From Opitutales bacterium (lineage in GTDB: Bacteria; Verrucomicrobiota; Verrucomicrobiia; Opitutales; Intestinicryptomonadaceae): DNA of 64,000 bases. Positions 1 through 64,000 of this stretch are shown here, in pieces. Location of the stretch: the NCBI GenBank assembly GCA_015061945.1, contig SUVP01000003.1:1-64000 (forward strand), written 5' to 3'. Each line of letters opens with the position of its first letter. The stretch's first letter is position 1. The notes below the pieces were generated by a model. It was not told where the DNA came from. It worked only from the letters and a program-made list of their open reading frames with translations, and searched no databases. The position numbers and the translations under genes are program-made.

Positions 1-2
1 AC

Positions 3-155
3 GAGCCAAGCTCGGAAATTGACGATGTAAACGACATCTCGCATATTGTCGATAATGCTCAGTTTTATCCCAAAGGATATGTCGATACATTCAAGTTGCA
101 TCCAATGCACTTTGAAAAATATAAAGAGGAATTTGAAGACGATAAAAAAGAATAA
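3..155 (+). CDS. C-terminal fragment of an unrecognised protein
   Basis: The last 50 codons of an open frame that enters from the left edge and stops with TAA. The visible part is acidic and ends in an Asp/Lys/Glu-rich tail (EFEDDKKE). No motif allows a family call. It runs toward the minus-strand genes that follow, so it ends convergently with the superinfection-immunity-like gene. That it is coding is inferred only from the clean open frame up to the edge. Confidence 0.45.
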   Translation, partial: EPSSEIDDVNDISHIVDNAQFYPKGYVDTFKLHPMHFEKYKEEFEDDKKE

Positions 156-177
156 AAAATGCGGCAAATTATTTAGA

Positions 178-354
178 TCAGAAAATTACAGCCCACACTA
201 ACGCAATTAGCCAAGTTATCCCCGTAGCACCAAAAAGATTGAGAATTAAAATTAACCATTTATAATTATGTTTTCTGCCAAAAGCTATGATAGTTGGAAG
301 AAAATAGATGATTATGACTACTACAAAACAAAGAATTAAAAGAAATGTATCCAT
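178..354 (-). CDS. small membrane protein, superinfection immunity (Imm) family
   Basis: A 58-residue protein with ATG start and TGA stop. It has an N-terminal hydrophobic helix (about residues 4-25), a short polar turn with GRKHNYKW, and a second hydrophobic helix (about 34-57). The order YFLPTIIAFGRKH, then LNLFGATGITWLIALVWA, is the signature layout of the family named after the phage T4 immunity protein: PTIIA, a basic loop, N-LF-G-T-I-W-ALVW. T4 Imm blocks DNA entry of a second phage, but chromosomal members are common and mostly uncharacterised. It is an inner-membrane protein by prediction. There is no clear Shine-Dalgarno site. It lies just downstream of the phosphatase gene on the same strand, at the end of the left accessory block. 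Confidence 0.7.
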   Translation of the reverse strand: MDTFLLILCFVVVIIIYFLPTIIAFGRKHNYKWLILILNLFGATGITWLIALVWAVIF

Positions 355-426
355 GCTAAAAATATAAGAAAAAAGTGCGACAAATTGAGTCGCACTTGAA
401 AAAAGAAAGGAATATATTTTTTAATT

Positions 427-918
427 TTATTTAGCTAAAATTTCTTTGTAGAGAACATCACGCATTACAGCCTTTACATGCTGATTCGGGATAGGTGGAA
501 TTTCAAAACCATACTTTGCGTTGTATTCCCAGTCGGCTTCATTTTCTGATAAAATGGTATTTACAAAATCGTTGAGAACTTGACTGATTGCAGAGCTTCG
601 GCTTATTCCAGCTCCACAGTGAACAAGAATTCGCTCTTTGCCCGATTTAAAAGCATCCTCTACCGACTCAAATATACACAAGGCTTGCTTGCGGTCGAAA
701 ATCTTTACGATGTCAGGCTTGCCGATATCTTCTAACGTTGCGTCATCAAAATAAATGATAAGCCCTTTGCGATTAGAGATTGAGGGAGCATCATTTTTAA
801 TGTCGCCAGTAAAATCTTTGTAAAATCCATTTATACTGATAACAAAAATCGATTCATCTGCCTCAATCTCTGCTCTATGCTCTAAAACATACTTCCTACT
901 GCAATTAAAAATCTTCAT
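427..918 (-). CDS. tyrosine/dual-specificity protein phosphatase family protein
   Basis: A 163-residue cytoplasmic protein. It carries the phosphatase P-loop HCGAGISRSS at residues 100-109, with nucleophile Cys101 and phosphate-binding Arg107 (CX5R). An FDDA segment near residue 57 is a plausible source of the general-acid aspartate. The length fits a compact single-domain DSP/PTP-like enzyme. It follows the DUF262 gene on the same strand after 51 bases and could be co-transcribed with it. Phosphatases of this size occur in phage and defence regions, but the substrate here is unknown; it could act on a phosphoprotein or another phosphorylated small molecule. Confidence 0.75.
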   Translation of the reverse strand: MKIFNCSRKYVLEHRAEIEADESIFVISINGFYKDFTGDIKNDAPSISNRKGLIIYFDDATLEDIGKPDIVKIFDRKQALCIFESVEDAFKSGKERILVHCGAGISRSSAISQVLNDFVNTILSENEADWEYNAKYGFEIPPIPNQHVKAVMRDVLYKEILAK

Positions 919-969
919 AGTTCCCCTTTGTTAAATCAAAAGAAAACCATAGCACCACCCCACGACAAA

Positions 970-3291
970 TTATGACGCAGGCTTCTCATCCTTTTTCGCA
1001 TCTATAAAATCATTCAACGTATCATATTCTTCATTATTCCACGTATCATATATTTTATTATTCCACGTATACGTATATAAAATTCCTTCAAATTCGAATG
1101 TTCGGCCCCAACCATTGTAAAATTTATATTTATGTTTAGGGTCATCTTGATCGGTACATTCAATGACGTCATTTTTAATTTCAATAATTTTATTATTTAC
1201 AGCTTCTTCTAGCTCTTTATCTCTTTCTTCATGTGCAAATTCAATCACATTTGTTCTTGTTCTTTTTACATATAATGCATAATAATCATAATATTTTTTC
1301 AAATAAACATTAGGATCTCCTCCATAGCTTTTTAACCTCCATTTCTCTGCAATCTTTGATAGTAAATCGGTTTTTACTAACCAATATAGTATTTTGTAAC
1401 GGGGATCATCCGGTGGAATATCTTCCCCATTATCACCTTTTAATTTTATTTCTTCAGCTACCCCTTTCATAAGAAGATTATGAACAGATTTTGACATAAC
1501 ATCATTTATAAAAAAGTATCTTTTAAAAACATTATATTTGGGTTCAAATAAGTATTTTTCTTTGTTGGGGAAAGATTGTAGATTTTCAAAATTTTCACAA
1601 TATGATAATAGAATTTTTAATATTTCGATACGACCTTTTATCAGTTCATCATTATCAGTTACTTTTTCATCTCCGAAGAGTTCTTTTAATTTTTTCAATT
1701 TATTATCAAAATTCGTCCAATCAATATTTCCTTTTTCATTTTTATATAGAAAGCGTATTGTACCACTGGAGAATTCTAAATTTTCTGCATCTCTAATTTT
1801 CTCTTTTATATCTGGGATCTCTTTTATTTTTTTAGCCTTTTGGATTTCTTCTTTTAATTGTGCTTCATTAAATCCAACATGTGAACCTTTATCATCAAGC
1901 GTAGATAAATATGCTATTATATCATTACAATGCGCACTAAGCTCTTTTATGCGTTTTATAGCAGATATCATTGCATCTAAGTTTTCAATTCCACTTCCAA
2001 CCATATTAGATGCAAAATAAAACCAATCTTCCAATTTATCTTCTTTGATTTCTTCTTGTTTTATGTTTATGAAATCTTCTTTGATTTCTTTTTGTTCTAT
2101 GTTTATGAAATATAGACAAAGTGCATAAAATATTACTCGTTTAGCTTGTGTAATAGATTCTACTTGTGGCCTTGAAGAATTTTCCTGCTTCTCTTTATAT
2201 ATTGGGATAAAATTGATCTTTCTCCAATCCGGTTTATTTTCCAAAATTTTATTTATACGACCTATATTCGCCTGTGTCAGAATCTTTTTTATATTTTCTA
2301 ATATATCTTCAATATAATTTTCATAAATTTTAAAATCCTCATAAGGAACGAAATCCTCATAAGGAACGAATTCTCCATTAGATTTATAACCTAATTTTTT
2401 TAATACTTCTTCCGATTGTGCTGGATTTCCATCACTCAAAAATTCGTTTATGGCACAACGATTAAAGAATTCTAAATAAATCTCATCAATAAATGCTTCA
2501 TTCTTATGTTTGTTTTTCCAAAAAATATCGGTCCATTTGTTATCGATAAGCGAAGCTAATTCTATTATTTCATCTATATCATAATCCTTACTAGATTCAA
2601 GGAACTTAAAAATGTCAGCTTTAAAATTTTCAAAATTTGTAAGAGGTTTTCCTCTTGCATTCATTTTAATATATAAATCATCACTTAGTGATGATTTATC
2701 ATCCTTTTCAGGTTCTAATTTTAGAAATTTTATATTTCCAAAATTACCAAGGAATAAATCCGTATCTGATCCTTTAAATTCGGATTGTATAGTATCTAAT
2801 GCCCTTAACATTGCTTTTATCGTCGGATCTTCTTGCCATTCAGAAAAAAACCATTTTTGTTTTTTTATGAGGTCGCTAACCTTTGGAAGCGTTTCATCAA
2901 TTTTTAAAGAAAAAATTTTTTCAGGGATTACACGACAAAACTCTTCAGCAGATATTCGTGTTTGATATGAGAATTTTTTTAAAATATCGATCTTTTCTTC
3001 ATCTTTATCTTTATTTTGCCATAATAAATATAAATAAAGCAACCAAAGAGTTGTTATGCGCTGTTGTCCGTCAAATGGATAAAAAGTTTCTCCTTCTTTA
3101 TTGCCATAAATAAAATCCAATTCTAAAATTTCATCTTCCTGCAAAGCAGTCTTTATGGCGTTTAAAAATTGCTTTAGAATATATTCTTTTTCTTCTCGGC
3201 CTTGTGCATAATCTCGTTGCAAAATTGGTATTATAACTTTGCTCTCTTCGAGCAATTCTAACAATGATATTGGATTTTCTGAGGTATTCAT
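970..3291 (-). CDS. DUF262 (GmrSD/ParB-like) protein without HNH domain
   Basis: A 773-residue protein. The N-terminal DUF262 core is clear: IPILQRDYAQGR at residues 21-32, DFIYG at 59-63, the hallmark FDGQQRITTLW at 73-83, and a later KMNARGKPLTNFE segment. DUF262 is the NTP-hydrolysing GmrS-like module of type IV restriction enzymes that attack modified phage DNA. Unlike its upstream neighbour, the long charged C-terminal part shows no EH or NRSYGN motif of the DUF1524 HNH nuclease. Its start lies 19 bases after the stop of that neighbour, so the two form an operon and may work as a complex. The gene contains three in-frame tandem duplications, listed separately. Codon use is strongly AT-rich compared with the core genes. 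Confidence 0.8.
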   Translation of the reverse strand: MNTSENPISLLELLEESKVIIPILQRDYAQGREEKEYILKQFLNAIKTALQEDEILELDFIYGNKEGETFYPFDGQQRITTLWLLYLYLLWQNKDKDEEKIDILKKFSYQTRISAEEFCRVIPEKIFSLKIDETLPKVSDLIKKQKWFFSEWQEDPTIKAMLRALDTIQSEFKGSDTDLFLGNFGNIKFLKLEPEKDDKSSLSDDLYIKMNARGKPLTNFENFKADIFKFLESSKDYDIDEIIELASLIDNKWTDIFWKNKHKNEAFIDEIYLEFFNRCAINEFLSDGNPAQSEEVLKKLGYKSNGEFVPYEDFVPYEDFKIYENYIEDILENIKKILTQANIGRINKILENKPDWRKINFIPIYKEKQENSSRPQVESITQAKRVIFYALCLYFINIEQKEIKEDFINIKQEEIKEDKLEDWFYFASNMVGSGIENLDAMISAIKRIKELSAHCNDIIAYLSTLDDKGSHVGFNEAQLKEEIQKAKKIKEIPDIKEKIRDAENLEFSSGTIRFLYKNEKGNIDWTNFDNKLKKLKELFGDEKVTDNDELIKGRIEILKILLSYCENFENLQSFPNKEKYLFEPKYNVFKRYFFINDVMSKSVHNLLMKGVAEEIKLKGDNGEDIPPDDPRYKILYWLVKTDLLSKIAEKWRLKSYGGDPNVYLKKYYDYYALYVKRTRTNVIEFAHEERDKELEEAVNNKIIEIKNDVIECTDQDDPKHKYKFYNGWGRTFEFEGILYTYTWNNKIYDTWNNEEYDTLNDFIDAKKDEKPAS
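1018..1065. repeat. 24-bp tandem duplication inside DUF262 gene
   Basis: Two adjacent 24-base units that differ at a few positions encode TWNNKIYD and TWNNEEYD near the C-terminus of the 773-residue DUF262 protein. The unit length keeps the reading frame. Confidence 0.75.
2041..2112. repeat. 36-bp tandem duplication inside DUF262 gene
   Basis: Units at 2041-2076 and 2077-2112 differ at about three positions and encode two 12-residue copies rich in INI, KQ/EQ and EEIKED. The frame is kept. Confidence 0.85.
2334..2369. repeat. 18-bp exact tandem duplication inside DUF262 gene
   Basis: The 18-base unit AATCCTCATAAGGAACGA occurs twice without a mismatch (2334-2351 and 2352-2369). It encodes a repeated six-residue VPYEDF unit. 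An exact copy points to recent slippage. Confidence 0.9.
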
Positions 3292-3310
3292 TATATTTAT
3301 TATATTTTGT

Positions 3311-5179
3311 TTATTCTTTTGTTACGCCAAACTCTTCCAAAACATTATATATCTCTGATATGTAATTTTCCCCATCTTTTTCTGACCATATGTCAATGCG
3401 TAAATCTTTTGGATCTGGTGTATAATATTTCAAAAAGACATTTTTCGTACATGGTGGAACAAATGCGACATCATCGTTATTATTCGGTTCTTCTTCATGA
3501 ATTTTTCCTTCTTTAATTTCTAAGATTTTTCCTTTGTCTTTTGCGATAATGTGTCGTCTTTTTGTGGAAAAAATACTATTCCCATAAGAACGGTTTGTTC
3601 TATAATCTAATAATGTAAAATTACATATTTTATTCTTATTTTCACCAGAAAATTTTTCATCATTTAGTTGTTCATACAATTCACCCTTAATCTTACTCCA
3701 CTCATTTGAGCCTATCTTTCCCATATTTTCGTTATATTTTTTTTCATCAAGTTTACCTGCTATGTATAAATCTTCTAAAAATTGTTTTGCCTCTGCGGCA
3801 TCATCAAGATTATTATCACAGCTAGATGCGATATGCTCAACATCCCATTTTTCCTTTTGAAAAATGCCGAACGGAAACTTATAAAAAACTCCTTGATGAT
3901 ATTTTTTAGATTTTAACAATTTCGCATTTTGATTGATTATAGTTTGAATGTTAAACAACAATAATAGAGGCTTACAGTCTGTTTTTTTAGATTCACTAGT
4001 TTCATATTCTTTTGATAATTTTTTAATACCGCTGATTGATTCTTTGATCATTTTTTTTAAGTTGGATAAAAACTCTTCCTTATTATTATTATCTAACCAC
4101 ATTTCTAATAACGAGCCTATGTCCGTATTTCTAGATTTATCTATGTTTCGAAGAAACCCAACATAATGGTAAAACTCTATGGAATTATACCACTCTTTAA
4201 TTATATTATATTTTTGCTTAATCTCTTCCCAAATTTCAGTATATTTCTTATCCTTTTTACAAATGTTATAAAAATATCTAAACGTACGATACTCTTCATG
4301 CATAGATGAAGTTGATTCGTTGTCTGTCTCGTTCGTTTTTCGCTTTTTTTCTTTTAAAATCTCAAATAAATAATCTATTTTAGTTGGTTTTTTGTACGCG
4401 CCGTCCTTTTTTTCATTATATATAAAATACCAAAAGTCATCTTTTTGCAAGGTGTTTTCTATTTCATCCCATTTGCTTGCAATTTTAGCTCTTTCCGTAG
4501 AAATTGATGCTTTATCAAAATTAGATTCGTTTAAAATTAAAGCCTTTATTAACTCTGAATTTGTTAATGGGATTTTACCTTTATTGAGACGTATAAAAGA
4601 AGAAATTTCGTCTGCTTCGGAATTTAGTTGATACCATATAAAATATATATTTTCTAAGATATAATTTAAAAACGATTCACTAGAAAATTCTTCATCTTTT
4701 ATTTTTGTTAGCCAATCTTCAATAACCGTCTTTGTATTGTTGGCATAGAACGAATCTATATTTTTATTTTCTTCTTTATTTTGTCCAAATATGTTTCCTC
4801 TAGATTCATATTTAATTTCATAATACGTTCCTTCTTTATTCAACACCCGAAGTAATATAAGAATAGTTGTTAAACGTTGCTGACCGTCGACAACATTGAA
4901 TTTTGTTCCTTGAGACGACAATAGCTCTTTTATGGCACAAATAGAGTCAGCTTGCTTTATTATTGCCAATAAATCTTCTTCTTGTTCTAATTCCTTTACA
5001 ACAAGAGGCTGAAGGCAATATTTTCTCTTACTTTTAAAAGCCTCATACATATCATCAAGTAAATCAGAAACATTCTGAGTATTCCATCTATATCCACGTT
5101 GATATTTGGGAATAAAAAATGATTTACGTATTAGATTTTCGATATATTTTATGGCGACAATGTTTTCGTTCTTTTCCAT
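3311..5179 (-). CDS. DUF262-DUF1524 protein, GmrSD-like type IV restriction enzyme
   Basis: A 622-residue protein with the complete two-part GmrSD plan. DUF262 shows IPKYQRGYRW at residues 23-32, VVDGQQRLTT at 96-105 and a FIRLNKGKIPLTNSE segment near 195-209. The C-terminal DUF1524 HNH nuclease shows WDVEHIAS (His449) and then NFTLLDYRTNRSYGN (520-534) with FSTKRR. Proteins of this family (GmrSD, BrxU, SspE) use NTP and cut foreign DNA with modified bases or sense modified self DNA. It lies in an operon between the 249-residue repeat protein (18 bases upstream) and the DUF262-only protein (19 bases downstream). The target modification cannot be read from the sequence. Confidence 0.85.
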   Translation of the reverse strand: MEKNENIVAIKYIENLIRKSFFIPKYQRGYRWNTQNVSDLLDDMYEAFKSKRKYCLQPLVVKELEQEEDLLAIIKQADSICAIKELLSSQGTKFNVVDGQQRLTTILILLRVLNKEGTYYEIKYESRGNIFGQNKEENKNIDSFYANNTKTVIEDWLTKIKDEEFSSESFLNYILENIYFIWYQLNSEADEISSFIRLNKGKIPLTNSELIKALILNESNFDKASISTERAKIASKWDEIENTLQKDDFWYFIYNEKKDGAYKKPTKIDYLFEILKEKKRKTNETDNESTSSMHEEYRTFRYFYNICKKDKKYTEIWEEIKQKYNIIKEWYNSIEFYHYVGFLRNIDKSRNTDIGSLLEMWLDNNNKEEFLSNLKKMIKESISGIKKLSKEYETSESKKTDCKPLLLLFNIQTIINQNAKLLKSKKYHQGVFYKFPFGIFQKEKWDVEHIASSCDNNLDDAAEAKQFLEDLYIAGKLDEKKYNENMGKIGSNEWSKIKGELYEQLNDEKFSGENKNKICNFTLLDYRTNRSYGNSIFSTKRRHIIAKDKGKILEIKEGKIHEEEPNNNDDVAFVPPCTKNVFLKYYTPDPKDLRIDIWSEKDGENYISEIYNVLEEFGVTKE

Positions 5180-5197
5180 ATTATTTTTATATTTTCT

Positions 5198-5947
5198 TTA
5201 ATAAATTTTGTTAATTGTTTCTATAACTTCTTTGGGGGTTTGGAGATTTGTCAAAACCCAGTTTACAAAATCATCTAATGAATGAATTTTTTCTCTACTC
5301 AAAAATCCCTTTGCATCTAAAGGCTCAGGTTTTATAGCTTCAAAATTAGAATACAACTTGTTGTAGGTTACTTCAAAAGGATGGCTTCTATTATCATATA
5401 ATTCTTTTACACCATCCAACAACTCATCAATTATGCAATATTTCAAAAACTGAGGTTGCTTTAGTGCGATTAAAATCCAATTACAACCAGCAAATCGATT
5501 TTCTGCTTGAATTTTTATTAACCGTTTTTCATCAAACCTGTCTGGATATTTTACTAATAAAGCAAGATACCCTGTATCTGTTTTATCTGCCCATTCGATA
5601 AATCTTTCGTCCTTATCAATTAGGGCATACCATGTTTCTACATTAATACAAACTGAATCTAAATCTGTATACTTTTCGATTAAATTTAAAAGCTCAAGAA
5701 CCAACTCACAATCGTCTATTTTTTCAAGAATTTTTGAATTAATGGCATTGTAACTCCAACGAATCCCATAACAGATTTCTTTATGAATATCTAAATCATT
5801 TTTGGTTTCATCATAAAAGAGATCTTTTTCATTTTCTATATTCTCTTCAATCTGATCCCATAAAGATCGTAATTCGCGATCTCTTCTTAGAGATTCTGGC
5901 AGTTTTTTTATAAATTCTTCGATAAATAATTCTGATATTAAACGCAT
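5198..5947 (-). CDS. unrecognised protein with W..LL..QPQF-type repeats
   Basis: A 249-residue soluble protein. ATG at 5947 is chosen because AAGGA lies at a suitable distance upstream; the frame is open further upstream, but without a good start. The middle and C-terminal half contain degenerate helical repeats spaced around Trp and Pro: WYALIDKDERFIEW, YLALLVKYPDRF, WILIALKQPQFLKYC. The same pattern is in the next gene upstream, so the two are probably paralogues. Such repeats suggest an alpha-helical scaffold or binding protein; no catalytic motif is visible. It sits 18 bases before the DUF262-DUF1524 gene and is likely co-transcribed, so a role with the restriction proteins is possible but inferred. 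Confidence 0.6.
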   Translation of the reverse strand: MRLISELFIEEFIKKLPESLRRDRELRSLWDQIEENIENEKDLFYDETKNDLDIHKEICYGIRWSYNAINSKILEKIDDCELVLELLNLIEKYTDLDSVCINVETWYALIDKDERFIEWADKTDTGYLALLVKYPDRFDEKRLIKIQAENRFAGCNWILIALKQPQFLKYCIIDELLDGVKELYDNRSHPFEVTYNKLYSNFEAIKPEPLDAKGFLSREKIHSLDDFVNWVLTNLQTPKEVIETINKIY

Positions 5948-6108
5948 AATATAATTTCCTTCTAATACATAATTTATCCTAACAATTTTTGTTTTAGTTT
6001 CAAGAGAATTTGTTGGAGTGGAGTAAGGTTGATATGGTTTATTGCATGCGAGAGACAAGAAAGATATTATATTGTATTTTCTTTTTATGAGATAGGCAGA
6101 ATTTCATT

Positions 6109-6837
6109 TTATCTTACGATATTATGTAAGCACGAAATCATCTTTTGCCTCTCCAAAAAACACTTATATTTTGTCGATTGATATTTATCTATAATTAAAG
6201 TCCAATGTTCATTTGTAAATTCTTCAAACTTTCGTAAAGGACACTTTTCAATCAAGGATTCGTGAGTCATTATAAGCGTAAACCAATCATCAAATGAAAA
6301 TTTTTTAACGCATTTACATTTATCAAAATTTGATACATCTTCTACAATTTTATCAACTGCCCCTTGCACTATATAGTCCCATAATTGAGGTTGCTTTTTC
6401 AATAAACGTCCGACGGTATAATCACTAATTTTAAGCAATTTCTTTGCGTACATTTCCGCAAATTGAGGCTGATATGATAATATAAATAACCAATTATCGC
6501 CCCTTAGGGTATCTAAAACTTTGCATTTATCTATCATCTCTGGATGCAGTGCTAAAATTGCACTCCAAAGAAACCTGTTGTTATATTTGATTGCTTCCTT
6601 TAGAAATTCTGGATGTTTTTCCAAGATACTGAAAAATGCCCCTGATTGGTGATAGTAGCAATGCTCAATGAAACCTCTCAAGTTTTTCTTAGATTCAAAA
6701 TATAAAAATAAACAATAAAAACCTTCTGGATATAGACTTGCCATACGCTTAAGAGCAGGTCTTTTTTCTATCAACTCTTTCCATTGGTTTACGTTTAATG
6801 TTTTAAAATATCTTGTCTGAAAGTTCACAAAATCCAT
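6109..6837 (-). CDS. unrecognised protein with W..LL..QPQF-type repeats (paralogue)
   Basis: A 242-residue soluble protein. ATG at 6837 is preferred because AAAGG lies 6 bases upstream; an in-frame upstream extension to a TTG near 6897 is possible. It carries degenerate repeats of about 24 residues: WSAILALHPEMIDKC, WLFILSYQPQF, VGRLLKKQPQLWDY, WFTLIMTHESLIEKC, WTLIIDKYQST. They share a pattern of Trp, two hydrophobics, then (Q/H)P and often a Cys. The pattern recalls repeat proteins of unknown role in gut Verrucomicrobiota, but no function follows. It is the first gene of the left minus-strand block, 161 bases before its paralogue, so it may have its own transcript. Confidence 0.6.
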   Translation of the reverse strand: MDFVNFQTRYFKTLNVNQWKELIEKRPALKRMASLYPEGFYCLFLYFESKKNLRGFIEHCYYHQSGAFFSILEKHPEFLKEAIKYNNRFLWSAILALHPEMIDKCKVLDTLRGDNWLFILSYQPQFAEMYAKKLLKISDYTVGRLLKKQPQLWDYIVQGAVDKIVEDVSNFDKCKCVKKFSFDDWFTLIMTHESLIEKCPLRKFEEFTNEHWTLIIDKYQSTKYKCFLERQKMISCLHNIVR

Positions 6838-7129
6838 AACTAACCTTTTGTTTTTCTGTTCTATCGCAAGACGCATTTTGCCACAAGCTTGCGACAAAAT
6901 ATGTCGTCGCAGTTTCTCCTTTACTTTATGGAGATATAGAGAATTGTTGTTCTGTATTGTCGCATTTGTTTTGTGATATTTTGTGCAAAGAATATTATAA
7001 TAACATAAAAAACTCTCTTAAGCGATAGCACTCTTACATCTGAATTTGATTGATTGGATTTATCTCTTCTCGCAATCAGTGGATGTTGAAAAAATGGTGA
7101 TTTACCTACTCGCTTTGGGGTTGACCAAT

Positions 7130-7157
7130 AAAAAAACCGCAAGAGAAACTCTTGCGG
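7130..7157 (-). terminator. rho-independent terminator after tRNA-Cys
   Basis: An 8-bp stem CCGCAAGA/TCTTGCGG with a GAAAC loop (as read on +) is followed on the minus strand by a run of seven T. It lies 26 bases past the 3' end of tRNA-Cys and should end that transcript and the release-factor operon. Confidence 0.8.
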
Positions 7158-7182
7158 AAAAGAAAGGAATTATAAAGAAAAC

Positions 7183-7253
7183 AGGCGTGGGTCGGAATCG
7201 AACCGACGATGAAGCTTTTGCAGAGCCTTGCCTTACCACTTGGCTACCACGCC
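7183..7253 (-). tRNA. tRNA-Cys (GCA)
   Basis: A 71-base cloverleaf. The acceptor stem is GGCGTGG/CCACGCC with discriminator U, typical of tRNA-Cys. The D arm starts GCC, the anticodon loop is CTGCAAA with anticodon GCA, and the T arm is GTCGG-TTCGAAT-CCGAC. The 3' CCA is not encoded. A minus-strand terminator follows directly, and the gene lies 75 bases after the YhcH-family gene. Confidence 0.95.
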
Positions 7254-7328
7254 GTTTGAATTAAAGCCTAAAGTTAAATAGAAATACAAGGCACAATGCA
7301 AGCCTTTTTTAACTTTATTTTAAATTTT

Positions 7329-7793
7329 TTATTTTACTGGTATTTTAAGCAAGATTTTTCGGACCGAATGTTCGCCGTCTGTATGCAAACTCGGCTTGTG
7401 GGCATCGTCAGGATAAAAAATTGCAAACTCACCACCATGCAACACTGATATTTCTGCGTGTGCTGACTTTTCAAAATCGGCACTATCGTAAAATTCAACG
7501 TCCTTTTCAGCGTTATATGGTTCTGTTATTTTGAATTGCTTTTTGTCGCCAAAGAAAAATTTTTCTTCGCCTTTTTCAACGTATTGAATGTCGATATACT
7601 TTTCGTGGGCTTCCATTCTCTTGTCGGAGGCAGGGCGAGTTGTGTACGATTGTACCATTCTCTTGATTCCGTCAAATTCTGTTGCTCCGTCTGGTTCGTC
7701 TGCTGGAGTGTCGAGAATGATTTTAAATGCTCTTGCGAATTCTGGATGTGCAGTTTCGTAGAGTGCGTAATTTCTGATGTTGTCTTTTACCAT
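7329..7793 (-). CDS. YhcH/YjgK/YiaL (DUF386) family protein
   Basis: A 154-residue cytoplasmic protein of the cupin-like DUF386 family. It matches the usual length of about 150 residues and the family's conserved stretches: a DAHE-like MEAHEKYIDIQYV near residues 60-72, then an FAIFYPDDAHKPSLH segment whose His residues would bind a metal. Members often sit with sialic-acid or sugar genes and are thought to act as sugar isomerases or anomerases. Here it is instead the last gene of the prfA-prmC operon, starting 2 bases after prmC, so the substrate is open. Confidence 0.85.
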   Translation of the reverse strand: MVKDNIRNYALYETAHPEFARAFKIILDTPADEPDGATEFDGIKRMVQSYTTRPASDKRMEAHEKYIDIQYVEKGEEKFFFGDKKQFKITEPYNAEKDVEFYDSADFEKSAHAEISVLHGGEFAIFYPDDAHKPSLHTDGEHSVRKILLKIPVK

Positions 7794-7795
7794 AA

Positions 7796-8641
7796 TTATT
7801 TTTTACAGATTAAAAATCTTTCGCGATATGAGAGGTCTGCAACTGTTTCGGCTGATGTAAAGCCGTATTTGACCGTCGCTTCTTTTGCCAAAATTTGTGG
7901 TTGATTTAACCCGCACTCGCAGATTATTACACCGCTGTTTTCCAAGTATTGCGTTGCTTGTGAGAGTATTGTGCGGAGATCTTGTAAGCCTTCGTCTTTT
8001 GCGACAAGTGCTGTAATTGGATCAAAATCTCTGACTTCGGGACTAGCTTCTTCGACTTCTTTGTCGGTCAAATAGGGCGGATTTGCTAAAATTAAATTAT
8101 ATTTTTTTTCAACATTTTCAAACCAATCCGATTTAAAAATATTGATATTTAATTTTAGGTTTTTGGCATTTTCTTTTGCCAATTCTATCGCATTGTCAGA
8201 AAAGTCCACAGCATCTACGCTGGCATCTTTAAAATGATTTGCCATTGCCAGAGCTATTGCACCGCTACCTGTTCCCATATCGAGAATAGAAATTTTTGCA
8301 GTTGCATCGGGAAAAAGTTTAGTGGTTGCAATCTCGCAAAGTTCTTCGGTTTCGTTGCGTGGAATCAATGCACGTGCGTCGCACTTAAGTTTAAGCCCGA
8401 AAAAATCGACGTTCCCGACGATGTGTTGCAATGGTTCGCGTTTAGCACGTCTACGAACCATATTGCGAAAAGGTGCAAGTTTATCTTCGGTGAGCGGTTC
8501 TTCAAAACGCAAAAATAGATCGAGCCTTTTGCAACCCAAAGCGTGAGCGAGCAAAATTTCGGCATCGAGTTTAGGCGTTTCGATTCCTTTTTCGGAAAAA
8601 TACGCCGTACATTTTTGGAGAATTTCGAGGACGTTTTGCAC
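7796..8641 (-). CDS. prmC: release factor glutamine methyltransferase
   Basis: A 281-residue SAM-dependent methyltransferase that methylates the GGQ glutamine of RF1 and RF2 and so raises termination efficiency. It shows a helical N-terminal substrate domain, IPRNETEEL, the SAM-binding ILDMGTGSGAIALA, and the catalytic NPPY tetrapeptide of N5-glutamine methylases. The start is GTG at 8641, three bases after the prfA stop, so its translation is probably coupled to its own substrate. Length is normal. Confidence 0.95.
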   Translation of the reverse strand: MQNVLEILQKCTAYFSEKGIETPKLDAEILLAHALGCKRLDLFLRFEEPLTEDKLAPFRNMVRRRAKREPLQHIVGNVDFFGLKLKCDARALIPRNETEELCEIATTKLFPDATAKISILDMGTGSGAIALAMANHFKDASVDAVDFSDNAIELAKENAKNLKLNINIFKSDWFENVEKKYNLILANPPYLTDKEVEEASPEVRDFDPITALVAKDEGLQDLRTILSQATQYLENSGVIICECGLNQPQILAKEATVKYGFTSAETVADLSYRERFLICKK

Positions 8642-8644
8642 GTT

Positions 8645-9724
8645 TTATTTTTCTGTCAGAGCCTGAATTTTCTGAACGTAATCAGCTTCTTCGAGAGCTT
8701 GAATCATATCGCTAATTTCACCGTCCATAAATTGAGGGAGCGAGTGAATTGTCATACCGATTCGGTGATCGGTAATGCGACTTTGTGGATAGTTATAAGT
8801 TCTGATACGTTCGGAGCGGTCGCCTGAGCCGATTTGTTCTCGTCGGTTTGCAGCGTATTTATCACGCTCTTCTTGTTGTTTCATTTCGAGCAAACGTGAA
8901 CGCAAAACTTTTAACGCTTTTGTTTTATTTTTAAGTTGCGAGCGTTCGTCGGCACATTTGACAATCATACCAGTTGGCTTGTGGAGAATTTGCACAGCCG
9001 AGTCTGTCGTGTTGACGCCTTGTCCCCCTGGTCCACTTGCACGAGCGATAGAAATTTCAATTTCATTTGGGTCGATATGAATATCTACTTCTTCAGCTTC
9101 TGGAAGAATTGCGACAGTTGCAGCTGAAGTGTGGATACGTCCTGCTGCTTCTGTAACTGGGACACGTTGGACACGGTGTGTACCACATTCGTATTTCATT
9201 GAGCGATACACGTCGTCGCCCGAGAGCAAAAAGCAAATTTCCTTAAAACCGCCAGCTGGTGATTCGCTCATACTGAGGTTTTCGACTTTCCAACCACGAG
9301 AATCTGCATAACGGCAGTACATTCTGTAAAGGTCTGACGCAAATAACGATGCTTCGTCTCCACCGGTGCCAGCTCGGATTTCAACAACAGTATTGCGTGA
9401 ATCGGTTGGGTCGGCTGGAATCATCATCTTGAGGATTTCTTTTTTTGTAGGCTCGATTCTTTCTTCGAGCATAGCGACATCTTCCTTTGCCATCTCGACA
9501 AATTCAGGGTCTGCGTTTTCCTCAATAATTTTTTTATTTTCGTCGATTTGCTTAATGTCGTTTTCGAGCCCTTCGTAGAGTTCGCGTAATTTAGAGAGTT
9601 GTTGTTGCTCACGCGAGATTGCACTTGCTGTGCGTTGATCGTTGTAGAAGTCGGGCTCTGCCATCTTTTTGTCTAAATCGGCGAGTCTATCTAAAAATGG
9701 TTGAATTGGTGGTATACCTTCCAT
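8645..9724 (-). CDS. prfA: peptide chain release factor 1
   Basis: A 359-residue class I release factor, full length. Pro189-Val-Thr191 is the PxT tripeptide that reads UAA and UAG (RF2 has SPF), and Gly233-Gly234-Gln235 is the peptidyl-tRNA hydrolysis motif inside ARASGPGGQGVNTTDS. It is the first gene of the prfA-prmC-yhcH-like operon and is divergent from the inositol-phosphatase-family gene. Its presence matters for the interrupted shc gene, because it means UAG is read as stop in this cell. Confidence 0.97.
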   Translation of the reverse strand: MEGIPPIQPFLDRLADLDKKMAEPDFYNDQRTASAISREQQQLSKLRELYEGLENDIKQIDENKKIIEENADPEFVEMAKEDVAMLEERIEPTKKEILKMMIPADPTDSRNTVVEIRAGTGGDEASLFASDLYRMYCRYADSRGWKVENLSMSESPAGGFKEICFLLSGDDVYRSMKYECGTHRVQRVPVTEAAGRIHTSAATVAILPEAEEVDIHIDPNEIEISIARASGPGGQGVNTTDSAVQILHKPTGMIVKCADERSQLKNKTKALKVLRSRLLEMKQQEERDKYAANRREQIGSGDRSERIRTYNYPQSRITDHRIGMTIHSLPQFMDGEISDMIQALEEADYVQKIQALTEK

Positions 9725-9826
9725 TCTTTTAATCTCTAAAATTTTTTCTCACCTTGCAAGAAGAATGTTTAATTCTCGACTAAATTTGGCTTGTCAAAAA
9801 TATATTTTTTAAACGATAATATTTGC

Positions 9827-10591
9827 ATGGAAAAATCTGAAATCCAAAAGTTCTATGAAATAGCGGTGAACACGGCGAAGCTTGCAGGCGAACGCCTCAA
9901 AACTATCAGCGAACGTCGTGTTAATACTGACGCTGGCAACGATGTCAAACTTCAAGAAGATGTCGAGAGCGAAATGTTTATTCGTCAACAGCTCGAGGCT
10001 ACTGGTATCCCTGTTATCGGCGAAGAAAAGGGCGGGGCAGTTGAGCTTGTTAATTCTGATTCTCTCTATTGGGTTGTTGATCCAATCGACGGCACATACA
10101 ACTATCTTCGTGGTATCCCAGGCGTATGCGTGAGTGTTGGGCTTATGCGTGGTTGGGAGCCTGTTGCCGGTGCAATTTACGACTTTACTCGCAACGAGCT
10201 TTACGGCGGTGGCAAGGGCTTGCCTCTGACTCTTAATGGCGTCGAAGTGAAACCAAATTGGTCGCAAGATATCAAACAAGCAGTTTTGATGACAGGCTTC
10301 CCCAGTGCGACAGATTATTCAGATGAAAACCTTGCACGTTTTGTGATGTCGGCTCAGAAGTTCAAGAAAGTTAGAATGTGTGGTAGTGCGTGCTGTGCTA
10401 TCGCATGGGTCGCAGTGGGGCGTGCAGATTGTTATTGCGAGGACAGACTCTATCTTTGGGATGTCGCAGCGGGTATGTCGCTTATGGAATCGGCTGGTGG
10501 TGTGTACAAGGCAATTCCACTTGGTATAAAAGATAAACCACTTTGTATCTCGATTCGTGCTGGTGCAAAAGAAGAATATTTTGTAGGTTAA
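9827..10591 (+). CDS. inositol monophosphatase family protein
   Basis: A 254-residue Mg-dependent sugar phosphatase. It shows the family's metal site: GEEKGG (about residue 64), WVVDPIDGTYNYLRG (about 78-92), and the C-terminal WDVAAGMSLMESAGG. ATG at 9827 is preferred; the frame continues upstream to a TTG at 9791. Family members hydrolyse inositol phosphate, 3'-phosphoadenosine phosphate or fructose-1,6-bisphosphate, and the sequence does not decide which. It is followed after 5 bases by nadC, so the two form an operon. Confidence 0.88.
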   Translation: MEKSEIQKFYEIAVNTAKLAGERLKTISERRVNTDAGNDVKLQEDVESEMFIRQQLEATGIPVIGEEKGGAVELVNSDSLYWVVDPIDGTYNYLRGIPGVCVSVGLMRGWEPVAGAIYDFTRNELYGGGKGLPLTLNGVEVKPNWSQDIKQAVLMTGFPSATDYSDENLARFVMSAQKFKKVRMCGSACCAIAWVAVGRADCYCEDRLYLWDVAAGMSLMESAGGVYKAIPLGIKDKPLCISIRAGAKEEYFVG

Positions 10592-10596
10592 CATTT

Positions 10597-11529
10597 ATGA
10601 AGAACGACAGATTTATATCTCATCTTGTCAGACGTTTGTCGTGGGAAGATATCGACGAAAAATACGTTGAAAATCTTGTACGCATTGCAAGGGCTGAAGA
10701 TATTGAAGGTGCGGGCTTGAAGATTTTGCCCAAGCTTGCGTTAGATATTACAACGGCAACACTCACTCCAGAAGCACAGATTACTGCTCGCCTTATGGCA
10801 CGTCGTGATATGGTTGTTTGCGGAGTGAAGCTTGTGCCGATTATTCTCAAAGTGTACAGTGAACTTTCAGACGGCAATGTGTCGTTTACTCAGAAAGCTA
10901 ATGATGGCGACAAGCTCGCAAAGGGCGATGAAATCGGCGTTGTGGAGGGGTCGGCTCGTGTGATTCTCCAAGCTGAACGCATTATGTTGAATTTTATGCA
11001 AAGGCTTTCGGGGGTTGCAACTTCAACGGCTGATTATGTCTCGGCATTGGGCGATTCAAAAACTCGTGTTTTGGATACTCGTAAGACTACTCCGAGCTTG
11101 CGTGTTCTCGAGAAATATGCGTTTGCGTGTGGTGGTGGATTCAATCATCGTATAGGACTTTTCGATAGAGTTATGCTTAAAGACAATCACCTTGTTGCTG
11201 CGAATGCCGTAACGGGCGAAGTTTTGGCAAACGCTGTGCGTCTTGCAAAAGAAAAAAATCCGGATGTTGCTATCGAAGTTGAGGTCGATTCTATTGAGCA
11301 AATTCAACCTGTTTTGGATGCTGATGCAGACGTTATTATGCTCGACAATTTCAGCTATGACGAATTGCGTGAAGCGTTGAATATTATCGGCGACAAAGCG
11401 TGGACTGAAGCGTCAGGTGGTGTAACGCTCGATACAATCGGAACGATAGGCAAGATTGGTCCAGACTTTGTTTCTACTGCAGCTCCAGTCCATTCTGGAA
11501 AGTGGATTGATATCGGTTTAGATTCCTAA
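10597..11529 (+). CDS. nadC: nicotinate-nucleotide pyrophosphorylase (quinolinate phosphoribosyltransferase)
   Basis: A 310-residue enzyme that joins quinolinate and PRPP to nicotinate mononucleotide in NAD synthesis. It shows ERIMLNFMQRLSGVAT, the DTRKTTPSLRVLEKYA strand with catalytic Lys/Arg residues, GGGFNHRIGLFDRVMLKDNH, and the C-terminal EASGGV. ATG at 10597 is used because it follows the stop of the upstream gene; the frame stays open slightly further up. Length is slightly above the usual 280-300. A strong terminator pair follows. Confidence 0.95.
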   Translation: MKNDRFISHLVRRLSWEDIDEKYVENLVRIARAEDIEGAGLKILPKLALDITTATLTPEAQITARLMARRDMVVCGVKLVPIILKVYSELSDGNVSFTQKANDGDKLAKGDEIGVVEGSARVILQAERIMLNFMQRLSGVATSTADYVSALGDSKTRVLDTRKTTPSLRVLEKYAFACGGGFNHRIGLFDRVMLKDNHLVAANAVTGEVLANAVRLAKEKNPDVAIEVEVDSIEQIQPVLDADADVIMLDNFSYDELREALNIIGDKAWTEASGGVTLDTIGTIGKIGPDFVSTAAPVHSGKWIDIGLDS

Positions 11530-11542
11530 CCACATTCTGTAT

Positions 11543-11577
11543 AAAAAAACTGACAGAAAAATCTGTCAGTTTTTTTG
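11543..11577. terminator. bidirectional terminator after nadC
   Basis: A stem AACTGACAGA/TCTGTCAGTT has an A run before it and a T run after it, so it can stop transcripts from either side. It lies 20 bases after the nadC stop. Confidence 0.85.
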
Positions 11578-11590
11578 TATATATATTTAC

Positions 11591-11623
11591 AAAAAAAGGT
11601 GCGAATTTTTTCGCACCTTTTTT
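11591..11623. terminator. bidirectional terminator after PEGA lipoprotein gene
   Basis: A stem GGTGCGA/TCGCACC has seven A before and six T after it. It lies just past the end of the minus-strand lipoprotein gene and back to back with the nadC terminator. Confidence 0.8.
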
Positions 11624-11637
11624 ATGTCTTATAAAAT

Positions 11638-12117
11638 TTATTTTGCAGAATAGAATTCTGTGATTTGCTTGATAAGGTAGCTGTGTTCTTCTGCACCAAT
11701 CTTACCTGACTTACGCATTTCGTCAACCTTAACGATGTTTGAAGCCATATCGCCAAATGGATTCAAACCTTTTGTTGCAGGCAAGAATGCTGGTTTCATT
11801 CCAGCGTCAACTGGGTCTGGTGTGAGGTTTTTGTAGTAGCCCATGTCAACCAATGGTCCAAACTTTACGAGTGGGTTTGCACGTACTGATGCGAGGCTTA
11901 CAACTTGATCCTTATAGCCTTCTTTTACGAGCTTAATTTCATGCACTGAACTTGTGTCGAGTGCGATTGCCATTGGTGTTTGACCAACAAGCTCATTGTT
12001 GATGAATACATCAGCACCACATGGCATAGACTCAATTGCGACGTCTTCTGTGAATGTTACTGATGAACATGCTGACAATGTAGCTGCTGCTACTGAAAGA
12101 AGGAGTATTTTTTTCAT
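11638..12117 (-). CDS. PEGA-domain lipoprotein
   Basis: A 159-residue predicted lipoprotein. The signal peptide ends in the lipobox LSAC, so Cys17 would be lipidated. Residues of about 28-67 form a PEGA domain: SMPCGADVFINNELVGQTP, then HEIKLVKEGY. PEGA domains occur on bacterial surface and envelope proteins and often bind wall or protein partners. The C-terminal 30 residues form a short charged helix pair (VDEMRKSGKIGAEEHSYL) like SHOCT-type tails. It stands alone between terminators; no pathway is implied. Confidence 0.8.
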   Translation of the reverse strand: MKKILLLSVAAATLSACSSVTFTEDVAIESMPCGADVFINNELVGQTPMAIALDTSSVHEIKLVKEGYKDQVVSLASVRANPLVKFGPLVDMGYYKNLTPDPVDAGMKPAFLPATKGLNPFGDMASNIVKVDEMRKSGKIGAEEHSYLIKQITEFYSAK

Positions 12118-12212
12118 AAAGTTAAAAAGTATTGTTTGGTTTTTGAATAAATAAAATTTGCCAGTTTATTTTTAAACAGTCAAGCATTTTACACTAAAAT
12201 TTTCATTTTTTT

Positions 12213-13013
12213 TTACAGCTTGGACAATTCTTGGGAACGATTGCGTGCGGCAATCAAAGCATTGCGTACTGTATCACGCAATCCGTTCTTTGCAAAAACG
12301 TCTAATCCGGCGAGAGTTGTCCCACCAGGACTCGACACTGCTGTGCGAAGTTCGTCGGCTGATAATGGAGATTTTTCGAGCAACATTGCTGAACCTGTCA
12401 ATGTTCTTTCGACAAGTTTTTTTGCTTCTTCTTCTGTAAAGCCGATTGCTTTTGCACCTTCAATCATTGCTGCTGCAAATTCAAAAATATAACCAGGTCC
12501 ACTGCCTGACAGTGCCGTTACAGCGTCGAGTTGTGCTTCGGCAACTTCCATATATTCTCCGATTGCAGAAAGCACTGTATCGACAATTTTCTTTTCATCG
12601 TCTGACAATGGCGATTCTGGTGCGTAGCAAGATATACCTTGTGATATTTGTGCGGGCATATTTGGCATCACGCGTACAATTTTTTTCGCATTCGGGAAAC
12701 ATTCACGCAAACGTGCGATAGATGTACCAGCGAGGATTGATATCAGCACTTGGCATTTTGCGTCTGCACCAGCTTCGGCGACTTCTTTTAGTTGTTGAGG
12801 CTTGCACGCCACAACAATTGTTTTTGAATCTGCAAACAACTCATTCAAATTTTCAGCCAATCCGATTGACGTTTCTTTGGACAAGTTTTTTCCAGTGTCG
12901 TCGTTTCCGCACGCACACATTATTTGCGATGGTACGACTGCACCACTTGCGATGATTCCGTGTATAATTGCACCAGCCATTTTGCCGGCACCAATAAAAC
13001 CAAAATCTTTCAT
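12213..13013 (-). CDS. proC: pyrroline-5-carboxylate reductase
   Basis: A 266-residue enzyme for the last step of proline synthesis, pyrroline-5-carboxylate to proline with NAD(P)H. The N-terminal Rossmann motif is FIGAGKMAGAIIHG; the segment VRVMPNMPAQISQGISCY and the C-terminal ALSGSGPGYIFEF, then AVSSPGGTTLAGL, are diagnostic. Length is normal. It lies 4 bases after glxK on the same strand, so they are an operon, without an obvious metabolic link. Confidence 0.95.
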   Translation of the reverse strand: MKDFGFIGAGKMAGAIIHGIIASGAVVPSQIMCACGNDDTGKNLSKETSIGLAENLNELFADSKTIVVACKPQQLKEVAEAGADAKCQVLISILAGTSIARLRECFPNAKKIVRVMPNMPAQISQGISCYAPESPLSDDEKKIVDTVLSAIGEYMEVAEAQLDAVTALSGSGPGYIFEFAAAMIEGAKAIGFTEEEAKKLVERTLTGSAMLLEKSPLSADELRTAVSSPGGTTLAGLDVFAKNGLRDTVRNALIAARNRSQELSKL

Positions 13014-13017
13014 TTTT

Positions 13018-14151
13018 TTAGAGGATTTCTTTTACAAATTCTTTTGATAAATGCGAAAGGAATTTAGGTGCTCGATTTTGTGCTTCGATTAGATTTGGTG
13101 CCAACGGCAAAATCTGTGCAACCTTCATATTTGGGATTCCCATTGCGTCGATTTCCTTTTGCGAAAGAGGCGACGATCCGCAGAATATCCATACTGGCTT
13201 CTTATATTTTGATGCCAATTTTGCGAGTGCGTATGGACCTTTCCCTTGTGTATCTGTCGCATCAAATTTGCCTTCGCCTGTTATTACGACATTGCAATTT
13301 TTTATCAATGCTTCAAGCCCTACATATTTTGCAAAAACATCGAATCCACTGACACGTTTTGCACCGAGGAATGTCATCAAACCATATCCGCAACCGCCTG
13401 CAGCACCTGCACCAGCTTCGTCATGAGCACTCTTGAAACCACATTTTTTTGCGACTTCAACGAGGTTCTTCATATTTTGTTCCAAAAGTTGTGCTTCTTT
13501 TTCGTCAGCACCTTTTGCGAGAGAATAGCATAGCGATGCACCATTTTTGCCGAGCAACTTCGCATCGACATCTGTCGCAACAGTGAACTTTACATTGAAT
13601 TTTTTGTCTGGGGCAACGATTTTATCGAGCGAGCCAATACCTTCGCCATTTAGTTGAATTTCGTTGCCAGCTTTGTCGAGAAATTTAAAGCCCAATGGAG
13701 CGAGCAACCCGATTCCACCGTCGTTTGTAGCACTTCCGCCAACGCCGATTATTATCGATTTATACCCACGTTCGACAAGTTTTTCTAAAATTTGACCAGT
13801 CCCAATATTAGTGAGTTTTGATGGCTTTCTTTCGGAGTCTGATACCAAGTTTATGCCTGATGCTTCTGTCAAACCAATCAACGCAGTGTCGTCGTCAAGA
13901 AGTGCACATTTTGCTGTTAGCACTTGTCCTGTCGGGTCGATGGTTTTAAGTCTGATGACTTTTGAACCTTTGACTGCTTTCGATATTGTATCGACAAAGC
14001 CGTCTCCACCATCGGTGAGGGTATATTCTGATATTTGAGCATCTTTTGCTTCGGACAGAATTCCCATCTTTATTGCGTGTGCCGCCTGACTCGCTGAAAG
14101 CGAACCTCTGAATTTGTCTGGGGCGACAAGGAACTTTAGTGTCTTACTCAT
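13018..14151 (-). CDS. glxK: glycerate kinase
   Basis: A 377-residue GK-I family glycerate kinase that phosphorylates D-glycerate. It shows the family N-terminus FLVAPDKFRGSLSASQAA, the TLTDGGDG turn, IIGVGGSATNDGGIGLL, and the GAGAAGGCGYGLMTFLGA glycine-rich region, ending with ITGEGKFDATDTQGKGP. Length is normal for the family. It is the first gene of the glxK-proC operon. The product position (2- or 3-phosphoglycerate) cannot be read from the sequence. Confidence 0.93.
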   Translation of the reverse strand: MSKTLKFLVAPDKFRGSLSASQAAHAIKMGILSEAKDAQISEYTLTDGGDGFVDTISKAVKGSKVIRLKTIDPTGQVLTAKCALLDDDTALIGLTEASGINLVSDSERKPSKLTNIGTGQILEKLVERGYKSIIIGVGGSATNDGGIGLLAPLGFKFLDKAGNEIQLNGEGIGSLDKIVAPDKKFNVKFTVATDVDAKLLGKNGASLCYSLAKGADEKEAQLLEQNMKNLVEVAKKCGFKSAHDEAGAGAAGGCGYGLMTFLGAKRVSGFDVFAKYVGLEALIKNCNVVITGEGKFDATDTQGKGPYALAKLASKYKKPVWIFCGSSPLSQKEIDAMGIPNMKVAQILPLAPNLIEAQNRAPKFLSHLSKEFVKEIL

Positions 14152-14461
14152 ATTTCTACTCCTACGGCATAATCTACCGCTATTATCTACATAATTTCAA
14201 AATATTCACTAAAAGGCAATTACTTTTTTCATTTTTTATGTAAAAAAATCTGTCGGCAGAGTATGGATTTACGTTTAATTCCGTTTTTATCGGGATAGTA
14301 GAAATCGCTATAAACGATTAACGCTTGTAATCGACAGGATTAAATGCGAGTAAGGAAATTTGTGCCAATGCACTCGCTAATATTGCGATTGTGTTTTTCA
14401 TAAATTTACAAAATAAAAAAGTGTCGCTTTTTTGCGACACTTTTTTGCAAAAAGATTTTAA
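14152..14461. other. intergenic stretch with possible decayed small gene
   Basis: No convincing gene. On the minus strand ATG at 14401 opens a 27-codon frame ending at 14318, whose product begins like a signal peptide (MKNTIAILASALAQISLLAF). Just after it, in another frame, about 30 codons without stop read VYSDFYYPDKNGIKRKSIL, which looks protein-like but lacks a start. This could be a frameshifted remnant of a small secreted protein, or chance. A terminator fills the right end. Confidence 0.3.
14412..14446. terminator. terminator of the galactose operon
   Basis: A stem GTGTCGC/GCGACAC with a six-T loop is flanked by an A run on the left and a T run on the right. It lies 16 bases past the stop of the pyrophosphorylase gene. 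Confidence 0.85.
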
Positions 14462-15880
14462 TTAAAGATAAAATCCGTTTTTAACTTCTGGCTTTTCAGT
14501 GAGAGCATTCCATGCATTTGCGAAGTCTTCTTCGTTTGATGCAAACAATGGCGATACTTCTATATCGTCTGTTGGCACACCATTTTCATCAACTGCAACT
14601 TTTACGCCGACTTTATCGAGCCATCTTGCAACTTGCATTTTTTGATGATTCTTACAAGTCAACGGAGAATCGAGCCCTTCAGCATTTTTCACTGGCGAGA
14701 ATTCATCACCACGGAAACCTTCTATAATGATAGGCGAGTTCGCCATTGGGAGCGCGTCGAACACGAACATTTCAAACTTAATTCCGTTTGGTTTTTCGGG
14801 TTTTACTGCATTACCATTTTCGTCGATGTAAGGAATTTTCTTGTCTGCACGGTGGAATGGCAATTTTGTATCCGATGCACCACCGCCAAGTTTTTCTACA
14901 AAATTTCTATCAAGGATATGGATTGCAACGCTACCAGCAATGAATTTTAGTTTGCCGTTTTCGTCGACCATTTCTTGATATTCATTTGGCAAGTCAGAAT
15001 ATTCCACAACTGTCAACTTGCCGTCGAGCGTGCAGAAGTGTCCGACTTTTTCAAGTGCGTAAGCTTTTGCAATCATCTTCGACGACATCTCCGATTTACC
15101 GAGAATGTGGAAACCGACAAAATATGGGTCGATTATATTTACCAATGGATTATCAACTTGGAAATAGCTGATACAATCAACGCCACGTTTTTTCAATTCA
15201 TCGATAGCGCCACTTCGGCACATACCACGCAAGCAACCGCCGTGTCCGTCTGGAGTCATTGCGATTTTCGACTTGCTTTCCATTATGATTTTTCCGTTGT
15301 AATCAACTGCGGGCATCAAGCCTTGTTTGAAGAAGATTACATCGTTTTTGTTTAAGCCAAAGAAATTGTTTTCTTCAAAAAATGCACGCGTTGGGGCATC
15401 GTTGATATGGCTTGTCATAACCAACCACGGAATTGAAACGCCGTACTTTTTTGAAGCCGACAAAATCTTTTCAGCGAATACTTGGAACAAACTTTTTTGT
15501 TTTACAGGTGTAACTTTATACAAACCTTTTGGTGCATTAAAGCCGAGTCGAGTCCCTTGTCCGCCAGCGACTACAAACGCTCCCAAGCGACCTGCTTTGA
15601 TTGCGTCTTCGCCGATTTTCTTTGCCTCTTGCCACTTTGCGTCCGAGATTTTATCAGCTGGCAATGGTGCATATTCTGCTGGTTGAAGCTTCGTAAAATC
15701 TATTGCTGTTGATTCTGTTTTTGAGAACAAAAGTTCGTCATTAAGACTTTTGAGTTCGTCGAGATCGACTTGCTCGAGTTGTGCCAACAATGCCGATTTT
15801 TCTTCGTCTGTGAGCGAATCAAAATATTTGAAAACGTGGGCTTGTCCAGCGTCGATAAATTTTTGTTTAAGTGTTTGCAT
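14462..15880 (-). CDS. UDPGP-family UDP-sugar (hexose or HexNAc) pyrophosphorylase
   Basis: A 472-residue nucleotidyltransferase of the eukaryotic-like UDPGP family, not the bacterial GalU family. The nucleotide-binding loop is GGQGTRLGFNAPKGLY; the segments PWLVMTSHIND, FFKQG and MTPDGHGGCLRGM bind UTP and sugar phosphate. Members make UDP-glucose, UDP-galactose or UDP-HexNAc from the sugar-1-phosphate. Its start codon overlaps the galE stop (TAATG), so the genes are translationally coupled. In this operon with galK and galE but no galT, the simplest reading is a pyrophosphorylase that accepts galactose-1-phosphate directly; that is inferred from context. Confidence 0.85.
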   Translation of the reverse strand: MQTLKQKFIDAGQAHVFKYFDSLTDEEKSALLAQLEQVDLDELKSLNDELLFSKTESTAIDFTKLQPAEYAPLPADKISDAKWQEAKKIGEDAIKAGRLGAFVVAGGQGTRLGFNAPKGLYKVTPVKQKSLFQVFAEKILSASKKYGVSIPWLVMTSHINDAPTRAFFEENNFFGLNKNDVIFFKQGLMPAVDYNGKIIMESKSKIAMTPDGHGGCLRGMCRSGAIDELKKRGVDCISYFQVDNPLVNIIDPYFVGFHILGKSEMSSKMIAKAYALEKVGHFCTLDGKLTVVEYSDLPNEYQEMVDENGKLKFIAGSVAIHILDRNFVEKLGGGASDTKLPFHRADKKIPYIDENGNAVKPEKPNGIKFEMFVFDALPMANSPIIIEGFRGDEFSPVKNAEGLDSPLTCKNHQKMQVARWLDKVGVKVAVDENGVPTDDIEVSPLFASNEEDFANAWNALTEKPEVKNGFYL

Positions 15881-16872
15881 TAGTCTTTTGGAAATCCGTT
15901 AGGGTTGTTTTTGTGCCATCTCCATGCTGTCTCGATGATTGAGCGAACATCGTTGAATTTAATTTCCCAATTCAATTCTGTCTTTGCTTTTTGCGAATTT
16001 GCATAGAGTGCGTCAGGATCGCCTGCACGGCGTGCGTCAAATTCTACTGGAACTTTTAAGCCCGTCACTTCTTCGACACCCTTGATAATTTCGAGAACCG
16101 AATTTGGTGTGCCTGTTCCCAAATTGTAGAATGAGCAAGACCCTTCCTTCTCGAGATTTTTAAACGCAGCGATATGTGCTCTGCAAAGGTCGTCAACGTG
16201 GATATAGTCTCGCAAGCAAGTGCCGTCTGGAGTATTATAATCGTTGCCGAAAATTTTGAGAGCAGGGCGTTTGCCTGTTGCCGCAAAGATTGTGAGCGGA
16301 ATAAGGTGTGTTTCTGGAGTATGATCTTCGCCGATTGTTCCGTCTACGGCAGCACCCGATGCGTTGAAGTAGCGGAGTGCTACAAAGCTCAAACCATATG
16401 CTTTTGCACATGCTTTCAAGAAGTTTTCAACATCGAGTTTTGTTTGTCCGTATGGATTGATTGGCAACTGAATGTGATCTTCTGTAAGTGGCAATTTATT
16501 TGGCACGCCATACGTTGCACAAGTCGATGAGAACACAAACTTTTTCACGCTGTGTTCGAGCATTGTATCTATAAGTGTGATTACGCCCGAGAGATTGTTG
16601 TAGTAATATTTGATTGGGTTCATTACCGATTCACCGACATTGATAAATGCGGCAAAGTGCATCACTATTTCAATCTGTTCCTTGTCGAGAATTTCGCCGA
16701 CAAGCTTTTTATCTTCGAGATTGCCGAGATAAAATTTTACCGACGGCAATAATGCTCCTTTGTGTCCGTATACGAGATTGTCGAGGACAACTGGGGTGTG
16801 TCCTGCTTCAATTAGTTGTCTTACGCAATGGCTTCCGATGTAGCCAGCACCACCAATTACTAATACTTTCAT
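15880..16872 (-). CDS. galE: UDP-glucose 4-epimerase
   Basis: A 330-residue SDR-family epimerase interconverting UDP-galactose and UDP-glucose. It shows the NAD-binding GGAGYIGSHCVRQL, the serine/threonine of FSSTCATYG, the catalytic YGQTK (YxxxK), ALRYFNASGA and GTCLRDYIHVDDL. Length is normal. It is the third gene of the galactose operon, 59 bases after galK across a small hairpin, and overlaps the next gene by one base. Confidence 0.97.
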   Translation of the reverse strand: MKVLVIGGAGYIGSHCVRQLIEAGHTPVVLDNLVYGHKGALLPSVKFYLGNLEDKKLVGEILDKEQIEIVMHFAAFINVGESVMNPIKYYYNNLSGVITLIDTMLEHSVKKFVFSSTCATYGVPNKLPLTEDHIQLPINPYGQTKLDVENFLKACAKAYGLSFVALRYFNASGAAVDGTIGEDHTPETHLIPLTIFAATGKRPALKIFGNDYNTPDGTCLRDYIHVDDLCRAHIAAFKNLEKEGSCSFYNLGTGTPNSVLEIIKGVEEVTGLKVPVEFDARRAGDPDALYANSQKAKTELNWEIKFNDVRSIIETAWRWHKNNPNGFPKD

Positions 16873-16899
16873 AATTATCCTTTTGAATTTTTAAAATTT

Positions 16900-16923
16900 T
16901 AACGCACCGTTTTTAGTGCGTTA
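16900..16923. other. hairpin between galK and galE
   Basis: A perfect 8-bp stem TAACGCAC/GTGCGTTA with an 8-base loop in the 59-base galK-galE gap. There is no clean T run after it on the minus strand, so it looks more like an mRNA processing or stability element than a terminator. Confidence 0.5.
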
Positions 16924-16931
16924 GAAATTGT

Positions 16932-18083
16932 TTAGATGACTTTTGCTCCGTCGCCTGACGCACAAGTGAAGACCATCGGTTTTTTGCCGAACTTTTGTTC
17001 GTAAATTTCCGAGACTTTATCGGCGTCTTCTTGGCTGAACGATTCATCTGTCAATGCCATTACAGCACCTCCAAAACCACCGCCAGAGAGTCTTGCACCG
17101 TAAACGCCTTTCATTGTCGATACTGTATCGACGAGAAAATCGAGTTCTTCGCACGAATTTTCAAACAGCTTGCGTGAGCTTTCGTGTGATGCATTGAGCA
17201 ATTTGCCGACACCACAAATATCGCCAGCAAGCAACAATTCTTTTGCTTTCATCACGCGATCGTTTTCTTCGATAACGTGTTTTGCACGGCGGTATACGAC
17301 ATCGCTGAGCTTATCTTTTACTGCTTCCAAATCGTCCACATTAAACGAACGCAATGGGCGTGATTCTCCGCCTTCTGAAAGAACTTTCGATGCTTGCATA
17401 CACTCGCTATGGCGTTCTGCATAAAGTCCGTCGACGAGTGCGTGTTTTTTTGTCGAATTAAATAGCCAGAATTTGCAGTTGCTTGGGAGTGGGTAGGTCG
17501 AGAAATCTTCCGTTAAGCAGTCGATAAATACTATTCCATCTTTTTTACCGAAACCCGAGACACCTTGGTCGAGGATTCCGCAAGGCATTCCGACAAAGTG
17601 GTTCTCGCACTTTCTGCCGATTCTCACAAGTGTCTTGAGGTCGGCTTGGAAGTCGTAAAGTTTTGCCATTGCGAATGCACTTGCCAATTCTATCGCAGCC
17701 GATGAACTTAAGCCTGCACCAGCTGGGAGGTTTGAGCAATCGAGCATATCGAAACCACAATCTGCTTTGAGACCTGCTTCGATTAAATATTTGAACACGC
17801 CCAACGGATAATTTACCCAGTTGTACTCGCGTTCTTGTTTTTTCAAATCGTCGAGATCTACTGCGATTTTTTCGCCTGATTTTGCACTTGCAAAAATAAG
17901 CTTTCTGTCGGTACGTTTTGCCAGTGCAACCATTACAGTTTTGTCGAGAGCAACGCCCATTACCACACCGCCATTGTAGTCAGTGTGGTTGCCGATGAAC
18001 TCAATTCTCCCTGGAGCTTGTGATACGACTTCAGGCACTCTGCCAAAAAGTCTTACAAACGATGTAATCAAAGATTGTTTCAT
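16932..18083 (-). CDS. galK: galactokinase
   Basis: A 383-residue GHMP kinase that phosphorylates galactose at C1. Family signatures are all present: PGRIEFIGNHTDYNGG (galactokinase signature), the ATP loop LPAGAGLSSSAAIELA, and the C-terminal RLSGGGFGGAVMAL. Length matches E. coli GalK. It starts 6 bases after the transporter stop, which supports galactose as the transported sugar. Confidence 0.97.
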   Translation of the reverse strand: MKQSLITSFVRLFGRVPEVVSQAPGRIEFIGNHTDYNGGVVMGVALDKTVMVALAKRTDRKLIFASAKSGEKIAVDLDDLKKQEREYNWVNYPLGVFKYLIEAGLKADCGFDMLDCSNLPAGAGLSSSAAIELASAFAMAKLYDFQADLKTLVRIGRKCENHFVGMPCGILDQGVSGFGKKDGIVFIDCLTEDFSTYPLPSNCKFWLFNSTKKHALVDGLYAERHSECMQASKVLSEGGESRPLRSFNVDDLEAVKDKLSDVVYRRAKHVIEENDRVMKAKELLLAGDICGVGKLLNASHESSRKLFENSCEELDFLVDTVSTMKGVYGARLSGGGFGGAVMALTDESFSQEDADKVSEIYEQKFGKKPMVFTCASGDGAKVI

Positions 18084-18089
18084 TTTTTA

Positions 18090-20108
18090 TTAAATTTGTG
18101 GAGCTGTGAAGAACAGACCCGAGAAGACAATGTAAAGGAGTACGCTGATTGCCAAAACTGCCAATCCACCAAGCTTTGCACTCTTCGACGACGAAAGGTC
18201 GATTGATGTGTTTTCAGGCATTTCAACTTCTTGCTTGAGTGGCTTTACAAGTGTGAGGATAAACATTACAGCCAACGAGCATGCGAATGTGATTGCCATA
18301 CGATTGAGGAAGGCGATGTCGCCATAACACAACTTGAGGAAGCCGTAAACAATCGGGCTTGTAAGGATACCCAACGCACCTGAGAAACGAGGTGCTTTCT
18401 TTGAGAACATACCAAAGACAAATACTGCCAAAATACCTGGCGAGAGGAAGCCTTGGAATTCTTGGATGTACACAAAGATTGTACCCAAGTTTGGATTAGA
18501 CAATACTGGTGCTACCAAACAGCCAATCACCGCAAAAATAAGTACTACAATTCTGCCGACGAGAACCATATTCTTTTCGCTCGCATTTTTTGCGATGAAC
18601 TTTTTGTAGATGTCGATTGTGAAGATTGTCGATGCTGCATTGAGCATAGCTGCGAGCGAGCTTACAACTGCACCGAGCAACGCTGCAAAGATAAAGCCAC
18701 GCAAACCAAAGCCGTCGGGCAATACTTTTGTGATGAGCAATCCGAAAGCAGAGTCGTACTTATAGCCGTAGAGAGCTTGTTTCTTTGCGTCTTCTGCATT
18801 GAAGTTTGATTCATATTTTTTATTCCAACCATCGACCAAAACTTTGAATTTTGGGTTAGCTTTTGCCCATCCATTATCGTATGTGTAGCGTGTTTTTTGG
18901 AGCGTTCCAGCCTTCTTATCGACCAGATATTTTTTGTAGATAGTCTTGATATTTTCAACTGTGAAAATGTTGTTGCCCTTTGCGTCTTTGAATACTTCAA
19001 CAACTTTATTTGCGTCGAAAGTCATCTTTGTCGAATCGAGCATATCGAAGTAGACAATTGCACACGAGTTTGCATTTTCTGTTGAAATTTTCTTATCCAT
19101 TTGGGCAGCTGTTGCTTGCTCGTTTGAGTACAAGTTGAACGCCATAATTCCTGGAATTACAATGATGAAAGGAATGATGAGTTTCAAGCCAGCTGCAAGG
19201 ATAATACCTTTTTGACCTTCTGCCAAACTCGACGCACCGAGTGTACGTTGAATGATATATTGATTGAAACCCCAGTAGTAAAAGTTAGGAATCCACAACC
19301 CGATAATGAGTGCTGTCCACGGGATTTCCGAGTGGTCGGCAGGCATAAACATTGTGAGTTTATCGTAATTGAGGAAGAAGAATTTTTCTATTGTACCAGC
19401 GTCTTTAATTGAGTCCAACGCTTGAGGTGTGAATGTTGCAGTTGTTGCGATTTCTGCAACTGGTTTTGAGGCGAATGCGTCAAAAGCAAAGTATGCAATT
19501 AACATTCCGCCAACGATGAGTGCAGTGCCTTGCAAAAGGTCAGCCCAAGCACAAGCTTTCAATCCGCCAGCACAAACGTAAATGGCTGCCATAATACCGA
19601 TTGCCCAACATGAAAGTTCAAGGTCTATTGCAAAAGGCAAACCTTCTGAACTACCGAAAACTGTTTCAGCGACTGTTGCACCTGAGTAAATAACTGCTGT
19701 GATGTTTACAAGCACCAACACAATTACCATCATAAACGACATCACTGAACGCGAGAGTGCATCGAAGCGATATTCGAGGAATTGTGGCACTGTGTAGATT
19801 CCACTCTTGAGGAATTTTGGGAGGAACAAGAAGGCGACAAATACGAGTGTGATTGCTGCCATCCATTCATAGCTTGCAATTGCCAAGCCCGATATGCCCG
19901 ATGCACTTCCACTCATACCTACAAATTGTTCTGTCGAGATATTTGCTGCAATGAGCGATATCCCGATGAGCCACCAAGAAAGCCCTCTGCCAGCGAGGAA
20001 GTATCCTTCGCTTCCGTTCTCTCCGCGACTTTTATAAAGTCCAACAAAAACCACCGCAATAATAAATGCGATGAACACTGCTATATCTGTAAAAACTGCC
20101 ATATTCAT
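18090..20108 (-). CDS. sodium:solute symporter (SSS/SLC5) family, likely galactose transporter
   Basis: A 672-residue inner-membrane transporter with about 14 hydrophobic helices. The SLC5 core is seen in GRGLSWWLIGISLIAANISTE, MSGSASGISGLAIASYEW, and GLRGFIFAALLGAVVSSLAA with a conserved sodium-site serine pair. It is the first gene of the galK-galE-pyrophosphorylase operon, so Na-coupled galactose or a galactoside is the likely substrate. It is longer than usual (about 500-560) because of a charged insertion of about 110 residues after the helix ending in PGIMAFNLY (about residues 325-440). A start two codons later is also possible. Confidence 0.88.
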   Translation of the reverse strand: MNMAVFTDIAVFIAFIIAVVFVGLYKSRGENGSEGYFLAGRGLSWWLIGISLIAANISTEQFVGMSGSASGISGLAIASYEWMAAITLVFVAFLFLPKFLKSGIYTVPQFLEYRFDALSRSVMSFMMVIVLVLVNITAVIYSGATVAETVFGSSEGLPFAIDLELSCWAIGIMAAIYVCAGGLKACAWADLLQGTALIVGGMLIAYFAFDAFASKPVAEIATTATFTPQALDSIKDAGTIEKFFFLNYDKLTMFMPADHSEIPWTALIIGLWIPNFYYWGFNQYIIQRTLGASSLAEGQKGIILAAGLKLIIPFIIVIPGIMAFNLYSNEQATAAQMDKKISTENANSCAIVYFDMLDSTKMTFDANKVVEVFKDAKGNNIFTVENIKTIYKKYLVDKKAGTLQKTRYTYDNGWAKANPKFKVLVDGWNKKYESNFNAEDAKKQALYGYKYDSAFGLLITKVLPDGFGLRGFIFAALLGAVVSSLAAMLNAASTIFTIDIYKKFIAKNASEKNMVLVGRIVVLIFAVIGCLVAPVLSNPNLGTIFVYIQEFQGFLSPGILAVFVFGMFSKKAPRFSGALGILTSPIVYGFLKLCYGDIAFLNRMAITFACSLAVMFILTLVKPLKQEVEMPENTSIDLSSSKSAKLGGLAVLAISVLLYIVFSGLFFTAPQI

Positions 20109-20211
20109 AATGGGAAAAATATTGTCCTTTTGCCCTATTTTGTCAACAACGTAAAAAAACTTTTAAAGGATGAAATTTACCAATTAAAATAAAAATACAC
20201 TGTTATTTTCA

Positions 20212-20247
20212 CAAAAAAACAGACGAGAAAAATTCATCGTCTGCTTT
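20212..20247 (-). terminator. terminator of GH28 gene
   Basis: A 7-bp stem CAGACGA/TCGTCTG is followed on the minus strand by seven T. It lies 23 bases past the stop of the GH28 gene. Confidence 0.75.
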
Positions 20248-20265
20248 TAAATTATGGCAGATACA

Positions 20266-21720
20266 TTACTTTTGTATTTCTGTATTTCCTTCGATAATTG
20301 TTCCTTTGCAATTTTCAAGTATTTTTGCAAATGTTTCAGATTTAGATTTTTCGTAGAGACAGTTTTTAATTTTCAGATTTGATACGTCATCTGCGAAAAA
20401 TGGTGGACGCTTCTCTGTACCATTCCAGTATTGGATTGTTACATTTCCAATCTCTACATTATTTGCGTGGCGTATGTAAAATGCCGAAGCTGGCAATATT
20501 CTACCGAACACTTTGGGACCAGGGACATTTTTAGGATTCTCATTGATTTTTTCGGTCATTGCAGTGTCGAGCATTTCGCTTGACGCACCTGCTTTCAAAA
20601 GGAACATACAATTCTTTATAGATACGTTTTCAAGTTGGTGGTTGGGAATTGAACTTATCGAGCTTGCTATCCAAGATTCCGATTTTGCAATAATATCACT
20701 GATGATGATATTTCTTGCTCCGCTGTTGATATCGGGAGAATTTCCACGATTGCGATGTCCCACTCTTATGCAGATTGGTACTTGAACATCGCTCATTGTT
20801 ATTCCAGAAATTTTGACATTTTCAAGTTGTCCACCGTCAACAGTCGTCAATACAATACCGCCTGCATTAAGTCTTTTTGGTGATATTCCAAAGCGTTCGG
20901 CAAATCCTTTTCTGTATTCATAAAAGTAGTTGCATTCTGATGGTTCCCCAATCACACAATTTGATACTACAATGTTTTTGAACGACCCACGAGTTTCTGT
21001 GCCAATCTTGAGTGCCGATGCACAAGAACGTAAAATACAATTTGTGATTGTGATGTTTTCAACTTGATATTTTGGATCGAGGTTTTTGATAACGATAGCG
21101 TCATCAAAACTGTCGATATGACAGTCAGAAATGATTATGTTTTTCCCCATAATATCAAGACCGTCATTATTATAATTTGCGTGTCCGTGCAGTTTTATTC
21201 TTGTGATAAATACGTCTTCGCAAGCGTACAAGTGGAAAGTCCAGCCGGCAGGGGCTGTCATAAACACGTCTTCTACTTTAATATTTTTTGAATTGTTAAA
21301 TCGCAAGAGAAATGGACGAGGACTTATCGGCTTTATTTTTCCGTCCTTATTTTCAAACCAATCTTTTCCTGTTCCGTTGATTGTACCTTTACCTATTACA
21401 CCGATGTTCTTTACGCCATCGGCTACAATTAACGCTTTTTTGTATGCAGAAGTTTTCAATCCCTTGAGAGTCGTTCCTTGGGGAATATTTATTATGACAT
21501 TATCTTTTAAGTTTATAGTTGCTGAGAGATAAACGCCTTTTTTATCGAAAAAAACTTCGCCACCGCCGGTTGTCGTACATTTATCAATGGCAGATTGTAT
21601 TGCGGAAGTATTATCTGTTTTTGCATCTGGAATTGCTCCGAATTCAGAGACTTTTACATCATCTGCATTTAATGCTGATATTCCCATTAAAAATGCTGAA
21701 ATCAAAAATATTTTTCTCAT
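20266..21720 (-). CDS. secreted glycoside hydrolase family 28 (polygalacturonase-like)
   Basis: A 484-residue protein with a cleavable signal peptide (MRKIFLISAFLMGISALNA) and a right-handed parallel beta-helix. The first strand region VSEFGAIPDAKTDNTSAIQ is typical of pectin-lyase-fold GH28 enzymes. The catalytic aspartates are in NNDGLDIMG (the NTD motif, here NND) and DSFDDAIVIK (the DD motif); the GHG segment appears altered to SALKIGTET. GH28 enzymes hydrolyse polygalacturonate or rhamnogalacturonan. It fits with the GH78 enzyme and the BMC locus in the same window. It stands alone with its own terminator. Confidence 0.85.
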   Translation of the reverse strand: MRKIFLISAFLMGISALNADDVKVSEFGAIPDAKTDNTSAIQSAIDKCTTTGGGEVFFDKKGVYLSATINLKDNVIINIPQGTTLKGLKTSAYKKALIVADGVKNIGVIGKGTINGTGKDWFENKDGKIKPISPRPFLLRFNNSKNIKVEDVFMTAPAGWTFHLYACEDVFITRIKLHGHANYNNDGLDIMGKNIIISDCHIDSFDDAIVIKNLDPKYQVENITITNCILRSCASALKIGTETRGSFKNIVVSNCVIGEPSECNYFYEYRKGFAERFGISPKRLNAGGIVLTTVDGGQLENVKISGITMSDVQVPICIRVGHRNRGNSPDINSGARNIIISDIIAKSESWIASSISSIPNHQLENVSIKNCMFLLKAGASSEMLDTAMTEKINENPKNVPGPKVFGRILPASAFYIRHANNVEIGNVTIQYWNGTEKRPPFFADDVSNLKIKNCLYEKSKSETFAKILENCKGTIIEGNTEIQK

Positions 21721-21760
21721 ACTTAAGTAATTATCATTGAGATGCGTTTTGTTGTCAAAT

Positions 21761-21790
21761 AAAAAGGACGGTGTGAAAACCGTCCTAAAA
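21761..21790 (-). terminator. terminator of shc
   Basis: An 8-bp stem AGGACGGT/ACCGTCCT with a 6-base loop is followed on the minus strand by TTTTTATTTG. It lies 12 bases past the last shc codon. Confidence 0.8.
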
Positions 21791-21798
21791 ATTTTAAA

Positions 21799-23847
21799 CT
21801 ACTTTGTATTGTTGCGTTTCTCGATGTATTTTTCGTATCTACCCAACGCAGTGATTGGGAAATAGTGTCTGTACCAGTGATAGTTGAGCATAAATCCACG
21901 TGCCAACTCTTTACCTTGTGGCAGTGGTGCACCTTTTCGCAAGTCGACCTTTGCACCGAGTCCGTACCCGGGGAAGCCTGTTCCAGTGTAGTATGGTTCG
22001 TCCCAAGTGCCGTCTGCACGATGTGTCGAGGTAAGGAATTTTGCTCCTCTTGCGAGGCATTCATCGTAATTTTTGTCGTTAACCGACATAATTGCAATCA
22101 TCGCCCACGCCGTTTGCGATGCTGTTGACGGAATACCTGTTCCCGAATACTTCGGCTCCATATACGACGCTATACTTTCGCCCCAACCGCCGTCTTCATT
22201 TTGTGTTGAAGCTATCTAGTCAAGTGCACGTCTTACTTGTGGCGTTTCTTTTGTATCGCCAATTCCCATAAGGGCAGGGAGGACTCCGCACGTTCCGTAA
22301 ATATAATTTACGCCCCAACGACCAAACCATGAGCCGTCGTCTTCTTGTTCGTCGTAAAGGAATTTTATAGCCTTTGCGATTGCTGGGTGATTGCGTGAGA
22401 ATCCGCACATAGTCAATGCTTCAACAACGTGTCCAGTAACGTCTGCACTTGGCGGATCGAGCATTTCTCCGAAGTCGGCAAATGGGATTTTTGTAACGAG
22501 TTCACGAGTATTATCACGGTCGAAAGCAGCCCAACCGCCATTTGGATTTTGCATCGCTAAAATCCAGTTAATTGTTCTGCGAAGTGCTGAATCTACTCTG
22601 CGTGCACGTACGCTTTCACGAGGAATGAGTTTTTGGATTCTCTTAAGTGTACAAATTGCGATTGCAGCGTCGTCAATATCTGGGTAATAATTGTTTGCTC
22701 TTTGGAACGCCCAGCCCCCTGGTTCAACGTGTTTGCCGACCATAACAGACCAGTCGCCATGGTAGCGATTTTCTTTTGCCAAAACGTAATCGAGAGCTTT
22801 GAGAAGTTCGGGCGACGTTCCTGGTGTCTCGCCAGCATCCATAAAGGCTGTCATCGTAAGGAACGTATCCCATATCGGACTTTCGGAAGCTTGGAGCATT
22901 GTGCCTTCACCAATCGGAACTTGCCAGTGCAAATTAAATGCGTCGATTGCACGTGACATATTTATTTGGTCGAGTGCAAAACCTTCAACGTGCATAATAA
23001 TTATGCCGTAAATCCAAGGTGGTTGGATTCCGCCCCATGCACCGTCTTCGTCTTGGTGTTCGAGAATCCACTGCATTGTCAGCTTAATTGCAAGTTCTCT
23101 AAACGGCTTTACAGGGAAGCGATTATATGCGTGCAAGGCGTGGTCAATCTTCATAAAGAAGTTGTCCCAGCTGATTGCTTTGTTGCTCTTGCGTTGCAAA
23201 CGATAGTCGACCTTATCTCTACCTTCGGGGAAAAGTTCGTCTAAACGCAAATGTTCGGGCAATTCTTTTATAGGGCGACGCACCGACAAAATAGAAATCG
23301 GCATCATTGTCGCACGAGCCCATGCTGCAAAGTCGTATATATTGAATGGGCACCAACGTGGCAAAAAGATAATTTCAGGTGGGATAACAGGTGTATGAGC
23401 CCATGGCCATTCTCCGAAAAGTGCCAACCAATATTTTGTAAATACTCTTATGCGTTCGGTCCACTTGTTTTCCAAAAGCCATTTGCGTGCTTTTACCATA
23501 ACAGGTTCGTCGGGATCAAAACCGCTTACACGCAGTGCAAAGTAGCATTCGAGAGTGGTATTGATATCGCCGTGTTCCGAGCCGTAATAGACATCCCAAC
23601 TACCGTCTTCACGTTGCTTGTCGAGAATATACTGCAACACTTTTGGTTTCTTGTGATCGTCAAAATCTATGAAATACATTGCCAGAATCCACTGTGCTTC
23701 CATACAGCAATTTGTTTCGAGTGGACCACACCACATTCCGTCTTCTGATTGCCTTGCTTTCGACCAGTTTATTGCCGAACGCAATACATCGCGGATTCCC
23801 TTATTTGTGGCGTTTGCAGATTCTTTGCTATTTGTCTCTTTTTGCAT
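21799..23847 (-). pseudogene. shc: squalene-hopene cyclase interrupted by one in-frame TAG
   Basis: A single frame of 682 sense codons' length if one TAG at 22218-22216 (codon 544) is read through. SHC makes hopene from squalene for hopanoid membranes. The catalytic DxDD motif is present (DIDDAA, Asp390-Asp393), as are several QW repeats (DGAWGG, NPNGGWAAFD, DGSWFG, EDGGWGES, DGTWDE). After the stop the same frame continues with normal SHC sequence to its proper end and terminator. The TAG stands where the family has a Trp before the QW repeat, so TGG to TAG is the simplest change. ATG at 23847 follows AAAGG. Either a real inactivating mutation, readthrough, or a base error. Confidence 0.88.
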
Positions 23848-23931
23848 AATATAAAAACCTTTCAATATTCTTATATTTTTTTACAAAATGTCAACTTTCT
23901 TTACATTTTGGTATTATCATAAATTTACTGG

Positions 23932-23947
23932 GTGAACAGTTGTTCAC
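23932..23947. promoter_or_regulatory. 16-bp palindrome between shc and HzsA-like gene
   Basis: GTGAACAGTTGTTCAC is a perfect 7-2-7 inverted repeat in the 166-base divergent intergenic region. This is the expected position and shape of a dimeric repressor site that could control one or both genes. The binding protein is not identifiable. Confidence 0.5.
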
Positions 23948-24013
23948 TTTTCGGTGTTTTGCAAGCTTTTTTGTTGAAAATTTTTTTATAGATAATAGAA
24001 CTATTTTTATATT

Positions 24014-26617
24014 ATGAAGAAATTTTTTACACTATCATTGGCTATTTTGCCAACAGTTTTGATGTCGGCACCTGTGCAATTTGACGATTTATCAGATAAA
24101 ATGAAGTCGGCAGTTCTGCAAGATTGGAATTTGCAACTCGGCAAAAATCCAGACTTAAGCAAGGCTTGCGATAACGAATATGCACGAGCTGAACGTTTGC
24201 TGAAACGTTTGCAAGATTCCAACAAGCTTGGCAACTTCAAAGAACGTCTTGCAAAAGCACAAGAATTGAAGTCGGGCAAAGATAAGTACGAGGCACTTCG
24301 CAAAGTCAAACGTGATATGATGTTTGCATTGCTTTCGTTCGACAAGATTTTGTATGTCGATTCTCCGTTCCCAGTCGGTATGGAAGCTCCGCACGAATCA
24401 AGAGTAAAGACCGAAAATACGGCATCGTACGACGCATATCTTCGTACTCTCGACTTGTCGACATCTGATTATTCCGAAAAGACACTTGTCGGCGGTGCGA
24501 ACAGTGCAATCACTCGTGCATCTCTCAATTACGATGCTGATAAAATCGTGTTCTCGATGCGTGATAAAAAAGATCCGTCGTATAACCTTTACAAAATAAA
24601 TGCTGACGGCTCGAAGCTCGAGAAATTGACATCAAGCCACTACAACGATATGGATCCTGCGTGGCTCCCAGACGGAAATATCGTCTTTGTTTCGACCCGA
24701 AGCAATCACTACATTAGATGTGCTGGTTCAGCTTTCCGTGGTACAACTCTTGCACGTTGCGATGCTGACGGCAAAAATATCTATTTTATCTCGACTAACA
24801 ACGAAGCCGATTTTATGCCGTCTGTTCTCGACGACGGGCGAATCATTTATTGTCGTTGGGAGTATGTCGACAAAAATATCTTCCGTGTTCAAGATTTTTG
24901 GACTGTCAACCCCGACGGAACGAATCCGCAAATTTATTGGGGCGGACAAAGCCATTGGCCCGACTTGAAAATTGGTGCAATTCAAATTCCTAACACCGAA
25001 CGTGTACTTTTTCTTGCGTCAGGGCATCACAATGTTTTTAGAGGTGCAGTTGCAATTCTCGATGTCCGAGAAGGTACAAACTTCCCAAAGGGAATTTGGA
25101 ATTTAACACCCCATTTGGAGTGGACAGAAGCATCTGCATTGCACCCTGGGGCTCCCGCACTGCCATATAATAAAGAATTTTCAACACCTACATATTTTGG
25201 AGCATTCTATGCTCCGTTCCCGTTGGATTCACATTTCTACTTGGTATCGGCACGCGAAAACAAGGGCAACCATTACACGATTGGCGAAGGCAATTTCTCG
25301 CTCTACTTGGCTGATTTTGACGGCAATATGGAGCTTATCAAACATGGCAAACACAATATATTCTATGGTCAGCCAGTGCAGAAACGCAAGACTCCACGAG
25401 TCATACCCAGTGCTGTCGAGCCATTGGGCGATAAAGTCGCAAATAAAGAAGCTCCGAAAGGATTTTTGTATAGTGCAAATGTCTATGAAAATTCAGGGAT
25501 TCCGTTTGGCAAGGGCAAGTATCTTCGTGTAATCGAACATTGTGCTCCGACATACCAAGACGGATTCAGAAATTCAAGTGCAGAGTGGACGGCAACGGTT
25601 AATAATATCGGGATGAAAGGGCAGGGGTTGTTTACAAAAACAGGTTCTCGCAGTTTCTGTTTCTTGAGTGGTGAAACAACGATGTCTATTCTTGTCGACG
25701 AAAGCCACAAGCGTATCTTGGGTGAAATTCCGATTGAAGACGATGGTTCGGTGCATTTTGAAGTTCCGTCGGTAAAGGCTGTGTATTTCCAAATTCTCGA
25801 CGAAAATAGAAAAGTTCTTCAGACGATGAGATCGTCGACACACGTTATGCCGAACGAGTTTCGAGGTTGTTTAGGTTGCCACGCAACAAAGACGACAAAA
25901 GCCCCGCAAACACGTCCAGCAAAGGCATTGCGTAAGCCAGCAAAAAAGTTGATGAAGCCGTTTAACGACATTACCTTCGGCTTTGAGCGTTATATTCAAC
26001 CGATTCTCGACAAGCATTGTGTTGCGTGCCACAACGGAGAAAATCAAGACACTAAACTCGACTTGCGTGGAATTCAGTTTGTAAAGGGCGCTCCATTTAC
26101 AAGAGCGTATGTAAACCTTGTTTTTGGTGTAGACCTTACTCCGACAAAGACGCATTCTGTTGTAAATAGCATAGCCTCTCCAATATCGTGTTATTACGAT
26201 TATCCGTCGCTTGAAACAGATACTCCGGAAACAGAAAGTGTAATTGCTCCGATGACTGTTTTGTCTTACGTCAGCCCACTTGTTAAGCGTTTGGAAAAAG
26301 GGCATAATGGTGTGAAATTGTCTGATGACGAGTTTAACCGACTCAAAGCTTGGATAGACCTTAATTGTCCATTCTATGGCGAAGAAGATGTCCTCGCAAC
26401 TGATGATATTGATGAACACGAGTTCAATAACAACTTCTATCCGATGTTCAGGGGGCTTGCATATCCGCCAAAGATGCGTACATGTCCAGATGTCGACAGA
26501 GCTTTCCGCCAAGACAAATACAATACGCAGGCTGATAGACTCCCAAAAGATAAAGACGGCAAGCATCTGCCAGCTATAAAATACGAGGGAGAAACAAGAA
26601 AAGTGATGGGATACTAA
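24014..26617 (+). CDS. HzsA-related secreted protein with two haem-c motifs
   Basis: An 867-residue exported protein with signal peptide MKKFFTLSLAILPTVLMSAP. Residues of about 165-480 form a TolB/PD40-like propeller (YNLYKINADGSKLEKLT, DPAWLPDGNIVFVSTRS). Two CxxCH haem-binding motifs follow: Cys619-Cys622-His623 (CLGCH) and Cys669-Cys672-His673 (CVACH). This layout matches proteins annotated as related to the alpha subunit of hydrazine synthase, which are widespread in Planctomycetes and Verrucomicrobia without anammox. True hydrazine synthesis is very unlikely here; a role in periplasmic polysaccharide or redox chemistry is more plausible but unproven. It is divergent from shc. Confidence 0.75.
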   Translation: MKKFFTLSLAILPTVLMSAPVQFDDLSDKMKSAVLQDWNLQLGKNPDLSKACDNEYARAERLLKRLQDSNKLGNFKERLAKAQELKSGKDKYEALRKVKRDMMFALLSFDKILYVDSPFPVGMEAPHESRVKTENTASYDAYLRTLDLSTSDYSEKTLVGGANSAITRASLNYDADKIVFSMRDKKDPSYNLYKINADGSKLEKLTSSHYNDMDPAWLPDGNIVFVSTRSNHYIRCAGSAFRGTTLARCDADGKNIYFISTNNEADFMPSVLDDGRIIYCRWEYVDKNIFRVQDFWTVNPDGTNPQIYWGGQSHWPDLKIGAIQIPNTERVLFLASGHHNVFRGAVAILDVREGTNFPKGIWNLTPHLEWTEASALHPGAPALPYNKEFSTPTYFGAFYAPFPLDSHFYLVSARENKGNHYTIGEGNFSLYLADFDGNMELIKHGKHNIFYGQPVQKRKTPRVIPSAVEPLGDKVANKEAPKGFLYSANVYENSGIPFGKGKYLRVIEHCAPTYQDGFRNSSAEWTATVNNIGMKGQGLFTKTGSRSFCFLSGETTMSILVDESHKRILGEIPIEDDGSVHFEVPSVKAVYFQILDENRKVLQTMRSSTHVMPNEFRGCLGCHATKTTKAPQTRPAKALRKPAKKLMKPFNDITFGFERYIQPILDKHCVACHNGENQDTKLDLRGIQFVKGAPFTRAYVNLVFGVDLTPTKTHSVVNSIASPISCYYDYPSLETDTPETESVIAPMTVLSYVSPLVKRLEKGHNGVKLSDDEFNRLKAWIDLNCPFYGEEDVLATDDIDEHEFNNNFYPMFRGLAYPPKMRTCPDVDRAFRQDKYNTQADRLPKDKDGKHLPAIKYEGETRKVMGY

Positions 26618-26681
26618 TCCATCACTTTGGCAATTTATCGGCTATAAAATATCAAGTCGACAAGCTCGTTATCAAACGACA

Positions 26682-26719
26682 TAAAAAAACTTGTGGTAAT
26701 ATCACCGCAAGTTTTTTTG
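26682..26719. terminator. terminator between HzsA-like gene and convergent gene
   Basis: A 9-bp stem ACTTGTGGT/ACCGCAAGT (one G-T pair) has an A run before and a seven-T run after it. It serves the convergent genes on both sides. Confidence 0.8.
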
Positions 26720-26724
26720 TAGAT

Positions 26725-27501
26725 TTATAATGTGAGAAGTTGAACGCTGAAACGTGGTGTTTTCTTATTGTATGGGTCGAACAACAAAATCACGCATCGT
26801 TGATCTTTTGGTGTCGAGATATTGTTATTATATACAGGAACCCATTTGTTTTTTATTCTTCTTGCTATTTGAAGTTTTACAGATGTTTCTTTTTTGCTCT
26901 TTGGCTTGTATATCGCATTTGAACCAGGACGCAACACGCGGGCATCGCCACCTACGAGGATTGCAGCGTTAGTTGAGGTCATATTCAAAACTGCAATTCT
27001 TTCTTTTGGTAGTTGTTTTGGCGATACGTTCATAGGATAGAATCTTACTTTTTTCCCCATTTTGAACATCAACGCAAAAATTTGTTCAACGTTCAATGGG
27101 ATAACCATCTTTGCGACTTCTTCGTAAGTGAATTCTTCTTTGGCTTCTTCACCATCAAGTGAAACGCTCTTGACTTTATTGTAGAACACCATTGTGCGAG
27201 GACCTTTATATACGAATGCTGGTGCCATTGTACCAGAGTTAATTCTCAATGGCTTATAATCGCTACCAACTTTATAGTGCAGGTCTATATCACCTTGGTC
27301 TACTTTAACAGTTTGTGTTCTACCGCCAGAGCCGTGCATATCGGGAATGACCATTTTATTAGAGAATGCCCAACGATAGATTTTTATCGTTACTTCTACT
27401 TGCTCTTCTTGTGTCTGTTCCGATTGCTGTGTCTGTTGTTGTGCAAATGCCACAACAAACGACAACATACTGAAGATTAAAATTGTAGTCTTCTTTAACA
27501 T
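26725..27501 (-). CDS. secreted protein of unknown function
   Basis: A 258-residue protein with signal peptide MLKKTTILIFSMLSFVVAFA, followed by a Gln/Glu/Thr-rich linker (about residues 21-35) and a folded part with many beta-type stretches. No known motif was recognised. It starts 17 bases after the stop of the giant prepilin-like gene on the same strand, so it is likely co-transcribed and may act with it in the periplasm or at the surface. Confidence 0.65.
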   Translation of the reverse strand: MLKKTTILIFSMLSFVVAFAQQQTQQSEQTQEEQVEVTIKIYRWAFSNKMVIPDMHGSGGRTQTVKVDQGDIDLHYKVGSDYKPLRINSGTMAPAFVYKGPRTMVFYNKVKSVSLDGEEAKEEFTYEEVAKMVIPLNVEQIFALMFKMGKKVRFYPMNVSPKQLPKERIAVLNMTSTNAAILVGGDARVLRPGSNAIYKPKSKKETSVKLQIARRIKNKWVPVYNNNISTPKDQRCVILLFDPYNKKTPRFSVQLLTL

Positions 27502-27518
27502 CTTAATTTAAATTTATA

Positions 27519-30500
27519 TTATATTTCTTTTTCGTTTAACCAACGGAATGATACAATCTTGAAACGTCTTCCGAGTTCCTTATTGATATCGCTCAATTCA
27601 TCTAAGTGTTCGTTGAAGTTTCTTGTATCTTTGATATCTGCTTGGTATCCGATTTCAATTTCACGACCTGATATACGCCATGGTTCTTGGTTTACCGTTG
27701 TTGTATCCATATATTCTGGAGTTCTTTGGATTACCATTTCGCACCACGCTTTACCTTCAACTGTTCCTGTTACTGGATTGCGAACTTCGCCGTATGCACG
27801 AATCTTGAACGTATCTGAACGAACAGTTAAGAACGAACCGAGTCTTGAAAGGATATCTTGTTGCATCAAGTATGCAGGTATACCTGTTGCTTGTGGACCG
27901 ATTGCTCCACGCCAATTTTCCCAAATCTTTCTTGGATCTTTAAATTCAGAAAGGTCGGCATCTTCCTTAATCATTTCAGCGATATTTCTTGTGTTATCTA
28001 CTGAAATAATTGTGTTTTCGTCGTCGTGGAATGCCTTATTGATTGATGTAGAATCGATAGCTGCTTGCAATACACCCTTTTGAACATGACCAATTCGGTG
28101 TGTTATATTGTCGGCATATTCTTTTTCGAGATTTTTTCTATCATCTTTCATTTTTGGCAATTCGATGAGGTCTTCGCCGAGGTAGTTTTCGGTATAGCGT
28201 TGTTCTGCCGACATCACCGACGATACACGGTTGACAAAGTGCGACATCGAGTAGAACGGACCTCTATCCTTGACGTGTTCGACGATTGCCGTTGCCAACT
28301 TTTCGATTTCATCGTTATTAAGACCACGGAAGCCTTGGAATGCGTTATCTTCCATATCGGCAGTCATTGTGTCAGAGAATTCTTCCGACGAATATGGAGC
28401 AGACCAACGGTAGAATGGTGCCATGTTCGTCATCGGCTTTGATCTACCTGTATAGTCTCTTACTTCGATTCCGTAGTATGTTGACAAAATTGCCTTCCAT
28501 GCATCGATGCTTGTTGAATTTACATTGAATGCGCCGTTAATCCACATCTTTGATGCGTTTTGTTCAAACTGATCTTCTGTGTCTGCAGATTTCAATTCTG
28601 TCAAACGGAGTTGTTCTTCCTTGCTTACGCAGTATTGGAGACGTGGGTTTTGTGGATGGGCAATTTCCGTATCCATTGTGTTTTCGGCTTCATCATTACG
28701 ATATGGAAGTGTTGAGAAGTAGTATTCGTCCCACAATGTATCGTTAAGCAACCACGACATATCGTAAAGGACACTTCTATCTTCGTAATAATCTTCGCCA
28801 TTTAAGTTTCTGGTACTGTCGGATTTTCCGTTCCACGAGTAATTGTCAGATCCGTTATTTTCGTTGTGCATCAAGCCACCGCCGTCAATCCATGTAACAT
28901 GGTATGGTCTTTCAGGCGATACACGCGAAGGGCACAACGAGTTGCCGATTGCTATCGATGGATGTTGCAATTCGTTAGCTTGAACTGAAATCGACTTTTC
29001 GTTTATCTTTTCGCCTTGTGGATTTGTGTAGTACCATACTGGACCTGCATATTTCCCGACGCCAAATGTCAAATTAGCACTTGCGAGGTTTGCAGGGTTA
29101 GAGACAACTTCTGTCTTTCTCAAGATGTGGAAGAGTGGGGCTCTATCTGTACCTACAACTTCTTTCAAGCCAACTCTGACGTGTCCGTTAACTTCGTGAA
29201 CTGTGTAGCCAACGTCCGACAAACCTTCAGTGTCGCCACTATCCTTTTCGCCGTATGCTTGGTTGATTGATTGTGTAAACTTACATACTTTAGAGATAGT
29301 GTTGTATTTCTTAATATCGCTAAATTTCTTCGCATTGATACCAGAGCCGTCAGGATAATATCCCGATGCTTGAAGGTTCATATTTACATATACACGAGCG
29401 TTAAAGAATGGTTCGTGCCCGAATTCATTTTCAGACGCATACGGCAACGAGAACACAATACCATACGGAACTGTTCCCTTTGTATTGTTGATACAAGAGT
29501 GCAACGCATCTTCGTATTTGTAGTTATTTGCGTTGATATTAAGGTTTCTATGCTTTTGAATCGCTTTTGGTGTTAAGTCTGCCAAGCCCTCCATTGTTTT
29601 TGTTTGGTTAGGGTCTGCCAAATTTTTACTACTCGACTTTGATTCAGAGTGAATTGTTGTTGTTATCGGATAATAGTTGGCAAGGTAGCTTGGGTTAGTA
29701 AGCTGTGCCTTATCAAAACTTCTCCAATAATTTGCCGAGTGGCGACGTGGATTAAGTGTAAGCCAATTCAGATAGAATCTTGCTCTACCTATTGGTTGTA
29801 ATGATATACCACTGTTGTCGCCTGTATCGTATTTTGATTCATCAAAAGCTGTGTCTACAAGTTTGACATCTGCTACGCCATTAAATGAACCGAGATAGTA
29901 GTCAACCGAGTTGCTTGTGTTTGCACTACCTTCTCTGTTATATCGGACATCTCTTGCTCCGAATGCTGCCAAGCTCAAAAGTCTTGTTCCCGAGTTTGTG
30001 TATGCCCAACCAGGACAGTGGAAGTTATATCTTACCTTATAGTTGTTATAACCTGCAGCCGATTTAGTCGTATCTGGCGATTGTGATGGGTCAGGGAAGC
30101 TATGTTTTTTGAAGCTGAAGAAACGTGAACCAATCATACTTACGAGTGTTGGTCCTTTAACGTGTGTATCGCCAGCACCCCATTCTGAACCGACTTTATT
30201 TGAATTTGAGTATCTGCTAAATCTGAAACCTTCGCGTTTCCAAATCCAAATATCGAGGTGCAACATTGGGTATGAAAGTTCGTGGCGGTGGATAGGATTA
30301 CTCAACTGTGCGTGGTCGTCCCAAACTCTTGGCGTATTTGATGTATCGCCAGGCATTGAGTAGTCGGGATTATAACCACCTATACCGTATCCCAATGGAG
30401 TTGTGTTAAACATTGCACCCAACACACGTTTTCCCAAATAGCTATTAGCATTACCTTCATCGCTGGGATAGGTTGCTTGTATATCTTGCATATCGATATA

Positions 30501-33383
30501 AAGCTGATTGATTGATGGGTTCATTCTTTCCCCGTTGAAAGCTCTGCATTGTGCTCGAGAAATTTCGTTGAGGTCGAACATTACATATTTGTTATCCATA
30601 CGCCAGTCTTGGAGACCGTTGCCACCGCCACCAGCTGTTTTGAATTTTGCAGAGTGTTCTGATTCTGGGTGTGGAATATCTACATAGAAGCAACCGCCGA
30701 GTTTTCCGCCGTCATCGAGACCATGCAACATTGCATCTTTATCTTCATAGAGCGATGTTGTATTTGTTTTTTCGATAACGCCATTAGGTCCATCTTCGTT
30801 GTTTTGTGAGCCTCTTGTTGGGTCGCCAACGTAGCTGATGATTTTTCTCATCGAGAAAATTTTTGCTTTACCAGGTTCAATACCCTTTGAGTCGTACGCC
30901 ATAAAGAACAAGTTAGCGTCGTCGTGCGAGTCTGTTTGGCTTGCTGTGTGTGGATTACGTGAGTCAATCGAACGCTGTGCCGTAAAGAGCATATAGTCGT
31001 CAGATCCTGTCGACTTGTTGATATTCGACCCGTGATAGCCGTGTGTAACAGCGTACAAAATGTTATTTAAGAACAATGGGATTTTCGCAACACGTGCAGC
31101 GTAGCGTTGAGTGTTGCCAGCTTGTGTTGCCGCTTCTGATTGCGACGGATAGATGTTGCCGTTGTCGACAATTCCACGCCAGTGTCTGTACCATTGTGAT
31201 TTTGGGTATGTGAGTGGAATGTTGTCTTTTGCCCATGCTTGTTGGATAATTGGGTTTGCACGGCTGATTTTTGTTCCGTAGCCGAGCGGATATGCTGTTA
31301 CATAATTACTGTTTGTCTTACTTCTGTCGGTCTTATTTCCGATATAATAACCTCTATGGAAGCGTGTATATTTAGACAACCACCAACCTGTTTGCTTTAC
31401 GCTTTCCCTATCAAAGAATCTTTGGTTTGCTTGGTTTTCTTTTTTCGACCAGAAGTTTGCACCCAAACGGAATGGTACATAGAATTGTTGCAGATAGTTT
31501 GAATCTGGAATTTCTCTTGTAAGTTCAGGTGCTAATGATGGGATTGCTTCTGTACGCAAGTCTCGTAAGCATTGGAAATATCCGTCGCCAGTTTCGTATC
31601 CGATTGCGAATCTGAATGCACCGACTGGACTCTTAAATTGACCCCATACACGAATTGCATAATATGTTTCGCCTTTAATTTTTGTATCGAATGGATTGTA
31701 GAGAATCAACAACGGCATAATGTGCAATCGCAAGCCGTATTTACTTCCGCCGTAGTTGACAAATGTTGGGACATAGAACACTTGGAAACGCTTTACAACA
31801 GGCTTGAGACCAAAACGGTCGTCTGTTTGTACACGTTCGTTAAGAGTTGCCCTTTCTGCCAAATCTTCAGCACGCAAATTGTAGTATGAACGCAACTGAT
31901 CCCACAATGGACCACCACTATCTTTTGCGATAAATTCATCATCGAACATTTCCATTAGGCGTTTGATTGCACTCTTGCCGTCTGGGTCTGATATGAATTC
32001 GTTGCCGTACATTTGAGGACCAAACATATGACCTTTACCTTTGAGAATACGTTGTGTTTGTCCTGCCTTTTGTGGATCAAAATTGTATTGGTGCAATTTG
32101 TCGTGTTGCAATGGGTATGCTGTTGTTTTGTAATCGTAGCCAGCAACGCCATAAGGTCTTTCAAAATATTCTGGTTTGTTGTTATTGTCTTTATCGCCGA
32201 CAATTTCAGTTTCGTTGCCGAAGTCTTTTCTTGTCAAACCGAGTGAAAGGTCTTTCTTTAAGCCACCGTCGCGAACGTTAACGAGCAATCCCTTGGTATC
32301 GAACGATGCACTGTGGAAGAACATCTTTGATAATTGTTGTGTTTCAGGGATAGAACCCGAACGGAAAATATCAAGTTGTGATACGTCGCTAAGGTTTCTG
32401 ATTCTTGAAATCGACGAAGTATCGTCGCCATCATTGAAGTCAAAATCGAATGCGTTTGGACCTGCACGACCGCTTCCACCAGGGATTGTTACCCCGTGAA
32501 TACCCGAGTAGAATGGCAAACTTTGTGCGCGATAATCAATTCTTTCAGCGTGTTGGATTGCCTCTTTGCTTGCGACTGCATTCAATGATGCTTTTTGGTT
32601 TTCGTCTGCAACCCACCATGCAATGCGAGTTTCTTTACCGTCGGTAATTGTATCGCCAGTAACTGGATTTGGATCTACATCGAGTTTTACCAAAGGTGCG
32701 AGAACGTCTTGTTGTGGGGCTCTTGCTCCTTGCGAGTCGCTCGCAGAACCGCCTGATACGAGTCTTGCGTATGTGCCGTCTTCGAGTTGTGATGTTGGAA
32801 GATATTTTGCTGGAACGTCGCTCCCGAGTTTTGTCGAGCGAACGATATTACCAGATACGAGCCATGTAACAGCTTTTTCAACTGTGTTTGTTACATATTC
32901 AGAGCGTGCTTGTTCTCTGAGTTGCAATTTTGGATGGTATCCACGACGTGCGTCCCACACGCCGACCCAATAACGATTTTGTGATATTGCGTTGTCGTCG
33001 ATTCTTTCGGCTTCGTCGCGTTCGATATCCATCGGCGATGCCCACCACTCATACTTTTTATCTTTTTCGAGTGCTGTGATTGATTCAGATATGATAGGGT
33101 CAAACATCGTGGCATTTGCAGTGATGCGTGTGTCTGGACCTAATGCCGACTGCACACGACTCATCGCTTGGTATGCCGCAAACTTCGCCGCCTGTTTAGC
33201 TTTGAAGTCTATCATCGCTTGGCGACTCAGACGCATTTGCATCTGCACCATTGTCGCAAGCGTGACGATTAACAGTACCATAAAGCCCATCAAAGCGAGC
33301 GACAATACGAGTGCGAACGCCTTTTTATTTGACGGCTTTTGTTTCTTTGAAAGGGAAGGGGTATTTATGAAGTTCATATTCAT
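27519..33383 (-). CDS. giant prepilin-like protein, Verru_Chthon cassette A-like
   Basis: A 1954-residue protein. ATG at 33383 (MNMNFINTP) is chosen because it follows AGAGAA, while the longer open frame upstream runs into the terminator of the preceding operon. A basic leader (SKKQKPSNKK) precedes one hydrophobic helix AFALVLSLALMGFMVLLIV at residues 22-40 and an amphipathic helix with RLSRQAMIDFKAKQAAKFAA, the type IV pilin/GspK-like start. The rest is an extracytoplasmic mosaic rich in Asn, Asp, Tyr and Gly. The layout resembles the TIGR02600 Verru_Chthon cassette protein A, but B, C and D partners are not in the window, so the family call is tentative. Function unknown; perhaps surface or secretion-linked. 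Confidence 0.6.
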   Translation of the reverse strand: MNMNFINTPSLSKKQKPSNKKAFALVLSLALMGFMVLLIVTLATMVQMQMRLSRQAMIDFKAKQAAKFAAYQAMSRVQSALGPDTRITANATMFDPIISESITALEKDKKYEWWASPMDIERDEAERIDDNAISQNRYWVGVWDARRGYHPKLQLREQARSEYVTNTVEKAVTWLVSGNIVRSTKLGSDVPAKYLPTSQLEDGTYARLVSGGSASDSQGARAPQQDVLAPLVKLDVDPNPVTGDTITDGKETRIAWWVADENQKASLNAVASKEAIQHAERIDYRAQSLPFYSGIHGVTIPGGSGRAGPNAFDFDFNDGDDTSSISRIRNLSDVSQLDIFRSGSIPETQQLSKMFFHSASFDTKGLLVNVRDGGLKKDLSLGLTRKDFGNETEIVGDKDNNNKPEYFERPYGVAGYDYKTTAYPLQHDKLHQYNFDPQKAGQTQRILKGKGHMFGPQMYGNEFISDPDGKSAIKRLMEMFDDEFIAKDSGGPLWDQLRSYYNLRAEDLAERATLNERVQTDDRFGLKPVVKRFQVFYVPTFVNYGGSKYGLRLHIMPLLILYNPFDTKIKGETYYAIRVWGQFKSPVGAFRFAIGYETGDGYFQCLRDLRTEAIPSLAPELTREIPDSNYLQQFYVPFRLGANFWSKKENQANQRFFDRESVKQTGWWLSKYTRFHRGYYIGNKTDRSKTNSNYVTAYPLGYGTKISRANPIIQQAWAKDNIPLTYPKSQWYRHWRGIVDNGNIYPSQSEAATQAGNTQRYAARVAKIPLFLNNILYAVTHGYHGSNINKSTGSDDYMLFTAQRSIDSRNPHTASQTDSHDDANLFFMAYDSKGIEPGKAKIFSMRKIISYVGDPTRGSQNNEDGPNGVIEKTNTTSLYEDKDAMLHGLDDGGKLGGCFYVDIPHPESEHSAKFKTAGGGGNGLQDWRMDNKYVMFDLNEISRAQCRAFNGERMNPSINQLYIDMQDIQATYPSDEGNANSYLGKRVLGAMFNTTPLGYGIGGYNPDYSMPGDTSNTPRVWDDHAQLSNPIHRHELSYPMLHLDIWIWKREGFRFSRYSNSNKVGSEWGAGDTHVKGPTLVSMIGSRFFSFKKHSFPDPSQSPDTTKSAAGYNNYKVRYNFHCPGWAYTNSGTRLLSLAAFGARDVRYNREGSANTSNSVDYYLGSFNGVADVKLVDTAFDESKYDTGDNSGISLQPIGRARFYLNWLTLNPRRHSANYWRSFDKAQLTNPSYLANYYPITTTIHSESKSSSKNLADPNQTKTMEGLADLTPKAIQKHRNLNINANNYKYEDALHSCINNTKGTVPYGIVFSLPYASENEFGHEPFFNARVYVNMNLQASGYYPDGSGINAKKFSDIKKYNTISKVCKFTQSINQAYGEKDSGDTEGLSDVGYTVHEVNGHVRVGLKEVVGTDRAPLFHILRKTEVVSNPANLASANLTFGVGKYAGPVWYYTNPQGEKINEKSISVQANELQHPSIAIGNSLCPSRVSPERPYHVTWIDGGGLMHNENNGSDNYSWNGKSDSTRNLNGEDYYEDRSVLYDMSWLLNDTLWDEYYFSTLPYRNDEAENTMDTEIAHPQNPRLQYCVSKEEQLRLTELKSADTEDQFEQNASKMWINGAFNVNSTSIDAWKAILSTYYGIEVRDYTGRSKPMTNMAPFYRWSAPYSSEEFSDTMTADMEDNAFQGFRGLNNDEIEKLATAIVEHVKDRGPFYSMSHFVNRVSSVMSAEQRYTENYLGEDLIELPKMKDDRKNLEKEYADNITHRIGHVQKGVLQAAIDSTSINKAFHDDENTIISVDNTRNIAEMIKEDADLSEFKDPRKIWENWRGAIGPQATGIPAYLMQQDILSRLGSFLTVRSDTFKIRAYGEVRNPVTGTVEGKAWCEMVIQRTPEYMDTTTVNQEPWRISGREIEIGYQADIKDTRNFNEHLDELSDINKELGRRFKIVSFRWLNEKEI

Positions 33384-33496
33384 TTTCTCTAATATAAAAA
33401 AGCTATATACACTGCGACCACTAATCAAGCAAAATCTTCTCTTATTTCTCATTGTTTTTGACATTCTTTTTGGCTTTTTGTTCGACACGCATTTAC

Positions 33497-33541
33497 AAAA
33501 AAAACGGATTTCCTTGTGTCTTCGGGAAATCCGTTTTTTTA
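33497..33541 (-). terminator. strong terminator after the sigma/anti-sigma operon
   Basis: A 10-bp perfect stem ACGGATTTCC/GGAAATCCGT is flanked by A and T runs on both sides. It separates the sigma operon from the giant prepilin-like gene, so the latter needs a promoter between 33383 and 33497. Confidence 0.9.
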
Positions 33542-33561
33542 TAATTGCAACATTTATGTGA

Positions 33562-34011
33562 TTATCGCTTCTTTATGAAATCGAGCATTTCTTCTTGCAT
33601 AACGAGCAGTGTGATATTTTGTATGTCGTCGTCGATTTTTGTCATTTCTGCGAAATCGTCTTCGGTAAGGACTCCTTGAGGCAATGATGCGTTTGCACTC
33701 GCCAGTATTACCGATAATATCACTCCGACCGCAACTGCCGATGCTGTCGAGTACGAAACGAATTTTTCGAGAAAGCGTCGGTTTACATATTTGATTTTTT
33801 CAAGGGTAGATTCTGTTATGCTTGGGAAATCTACTTGTTTTGCCAAGAGAGTGTCGACTTTCTCATCTAATCGAGATTCCATTTTGTCGATTTTTGCGAC
33901 TTCGTTCATAACGGAATCGGTAAATTTTTCGGACGTTTTGAAGGCATCGGCACTGAGAAGTGTCGAGAGCAATGCGTCTATTTCTTTTTCGTTTGAATCT
34001 GATATTTTCAT
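33562..34011 (-). CDS. probable membrane anti-sigma factor
   Basis: A 149-residue single-pass membrane protein. ATG at 34011 overlaps the sigma stop as ATGA, which couples their translation; a longer open frame upstream lies inside the sigma gene. Residues 1-80 are charged and helical, residues 84-107 form one membrane segment (SYSTASAVAVGVILSVILAS), and a short acidic tail follows. No zinc-binding HxxxCxxC motif is visible, so it is not a classic ZAS anti-sigma; the role is inferred from position and topology. Confidence 0.6.
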   Translation of the reverse strand: MKISDSNEKEIDALLSTLLSADAFKTSEKFTDSVMNEVAKIDKMESRLDEKVDTLLAKQVDFPSITESTLEKIKYVNRRFLEKFVSYSTASAVAVGVILSVILASANASLPQGVLTEDDFAEMTKIDDDIQNITLLVMQEEMLDFIKKR

Positions 34012-34646
34012 CTTGATGCTTGGCTGTTTGGGGTGTTCGCTTTTTTGAGTGCATCTCGCAACGATATTCTTGCACGATGTATCCACGTTTTTACCGATTG
34101 CAAGTTTGCTTGCATTATATCGGCTATTTCTTCGTACGAAAGTTCCTGTTGCTTTAACAACAAGATTGCTGTTCGCTGATTTTCTGGGAGGGTTTCTACG
34201 GTTTTGTAAAAAATTTCTTCGAGTTCTTTGAGGTCTGAATGTGTGTCAGAATCGTCGCTATACTCCATTTCAAAAGGGTCGGACACGTCTGCGGGTCGGC
34301 GTACATTCTTGCGATGTTCACTTATCAATACATTGCGAGCTATACTAAATAAGTATGTTGAAAATTTAGCTTTGGGCTTGTCGGAATCTGTCCCAAGAAT
34401 GTAATTTGCGTATGTCTGACGTGCTTTGTACAGGTTTACAAAAGTCAACTGTGCCATATCTTGCGAGGAGTATACGTCGTTGCACGAACGGAAAAAATAA
34501 TTCATCAAAGGCTTTTGCCATTTCTCGACTATCATCCTGAATGCGTGCTGTGATCCTTCGGCAACTTGGCACATTAATGCACAATCACTATCTATGTCTA
34601 ACGTGATGTTTTCGCATAGTTGCTCGCTATTTTCTATTTTTTTCAT
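34008..34646 (-). CDS. ECF-type RNA polymerase sigma factor
   Basis: A 212-residue sigma-70 family protein with only regions 2 and 4. Region 2 is seen from AFRMIVEKWQKPLMNYFF through DMAQLTFVNLYKAR to FSTYLFSIARNVLISEHRK; region 4 from LPENQRTAILLLKQQELSYE to the recognition helix with ANLQSVKTWIHRAR. It is the first gene of a two-gene operon with the putative anti-sigma, so the pair probably answers an envelope signal. The regulon is not identifiable; the downstream prepilin-like gene is a candidate. Confidence 0.92.
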   Translation of the reverse strand: MKKIENSEQLCENITLDIDSDCALMCQVAEGSQHAFRMIVEKWQKPLMNYFFRSCNDVYSSQDMAQLTFVNLYKARQTYANYILGTDSDKPKAKFSTYLFSIARNVLISEHRKNVRRPADVSDPFEMEYSDDSDTHSDLKELEEIFYKTVETLPENQRTAILLLKQQELSYEEIADIMQANLQSVKTWIHRARISLRDALKKANTPNSQASR

Positions 34647-34807
34647 CGCTAAATTTCTCTATTTACACTTTAAAAACGTTCCATTTATAAAAAAGTTGCA
34701 AGTTTTTTTTAAAAAATTGAAAAAAAAGCTGGAACGATACAAAAAAATTGTTAACTTACTTTCTTTTAATTTTCAAAAATAAAGTATTAATTCGGAAAGA
34801 GACAACT

Positions 34808-34966
34808 ATGAGCGGACTCGTACAATGGTCATCAAAAGCTAAACATAAGGCAGGTAAAAAAGCTGCTGGTGCTAAGCCAAACGCACGCAGACAAAGACTT
34901 TTGGCTGCACGCAAACGCAAGCTTCGTGCAAGTGCAGAAAAAGCTGCTAAAAAGGCTTCAAAATAA
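34808..34966 (+). CDS. 52-residue Lys/Ala/Arg-rich basic protein
   Basis: ATG at 34808 follows GGAAAGAG at good spacing. The product begins MSGLVQWSSKAKHKAGKKAA and ends in alternating Lys/Ala (EKAAKKASK), with over a third Lys and Arg. It has no hydrophobic core, so it must bind nucleic acid or a ribosome-like partner. It lies 114 bases before rpmB on the same strand. It could be a histone H1-like nucleoid peptide or a lineage-specific ribosomal protein; no family was recognised. Confidence 0.7.
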   Translation: MSGLVQWSSKAKHKAGKKAAGAKPNARRQRLLAARKRKLRASAEKAAKKASK

Positions 34967-35014
34967 TTAAGGTCGTAGATTTTTTGATAAATCGCATTTG
35001 TGTGAAAAAAATGC

Positions 35015-35042
35015 TTGCAATATGCGAATCACAAAGTAATCT
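35015..35042 (+). promoter_or_regulatory. sigma-70-like promoter of rpmB
   Basis: TTGCAA (35015-35020) and TAATCT (35037-35042) are separated by 16 bases and lie about 40 bases before the rpmB start. Confidence 0.5.
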
Positions 35043-35080
35043 GCGAGTTTTAACAATTTAAGAATTGGAAGATTTTTATC

Positions 35081-35311
35081 ATGGCAAGAGTATGTTCAAT
35101 CACAGGTAAACGCCCAGTTAAGGGTCGTAAAATTATCCACAAAGGTCAAAGCAAGAAAAGTGGCGGTATCGGTTTGCAACTCGTTAAGCAAACAAAACGC
35201 ACTTTCAAGCCTAATGTACAACGCGTTCGCGTTCGCACTGCAAGCGGTGCTGTAAAACGTCAGTGGGTAAGCGTTAAGGCTATCAAGGCTGGCTTGGTTG
35301 AAAAGGCTTAA
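35081..35311 (+). CDS. rpmB: 50S ribosomal protein L28
   Basis: A 76-residue ribosomal protein of normal length. The start MARVCSITGKRPVKGRKI and the TKRTFKPNVQRVRV stretch are characteristic of bL28. It is encoded alone with its own promoter and terminator; L33, its usual partner, is not next to it. Confidence 0.96.
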   Translation: MARVCSITGKRPVKGRKIIHKGQSKKSGGIGLQLVKQTKRTFKPNVQRVRVRTASGAVKRQWVSVKAIKAGLVEKA

Positions 35312-35341
35312 TTACGCCTTTATATCATCAATATCTTTCGA

Positions 35342-35376
35342 CGCGACTTCCTGTTCATCAGGAATGTCGCGTTTTG
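35342..35376 (+). terminator. terminator after rpmB
   Basis: A long stem CGCGAC-TTCCTG/CAGGAA-GTCGCG with one bulge and a TTCAT loop, followed by TTTTG, 30 bases after the rpmB stop. Confidence 0.7.
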
Positions 35377-35437
35377 TGTTCATATAATTAAACGTCGCTT
35401 TTTAGCGAGAATTTTTAACCCCAATTTTGCTTCTTAA

Positions 35438-35947
35438 ATGGAAATTTTTGTTGGCAACCTACCTTTCGATATTACCGAGCAACAAATTAAAGATAAATTT
35501 GCCGAGTGTGGCGAAGTATCTAACGTGCGTATGCTAACCGATAAAATAACTGGCAGATTCAGAGGTATCGCATTTGTATCGTTTGTAAATGATGATGACG
35601 CACGCAACGCTCTTGATAATCTTAATGGCGTAGACTTGGGCGGACGCCCGATGCGTATCGAAAAAGATAAGGGTATTGACCACCGCTTTAATGGTTTTGG
35701 CGGAAGTTTTGCTCCTAAAAAAAGGGGCTTTAATCCACGCTCGCAAAAGCGTAATTTTTCGAGAGAAGATGGACAATCTGAAAATTCAGATAAGCCGTTT
35801 AAAAAATCATTTAAAGGTTTTAAGCGTTCACAAGGGGCATCGAAGTACGCTGGTAAAAAAGGTAAAGACTTTCGCTTTAAAAGGGAAGGTGATTTTAGAA
35901 AAGCTCCGAAACGAGAGGAACGTCCACGTTCGAGAATTTTCGAGTAA
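35438..35947 (+). CDS. RRM-domain RNA-binding protein
   Basis: A 169-residue protein. Residues 1-78 are one RNA recognition motif with RNP2 IFVGNLPF (3-10) and RNP1 GRFRGIAFVSF (about 39-49). The remaining 90 residues are a disordered, basic tail rich in Phe, Lys, Arg and Gly (KKSFKGFKRSQG). Single-RRM proteins of this type in bacteria bind mRNA and often rise in the cold. It is a single gene closed by a terminator. Specific RNA targets are unknown. Confidence 0.9.
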   Translation: MEIFVGNLPFDITEQQIKDKFAECGEVSNVRMLTDKITGRFRGIAFVSFVNDDDARNALDNLNGVDLGGRPMRIEKDKGIDHRFNGFGGSFAPKKRGFNPRSQKRNFSREDGQSENSDKPFKKSFKGFKRSQGASKYAGKKGKDFRFKREGDFRKAPKREERPRSRIFE

Positions 35948-35962
35948 TCGGAATTTGAACAC

Positions 35963-36002
35963 AAAAAAACGGCGAAAAGTTTTACACTTCTCGCCCTTTT
36001 TT
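35963..36002. terminator. bidirectional terminator between RRM and PEP-CTERM genes
   Basis: A stem GGCGAAAAG/CTTCTCGCC with one mismatch has an A run on the left and a T run on the right, and serves the two convergent genes. Confidence 0.8.
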
Positions 36003-36022
36003 TGTGTGTTATGAAAAGAAAA

Positions 36023-37918
36023 CTATTTTCTTCTGCGATAGATTGCCAAGCCGAGAGCCAAGCTACCGAGAATCATCGCCCATTCTGCTGGTTCTGGAAC
36101 TGCTGGAGCAACTGCTGAGAGCCACCATACGCCTGCGATATTATCTTTTACCCAATAGAGTTGTTCCGCACCATTAACAATGATTTGAGAGAGATAGTTA
36201 TCGTCAGCATTTGTGTAATTTACGATACCAAATGCTTTTTCACTAAAGCCGTTGATTACAATTTTATCGCCTGCGTCCATTGATGTGTAGTTATCCAAAC
36301 CACCATTGCTTACAAAGTCAGTCAATATGAGCTTTGCACCTTTTGAAAGGTTGATATTTAAGACGAGGTCTTCATCTGATTGTTCAAAGCCAATTCCCTT
36401 TAGATATGCTGATGCGTTTTCGTAGATAAAGAAGTTTGATGCAGCCTTTGTTGTAGTACCTTTTTTTGTTTGGATACTTTGCAAGAGTGTTGCATTTTTT
36501 GCATCTAATGTTATGCCCTTACCGACAAAGAATTTACCTCCGAAAAGGTCGGCACTATTACCCAATGCCAAGTTTGTGTTGAGAACAACATCGTTAGAAT
36601 TAAAGGTAATACCACTTGCTGCAGTTGCGATATATTTACCACCATGTGCTTCAAATCTACCTTCGATAGTAAGTGAGTAGTGGTTGTCTATTACCTTAGT
36701 ATTATTATTTGTTGTGTTGATAATAAGTGTACCACCTTTTTCAACAACAGAAGCACCAGCGTTGATATATGATGTAGTTGAGCTTGAAGTATTGTTGATT
36801 GTCATCTTTGAGCCATCAACAAGTTTGAGTGCTGTAGAACGTGTTCTTAACTGACCCAATGTGATATCTGCGGTTGAACCAATTGAAACATTTGGTCCTA
36901 CTGTTGTTTTATCCCAAAGCATTTGTCCACCAACATTGAGTTTACCATTGATTACAGCAGTTACGCCTTCTTTAAAAGTCAATGCACCTGTTGTTGTCAG
37001 CGATCCAGTCTCTTCGATTGTAATCGATGATGCACCACCTGAAGTTGTTGTGAAAGTTTCTGTTTTAACTTCACCAGCAATCGTTAAATTTGTATATTCA
37101 GAAAGAGAAATATCTGTTGCAACATTGAGTTTGCCATTAGATTCGATCGAAAGAGTTGAATCTGTACCAGCTTCAGTAGAGAGGCGATTGAGTGTTGCTG
37201 TACCATTTTTAAGATTAAAGCTTGAACCACTACGCAATACCATGTTGCGAAGGTTTATCGAACCACCATTGTCAACTGTTATTTGAGCACCACCTTCGTC
37301 AGCGTTATCACTAAAGTCGTTAACTGCTGTGAGTGATCCATTGATTTCCCATATAGCTCTGCCCGTCGAACCAAATGTATTAGAGCTATTGATTGCACCA
37401 TTTACGATAAATTTACTTGTTGTATTTGTTGCGTCAGCTTTTACCCAAATAGATGAAGATTCAACCGTTATACCTTTGCCGATTGTAACAGTTCTTGTAT
37501 CTGTTGCATCGTTAGGGTCGGTAGATGTTGCTATATCTTGATTTGTTTGAAGAATAATTTTTGCAGATGCTCCTTCATTTGCTACCGAGTAAGAAATGTC
37601 GGTGTAATAACTGTTGAAATCCATTGCGTTTTTTGCAAATGAAACAGATGCACCATCGTCAAAGACAAAGTTTACATCGCAATTTGTTCCACCGGTTCCA
37701 CTGATTTTAAAACCAGCATAACCATCGCTGGCAAGGACTGTATTCTCGCCCTTTACATAGATGTTGCCAGTACCATTCACCCCACCACCTTGCCAAAGAA
37801 GTGTATTTTGTATTGTTTGGTTTTCCAATACAAAACCATCTTTAACATATGTATATGTTTCTGCCGATAACGCTGACGCTGTTGCAAGTGCAGATAGGGT
37901 AATTAAATATTTTTTCAT
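36023..37918 (-). CDS. PEP-CTERM surface protein with beta-helix-like repeats (paralogue 1)
   Basis: A 631-residue secreted protein with signal peptide MKKYLITLSALATASALSA and a C-terminal PEP-CTERM sorting tag: VPEPAEWAMILGSL, a membrane helix and RRRK. The body is Asn/Thr/Gly-rich with recurring short strands (GGSINLRNMVLRSGSSFNLK), like autotransporter or pectin-lyase-type beta-helices. An exosortase would cut at the PEP motif and fix the protein to the outer surface; no exosortase gene lies in the window. It is one of three tandem paralogues separated by hairpin arrays. Function is likely adhesion or glycan binding, inferred. Confidence 0.8.
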   Translation of the reverse strand: MKKYLITLSALATASALSAETYTYVKDGFVLENQTIQNTLLWQGGGVNGTGNIYVKGENTVLASDGYAGFKISGTGGTNCDVNFVFDDGASVSFAKNAMDFNSYYTDISYSVANEGASAKIILQTNQDIATSTDPNDATDTRTVTIGKGITVESSSIWVKADATNTTSKFIVNGAINSSNTFGSTGRAIWEINGSLTAVNDFSDNADEGGAQITVDNGGSINLRNMVLRSGSSFNLKNGTATLNRLSTEAGTDSTLSIESNGKLNVATDISLSEYTNLTIAGEVKTETFTTTSGGASSITIEETGSLTTTGALTFKEGVTAVINGKLNVGGQMLWDKTTVGPNVSIGSTADITLGQLRTRSTALKLVDGSKMTINNTSSSTTSYINAGASVVEKGGTLIINTTNNNTKVIDNHYSLTIEGRFEAHGGKYIATAASGITFNSNDVVLNTNLALGNSADLFGGKFFVGKGITLDAKNATLLQSIQTKKGTTTKAASNFFIYENASAYLKGIGFEQSDEDLVLNINLSKGAKLILTDFVSNGGLDNYTSMDAGDKIVINGFSEKAFGIVNYTNADDNYLSQIIVNGAEQLYWVKDNIAGVWWLSAVAPAVPEPAEWAMILGSLALGLAIYRRRK

Positions 37919-38021
37919 AATCGCGATTTCTTCCTAAAGTTTAAACTGCCTATCACATATACACTAATGTCAAGAAAAAATCAATAAAATATTTTAGGTA
38001 TGTTTTCCAAAATTGGTATGA
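37919..38021 (-). promoter_or_regulatory. conserved upstream block of PEP-CTERM gene 1
   Basis: The 100 bases before the gene are nearly identical to those before paralogue 2 (40469-40571). On the minus strand they contain TTGACA followed after about ten bases by an AT-rich -10-like stretch, then AGGA and TCGCGATT before the ATG. The shared block should hold the promoter and leader. Confidence 0.55.
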
Positions 38022-38551
38022 CAGACGAGTCTGCACTTCGGAGCTTCGCTCCTCTCGACGTTGTTCGCCACGACTATAATCGTGGCTTATTCTGTTATTT
38101 TACGCATTGCTTCGCAATCGCTTGTTGGCGGATATTTGTATATTTTTTATTTAAAAAAGACATCGCACCAGACGGAGTCTGGACTTCGGAACTCCGTTCC
38201 TCTCGACGTTGTTCGCAATGGCTAAGCCATTGCTTATTCTGTTTTCTTATCGCATTGGCAGACGTAGTCTGCACTTCGGAACTTCGTTCCTCCTTACCTT
38301 GTTCGCCACGACTATAATCGTGGCTTATCCTGTTATTTTATCGCATTGCTTCGCAATCGCTTGTTTGTGGATATGCGAGGGTTTTTATTTAAAAAAGACA
38401 TATTGATTTTTGTCGAATAAAAGAGCAAGCTATTGCGAAGCAATGCGGTGTGATAACAAAAAAGCCACGACTTAGTCGTGGCGTTCAACGTCGAGAGGAG
38501 CGAAGCTCCGAAGTCCAGACTCCGTCTGGTCCGAAGTGCAGACTCCGTCTG
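38022..38551. repeat. array of short palindromic hairpins, four-hairpin modules
   Basis: The gap between PEP-CTERM genes 1 and 2 is filled by perfect short hairpins in a fixed order, here named A-B-C-D. A is CCAGAC/GTCTGG (38168-38182 and variants at 38022 and 38259). B is GGAGC-TTC-GCTCC at 38040 or GGAAC-TTC-GTTCC at 38278. C is GCCACGA/TCGTGGC at 38067 and 38305 or GCAATGGC/GCCATTGC at 38215. D is ATTGC-TTC-GCAAT at 38105 and 38345. Spacers between hairpins are conserved. After an AT-rich centre near 38400 the order turns round (D-C-B-A-A, 38432-38550), and the last hairpin ends 4 bases before the stop codon of paralogue 2. Confidence 0.9.
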
Positions 38552-38554
38552 CTG

Positions 38555-40468
38555 CTATTTTCTTCTGCGATAGATTGCCAAACCGAGAGCCAAGCTACCG
38601 AGAATCATCGCCCATTCTGCTGGTTCTGGTACTGCTGGAGCAACTGCCGAAAGCCACCATACGTTAGCAACATTATCTTTTACCCAGTAGAATTGGTCAA
38701 CGCCACTTGCCGAGATTTGCGAGAGCAACGAATCGTCGCTTGCAGTGTGGTTTTTGATACCAATTGTATTTTCAGCAAAGTTGTTGATGACAATATTGTC
38801 GTTAGCATCAAGTGCACCATAGCCGTCGATTCCGCCGTTGCTGATGAAATCTGTAAGGATAAGTTTAGCACCTTCGCCGAGATTGATTGTCAATGTCAAA
38901 TCAGCTTCTGTGTTGTAGAAACCTATACCTTTGAAGTATGTTGTTGAGTTCTTAACCAAATAAAGCAAGGCTTCTTCCTTTTTACCTGTAGGGTTTGTTT
39001 CTGTGATTGTCGCTGGGTTAATTTGTTTTGAAATGAGCAATGCTGAATCTTGTGCATTCAAAGTGCGTCCTTGGTTAACTTGGAATTTGCCACCATAAAG
39101 GTCGCTATTATTGCCTATCGCGATGTTTGTATTTTTAATTGTTACATCATCAGAATCAATAACGATACCACCGCGTGCAGTTGTTAGCCACTTCCCACCG
39201 TCAATTATCGCAGTACCAAAAATTGTCAACGAAGCGTGGTTTGCGATAGATTGTGTATTTTGGTTTTTTGTGTTGATTATCAAAGTAGCACCTTTTTCGA
39301 TAGTAGAACCACTGCCAGCGTTAACAAACGAATTGCTTGAAGAATCGTTGTTGATAGTCAATTTTGCACCACTTGTGAGTATCAATGGGAGGGAACGTGT
39401 ACGGAATCTCTGTGTTGTGATTTCTGCAGTTGAACCGATTGTAACAGAAAGTGTACCTGTTCCTTCTTTGTCGAAAAGGAATTCTCCACCACAATTGATT
39501 TTTCCGTCGATTGTTGCAGTTACACCTCTTTGTAAGTTCAAATTACCTGTAGTTGTCAATTCAGCACCTTCAGCAACATTGAATGTTGATGTTCCGCTAT
39601 TGAGTGTCATAAAGCTTCCATCAACTGTCGCTGTTCCTTTGAGGTCAAACGAGGTATTTTTTGAAAGTGTTACAGATGTTGCTGTAAAAGATGAACCTTT
39701 TGCAACTGAAATCGATGTTGTACCATCTGTAGTAAACGATTTTAATGACATTGCACCATTTATGATGTCGACCTTAGTTCCATCTCTGAGTACTGCATTG
39801 CGTTCTAATTCAACAGAGCCACCATTATTGATTGTTAGTTGAACGCCACCTGTGTCATCACCGTTATCGCTAAAATCTAAACCGCCGGTCAATTTGCCGT
39901 TGACTTCAATAATAGCATTTCCTTTTGTGAAAATTGTGTTTGTAACATTAACTGTGCCATTTACAACAAATTTGTTTATTGTGTTTGTAGCATCGCTTTG
40001 GATTGTTAATGTATTTTTCATTTCTGCATTTACACCAGAGCCGATTGTAACACTTCTTGTATCTGTTACATTATTTGGGTCTGACGATAAAGCGAGGGTT
40101 TGATTTGCATTAAAAATTACTTTTGCACTTGTCGCATTTTCAGCGAGATTATACGAAATATCCGTATATTTTTCATTAAAGCTAAAACCGTTGGACGTAT
40201 ATGTTAACTGTGCGTTGTCAGACAGAACAAAGTTTAAGTCTACATTTAAACCCCCTGTACCACTTATTGTGACTCCTTTAAATGTGTTTACTCCGTTTAC
40301 ATATACATTCCCTGTTGGTTCGGTATACGGTGTATCGTAGTTGCCTTTCCAAAGCAAATTGTCTTCAACTGTCTCGTTTTCAAGAACGCTTCCGGTGAAT
40401 ATATCGAAATACGCACTTGCTGTTGATGCCAAAGCAAGTGCAGATAGGGTAATTAAGTATTTTTTCAT
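38555..40468 (-). CDS. PEP-CTERM surface protein with beta-helix-like repeats (paralogue 2)
   Basis: A 637-residue secreted protein with signal peptide MKKYLITLSALALASTASA and the same VPEPAEWAMILGSL-helix-RRRK sorting tail as paralogue 1. The N-terminal 130 residues and the body align well with paralogue 1 (VLENETVEDNLLWKG against VLENQTIQNTLLWQG), so they arose by duplication. The last 70 codons are almost identical at DNA level to paralogue 3. Its stop lies 4 bases from the right end of the first hairpin array. Anchoring would need an exosortase encoded elsewhere. Confidence 0.8.
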   Translation of the reverse strand: MKKYLITLSALALASTASAYFDIFTGSVLENETVEDNLLWKGNYDTPYTEPTGNVYVNGVNTFKGVTISGTGGLNVDLNFVLSDNAQLTYTSNGFSFNEKYTDISYNLAENATSAKVIFNANQTLALSSDPNNVTDTRSVTIGSGVNAEMKNTLTIQSDATNTINKFVVNGTVNVTNTIFTKGNAIIEVNGKLTGGLDFSDNGDDTGGVQLTINNGGSVELERNAVLRDGTKVDIINGAMSLKSFTTDGTTSISVAKGSSFTATSVTLSKNTSFDLKGTATVDGSFMTLNSGTSTFNVAEGAELTTTGNLNLQRGVTATIDGKINCGGEFLFDKEGTGTLSVTIGSTAEITTQRFRTRSLPLILTSGAKLTINNDSSSNSFVNAGSGSTIEKGATLIINTKNQNTQSIANHASLTIFGTAIIDGGKWLTTARGGIVIDSDDVTIKNTNIAIGNNSDLYGGKFQVNQGRTLNAQDSALLISKQINPATITETNPTGKKEEALLYLVKNSTTYFKGIGFYNTEADLTLTINLGEGAKLILTDFISNGGIDGYGALDANDNIVINNFAENTIGIKNHTASDDSLLSQISASGVDQFYWVKDNVANVWWLSAVAPAVPEPAEWAMILGSLALGLAIYRRRK

Positions 40469-40571
40469 AATCGCGATATTCCTTCTAAAGTTTAAACTGC
40501 CTATTATATATACACTAATGTCAAGAAAAAATCAATAAAATATTTTGGGTATGTTTTCCAAAATTGGTATG
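40469..40571 (-). promoter_or_regulatory. conserved upstream block of PEP-CTERM gene 2
   Basis: Nearly identical to 37919-38021. On the minus strand it carries TTGACA, a TATAAT-like stretch about ten bases on, AGAAGGA, and the shared TCGCGATT before the ATG. The short spacing is unusual for a sigma-70 promoter, so the exact -10 is uncertain. Confidence 0.55.
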
Positions 40572-41121
40572 CCAGACGTAGTCTGCACTTCGGACCAGAC
40601 GGAGTCTGGACTTCGGAACTTCGTTCCTCTCGACGTTGAACGCAATGGCTATAGCCATTGCTTATTCTGTTTTCTTATCGCATCGCTTCGCAATCGCTTG
40701 TTGACGGATATTTGTATATTTTTTATTTAAAAAAGACATCGCACCAGACGGAGTCTGGACTTCGGAACTTCGTTCCTCCTTACCTTGTTCGCCACGACTA
40801 TAATCGTGGCTTATCCTGTTATTTTATCGCATTGCTTCGCAATCGCTTGTTGGCGGATTTACGAGGGTTTTTATTTAAAAAAAGATATATTCGTTTTTTT
40901 TTGTAGAATAAAAAAGAGCAAGCTATTGCGAAGCAATGCGGTGTGATAACAAAAAAGCCACGATTATAGTCGTGGCGTTCAACGTCGAGAGGAGCGAAGC
41001 TCCGAAGTCCAGACTGCGTCTGGTTGCGAAGCAATGCGGTGAGATAACAAAAAAGCCACGATTATAGTCGTGGCGTTCAACGTCGAGAGGAGCGAAGCTC
41101 CGAAGTGCAGACTCCGTCTGC
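40572..41121. repeat. second array of short palindromic hairpins
   Basis: Same module order as the first array. The left half reads A, A, B, C (GCAATGGC/GCCATTGC form, with TATA loop), a D unit with one mismatch, linker, A, B, C (GCCACGA/TCGTGGC form) and D up to about 40855. An AT-rich centre lies near 40860-40915. The right half is inverted and holds two rounds of D-C-B-A (40925-41033 and 41025-41121). The A units differ in the loop (GTA, GGA, TCC, TGC). It ends 2-3 bases before the stop codon of paralogue 3. Confidence 0.9.
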
Positions 41122-41123
41122 TG

Positions 41124-42803
41124 CTATTTTCTTCTGCGATAGATTGTAAAACCGAGAGCCAAGCTACCGAGAATCATCGCCCATTCTGCTGGTTCTGGTA
41201 CTGCTGGAGCAACTGCCGAAAGCCACCATACGTTAGCAACATTATCTTTTACCCAGTAGAATTGGTCAACGCCACTTGCCGAGATTTGCGATAGCAACGA
41301 ATCGTCGCTATCGATATGGTTTTTAATACCGAATGTGTTTTCGGCAAAACCATTGATTACTATTTTATCGTCAGTGCCAAGTGTGTTGAATCCACTAAGA
41401 ACGTCTGCATCAATAAATTCATTAAGAATTAAAGTTGAACCTTTGCCGAAAGTAATTTGAAGTGTATCGGCTGTGCTCATTTCGCTGAACGCAATACCGT
41501 TGAGTTTTAATGAGACATTATCAGCCAATTCCAAATATGATGTATTTGATTGTTTTCCTTGGTGGCTTGCTGTCATCAATGTTGCTTCTGAAAAATCATT
41601 TGAAGCATTTACTACGAGTTTTCCACCTGTTACTTCACTTGTTATATCTTTTTCGCCCAAGAGGATATTTGTTTTGATAACATTGCCAGTAGAATTAATT
41701 ATTGCACTTCGTGAGCTAATTGCGATATATGTACCACCTTCAACGTTAAGTTTGCCATCAACAGTCAATTTATAATAAATTTTAGCAAGCTTTTCTGTGT
41801 TGATATTTGTTTTAATAGAAAGTTCTGCATTTTCTGCAACATTAACATTACCTGCAACTGTGAGCAATGCACGATATTTGAGTTCCGATGTATTATTGAT
41901 TATAACTTTTGAATTTCCGTTGATATTCAAATCTGCTGAACCTGAACGCATATAGAGCGAGTTTGCGTTGATTGTCGCATTATCGCCAAGTGTTATGCTT
42001 GCGTATGTGTTGTTAGTGTCGTTTCTGTCAAAAGTTATATCTTTTGCAGAGAATGAACCATTTAATATGAGTTTTGAGGTATCAGCAAATGTAGCATTGG
42101 AAGCAAACGAAAAACTTGCACCTTCTGCAACAACGATATTTGATGCTCCTGTAACTCCCAACGAGCCTGTAGATGAGTACGAACCACCGATATCTGCGTC
42201 AAGACCGATAAAAGAAGTTCCTCCAGTAGTTGTTTGCCAGTTGCCGTTCATTGTGAATTTTGAACCTTCAGCACCTGTGATTTTTACTGCTGCGTTGCTT
42301 TTTACGTTCAAACCTTTTCCAAAAGAGAGGTTTCTTTTCTTAACAGTGGAAGTAGTTGTTAGGTCGAAGATAATACCACCATTTAAGATCATATTGGCAC
42401 TTGTTGCGTCGTCTGCGAGGTAGAAACTAAATGCTACTGCCGAATCAGCCTTTGAGTTATAGCTAAGGCAACTGCTCGAACTTAATTCTAATGATGAGCC
42501 TTGTTGGAATATAAAATCCAAGTCGGCACGAGGTCCGCCCAAAGAAGAACTCAATATGATTTGCATTGCTTTAAATGCTGTATTTGCATCAACACCAACG
42601 TATGCTGGTGAATAATCTGTATCGTCAATACCTTCACGTCCGTAAGATGCCAACCAGCCGTCGACTTCAGTTCTACCTGCGCCATATGCAGTTGAAAGCA
42701 TAATTGGGTTCTCAGGATCTGCCGAACCGCTGAAATTTAGGTTTGTTACACCTTGTGCAGAGAGAGCAGAAAGGGCAAAAAGAAGTGTGATAGTCTTTTT
42801 CAT
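41124..42803 (-). CDS. PEP-CTERM surface protein (paralogue 3)
   Basis: A 559-residue secreted protein. ATG at 42803 gives the signal peptide MKKTITLLFALSALSAQG; a longer open frame upstream would put hydrophobic sequence in front of it. The body has many short beta strands with Asn, Ser and Thr (GNSKVIINNTSELKYRALLT). The tail is the same VPEPAEWAMILGSL sorting signal, with one change in the helix (LGFTIYRRRK). The N-terminal part is clearly less like the other two, while the last 70 codons are nearly identical to paralogue 2, which suggests gene conversion at the 3' end. Confidence 0.8.
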   Translation of the reverse strand: MKKTITLLFALSALSAQGVTNLNFSGSADPENPIMLSTAYGAGRTEVDGWLASYGREGIDDTDYSPAYVGVDANTAFKAMQIILSSSLGGPRADLDFIFQQGSSLELSSSSCLSYNSKADSAVAFSFYLADDATSANMILNGGIIFDLTTTSTVKKRNLSFGKGLNVKSNAAVKITGAEGSKFTMNGNWQTTTGGTSFIGLDADIGGSYSSTGSLGVTGASNIVVAEGASFSFASNATFADTSKLILNGSFSAKDITFDRNDTNNTYASITLGDNATINANSLYMRSGSADLNINGNSKVIINNTSELKYRALLTVAGNVNVAENAELSIKTNINTEKLAKIYYKLTVDGKLNVEGGTYIAISSRSAIINSTGNVIKTNILLGEKDITSEVTGGKLVVNASNDFSEATLMTASHQGKQSNTSYLELADNVSLKLNGIAFSEMSTADTLQITFGKGSTLILNEFIDADVLSGFNTLGTDDKIVINGFAENTFGIKNHIDSDDSLLSQISASGVDQFYWVKDNVANVWWLSAVAPAVPEPAEWAMILGSLALGFTIYRRRK

Positions 42804-43042
42804 AATTAGTGGAAATATTAAACAAATAAAAACAAATAAGTATCTTAAATTAAAATGCAAGTTTTTTTTAACGCATAGATAAATCTTTATTTATTAAATT
42901 ATTTGTGTCTTATTTTTAAGATGAAAAAAGTGTTGATAATTTTTCAAAAAAATCCAATATCTTTCAAAGAGATGGGGCAATTATATTTATGTGCATTCGG
43001 TTTGCATATTTTGTGTCGCTTTCTTGAAAACTTTCTGTATCT

Positions 43043-44287
43043 ATGAAAAAATATATAGCAGTATTATCGACAGGTGTCGCATTGCTTTCGGGCTGTGCGA
43101 GTGTATCAGAACAAAAACAATGTGATGAAGCAAAGTACGATGTTGTTGCAATCGTATGGCCAGCGTATCAACCCGAACCACGTTGGAAAGAGCTTGGGAT
43201 TTTCTCGCACGGCAACGGAGAATGGCAAAATGTTTATGAAGCAAAGCCAAAAACACCTGACCACCAACAGCCAATCGTTCCTCTTTGGGGATATGAAAAT
43301 GAAGCCGATCCGATTGTCGTAGCTCGCAAAATAGACGCCGCACTTGCGTCGGGAATCAACGTGTTTATGTACGATTGGTATTGGTATGGTGGGCGTCCGT
43401 TCCTCGAAAATGCACTCAATGAAGGTTTCTTAAAAGCTCCAAATAATGAGCGTATGAAATTCTACATTATGTATGCAAACCACGATGTAACTGGTCTTTG
43501 GAATAATAAAGCTCCAGCGAAAACAAAAAATGATGTCATATGGAATGCAGATGTATCGTACGATGAATTTACAAAAGTTCTCGTACCTCGCTGGATTGGA
43601 TATTTCAAGAAGACAAATTACTATAAAATTCAAAACAAGCCAGTATTCAGCCTTTACAAGTTAGATGTTCTCGCTCGTGGAATGGGCGGTATTGAAAACG
43701 TCAAGAAAGGTTTTGAATATTTCAATGAAGAAGCAAAGAAAGCTGGTTTTGCGGGTGTCCACTTTATGTGGAACAATACTATCAGCAAATATAGTTTTAA
43801 GAACATCAAATTGCCAAATAACGACAACCCAACTCCGACACAAATTATGGAATACATCGGTTTTGATTCTCACACAACTTACAACTGGTGCAGTGAATCT
43901 TGGAAAGAATACGCAAAGGCAAAACCAGAACTTACATATGATAAGTATGCTGAAATCAGTGTTGGCAAATATGACAATATCAGCAAACGATACGAGAAAG
44001 GACAATTCTTCCCACACGTTTCGTTGGCTTGGGATACAAACCCACGCTACATAGATTACAAGCCAAAGGTTCACCCAGCAAAGCCAGCCGATTTTGAAAA
44101 AGCATTGCGTATGGCAAAGAAATGGATTGATGAAAATCGCAAAGAGGGAATGCCTCGCCTGATTACAATCAACGCTTGGAACGAATGGACAGAAGGTTGC
44201 TATCTCGAACCTGACCAAAAAAATGGATACGGATATTTGAACGCAGTTGCACGCGTTTTCGGTGCAAATGGACAATCTGAAGAATAA
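43043..44287 (+). CDS. WbsX/GH99-like lipoprotein 1
   Basis: A 414-residue protein with lipobox LLSGC (Cys at residue 18). The rest is a WbsX-type TIM barrel of the GH99-like group: VWPAYQPEPRWKELG, FMYDWYWYGGRPFLENAL, and the C-terminal INAWNEWTEGCYLEPD with conserved Glu residues suited to catalysis. Members process mannan-like or O-antigen glycans. It is the first of four paralogues that form an operon-like row with 18-22 base gaps, and it is probably anchored on the outer or inner membrane facing the periplasm. The exact substrate is not readable. Confidence 0.82.
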   Translation: MKKYIAVLSTGVALLSGCASVSEQKQCDEAKYDVVAIVWPAYQPEPRWKELGIFSHGNGEWQNVYEAKPKTPDHQQPIVPLWGYENEADPIVVARKIDAALASGINVFMYDWYWYGGRPFLENALNEGFLKAPNNERMKFYIMYANHDVTGLWNNKAPAKTKNDVIWNADVSYDEFTKVLVPRWIGYFKKTNYYKIQNKPVFSLYKLDVLARGMGGIENVKKGFEYFNEEAKKAGFAGVHFMWNNTISKYSFKNIKLPNNDNPTPTQIMEYIGFDSHTTYNWCSESWKEYAKAKPELTYDKYAEISVGKYDNISKRYEKGQFFPHVSLAWDTNPRYIDYKPKVHPAKPADFEKALRMAKKWIDENRKEGMPRLITINAWNEWTEGCYLEPDQKNGYGYLNAVARVFGANGQSEE

Positions 44288-44305
44288 ATTAAAAAGTAAA
44301 AAAAT

Positions 44306-45514
44306 ATGAAAAAATATATAGCATTATCATTAGTGTTGGCGTCGCTCCTTTCGGGCTGTGCGACAACATCTGAAAATAAAAAATCTTGCAAGAACGATAA
44401 GTACGATGTCGTAGCAATCGTATGGCCAGCGTATCACCCAGAGCCACGTTGGAAAGAAATCGGATGTTTTCCCGACGGCAATGGCGAATGGCAAAATGTG
44501 TACGAAGCAAAGCCAAAGTTTGTCGGACACAACCAACCTATTGTTCCACTTTGGGGATATGAACACGAAGATAATGCGGTTGCAGTAGCACGCAAAATCG
44601 ATGCAGCACTTGCGTCGGGCGTCAATGTATTTATGTACGACTGGTATTGGTACGAAGGCAAGCCATTCCTCGAAGGTGCATTGAATAATGGTTTCTTAAA
44701 AGCCCCAAATAACGAGCGAATGAAGTTCTTCTTGATGTGGGCAAATCACGATGTCGACCACCTTTGGAATAATAAAGTTGGTGGGAAGAAAAAGACAGAA
44801 CGCCAATGGAGTGCAGATGTATCGTACGACGAATTTACAAAAGTTCTTGTTCCACGATTTATCAATTATTTTAAAAAGCCAAACTATTATAAAATCGACG
44901 GCAAGCCAGTGTTCTCGCTTTATCTCTTGAACGTATTTGTACGTGGAATGGAACAAAACCCCGAGCTTGCAAAAAAAGCTCTCGATTACTTCCGTTCTGA
45001 AGTCAAAAAAGCTGGATTCCCCGATATCGAGCTGATTGCAAATTATATTGGTATTCCCGGTAAATATTCTCCAAAAAAGAAAAATATGACAATCGCAGAA
45101 ATTATCGACTACTATGGAATCGACGGAACATTTAGCTACAACGTTGTGTTTAGAAAAGAACCATACTCAAAATGGCAAGATTTAGCTGTCGCAAAGTATG
45201 ATGAACTTAAGCAAAAGACAGGTGTGTATTATCCAGTAGTATCGACTGGTTGGGACAATAATCCACGTTATCCACAAGATCAATTTACGCAAATTTGCAA
45301 AGGTAAAAATCCAGTAGGATACGAAAAACACTTGCGTATGGCGAGAGATTGGGTAGACACAAATGTCCCAGCAAACAAGCCAAAGATGATTTTCATCAAC
45401 GCTTGGAATGAATGGACAGAAGGCGAATATCTTGAACCTGACAAAACTTACGGGTACGAGTATCTCAACGCAACTGCTCGAGTTTTCGGTTCGCACGGGC
45501 AAGCAAAGCAATAG
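44306..45514 (+). CDS. WbsX/GH99-like lipoprotein 2
   Basis: A 402-residue lipoprotein (SLLSGC box, Cys near residue 18) with the same barrel: VWPAYHPEPRWKEIG, YDWYWYEGKPFLEGAL and INAWNEWTEGEYLEPD. It starts 18 bases after paralogue 1 and ends in a TAG stop, an example that UAG is used normally here. The middle part (about residues 250-300) differs from paralogue 1, so the two may accept different glycans. Confidence 0.82.
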   Translation: MKKYIALSLVLASLLSGCATTSENKKSCKNDKYDVVAIVWPAYHPEPRWKEIGCFPDGNGEWQNVYEAKPKFVGHNQPIVPLWGYEHEDNAVAVARKIDAALASGVNVFMYDWYWYEGKPFLEGALNNGFLKAPNNERMKFFLMWANHDVDHLWNNKVGGKKKTERQWSADVSYDEFTKVLVPRFINYFKKPNYYKIDGKPVFSLYLLNVFVRGMEQNPELAKKALDYFRSEVKKAGFPDIELIANYIGIPGKYSPKKKNMTIAEIIDYYGIDGTFSYNVVFRKEPYSKWQDLAVAKYDELKQKTGVYYPVVSTGWDNNPRYPQDQFTQICKGKNPVGYEKHLRMARDWVDTNVPANKPKMIFINAWNEWTEGEYLEPDKTYGYEYLNATARVFGSHGQAKQ

Positions 45515-45535
45515 TAAATTTAAGGCTAAAAAAGA

Positions 45536-46306
45536 ATGAAAAAAGCAATCTCCATACTTGCGATTGTTTCGTTGATAACATCGTTTTCTTTTGCTCAAAA
45601 AAAATCTGATGGGTTAGACACTGTGTCGGCAAAATTTGGCAATACAGTGTCGGGGAATCAGATGACAAAAAAGAGTCAGTTTGTGTTCTTTGAAGGCAAC
45701 GGAACGCATGCTGGACTTTTGTGTGTAGGGCATTCTCTTACAAAACACGCTCCGCTGAAAAGTATCGGTTGGGAGTTCGATTGGGGAATGGCTGCCACTG
45801 CAAAAGAAAAAGATTATGTTCACGTCTTGTGGAATTTGATGAAACAAAAGTATGGAGATATGCCACTTTGTATCGCAAAGGCTGGATATTTTGAACGCAA
45901 CTTTCCGCAAGCCGACAAAATTCTTCCGCAACACTATACACCTGCTCGCAACTTCAAAGCGAAATGGATTGTCATATCAATAGTCGATAACGTTCAGCCG
46001 AAAATGGCAAAAGAACACAGCTTTATCAAAGAATACGAAAAGCTTGTCGACTTTGTGAACCCAGACGGTAAGGCGAAAATTATTATCACAACAGCGTGGT
46101 ATCCGCTAAAGGCTTTGAATAAAGACCTCATCGAGTTCGCAAAACGTAGAAATATCACGATTGTCGACATCGGCAAAATTTATCATCAAGAAGGTATGAA
46201 AGCAACTGGTCTTTGGAAGCACGCTGGTGTGGCAAGCCACCCAAGCGACAAAGGTATGAAAGCTTTGGCTGAAGCATATTTCAAAGCTCTTTCGCAACAA
46301 AAATAA
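45536..46306 (+). CDS. secreted SGNH/GDSL-type hydrolase
   Basis: A 256-residue protein with signal peptide MKKAISILAIVSLITSFSFA. GHSLTKHAP near residue 65 fits the block I serine of SGNH hydrolases, and SHPSDKGMKALAEAYF near the C-terminus fits the Asp-x-x-His block V, with the order HPSDKGM typical of carbohydrate esterases. It is placed between WbsX-like paralogues 2 and 3 in the same row, so it may remove acetyl or similar groups from the glycan they process. Confidence 0.7.
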   Translation: MKKAISILAIVSLITSFSFAQKKSDGLDTVSAKFGNTVSGNQMTKKSQFVFFEGNGTHAGLLCVGHSLTKHAPLKSIGWEFDWGMAATAKEKDYVHVLWNLMKQKYGDMPLCIAKAGYFERNFPQADKILPQHYTPARNFKAKWIVISIVDNVQPKMAKEHSFIKEYEKLVDFVNPDGKAKIIITTAWYPLKALNKDLIEFAKRRNITIVDIGKIYHQEGMKATGLWKHAGVASHPSDKGMKALAEAYFKALSQQK

Positions 46307-46323
46307 TCATCAAAAAAATAAAA

Positions 46324-47502
46324 ATGAAAAAAATAAAAACATTGATTATATCGGGATTTTTCGCCGTTGGTGCGTTCGCAAACAATTATGACGTTGCCGC
46401 AATCATATGGCCAGCGTATCAACCCGAACCACGTTGGAAAGAGCTTGGTATATTTAATCACGGCAACGGCGAATGGCAAAATGTGTACGAAGCCAAACCA
46501 AAGTTTGAAGGGCATCAACAGCCAATCGTCCCGCTTTGGGGGTATGAAAGAGACGACGACCCAATCGCAGTAGCACGCAAAATCGATGCAGCACTCGCAT
46601 CGGGTATCAATGTGTTTATGTACGACTGGTATTGGTATTGTGGGCGTCCATTCCTCGAAAACGCACTCAATAATGGTTTCTTAAAAGCCCCAAATAATGA
46701 GCGTATGAAGTTCTTTTTGATGTGGGCAAATCACCACGTTGAACGCCTTTGGGATAACAAAGTTTATGGCAAGAAAAAGTTTGAAGTTATTTGGAAAGCC
46801 TATGTGGGATATGACGAATTTACAAAGGTTCTCGTTCCTCGCTGGATTGAATATTTTAAGAAACCAAACTATTACAAAATTAACAATAAGCCAGTTCTTG
46901 CTATCTTTGAAATGGGTATTTTTGTGCGTGGTGTAGGTGGTCCAGAAAAGGCAAAACAAGCGTTGGAATACTTGCGTGAAGCGTGTAAAAAAGCAGGTTT
47001 TGACGGATTGCACTTTATGTCGATGTCGTATAAGGGCGAACCCGACGCACCTTTGCCCAATAACGATAAACCCGATGGTGCTGAAATCGCCAAGTATTAC
47101 GGATTCGACTCTATGAGTATGTATAATTGGCCTTTCCCATGGCTCGAAGGCTACGCAAAATGGCGTTCCGACGCAATGGCAGATTGGTTGCCTCGCAAAG
47201 AAAAATATGGTGTATATTTTCCACATGTCTCAAGTGGTTGGGATAATAACCCACGCTATCCAATGGAAAAAACTACTGCAATCTGCAAGGGTAGTAGTCC
47301 GGCAGAATACGAAAAAAGTTTGCGTATGGCAAAGGATTGGGCAGATAAAAATATTCCAGCAAATATGCCAAAATTAATTTTTATCAACGCTTGGAATGAA
47401 TGGACAGAAGGCGAATATCTCGAGCCAAGCACAAAAGATGGCTATGGGTATCTCAACGCAACAGCTCGAGTCTTCGGAGCTCACGGACAAGCAAAAGAAT
47501 AA
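46324..47502 (+). CDS. secreted WbsX/GH99-like protein 3
   Basis: A 392-residue protein with a cleavable signal peptide (MKKIKTLIISGFFAVGAFA), not a lipobox. The barrel motifs are IIWPAYQPEPRWKELG, YDWYWYCGRPFLENAL and INAWNEWTEGEYLEP. Its first half is almost identical in DNA to paralogue 4 (about 46406-46735 against 47607-47940), while the second halves differ. It starts 17 bases after the SGNH gene. Confidence 0.82.
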   Translation: MKKIKTLIISGFFAVGAFANNYDVAAIIWPAYQPEPRWKELGIFNHGNGEWQNVYEAKPKFEGHQQPIVPLWGYERDDDPIAVARKIDAALASGINVFMYDWYWYCGRPFLENALNNGFLKAPNNERMKFFLMWANHHVERLWDNKVYGKKKFEVIWKAYVGYDEFTKVLVPRWIEYFKKPNYYKINNKPVLAIFEMGIFVRGVGGPEKAKQALEYLREACKKAGFDGLHFMSMSYKGEPDAPLPNNDKPDGAEIAKYYGFDSMSMYNWPFPWLEGYAKWRSDAMADWLPRKEKYGVYFPHVSSGWDNNPRYPMEKTTAICKGSSPAEYEKSLRMAKDWADKNIPANMPKLIFINAWNEWTEGEYLEPSTKDGYGYLNATARVFGAHGQAKE

Positions 47503-47521
47503 CTACAAAGAAAAAATATTT

Positions 47522-48703
47522 ATGAAAAGATATATAAAATCATTGATAGCGACAACATTTTTAACTTTGTCTGCATTTGGTACAAGCGGATATGATGTGG
47601 CTACAATCATATGGCCAGCGTATCAACCCGAACCACGTTGGAAAGAGCTTGGTATATTTAATCACGGCAACGGCGAATGGCAAAATGTGTATGAATCAAA
47701 ACCAAAGTTTGAAGGGCATCAACAGCCAATCGTCCCGCTTTGGGGGTATGAAAGAGACGACGACCCTATCGCAGTAGCACGCAAAATCGACGCAGCACTT
47801 GCATCGGGTATCAATGTGTTTATGTACGACTGGTATTGGTATTGTGGGCGTCCATTCCTCGAAAATGCACTCAATAATGGTTTCTTAAAAGCTCCAAATA
47901 ATGAGCGTATGAAGTTCTTTTTGATGTGGGCAAATCACGATGTCGACGGACTTTGGAATAACAAACTAGAGCGTCGTGCAAAACGAAAAGTTATTTGGAG
48001 TGCCGATATATCGTACGATGAATTTGTGAATGTAATAGTCCCACGTTGGATTAACTATTTCAAAAAATCAAATTACTATAAAATCGATAATAAGCCAGTC
48101 TTGGCAATCTTCGACTTGCCAAATATGATTCGTGGTATGGATAATAGTCCAGAAAAGACCAAAAAAGCGTTGGATTTTTTGCGTGCAGAATGTAAAAAAG
48201 CTGGCTTTGCTGGACTTCATTTTATGTCGATGGCATGGTATGGTCCGGCTCGAGGAGCAGTTCCTAATATTAAAAAACCTACGCCAGCAGATGTCGTAAA
48301 ATATTATGGTTTTGATTCGCTTTCGGTCTATAATATGCAAGGTCCTTACGACGATTACAACGTATGGCCACAACGTGCTATGAAAGAATGGCCAACGTTT
48401 ATGGAAGCGTATCCGACATTTCATCCGATTGTATCGACAGGTTGGGATAATAATGCACGTTTCTTACCTAAAGATATAACAAAAGTAGCCAAAAATAAGT
48501 CTCCTAAAACTTACGAAAAAGTTTTGCGAAGTGTAAAGAAATGGGCAGACGAAAATATCAAAACAAAGAAAAAGTTGATAATAATAAATGCGTGGAACGA
48601 GTGGACAGAAGATGGTTATCTTGAACCAGACACTCGTTTTGGCTATGAATATCTCAACGCAACAGCTCGAGTCTTCGGGGCTCACGGACAAGCAAAAGAA
48701 TAG
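47522..48703 (+). CDS. secreted WbsX/GH99-like protein 4
   Basis: A 393-residue protein. ATG at 47522 (MKRYIKSLIATTFLTLSAFG) gives a signal peptide and a 19-base gap to paralogue 3; a longer frame would overlap that gene. Barrel motifs match the others: IIWPAYQPEPRWKELG, YDWYWYCGRPFLENAL, INAWNEWTEDGYLEPD. Note TEDGY where the others have TEG(E/C)Y, a one-residue insertion by the conserved Glu. It ends in TAG and closes the row before a strong terminator. Confidence 0.82.
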   Translation: MKRYIKSLIATTFLTLSAFGTSGYDVATIIWPAYQPEPRWKELGIFNHGNGEWQNVYESKPKFEGHQQPIVPLWGYERDDDPIAVARKIDAALASGINVFMYDWYWYCGRPFLENALNNGFLKAPNNERMKFFLMWANHDVDGLWNNKLERRAKRKVIWSADISYDEFVNVIVPRWINYFKKSNYYKIDNKPVLAIFDLPNMIRGMDNSPEKTKKALDFLRAECKKAGFAGLHFMSMAWYGPARGAVPNIKKPTPADVVKYYGFDSLSVYNMQGPYDDYNVWPQRAMKEWPTFMEAYPTFHPIVSTGWDNNARFLPKDITKVAKNKSPKTYEKVLRSVKKWADENIKTKKKLIIINAWNEWTEDGYLEPDTRFGYEYLNATARVFGAHGQAKE

Positions 48704-48796
48704 CGATATTTTTTGAGGATTATTCTCAAGGGGGCAATATATCCATAATTGTGGTTGGGCTTCTAAAAGGTCGCTCCACCTCCAAGTATCTTACAT

Positions 48797-48836
48797 AAAA
48801 AAACGCCCTTTAACTTTAGTTAAGGGCGTTTTTTTC
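48797..48836. terminator. terminator of the WbsX-like row
   Basis: A long stem ACGCCCTT(T)AAC/GTTAAGGGCGT with a TTTA loop, an A run before and a T run after it. Strong in the plus direction. Confidence 0.85.
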
Positions 48837-49170
48837 TGAGTGGATTGTGGTGCTATTCTTTTTTGTGTCAGGTTTATATTGTTTTATTTTTAGAAGAAAG
48901 CTCCGTCCACTCAACATAAACCGATTTTCTCGATTTAGTTCTGCGATTGTCGCAGGAGCTTTTCCTTTTTGTTCTGTTTTCGAGCTTTTGGCTTTTTGAC
49001 AGGATTGCTGAAGGAAGCGAAAAACAGCAGGGTCGCCATTTCAAACTTCTCCATAGACGCAAGTAGAAAACTTTTTTTTATATTTGTAAAGTCTTTTTTT
49101 TTAAATTTTTTCGCAGGTGGAAAAATAATAAAGCGAGAGTTTAATAGCTTTCAGCTTGGTTGATTCAAAA
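48837..49170. other. gene-poor stretch, nothing supported
   Basis: Short frames occur on both strands (the best is 39 codons, minus, 49054-48935), but none has a ribosome-binding site or a recognised product. A small perfect inverted repeat CTGCGA-TTG-TCGCAG lies at 48941-48955. The right end probably holds the 3' end region of the DUF4832 gene transcript. Confidence 0.5.
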
Positions 49171-50601
49171 TTATGGTCTTGTTTTGTCTATGCTGATTGA
49201 CCCGAGTTTGTAAAATCCGTCTGTTGCTCTCAAGTCTGCTTTAAACCCGAGTTCTACGATGCGACTTGATTTTTTGCTTTCTTTTAATCGTATTGAAATT
49301 TCATATTTTCCAGTAGGGATATCGGAAATATCAATTTTATATGTTTGGTTTACGATACCTTTTGTAAATGTTCTTGTATCGGCTTCTTTTATACGAATAA
49401 CTTTCTCGAAATCTGAATCTATTTTTTTCAACTTCAAATAAATAGGATATTTCTTGTAGGGTCTTGCCACACCACGATTTTCCCATTCGACAGAAATTGT
49501 GGATTCATTCTGATTAAAAGAAATTTTGTTTATAAAAAGCCAGTACCCGAGTTTGTTTGCCATTTCTTTAGCATAGTCGGGATTATCCTCGAGGAATGTT
49601 TTTGCGTCGCCGTGGAAACCCAGATATGTACATTGTGTTCGGGCGATAATCTTGTACATAATTTCTGCTCCAAAAACAGAGCCGTTTTTGCCAACCCAAT
49701 CCTTTTCAGCTTTCATAGCGTGATAATGTTGCATCTCAAGTGTTGTGGGGGCATATTCGGCAGAATCGTCGAAAAATTGAGGGTGCATAAGGCTCATTGC
49801 CGATGGCTTGTGATGATATGTCCAATGCACGAGGATAGAATCGTCGCGATAAGATATACCATTCTTTTTTATGTATTCACGCAACTCATTAACTTCTTTT
49901 TGAGGGCGACCATCAAGAAATTCATCGCCGATTACAAGTAGCGATTTTTTGAAATATTTTTTGTAAATATCGATATGCTTTTTTATTAGTTCGGTTGATG
50001 CAAATTTTTTTGAAGTGTACCAATTATGACCTTCGCCCCAGTTGCCGATACTTGCGATTGTAATTGATGTGATGTATTTTTTGCCGTCGTAGCGTTTTGC
50101 AATGGCTTTTTGCAGATTAGTAAGTTTTTTTATAAATATAGGGTCGCTGTAATCGGGTTCCCAAGTTTTTCGGTTGGTATTTCTAACTTTCACAAGTTCA
50201 CCTTTTGCACCAGCATCTACAACCCATTTAGGTGTTGCGTACACTTGGTTTATACCTGTTTCGCACGCTGTTATTGATAGCGATATTTTAACATTATGTG
50301 GAGCCCATTTTTCGATTTGTTCATCGATAAGTTTCCAATTAAATTTACCTTCCTCTGGTTCGAGGTACGACCACGCAAAACGCAAAAACAAGTGGTTGAG
50401 ACAGGGGATTTTCTTGATGTCATCAAACTCACCTTTGTAGCGAACCAAATTGTTATCGTAATAGTGGTGATACCAACCTTTGTCAGGATTTTCCAATACG
50501 CGTTTCGAGTCTTGAAATGATTTTAAATCGATATCCTGTGATTGTGCAAACGCTAAAGTAGAACAAAAAAAAGCTATTATTGTTAATACTGATTTTTTCA
50601 T
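49171..50601 (-). CDS. secreted DUF4832 family protein (glycosidase-like barrel)
   Basis: A 476-residue protein with signal peptide MKKSVLTIIAFFCSTLAFA. The start after cleavage, NPDKGWYHHYYDN, then LFLRFAWSYLEPEEGKFNW, matches the TIM-barrel front of DUF4832 proteins, which resemble GH42-like and GH5-like hydrolases; IASIGNWGEGHNW has a candidate catalytic Glu. The last 130 residues form the DUF4832 beta-sandwich (ISVEWENRGVARPYKKYPIYL). Family members are secreted and thought to act on glycans; the substrate is unknown. Confidence 0.78.
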   Translation of the reverse strand: MKKSVLTIIAFFCSTLAFAQSQDIDLKSFQDSKRVLENPDKGWYHHYYDNNLVRYKGEFDDIKKIPCLNHLFLRFAWSYLEPEEGKFNWKLIDEQIEKWAPHNVKISLSITACETGINQVYATPKWVVDAGAKGELVKVRNTNRKTWEPDYSDPIFIKKLTNLQKAIAKRYDGKKYITSITIASIGNWGEGHNWYTSKKFASTELIKKHIDIYKKYFKKSLLVIGDEFLDGRPQKEVNELREYIKKNGISYRDDSILVHWTYHHKPSAMSLMHPQFFDDSAEYAPTTLEMQHYHAMKAEKDWVGKNGSVFGAEIMYKIIARTQCTYLGFHGDAKTFLEDNPDYAKEMANKLGYWLFINKISFNQNESTISVEWENRGVARPYKKYPIYLKLKKIDSDFEKVIRIKEADTRTFTKGIVNQTYKIDISDIPTGKYEISIRLKESKKSSRIVELGFKADLRATDGFYKLGSISIDKTRP

Positions 50602-50701
50602 AAAAGCCCCCCCGACCTTTTTCTCAAAAAGAGTTTTTTTAAATTAGGTAATTTTTTGATATTACGATATTCTAAGTTCGTACTTTTGTTTTGAGGGATT
50701 A

Positions 50702-51298
50702 TCAATAGCCCCAGTTGCCGTCTACTATTATTAGGTAGTTTTCGGCACTGGTGGGGTGGGTGATGATTGTCGTGGCTCGACAGATTCTTTGCGGACTATT
50801 ACAATTATAACATTTGTCGGCGTTGATTGCACATGGCGTTTTTATACCCAAGCGTTTTGCGTTCTTCGGTGCCGATATATTCTTGGCTCGCCACAATGCC
50901 TTTTCAAGTGTCGGCTCTATCTTATTTGTCCCGCAAATATACAAGACTTTTTTGCGATTCACCCCGTATATCGACCCCGATACTCTGTTGCCTCTGCCGT
51001 CGATGTTGACGATTTCTCCTGTCGCCGAGATAGCGTTTGCACTCAAGATGTATACTTCGGAAAGCATCGCACCCTCGAATGTTTCGGGCGAGCGATCTAC
51101 TGCGTGCGAAAATACGACATTTGATTCTTCCAAAGTTTCGTAAACTTCTAATTCCGAAAGTGTGACCGACCCTCCAAAGCCGATTGATGTCCCCTTAAAC
51201 TCGTTCTTAAGGTATTGTTGCAACTCCTCTTTTGTTGCAAAGTGGAGTGTTTTAAAGCCGTTTTTTTCAAAAGTTGATAAAATTTTTTCGATATCCAT
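50702..51298 (-). CDS. LUD-domain (LutC/YkgG-like) protein
   Basis: A 198-residue protein of the LUD family, as in LutC of lactate utilisation. It shows SIGFGGSVTLSEL, then the acidic SEVYILSANAISATGEIVN loop and VLYICGTNKIEPTLEKAL. Four Cys near the C-terminus (CAINADKCYNCNSPQRIC) could bind a metal or cluster, which fits the YkgG-type members. No lutA or lutB lies beside it, so a role in lactate oxidation is uncertain. Confidence 0.82.
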   Translation of the reverse strand: MDIEKILSTFEKNGFKTLHFATKEELQQYLKNEFKGTSIGFGGSVTLSELEVYETLEESNVVFSHAVDRSPETFEGAMLSEVYILSANAISATGEIVNIDGRGNRVSGSIYGVNRKKVLYICGTNKIEPTLEKALWRAKNISAPKNAKRLGIKTPCAINADKCYNCNSPQRICRATTIITHPTSAENYLIIVDGNWGY

Positions 51299-51420
51299 TT
51301 GCGAGCGAATATGGCGAAATATCGCATTTGAGTCGAGAAAAATTCCGTCTAAAAATGCAAATATTTTAGTAATTATTAAAAAAGTGTTGTAATTTTTGGA
51401 AAATATGGTGTGATACTTGG

Positions 51421-51600
51421 CGACTGGTATTGTCGCTTTTTCCGTTTTTGATTACGGAACATCCTAATCTCCACCATTATTACGACATACCAAACGCACC
51501 GCAGTCCTCGGGGGAATGCGGATTTTGCGTTGTTGCGGTTTTTCTCGACCGCCTATATATGCTCGACAAATTCCCCCGACAAACCCACCCAAATATAACT
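51421..51600 (+). promoter_or_regulatory. structured 5' leader of the disordered-protein gene
   Basis: Several inverted repeats lie in the 180 bases before the ATG: TTCCG/CGGAA (about 51440-51458), CCGCA/TGCGG (51499-51521), GCGGT/ACCGC (51535-51552), and an outer perfect 10-bp pair TCGGGGGAAT (51508-51517) with ATTCCCCCGA (51570-51579). The CCGCA/TGCGG and outer stems share bases, so they exclude each other. No Shine-Dalgarno site precedes the ATG. The frame is also open through the leader. Confidence 0.5.
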
Positions 51601-52455
51601 ATGGAAGAAAATAAAAACATAGAATCGGCAAATCAGACCGAAGAAGTTGTCGCTCAAGAAGCGGTTGCTGAGTCTGTCGTCGCCGAAGTTGAGGCACCCG
51701 CAGAAGAGGTGTCCGTTCAGCCTGAAGTAGTCGCACAACCTGAAGCTGTTGTTAAACCCGAAGTAAAACAAACTCGCAAAAACGGCAGAAATCGCAGTGG
51801 AATCCGTAAGAGTGCATCGTCTGTTCAGCAGGCGACTCGTGAGTCATGTGGCGAACTTGAAAATCCATCGGAATTCAAGGAAAAGCTCAGTGGTCAAAAT
51901 GTATCGGGATATCCTGAAGGTGAAGGCTATTCAGAAGAACGCCCAAAGCGTGAACGTCGCGAACGTGGCGAACGCAAATTCCGCAATCGTTCAGATGAAT
52001 CGGTTGAAGCTTCAAATGAAGCATCGGATGACAAGAAGGAATCGGCAGAAGCTGACGAAAATCAGCACAAAGGTCCTTCGTTTGAAAGCAGAGGTTTTAC
52101 ACCTCGTGCTGTTGAAGTAGCTCTTTCGGATAATCGTCCGAAGGATGATAAGTTCGACCCTTCTGTTAACGATGGTGTTGTTTCGTACACTCCTGAAGAT
52201 AACAAATGCTCGATTTCGCTTTTTGAAAGAATCAAGACTATTATTAAGTCGATTTTCGGCAAAAAAGAGAAATCGAAAAAACGCTACAATAAAAAGGGCG
52301 GAAAGAAAAATTGGAACAATAATCGCGACAATGGTAAACGCTATAACAATCGCAAAAATGGCGGTAAGGGCGGATACCACAAACGTCGCTACAATGATCG
52401 TCGCCCAAACGGCAATGGCGGAAATAAAAACCGTCAAAGCGGTGGCGAAGCATAA
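51601..52455 (+). CDS. intrinsically disordered protein with basic Asn/Gly/Arg/Lys tail
   Basis: A 284-residue protein without a folded core. Residues of about 1-60 are Glu/Val/Ala-rich and acidic (EEVVAQEAVAESVVAEVE), residues 110-200 are charged with Arg/Glu blocks (ERPKRERRERGERKF), and the last 60 residues are Lys/Arg/Asn/Gly-rich, much like RGG tails (KNGGKGGYHKRRYNDRRPNG). Such tails bind RNA. ATG at 51601 is used since the upstream frame covers the leader, although translation from TTG at 51430 cannot be excluded. Function unknown; an RNA-linked role is likely. Confidence 0.65.
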   Translation: MEENKNIESANQTEEVVAQEAVAESVVAEVEAPAEEVSVQPEVVAQPEAVVKPEVKQTRKNGRNRSGIRKSASSVQQATRESCGELENPSEFKEKLSGQNVSGYPEGEGYSEERPKRERRERGERKFRNRSDESVEASNEASDDKKESAEADENQHKGPSFESRGFTPRAVEVALSDNRPKDDKFDPSVNDGVVSYTPEDNKCSISLFERIKTIIKSIFGKKEKSKKRYNKKGGKKNWNNNRDNGKRYNNRKNGGKGGYHKRRYNDRRPNGNGGNKNRQSGGEA

Positions 52456-52475
52456 TCCGATTGATAATTTTTCAA

Positions 52476-52506
52476 ACGCGTCGAGGGAAACCTCGGCGTT
52501 TTTTTT
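52476..52506 (+). terminator. terminator after disordered-protein gene
   Basis: A stem ACGC-CGAGG/CCTCG-GCGT with a two-base bulge and GAAA loop, followed by eight T, 21 bases past the stop. Confidence 0.8.
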
Positions 52507-52617
52507 GATTAGTTGCAGTGCTGTTTTGCAAGTTGTTTATGCGGTAGTGCAATCTTGACACACACAAATAAAATAAATAGATTCTTCCTGTTAATAAATT
52601 TAATGGGGATTTTTTAT

Positions 52618-55600
52618 ATGAAAAAATTAGTATTATGTATTGCATTGTTTTCATCAACACTGCCACTATTGGCTCAAAAATTTGGAGCGTTTGAAATTAT
52701 CGATAAAGGTGCGATTGAAATTCAGTCGAATTGTATGCAGGCTGAGTTCGGAGGCGATTATCAACAGCAAGCACTGAAAAATTTTAAAGTAGAAAAAGAT
52801 AAAAATACTTACAAAGTCAGTGGCGATTTTATCGTAAAAGCACGCAAGGGAAGTGGCTCTATCGACTTTGGTGGGACGGTCAGCACAGGTGGTGCAGTTC
52901 GTAAAAGTAAGGCGTCTTGCAAATTTGTAAAAACAATCAAGAAGATAAAAAATGGTGTCGAAGTTGAATCGAGTTTTCAGACGCCAGAACACAATGTCGG
53001 CAAAGACAGAATGTCGTATTCAATCTATCTGCCAACGATGTTGTACAAAGACAGAATTTGGATTGATGACACGCAAATAAAAGAATTCCCAGCAAAGAAA
53101 AAATTGTTCAAAGCCAAAAAAGTAAAAATAGTTATGCAATGGCGTACTTTGGAATTAGATGGCGATTTTGAATGCGAAGTTTTTACAACAAAGTGGTCGC
53201 CATCTCGCTCTGGAATGGAACTTGTAGGAGTGCGAATTTTCTATAACAAAGTTTCGGATACTTTATACTCGCTGAATTTAAAAATTTCGGATTTTACAAT
53301 ACTTCACAAGATTATGAATATTTCTGCTGTCGCAAATGCCGAAATAGACTTGCCAATCCCAGAAATAACCAGCCATTTTGTCGGCGTGAGATATAAAATT
53401 CTTCCGAAAAGAAAAGGTATTGTTATCCCAGCAGGAAAGAGTGTTGAGGTTGATTTTAAGAAATCGTGGAGTGCATATTTGGCAATTCTCAATGCGTTTG
53501 ATAAACTCACTGACGACGACAAGATTGTCGGTAAAGTTATTGTCAATTATGTAAACAACAAACAACAAGTTTTTGAAGTCGGAAAATCGTTTACGGGCGA
53601 ATTGAACTCTGACAAACATCCCGAAAATGCTACTCGTGCGTGGACAAGCCAATGGAAAGGTAAGCCAGTTTCGCTCTACACAACTGAAGTTAAAACAGGC
53701 AATGCACTCATCAAAAGTGTAAAGTTTGAAAATAATTCTTCGGGGAATTGGACGATTGCCGCAGTATCGTGTAATCGAGAAAAAGTTGGTGCGATAAGAT
53801 GCGACGAATCGTATATCACCGCAAACGACCTCTATCAGCCGATTTATTACAAGCGTCCAGTTGCGAAAGGTTCGGCGTTGGATATGTCGGGTATACTCGA
53901 TGCTCCAGCTGGAAAATATGGGCGTATCAAAGTTAAAGACGGCAAATTTGTTTTTGAAAAAACAGGTAAGCAAATCAGATTTTATGGTGCCAATACTTGT
54001 GGAACTGCAAATATCCCAAGTAAAGAAGAAGCAATCGCAATGGCAGACCAATTTGCGAGAATGGGTTTGAATATTTGGAGAATTCACCATTACGACGATA
54101 TGGTAACAACCTCTAAAAATGGCGATTCAGCAGAACTTAATCCGGAAGCAATGGATAAGTTAGACTTCCTTTTTGCAGAGATGAAAAAGCGTGGGATTTA
54201 TATAACAACCGATTTTTATACAAAGCGAAAATTACTCCCACACGAGTATGACGATATCAAATATCGTGGACAAAATATGAAGCTTGTTTTTGCGGCGTCC
54301 GACAAGGCTGTTAAAAATTTGCAACGCTTTATCACAAACATTTTGACACACGTCAACCCATATACTGGGCTTGCGTACAAAGACGACCCAGCATTTTTCT
54401 CGGTTGTTGTTCGCAACGAATCATCGTATCTTGGCACAAGAAATTTCGTCGTTCGCACGCCAGTCGATAGCGAGGCAATGCGTCCAAAATTTGAACGTTG
54501 GCTTAACGCAAATAAAGATAAATATCCAACTCTTAAAAGCGAGCATGTAAGGTATCAACTTTTCTTGCTCGACGCATACGATGAAACACACGGCAAACTC
54601 ATAAAGACAATTAAAGATATTGCCCCCGACTTGCTCGTGTCCGACCAAAACCACTGGCACGGATTTTTGAAAAAAGCGATGTCGACTACCTACGATTTTT
54701 CGTCGCAAAATTCATACTTTGGGCATCCACTTTTCCCCGAGTATAAATTCTCAACCCCACTGCAAATCCGTAATGATTCTCCTATCTCTAATTTGGGTGG
54801 AAGTACCGTTAAAGCTGTCGATTCACAGATTTTTGATAAACCACTAATCATTACCGAATGGTGTTATGTTCCTCCGAATTTGCATTATGCACAAGGTCCA
54901 TTTCTTGTCGGTGCGTATAGTTCGCTCAACGAACTCGGTGGGCTTTGCTATTTTGCATTCTCTCATAGTTCTGGTGCGATTTTTAAGAATAAAAAAGTTT
55001 CCACATTTGATTTTGCGAGCGACCCAATCATGTCGATGGCACATCGTGCTGCTGTGATGATGTACACCCGTGGAGATATTCAACCATCGCCTGTATCGTT
55101 CCCAACAGTGGTGCTCACAAATTATTATCGCAATGGTTCGATTAAGTTTTCAAACTATCGTGTTCCTGGTTATGCCGACTTGGGCTTAATCGGAAGAGTA
55201 GGGCACGTCGTCGCAGATAAAGTCGAAAATGTAAAACTTCCAGAAGATGCGACCGCAGTATTATTCTCTGAACCAGCGTGGGAAAAAATGGATACTAAAG
55301 GAGCATTACCTTTAGTGTACGACAAGACAAATACGTTCTTCTCGCAAATCAAAAAAGCAAATATCGGCAAGGGGAAAATCGATGAGCAAAATAATTTCTA
55401 TCGTAGCTCGACAGGCGAACTTGAGCTCGACGCAAAGAATGAAAATTGGAAAGCAGTTTCGCCACGCACAGAATCGTTCTTACTGAGAGAAGGGCAGAGT
55501 TTACAAGGTAAGTTTGCAAGCGTGAAGTCGGAAAAATCGCTCGCTTCGGTGCTTGTGTCGTCGCTCGATAAGGTCGATTTAAAAGATAGCAAACGCATCC

Positions 55601-55899
55601 TCATTTTGCACCTCACCGATGTAAAAAATACATATCAAAAATTTGGCGATAAAGATATGACTGTTGTCCAATCTTTTGGTAATCCATCTAAATCAGAAAC
55701 GCCATTGCTTATACGCAACGGAAAGATATGTTTGACATTGAATTCTACTCTTGAAGGCTTTAAGCTCTATGCACTCCAAACCGACGGAAAGCGTCTTTTT
55801 GAAGTGCCGATAACACGCGAAAATAATAAAGCGAAATTGAATTTATCGGTACATAATTCGCAAGGGGCAGTGCTTGCATACGAGCTTGTAAAAGAGTAA
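52618..55899 (+). CDS. large secreted GH5-like glycoside hydrolase
   Basis: A 1093-residue protein. ATG at 52618 is chosen because GGGGA lies upstream and it yields the signal peptide MKKLVLCIALFSSTLPLLA. Residues of about 20-430 are beta-sandwich-like. Residues of about 450-830 form a TIM barrel: IRFYGANTCGTANIPSKEEA, MGLNIWRIHHYDDM, then Glu601 in VVVRNESSYL as likely acid/base and Glu747 in IITEWCY as likely nucleophile, as in clan GH-A families such as GH5. The last 250 residues are another beta-rich part. The substrate is unknown; neighbours suggest plant cell-wall glycans. Confidence 0.75.
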   Translation: MKKLVLCIALFSSTLPLLAQKFGAFEIIDKGAIEIQSNCMQAEFGGDYQQQALKNFKVEKDKNTYKVSGDFIVKARKGSGSIDFGGTVSTGGAVRKSKASCKFVKTIKKIKNGVEVESSFQTPEHNVGKDRMSYSIYLPTMLYKDRIWIDDTQIKEFPAKKKLFKAKKVKIVMQWRTLELDGDFECEVFTTKWSPSRSGMELVGVRIFYNKVSDTLYSLNLKISDFTILHKIMNISAVANAEIDLPIPEITSHFVGVRYKILPKRKGIVIPAGKSVEVDFKKSWSAYLAILNAFDKLTDDDKIVGKVIVNYVNNKQQVFEVGKSFTGELNSDKHPENATRAWTSQWKGKPVSLYTTEVKTGNALIKSVKFENNSSGNWTIAAVSCNREKVGAIRCDESYITANDLYQPIYYKRPVAKGSALDMSGILDAPAGKYGRIKVKDGKFVFEKTGKQIRFYGANTCGTANIPSKEEAIAMADQFARMGLNIWRIHHYDDMVTTSKNGDSAELNPEAMDKLDFLFAEMKKRGIYITTDFYTKRKLLPHEYDDIKYRGQNMKLVFAASDKAVKNLQRFITNILTHVNPYTGLAYKDDPAFFSVVVRNESSYLGTRNFVVRTPVDSEAMRPKFERWLNANKDKYPTLKSEHVRYQLFLLDAYDETHGKLIKTIKDIAPDLLVSDQNHWHGFLKKAMSTTYDFSSQNSYFGHPLFPEYKFSTPLQIRNDSPISNLGGSTVKAVDSQIFDKPLIITEWCYVPPNLHYAQGPFLVGAYSSLNELGGLCYFAFSHSSGAIFKNKKVSTFDFASDPIMSMAHRAAVMMYTRGDIQPSPVSFPTVVLTNYYRNGSIKFSNYRVPGYADLGLIGRVGHVVADKVENVKLPEDATAVLFSEPAWEKMDTKGALPLVYDKTNTFFSQIKKANIGKGKIDEQNNFYRSSTGELELDAKNENWKAVSPRTESFLLREGQSLQGKFASVKSEKSLASVLVSSLDKVDLKDSKRILILHLTDVKNTYQKFGDKDMTVVQSFGNPSKSETPLLIRNGKICLTLNSTLEGFKLYALQTDGKRLFEVPITRENNKAKLNLSVHNSQGAVLAYELVKE

Positions 55900-55900
55900 A

Positions 55901-55938
55901 AAAAAAGGCGAAAGATTTTTTCTTTCGCCCTTTTTTTT
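55901..55938. terminator. bidirectional terminator between GH5-like and GH78 genes
   Basis: A 9-bp perfect stem GGCGAAAGA/TCTTTCGCC with A run before and T run after it, shared by the two convergent genes. Confidence 0.9.
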
Positions 55939-58330
55939 ATTTCACAACTTCGATTTTTTTCGGAGTGATGACTTCGGTTTTGAATTTTCCATCATTCGAT
56001 TTTTTATATGATACCTTGATGTTTCCATTCGGTGTTGGATACGAAACATCGACAGAATCTTCAAAGAAGTTTGGCTTAATTGAAACCTTTTTCCAAGCAG
56101 GTGCTTCTTGTTTTATACCGCCCAAAATTTGAGGGAGCAAGAAAGCAGGGTGGGCACTCCAAGCGTGTGAGTGCGTGCCTTGAATTGAAGAGCCTTTCAT
56201 AAAAGTTTCAAAAGTTGTGCCGTATTCTGCAAATGGTTGCCATTCACGTTTGATAAAGTCGTAAACTTCTTTCGAGTGTCCGGCATCGACCATACATTGC
56301 AAGACATATACAACCCAATACGAACTCGGCATAGCAGTGAATTGTTTTTCGCCTTTCAAATATGGGAGCAAAATTTCACGTTTTGCTTTTTCAAAATCAT
56401 GTCCTTGTATATTTGTCATCTTTGCCATTACTTGTGCGTGAATAGAAGTCTCGGGCAGAGCTTTACCATTTTTTGCACCGTCAGCAAGGAGTCCATTTGG
56501 CAAGAGCAGAGTTTTTGTAATCGCCTTGCGAAGCCTGTCTGCACGAGCTTTGTAGACTTCAGCATCTTGATTTATTCCGTTTTCTTTGCATAAGCGATGC
56601 ATCTTTTCGAGTGCCTCGAGCCACCACATATTCAAGATAGTAGGTTGCCCACCTCTTTGGATTTTTGTCCAGTCGAGGAAAAGCCAAAAACGTTGGTCGT
56701 ATGAAGCTAAATCTGTTTGAGGGTCGATAACAGAATCGAAATATTTGAAGATAGATTTTACAGTGTCTCGATGGTTAAAGTATGCTTCAATTTCGCCTGT
56801 TTGCCAGTAATAATCCCATATCGAGAGAATCCAGATAAGCGAGAAGTCGGGCAAAATGCAATTATGTGCCATTGTCGGAGCGTGTCCATATGTCAAGCCA
56901 AACGGAGTTGGTTGCATAGCGATTGAACGAATCCCACGACGGAAAAGACGGGCATCGCCCGAGATGAAAAAAGTATTCCACGCTTGTACACGTGCGTCGC
57001 CCCACCATTGTGCTTGCTCGCGATATGGGGTGTCGACATACGCATCGAGCGAGCAAATCTTTTGAGTTTGCTTACATGCTTGCCAAATATCGTTAATCAA
57101 TTTGTTCGATGTTTTGAATTTGCCCTTGTCGCCAAGCGGGTATGCACTCCACATCAATGATGGAGTAATTTTTAAATCTGATTGCGGATTGTTTCGCACA
57201 CGGATTGTCAAATATCGCAAACCTGATAATTGGAAGAATTGGTGTTCTTGCGAGCCAGCACGGCAAATAAGGCGGTGTGCGGGCTTCAAGTTCGAGTGTA
57301 CTGTGTTAAGCCCCGAGCCGTCCTTTTCGCATTCAGTATAATAAATGTCGACAATTTCGCCACCTTTTGCGTTATCAATTTTTAATATCGGATACCCGAC
57401 AACCATTTTCCCGAAGTCGAACATCAAATTTTTAAATTCGCCATTTGGCGATTGTGTTGCCGTTGCAAACTTCGAGTTGTCGTTGATGTATTTCGATTGA
57501 ACTTTTTCGTTGATGAAAAGGTCGGCAACATTGCGATATCTGTATTCTTGGCTGATAGTCTTGCCCGAGCCTTGTGCGACAAATGTTTTCGGATAAATCA
57601 CAAACTCTTCCAACATTGGAATCATACGGGATTCAAACGTATGATTGGGCATAGAATTGTAAACACGAGTGTCGGTTAAGTTCCAATCTTTGTCGTCAAA
57701 ATTCAAGTCGGAAATCCACGCAGGGTCTTCAATACGTAAGTCGATATGTTCTTGATTATTCATCTGAATCGACAACGGCATAGTATCGCGTTCGCAACCG
57801 AGTTGCTGTTGCATCTTTGTTTTTGAACTCGAGATAATGAATTTGTCTTCGTCCAACTCGAGAGCAAAAATTACTCCGGCGATGCCTTGGTTGAGGTATC
57901 CGAAAGTACTTCTGCCGGCATTGTATGCACGAACAGCAATGAGGTTTTCGCCTTTCTTCAAATACTTTGCGATATCAATTTCGTCAAATGGTTGCGAGTG
58001 TTGGTATCCACGGGCAGGACCTGATGCGACAAATTTTCCATTTATATAAAGACGATAACATTGGTCAGCCGAGATATAAAACGGAGCCTTTTTAGGAATT
58101 GCATTCAAATTAAATTTCTGACGGAATTTTGCATAGGTATTGACGATATCGTGGAAACTGCCACTTCTCAAATCTTTCTTTGAAGGCCAGACCCAGCGAG
58201 CATTTTTGAGTGCTTGCGGAACATTAGCCCAAAGTGCAGGTGTTTCGGCTTTGGACGAACAAGCGTCGTTTGCGATTCCGACAGACATCGCAAAGAAATA
58301 AACAAGTGATAAAGCAATAATTTTTTTCAT
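55937..58330 (-). CDS. secreted alpha-L-rhamnosidase (GH78)
   Basis: A 797-residue protein with signal peptide MKKIIALSLVYFFAMSVGIA. A beta-sandwich region with YRLYINGKFVASGPARGYQH and YLKKGENLIAVRAYN is the sugar-binding front. The (alpha/alpha)6 barrel shows CSLDAYVDTPYREQAQWWGD, the DxPxRxE/Q site of GH78, with GTTFETF and SHAWSAHPAFLLPQILGG near the end. GH78 enzymes release L-rhamnose from rhamnogalacturonan and similar glycans. With the GH28 enzyme and the BMC locus nearby this gives a consistent rhamnose-using path. Length is in the family range. Confidence 0.88.
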   Translation of the reverse strand: MKKIIALSLVYFFAMSVGIANDACSSKAETPALWANVPQALKNARWVWPSKKDLRSGSFHDIVNTYAKFRQKFNLNAIPKKAPFYISADQCYRLYINGKFVASGPARGYQHSQPFDEIDIAKYLKKGENLIAVRAYNAGRSTFGYLNQGIAGVIFALELDEDKFIISSSKTKMQQQLGCERDTMPLSIQMNNQEHIDLRIEDPAWISDLNFDDKDWNLTDTRVYNSMPNHTFESRMIPMLEEFVIYPKTFVAQGSGKTISQEYRYRNVADLFINEKVQSKYINDNSKFATATQSPNGEFKNLMFDFGKMVVGYPILKIDNAKGGEIVDIYYTECEKDGSGLNTVHSNLKPAHRLICRAGSQEHQFFQLSGLRYLTIRVRNNPQSDLKITPSLMWSAYPLGDKGKFKTSNKLINDIWQACKQTQKICSLDAYVDTPYREQAQWWGDARVQAWNTFFISGDARLFRRGIRSIAMQPTPFGLTYGHAPTMAHNCILPDFSLIWILSIWDYYWQTGEIEAYFNHRDTVKSIFKYFDSVIDPQTDLASYDQRFWLFLDWTKIQRGGQPTILNMWWLEALEKMHRLCKENGINQDAEVYKARADRLRKAITKTLLLPNGLLADGAKNGKALPETSIHAQVMAKMTNIQGHDFEKAKREILLPYLKGEKQFTAMPSSYWVVYVLQCMVDAGHSKEVYDFIKREWQPFAEYGTTFETFMKGSSIQGTHSHAWSAHPAFLLPQILGGIKQEAPAWKKVSIKPNFFEDSVDVSYPTPNGNIKVSYKKSNDGKFKTEVITPKKIEVVK

Positions 58331-58407
58331 AAATAGATTCCTCTGTAAAAAAAATTTTCCACAAGTCCCAAAAAAATGTCAAGGGGAAGTTGTATAAATA
58401 TTTATGA

Positions 58408-58597
58408 TGGATCTACAATCTATCATTATTTAAAGAATTGCGACACTCATTTGCTGTGTACTATTTGCCTTTAACTGAAAAACGCTTATCTTACAGCAGA
58501 ACAAATGGGACACGCTGTTGACGTTTTAAAACAACACTACAATGGTCTCGCACGAGAAAAAGAAGCAATCGCATACTTTAATATTGAACCGAAATAA
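58408..58597 (+). pseudogene. C-terminal remnant of a tyrosine recombinase (integrase)
   Basis: Two adjacent frames together read like the end of a phage/ICE integrase. The first, from about 58408 to 58482, holds KELRHSFAVYYLPLTEK, with the catalytic-domain Arg-His-Ser-Phe. After a frame change near 58480 the second reads AYLTAEQMGHAVDVLKQHYN then GLAREKEAIAYFNIEPK and TAA, with the conserved GH and the nucleophile Tyr of QHYNG. The N-terminal and core parts are missing and a TGA lies upstream. It sits at the left edge of the AT-rich McrBC block, so that block probably came in with an integrative element. Confidence 0.75.
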
Positions 58598-58644
58598 TGT
58601 TTTATTTTAGAATATATTCTCATAAACAACTTCTAAAATAGATT

Positions 58645-60969
58645 ATGAAAGAACAATTTTTTAATTATTTGAGAGAGAATTCAGATTTCAAAAAATCGGG
58701 GAAAGCTCATAGTTATATTTCATACACTCGTAGAATTTATGAAGATTTAGGTATTGATATTTTCGATTATAAAACAATTGAAGATGTTGATTCGTTGTAC
58801 AAATCTTTTATAAAAGATGGTGTATACAACCAATATAACAGAGATAATCGTAGTTTCCCATCGGCAACGATAAAAAGCTATTTAGATTTCTTACGGGAGA
58901 ACCAGAATCATACGTTATCATTGTCTGATATTTTAGAAAAACTGTATAAAGAAAAGAAATTACAACCAAGAAATTATTGGGAACAAATATACAAAGACTT
59001 TCAAACTTCTTTCGGAAAAGATGCATTGTTATCTTTGTCTGGAAAAAAGTTATTATATAAGCTGTATGGCAAGAAAGAAGACGACAGCTTAACGTATAAC
59101 TTAGAATTCTCTAAATCTACTTCAGAACTCGGTGGGATAAAAGGTGGTTTCGCCAATAAATTTAGCTTGTTTTATAAAAAAGATAGAGGTGAATGGATAT
59201 TAAAAACAGCTTCAATATCAGAAGAAGAAGCTATTTCTTTCGCAGAACGTTCAAAGAAAGATATTCTTGAAATTATAAATGTGTGCGAATATCAAGAAGT
59301 ATATTCAGAACCTAATGAAGTTTTCTTTGGGAAATTAATCGACCTGAATCTTGATATTATAAATATAAATAATTCTTGGGTTATTAAATTATGTCATATG
59401 TTATTTCCAAAATTATTTTGTTGTTGGTATAAGTATTCCTATCAACGTTTTTATTTGGAAAAATTGAATCATAATTACGATGAAAATAAGGTTCGCAATG
59501 CAATAGAAATGGCATCATTGGCGAAGTCATATCAAATGACTACCAAGGAATTTTCTACTGTAATTGATGTTAAATTCGGACATCCTCCTGAAGTAAAAGA
59601 TATTTCTACTTCAATAGAGTTTGATGAAGATATGCAAGATACTCGCAAATATTGGCTATACGCCCCTGGTGAAAACTCATACTTATGGGAATCACACTAC
59701 CATAATGGCATAATGGCTTTAGGGTGGGATTCTGGAGATTTATCAGAGTATTCATCAAAAAGTGAACTAATAGAAGAGGGGTTCACTAAAACAACTGCAT
59801 TAGCATTATGGGAATTTTATTCTCAGATAAAAAAAGGCGATATAGTATATGTAAAAAAAGGTAGAAGAAAAATTATTGGTCGAGGCATTGTTACTTCTGA
59901 CTATGAATACGACGAAAATGTTGACGCTGATAAAACTGGATTATACCGACATATTAGAAAAGTAAATTGGTTAGACAATGGCGAATGGGATTTATCTGTT
60001 ATGGTCGCAATGAAGACATTAACGGATATAACTCAAGACCTAGCACTAAGAGAAGAAATAAATAACTTCTTTGAAGAATCTGATGAAGATATTTCAGAAC
60101 CAATAAAAACTTTTGAGTATTACACTAAAGAGGACTTTCTCGAAGATGTTTTCATTTCTGAAAGTGAATACGAAAGATTAAAATCTCTTTTACTTCGCAA
60201 ACAGAATATAATTTTGCAAGGTGCTCCTGGTGTAGGAAAAACGTTTATGTCAAAACGATTGGCTTATTCTATTATGGGAAAGAAAGATCCTGACAAGGTT
60301 ATGTTTGTTCAATTTCACCAGAGTTATGGATATGAAGATTTCGTTTTAGGATATCGACCAACTGAAAATGGATTTAAATTAGGATATGGACCATTCTACG
60401 AGTTCTGCAAAAAAGCCCAAGAAGATAGCGACAATCCATATTTTATGATTATCGATGAAATTAACAGAGGTAATATAAGTAAAATTTTGGGCGAATTGTT
60501 GATGTTAATAGAATCAGATAAACGAGGACAAAACATTCGCTTAACCTACGGCAAAGAACTATTTTCTGTTCCTAAAAATCTTTATATCATAGGTATGATG
60601 AATACAGCAGATAGATCGCTTGCTGTGATCGATTATGCGTTAAGAAGAAGATTTGCATTCTATCAAGTTGAACCTGCGTTTAATACATCTAACTTCAAGA
60701 AGCAAATTTCCGACAACAAGCTTTTGTCAAAAGTCGTAAATGCGATAGAACAACTAAACGTTGAAATTAGAAATTGTGAATCATTGGGAAATGGTTTCCA
60801 AATTGGACATAGTTTTTTCTGTGGTAAAAATATTTCAAACTACGATTCTACCACGATAAAAGATATCATTGTGTACGAAGTGATTCCATTGCTTTCTGAA
60901 TATTGGTTTGATGATCAAGATAAGTTTAATTTTGAAAAACAAAAACTTTTAGCTATTTTTGATGATTAA
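58645..60969 (+). CDS. mcrB: McrB-type GTPase with EVE-like modified-base reader
   Basis: A 774-residue protein of a type IV restriction system. Residues of about 1-330 form an N-terminal region of unknown fold. Residues 336-465 look like an EVE/YTH-like reader (YWLYAPGENSYLWESHYHNG, GDIVYVKKGRRKIIGRGIV), which would flip and bind a modified base. The McrB AAA domain follows with Walker A GAPGVGKT (526-533), Walker B FMIIDEINRGN (Asp604-Glu605) and the GTP-specificity NTADRS (653-658). It forms the motor with the McrC nuclease, whose gene overlaps its end. It is AT-rich next to an integrase remnant, so probably acquired. Confidence 0.9.
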   Translation: MKEQFFNYLRENSDFKKSGKAHSYISYTRRIYEDLGIDIFDYKTIEDVDSLYKSFIKDGVYNQYNRDNRSFPSATIKSYLDFLRENQNHTLSLSDILEKLYKEKKLQPRNYWEQIYKDFQTSFGKDALLSLSGKKLLYKLYGKKEDDSLTYNLEFSKSTSELGGIKGGFANKFSLFYKKDRGEWILKTASISEEEAISFAERSKKDILEIINVCEYQEVYSEPNEVFFGKLIDLNLDIININNSWVIKLCHMLFPKLFCCWYKYSYQRFYLEKLNHNYDENKVRNAIEMASLAKSYQMTTKEFSTVIDVKFGHPPEVKDISTSIEFDEDMQDTRKYWLYAPGENSYLWESHYHNGIMALGWDSGDLSEYSSKSELIEEGFTKTTALALWEFYSQIKKGDIVYVKKGRRKIIGRGIVTSDYEYDENVDADKTGLYRHIRKVNWLDNGEWDLSVMVAMKTLTDITQDLALREEINNFFEESDEDISEPIKTFEYYTKEDFLEDVFISESEYERLKSLLLRKQNIILQGAPGVGKTFMSKRLAYSIMGKKDPDKVMFVQFHQSYGYEDFVLGYRPTENGFKLGYGPFYEFCKKAQEDSDNPYFMIIDEINRGNISKILGELLMLIESDKRGQNIRLTYGKELFSVPKNLYIIGMMNTADRSLAVIDYALRRRFAFYQVEPAFNTSNFKKQISDNKLLSKVVNAIEQLNVEIRNCESLGNGFQIGHSFFCGKNISNYDSTTIKDIIVYEVIPLLSEYWFDDQDKFNFEKQKLLAIFDD

Positions 60970-62002
60970 AATAAAAAACATCTTCTATATGCTTTCGTAT
61001 GCGATGACTCCACTAAAAGAAAGTGGATATCATAAAACGTCCATTGAAGATTTTTCGCATATAGAAGATTTGTTTGCAATGATATTAGAAAAAGGAATAT
61101 CGAACCTAAAAAGGACAGGGTTACTTTGCGATTATGAAAACAAAAAAGAAGACTTAAATGTAATCAGAGGTAAAATAAACATATCGCAATCGATCGCAAC
61201 TGGGATCTACTCAAAACAAAGAGTTATATGTGAATATGACGAATGGACTGAAAATTCATACTTTAATAAAATACTAAAAGCATTTTTATTTCACTTGTTG
61301 CGTTCAGTTGATGTTCAAAAAGAGCGTAAAGAAAAATTAAGAAAACTTATACCATTCTTCAGCAATGTGGATTTGTTGTCTATTTACGAAATTCAGTGGA
61401 ATAAAGTAAAATATAATCGTAATAATGCTACATACAAAATGTTATTAGATATATGCAAATTCCTCTATGATGCATCAGTGTATACAACTGAAAAAGGAAT
61501 TCATAAACGACAAAAATATGATTACGAAAAAACGTTGCATTCCATTTATGAAAAGTTTTTGTTGGAGTATTTCAAACATCATTATCCACAATATATAGTG
61601 CATGCTCCGTACATAAGGTGGTCGCTTGATGATGGTTATGAAAGCGATTTCCTACCTGCGATGAAATCAGACATTATAATATCTGATAAAGAAACAAAAG
61701 ATACGCTAATTATAGATGCCAAGTTCTATACAAAAAGTATGAGTAATGGGAAATATGGAGAATCAATAAAACTTCATTCTCACAATTTGTATCAAATTTA
61801 TACTTATGTAAAAAATGAACAATTTCATTCTTCGGGTAAAGTTAGTGGAATTTTACTATATGCAAAAACTGATGAAGATATAACGCCCAATGGAACATAT
61901 TCATTCGACAACAGTAAAATAATGGCAAAGTCGCTCGATTTAAATCAAGATTTTGAAGATATAAAATTATTTTTAAATTCAATAATAGAAAACTGGCGTT
62001 AA
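60962..62002 (+). CDS. mcrC: McrC nuclease subunit
   Basis: A 346-residue protein. ATG at 60962 lies inside the last codons of mcrB (8-base overlap, ATGATTAA), so both are translated together. The N-terminal half is helical and binds McrB. The PD-(D/E)xK nuclease lies at about residues 220-260: Asp237 in KSDIIISD and Asp252-Ala-Lys254 in LIIDAKFYT. In McrBC the complex cuts DNA with methylated or hydroxymethylated cytosine; the base recognised here depends on the EVE-like domain and is not known. Confidence 0.9.
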   Translation: MIKIKNIFYMLSYAMTPLKESGYHKTSIEDFSHIEDLFAMILEKGISNLKRTGLLCDYENKKEDLNVIRGKINISQSIATGIYSKQRVICEYDEWTENSYFNKILKAFLFHLLRSVDVQKERKEKLRKLIPFFSNVDLLSIYEIQWNKVKYNRNNATYKMLLDICKFLYDASVYTTEKGIHKRQKYDYEKTLHSIYEKFLLEYFKHHYPQYIVHAPYIRWSLDDGYESDFLPAMKSDIIISDKETKDTLIIDAKFYTKSMSNGKYGESIKLHSHNLYQIYTYVKNEQFHSSGKVSGILLYAKTDEDITPNGTYSFDNSKIMAKSLDLNQDFEDIKLFLNSIIENWR

Positions 62003-62059
62003 AAAAATTGACTTATTTTATGTAGGAGTTTTTACTTCATTCATATTATATTTTTACCT

Positions 62060-62131
62060 GCCCCTGTAGTTCAACGGATAGAACGAGCGTTTCCTAAACG
62101 CCAAATCGTGGTTCGATTCCACGTGGGGGCG
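62060..62131 (+). tRNA. tRNA-Arg (CCU)
   Basis: A 72-base cloverleaf. The acceptor stem is GCCCCTG/TGGGGGC with discriminator G, the D stem GTTC/GAAC, the anticodon loop TTCCTAA with anticodon CCT, and the T arm CGTGG-TTCGATT-CCACG. The 3' CCA is not encoded. The outer anticodon pair is A-C, a small flaw. It follows mcrC by 57 bases. tRNA genes are common insertion points, but no copy of its 3' end was found in the window. Confidence 0.92.
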
Positions 62132-62189
62132 AGGGTCTGCTTTTATCCGTTTTTATATTTTATATTAATGATATTTTTTAATTGCGTTT

Positions 62190-62648
62190 ATGCTGTTTAG
62201 AGAAATCTTAAATGAAGAATGGAAATCTTCTGATGAATATGGTGGATTCGAGTTTTATTGTCCCGTATGCAAAGAAAATTTTTATAGCGATAGAGATGGT
62301 GCTCTAATGCCTTTCCCTTGCGACCATACCATATTTTTATTTCAACACGCCAAAGGTTGTTATGATTGTGATATCGCGGTGTCGTATGGTATTAAACCTA
62401 TTGATAAATCTAAAATATGTTCTTGTTGGGATTTTAAATCTCCTGAAATTAAAAATGAATTTTACCAAAGAATAATCGATGTCGGCAATTCTATAAAATT
62501 GGAGGATTTCCCCAATGTTATTGACTATTACAAGTGTTTCTTCGAGCGTATTGGCGATTTAGATGTTGATGAAATTATATACAAATATACTGAACATCCT
62601 ACGTTTCACAATGGTTGGCATTTTTATGCGTTTGGAATAAAATATTGA
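62190..62648 (+). CDS. unrecognised small Cys-rich protein
   Basis: A 152-residue soluble protein with AT-rich codon use like the McrBC genes. It has a CPVC pair at residues 24-27 and more Cys in PFPCDHT, GCYDCD and ICSCW, which together could hold a zinc ion. The C-terminal half is acidic and helical. No family was recognised. It lies alone between tRNA-Arg and the BMC operon and may be cargo of the same accessory block. Confidence 0.6.
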   Translation: MLFREILNEEWKSSDEYGGFEFYCPVCKENFYSDRDGALMPFPCDHTIFLFQHAKGCYDCDIAVSYGIKPIDKSKICSCWDFKSPEIKNEFYQRIIDVGNSIKLEDFPNVIDYYKCFFERIGDLDVDEIIYKYTEHPTFHNGWHFYAFGIKY

Positions 62649-62710
62649 AACTTATTGTAGGTAAATTTTTACCCATTATTTTTACGAAAAAAGGTTCATA
62701 AATAGCGATT

Positions 62711-62727
62711 GTTCCCAAAATGGGAAC
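62711..62727. promoter_or_regulatory. 17-bp palindrome upstream of the BMC operon
   Basis: GTTCCCAAAATGGGAAC is a perfect 7-3-7 inverted repeat, 144 bases before the pduL start. There is no T run after it, so it looks like an operator for a dimeric regulator, perhaps one that senses fucose or rhamnose. The regulator is not in the window. Confidence 0.5.
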
Positions 62728-62870
62728 AAGTTGAAGTTTGTATGTGTTTGCGTGGGTAGGTTTTGTGGAAATGTTGGGAAATTTTGGGATTTTCTTAATT
62801 TTTTTCTTGAAAATTTTGTTGCGTCTTATTGAATTATTGTCAAATTTTCTTTCAAGAAAGGAACTCTTTT

Positions 62871-63545
62871 ATGAATTTATCGAAGGATACGCCCTATGCA
62901 AAAATTGAACAGCTCGTGCGTGAGACTGTTTATAGGGAAATGAATTTAGCTGTGCCAACTCCAGCACAAGGTCCAAATCCTTTGCTTGTTAATGTCAGTG
63001 CAAGGCATGTTCACCTTACTCAAGAAGCCGTTGAAGCCTTGTTTGGTAAAGGTTATCAGCTCACTGTCCACAAATGGCTTTATCAAGAAGGTCAGTTTGC
63101 AGCGAAAGAATCTGTCACTTTAATCGGACCGAGAAGTCGCATAATTTCTAACTTGCGTATACTCGGACCATGTCGCCCAGAAAGTCAAGTTGAACTCGCT
63201 TTGACTGATGCTCGTGCGTTAGGTTTTGATGTTCCACTTCGCAATAGTGGCGACTTAAAAAATACTCCAGGTTGTATGCTTATGGGGCCTGCTGGTTTCT
63301 ATGAAATGCCATACGGCGTAATTCGTGCAGCTCGACACGTCCACATGAGCCCAGCTGATGCAGAATTTTACAATGTAAAAGATAAAGAATACTTGAAGCT
63401 TCGTGTATATGGCGAAAATTCGATAGTGTTTGAAAATCTCTTGTGCAGAGTTGATCCAGCGTTGCGTTTGGAAGTACATATAGATACTGACGAAGGCAAC
63501 GCTTGCAACCTCAACGAGTATTCGTTGTGCGAGCTTGTAAAATAA
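62871..63545 (+). CDS. pduL: BMC-associated phosphate propanoyltransferase
   Basis: A 224-residue PduL-type phosphotransacylase, which turns acyl-CoA made inside a microcompartment into acyl phosphate and recycles CoA. ATG at 62871 follows AAAGGA. Two metal-binding repeats are clear: NVSARHVHLT and RAARHVHMS, with the Zn-binding His pairs. Residues of about 1-30 (KDTPYAKIEQLVRETVYREM) form an amphipathic helix that could be the encapsulation peptide for entry into the shell. It is the first visible gene of a BMC operon and is followed after 42 bases by a shell gene. Confidence 0.92.
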   Translation: MNLSKDTPYAKIEQLVRETVYREMNLAVPTPAQGPNPLLVNVSARHVHLTQEAVEALFGKGYQLTVHKWLYQEGQFAAKESVTLIGPRSRIISNLRILGPCRPESQVELALTDARALGFDVPLRNSGDLKNTPGCMLMGPAGFYEMPYGVIRAARHVHMSPADAEFYNVKDKEYLKLRVYGENSIVFENLLCRVDPALRLEVHIDTDEGNACNLNEYSLCELVK

Positions 63546-63587
63546 ATTTAAATCTAAAAATACAAAATAAACACGAAAGGTAAAAAT

Positions 63588-63857
63588 ATGAGTCAATCAT
63601 TGGGAATGATAGAAACACGAGGCTTCACAGGCTGTGTAGAAGCCATCGATGCAATGGTAAAAGCTGCTGACGTAGAACTCGTAAAGCAAGTTCAAATTGG
63701 TGGCGGTTTTGTAACAGCAATCGTACGTGGCGACGTAGGTAGCGTTAAGGCAGCGGTTGAAGCTGGCAAGCAAGCAGCACAAGCTGTTGGCGAACTCGTC
63801 AGTGCAAACATAATCGCAAGCCCACACCCAACACTTCTCGAAAAGATGGGTCTTTAA
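63588..63857 (+). CDS. BMC shell protein (hexamer type)
   Basis: An 89-residue single BMC domain, the usual length of PduA/EutM-type hexamer-forming shell proteins. It shows SLGMIETRGFTGCVEAIDAM, the AADVELVKQVQIGGGFVTAI core and the GDVGSVKAAVEAG helix. Hexamers tile the flat facets of the shell, and the residues near the central pore (QIGGGF region) set permeability. It is in an operon with pduL and a second shell gene. Confidence 0.95.
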   Translation: MSQSLGMIETRGFTGCVEAIDAMVKAADVELVKQVQIGGGFVTAIVRGDVGSVKAAVEAGKQAAQAVGELVSANIIASPHPTLLEKMGL

Positions 63858-63886
63858 TTAACACCTAAACATAGGAAAATATATTT

Positions 63887-64000
63887 ATGAAAAAAGCATT
63901 AGCAATGGTAGAAACAAAGGGTTTTGTCGCAGCTATGCAAGCAGCTGACGCAGCAGTAAAGGCAGCAGACGTTGAATTGCTCGGTTGGAAGAAAGTCGGT
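63887..64000 (+). CDS. second BMC shell protein, cut by window end
   Basis: The first 38 codons of another BMC-domain protein (MKKALAMVETKGFVAAMQAA, then ADVELLGWKKVG). It starts 29 bases after the first shell gene and is cut by the right edge. The two shell proteins differ in the early helices, so they are distinct paralogues. Confidence 0.93.
   Translation, partial: MKKALAMVETKGFVAAMQAADAAVKAADVELLGWKKVG

Follow-up and report, generated by a model that had tools for sequence, protein, structure and literature searches.

The window, i.e., the whole 64,000-nucleotide stretch of DNA from an Opitutales bacterium analyzed here, encodes between positions 36023 and 42860 three paralogous PEP-CTERM-tailed proteins without a Pfam or NCBIfam domain, and arrays of hairpins lie between their genes. 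Array 1 (38021–38552) is located between two of these minus-strand genes and contains four copies of a module of ~107 nt, identified by direct reading together with repeat and inverted-repeat detection, in which four hairpins follow one another in the order H1-H2-H3-H4. Three of the copies are on the plus strand and one is on the minus strand. The features of the locus are as follows:

36023–37918, minus strand: paralogous PEP-CTERM-tailed gene, the start of which faces array 1
38021–38126, plus strand: module copy 1, with H1 at 38022–38033 (loop GA), H2 at 38040–38052, H3 at 38067–38086, and H4 at 38104–38121
38168–38251, plus strand: module copy 2, with H1 loop GGA, H2 loop TCC, and the H3 variant GCAATGGCTAAGCCATTGC at 38215–38233; H4 is cut short and fused to H1 of copy 3
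38258–38365, plus strand: module copy 3, complete, with H1 loop GTA, H3 at 38305–38324, and H4
38424–38529, minus strand: module copy 4, inverted, so that the hairpin order is reversed on the plus strand, with H3 at 38464–38482
38555–40468, minus strand: PEP-CTERM-tailed protein gene (tail VPEPAEWAMILGSLALGLAIYRRRK), at the stop codon of which H1 of module copy 4 begins
40572–41121: paralogous array 2, with modules at 40595–40702 (plus), 40744–40851 (plus), 40917–41023 (minus), and 41026–41121 (minus)
41124–42860, minus strand: paralogous PEP-CTERM-tailed gene, at the stop codon of which array 2 begins

An extra, duplicated H1 lies beside module copy 4 (38538–38552), and array 2 contains an additional H1 at 40572–40586. 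The product of 38555–40468 has no Pfam or NCBIfam match. Elsewhere in the window, 27519–33488 encodes a 1989-aa protein with no Pfam match, and the gene of a sigma-70-family factor is found nearby (34008–34646).

In the genome to which the window belongs (2.5 Mb in 15 contigs), H1 reads [C/G]CAGAC-GNA-GTCTG[G/C] and is followed by the spacer ACTTC, H2 reads GGARC-TTC-GYTCC and is followed by a ~14-nt spacer, TCTCGACGTTGNNC, H3 reads GCCACGACTATAATCGTGGC and is followed by the T-rich spacer TTTTTTGTTATCACACC, and H4 reads GCATTGC-TTC-GCAATNGCTTG. Approximately 28 module copies occur in this genome at about nine sites, comprising arrays 1 and 2 and seven further sites, mostly 3′ of genes. Surplus H1 units are chained between the stop codon and H2. 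An earlier note, made from the letters of the window, had described a four-hairpin module recurring in fixed order with conserved spacers at 38022–38551. Direct reading and repeat detection bear this out, except that the fourth of the four copies is inverted. The loops that it quoted (GA, GGA, and GTA in H1; TTC and TCC in H2) were also found, as were the contrasting stem pairs GGAGC/GCTCC vs GGAAC/GTTCC and GCCACGA/TCGTGGC vs GCAATGGC/GCCATTGC.

As the earlier note had proposed, the module was sought in the genome and its relatives, using a covariance model and 372 genomes of the order, most of them drafts and each representing one species. Besides the window genome (G000, 28 copies), four relatives were found to carry it, namely G005 (4 copies) and G008 (76 copies; CASFDK01, an uncultured Verrucomicrobiota), which belong to the same genus, and G017 (3 copies) and G018 (38 copies), which belong to a sister genus. 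All five carriers are members of the window's own family. The covariance model detected no module in the other 367 genomes of the order, and a 387-genome sample of the phylum contained it in no genome beyond the carriers; among the genomes searched, the module is restricted to one bacterial family. Between species, the hairpin order is the same and the spacers remain recognizable, while the stems are different. The H4 outer sequence GCATT...AATNGC is conserved across the genera, with a mean major-base frequency of 0.93–0.94 (0.49 for H1 stems), and so is the terminator layout. With Rfam covariance models, only tRNAs were matched and no described family was, and the searches made of phages, plasmids, and IMG/VR returned no module match. 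The exact H4 core, when sought in one-per-species genomes, was found only in the G008 contig and in one Microbulbifer match, the latter probably due to chance. Searches of the open-licence literature returned no Verrucomicrobia family beyond the GTAG REPs of Opitutus terrae. Within the scope of that literature the repeat family is apparently undescribed, in agreement with the earlier statement that no known family corresponds to the module and that neither REP/BIME nor CRISPR fits.

What the earlier reading missed is that most copies are located 3′ of genes or tRNAs and that H3, together with the T tract behind it, resembles a terminator. In counts based on codon-trained gene calls, 70 of 102 leading copies (~69%) are preceded by a gene or tRNA on the same strand, and 16 of 54 begin within −6 to +10 nt of a gene end, where 5 are expected. 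The distance from stop codon to H3 peaks at 51 nt, which places the start of H1 at the stop codon, and convergent intergenic regions account for 29/67 of those with modules vs 12/67 of those without. About a third of leading copies, including the plus-strand copies of array 1, are not behind a same-strand gene; in the arrays of the window, plus-strand copies face the module behind the next minus-strand gene and follow no plus-strand gene themselves. An intrinsic terminator is recognized by a G+C-rich stem-loop that lies 3′ of a gene and runs into a T tract. H3 has this anatomy, and in the window it was flagged by pattern as a terminator together with its T tract, for example in module copy 4, where H3 and the TTTTTTGTT behind it form a terminator-like arrangement. 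Judging from this layout, the modules probably end transcription behind genes. Since H4 lies past the terminator, its stem is not explicable by termination of the same transcript.

Among the ten tRNAs adjoining modules, six are tRNA-Leu, distributed over four species (loci L085, L092, L093, L136, L154, and L013). At L013 (G000:C10, 5259–6060), tRNA-Leu is followed by four modules, and directly before the second copy part of the tRNA 3′ end is repeated. At the one orthologous tRNA-Leu locus compared, a module is found behind tRNA-Leu(TAG) in G008 and is absent there in G004, the intergenic DNA being too diverged to show an empty site or a target-site duplication. A second hairpin-rich tandem family occurs behind tRNA-Asp at positions 6220–6700 of locus L015 (G000:C4:51000-63000). 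The units of this family contain TTGCGTAGCAA, AAATTGCGAAGCAATTT, CCCGAAGGG, and GAGCACTACTGTGCGAGC, and it terminates in a duplicated tRNA 3′ end with its terminator.

Pairing within the stems was tested in 21 copies of the window genome, aligned with MAFFT without structure information. In this alignment, 98.2% of stem cells are paired, compared with 30–42% after sliding the partner by 1–3 columns, and 18 cells are changed on both sides vs 4.6 in shuffles, with 0 of 500 shuffles reaching 18. In an alignment of 89 copies from five genomes fitted to the covariance model, 460 double-change cells are present vs 130 ± 13 in shuffles; copies are related by duplication, so these copy counts are not counts of independent events. 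The covariation that the earlier note had read from array 1 holds with these additional copies, including those of another genus. It can also be followed stepwise in H3, where the stems GCCACGA, GCAATGA, and GCAATGG each occur with the matching 3′ arm, the intermediate GCAATGA/TCATTGC at C2:234976 standing between the two H3 stem pairs of array 1. The alignments support palindromy, rather than primary sequence, as the property that is kept.

Wobble pairs are almost missing from the stems. Over 142 copies, the stem pairs comprise 2979 Watson-Crick, 6 G-T, 16 A-C, and 4 other pairs, which places G-U at 0.2% and below A-C, although the shortness of module stems, which hides mismatches, and the pairing score used in parsing may contribute to this low value. 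Other terminators of the same genomes, when parsed identically, contain 4.5–10.5% non-Watson-Crick pairs and 1.3–3.7% G-T. In addition, the outer pair of H1 swaps from C-G to G-C without a wobble intermediate. The triloops follow the pattern C-GNA-G with N free, read on the plus strand for H1 and on the minus strand for H2 and for most H4 hairpins, and this pattern is found on either strand in 105 of 158 module triloop hairpins vs 28 of 182 outside modules. C-GNA-G is an exceptionally stable DNA mini-hairpin loop, as in d(GCGAAGC).

The hairpins of a module also assort among copies. For G018, 17 distinct combinations were counted among the 21 copies in which each of the four hairpins was typed, and association is no higher than with shuffled labels in five of the six hairpin pairs, the exception being H1-H2. 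The 23 copies of G008 form 15 combinations, with some association (H1-H2, H1-H4, and H3-H4). In this genome, the H1 types GCAGGC..GCCTGC, AAAGGC..GCCCTT, GGCGCG..CGCGCC, and GGGGGC..GCCCCC join several H3 and H4 types within unchanged spacers. Copies seem to trade hairpins as if these were cassettes: the assortment is readily explained by exchange or conversion of hairpin units, which is not the case for point mutation followed by selection. In G008, some of the H4 hairpins are enclosed by a longer palindrome, ATAAGTTCG...CGAACTTATA (C3, locus L020, about 1510–1560).

The earlier note had concluded from the covariation that secondary structure in RNA or single-stranded DNA is selected or copied. 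The keeping of palindromy agrees with this, though keeping or copying at the DNA level is favored over selection on RNA only, because G-U is nearly absent, the triloops are of the C-GNA-G type, and hairpins assort almost freely; the position of H4 beyond the terminator likewise points to palindromes at the DNA level. It could be proposed instead that the module is a structured RNA, either a 3′ UTR or a small RNA, evolving under ordinary compensatory selection, in which the four hairpins matter for termination, stability, or protein binding. The covariation is as such an RNA would produce it, module RNA is predicted to fold into four hairpins (z −2.4 to −4.8; −4.78 for module copy 3), and H3 is terminator-like in copies at gene ends. 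However, G-U pairs rarer than A-C pairs, outer C-G/G-C swaps in H1 that skip the wobble, an H4 beyond the terminator, and hairpins exchanged whole all argue against this explanation, which we consider unlikely.

Candidate enzymes were sought among the genomes of the family. The linked TnpA_REP suggested earlier is absent: none of the 19 family genomes gave a match to Y1_Tnp (TnpA_REP/RAYT) in a search that detected the positive controls, and a transposase of this type was rejected as the mover. A retroelement-derived repeat (group II intron, retron, or DGR) was also rejected, as the reverse transcriptase RVT_1 is missing in four of the five carriers (G000, G005, G008, and G017). It is present only in G018, which has two such genes (C86:2472-3104 and C245:7675-8190); no other genome of the family sample has one.

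These searches bear on a further alternative, that of a miniature transposon or REP-like element, in which a specialized transposase or other nuclease, one that needs folded DNA, would recognize hairpins of single-stranded DNA and mobilize them. Such an element would explain why the palindromes are perfect and why both strands have stable GNA loops, and it would fit the many copies, the patchy distribution, and the tandem and inverted arrays. Modules often start at TAG, which in G008 is the stop of 13 of 20 module-adjacent genes vs 27 of 82 others (p=0.011), and have C-GNA-G loops; the ends of REPs also supply TAG stops (PMC3733652). On the other hand, the enzyme searches found neither Y1_Tnp in any of the 19 genomes nor reverse transcriptase outside G018, and no GTAG or CGTC tag is conserved. 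An insertion needing TAG was rejected since TAA and TGA stops are used too. As a whole, we consider this explanation unlikely as well.

In E. coli, DNA hairpins are cut by the SbcD complex. SbcD (TIGR00619) was not detected over the cut-off in 18 of the 19 family genomes, G011 alone being positive; the same search matched 13 of 14 control genomes and exceeded the cut-off in 8 of these. The absence of SbcD may permit palindromes, though it does not distinguish carriers from non-carriers, and SbcD loss was rejected as the cause of the modules because module-free relatives lack SbcD as well. It is very unlikely that the modules are a functionless mutational by-product, i.e., passive palindromes whose growth and correction would be due to template switching in a lineage with few hairpin-cleaving nucleases, for although the SbcD result and the tandem duplications of H1 units and tRNA ends could be read in this way, module-free relatives share the deficiency, the H4 outer sequence and terminator layout are conserved across genera, and copies are concentrated at gene ends.

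The explanation that we prefer, with moderate confidence, is that the module is a lineage-specific, non-autonomous terminator repeat of 3′ ends, the palindromes of which would be kept and exchanged by copying at the DNA level; termination, mobility, and the mechanism of copying are here inferred. H1 and H2 would come after the stop codon, H3 and its T tract would halt RNA polymerase, and H4 would lie just beyond, so that the unit would serve genes and tRNAs as a composite intrinsic terminator and mRNA 3′ end. Within a genome, copies would spread non-autonomously and give rise to tandem duplicates. Their palindromes may be kept perfect when replication switches templates within a hairpin, and whole hairpins may be replaced between copies when the short spacers that these share allow ectopic exchange. 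Template switching is known to create and keep perfect hairpins in RNA genes (PMC8794818). No module showed the inverted loops that mark some template switches, and H1 loops remain GNA on one strand.

A more specific reading, which we put forward only tentatively, is that these gene-end elements are assembled from interchangeable hairpin cassettes, copied as units from one dispersed locus to another via the short conserved spacers by some enzyme or by replication template switching, which would yield combinatorial terminators. If true, a bacterial genome would possess a system of exchangeable DNA hairpins with C-GNA-G loops stable in single-stranded DNA. Well over 100 natural copies make it possible to track stem changes on both sides, the lack of wobble intermediates, and the exchange of hairpins, and selection vs template switching as the source of compensatory changes becomes directly testable in bacteria. 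Strong covariation need not imply a functional RNA. The modules would also constitute an apparently unlisted family of gene-ending repeats in gut-type Verrucomicrobiota.

The module shares several traits with the REP, BIME, and REPIN elements of the GTAG and CGTC superfamilies (PMC3733652; PMC8266576; PMC3116915), which are intergenic palindromes in tens of copies and in tandem or inverted arrays, show complementary stem changes between subfamilies, and frequently lie near gene ends, overlapping TAG stops. However, a REP unit is a single stem-loop of 20–40 bp, occurring singly, as dimers, or in groups, whereas the module comprises four different hairpins in fixed order over ~107 nt. REPs carry an unpaired GTAG or CGTC tag at one end of the palindrome, whereas the species consensus of the module has no conserved tag beside any hairpin, and GTAG arises in modules only by coincidence, where T occupies the N position of a GNA loop. 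The GTAG class of REPs has a RAYT in the genome, unlike the 19 genomes of the module family, though CGTC REPs likewise lack one (PMC3733652); the near-free exchange of hairpins is also unlike REPs. RNA hairpins maintained by template switching (PMC8794818) have in common with the module perfect stems and simultaneous changes on both sides, but those cases are rRNA and microRNA genes, whereas the module is an interspersed repeat whose copies undergo exchange. CRISPR arrays consist of identical direct repeats and unique spacers, in contrast to modules that are palindromic, occur in both orientations, and have conserved spacers. Pneumococcal BOX elements, composed of the boxA/B/C sequence modules, are likewise modular intergenic repeats, but by their general description are not made of freely exchanged hairpins. 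Intrinsic (rho-independent) terminators resemble H3 with its T tract, which here is one part of a four-hairpin unit common to many genes. Mitochondrial double-hairpin and repetitive hairpin-forming elements, together with yeast GC clusters, likewise consist of multi-hairpin palindromic repeats that have spread into intergenic DNA and for which no enzyme is known. The mitochondrial elements of sponges are reported to have conserved stems and variable loops (PMC2800124). Among known systems, the module most resembles these mitochondrial multi-hairpin elements, although it is bacterial and follows the opposite rule to that of the sponge elements, its stems varying while its loops are constrained.
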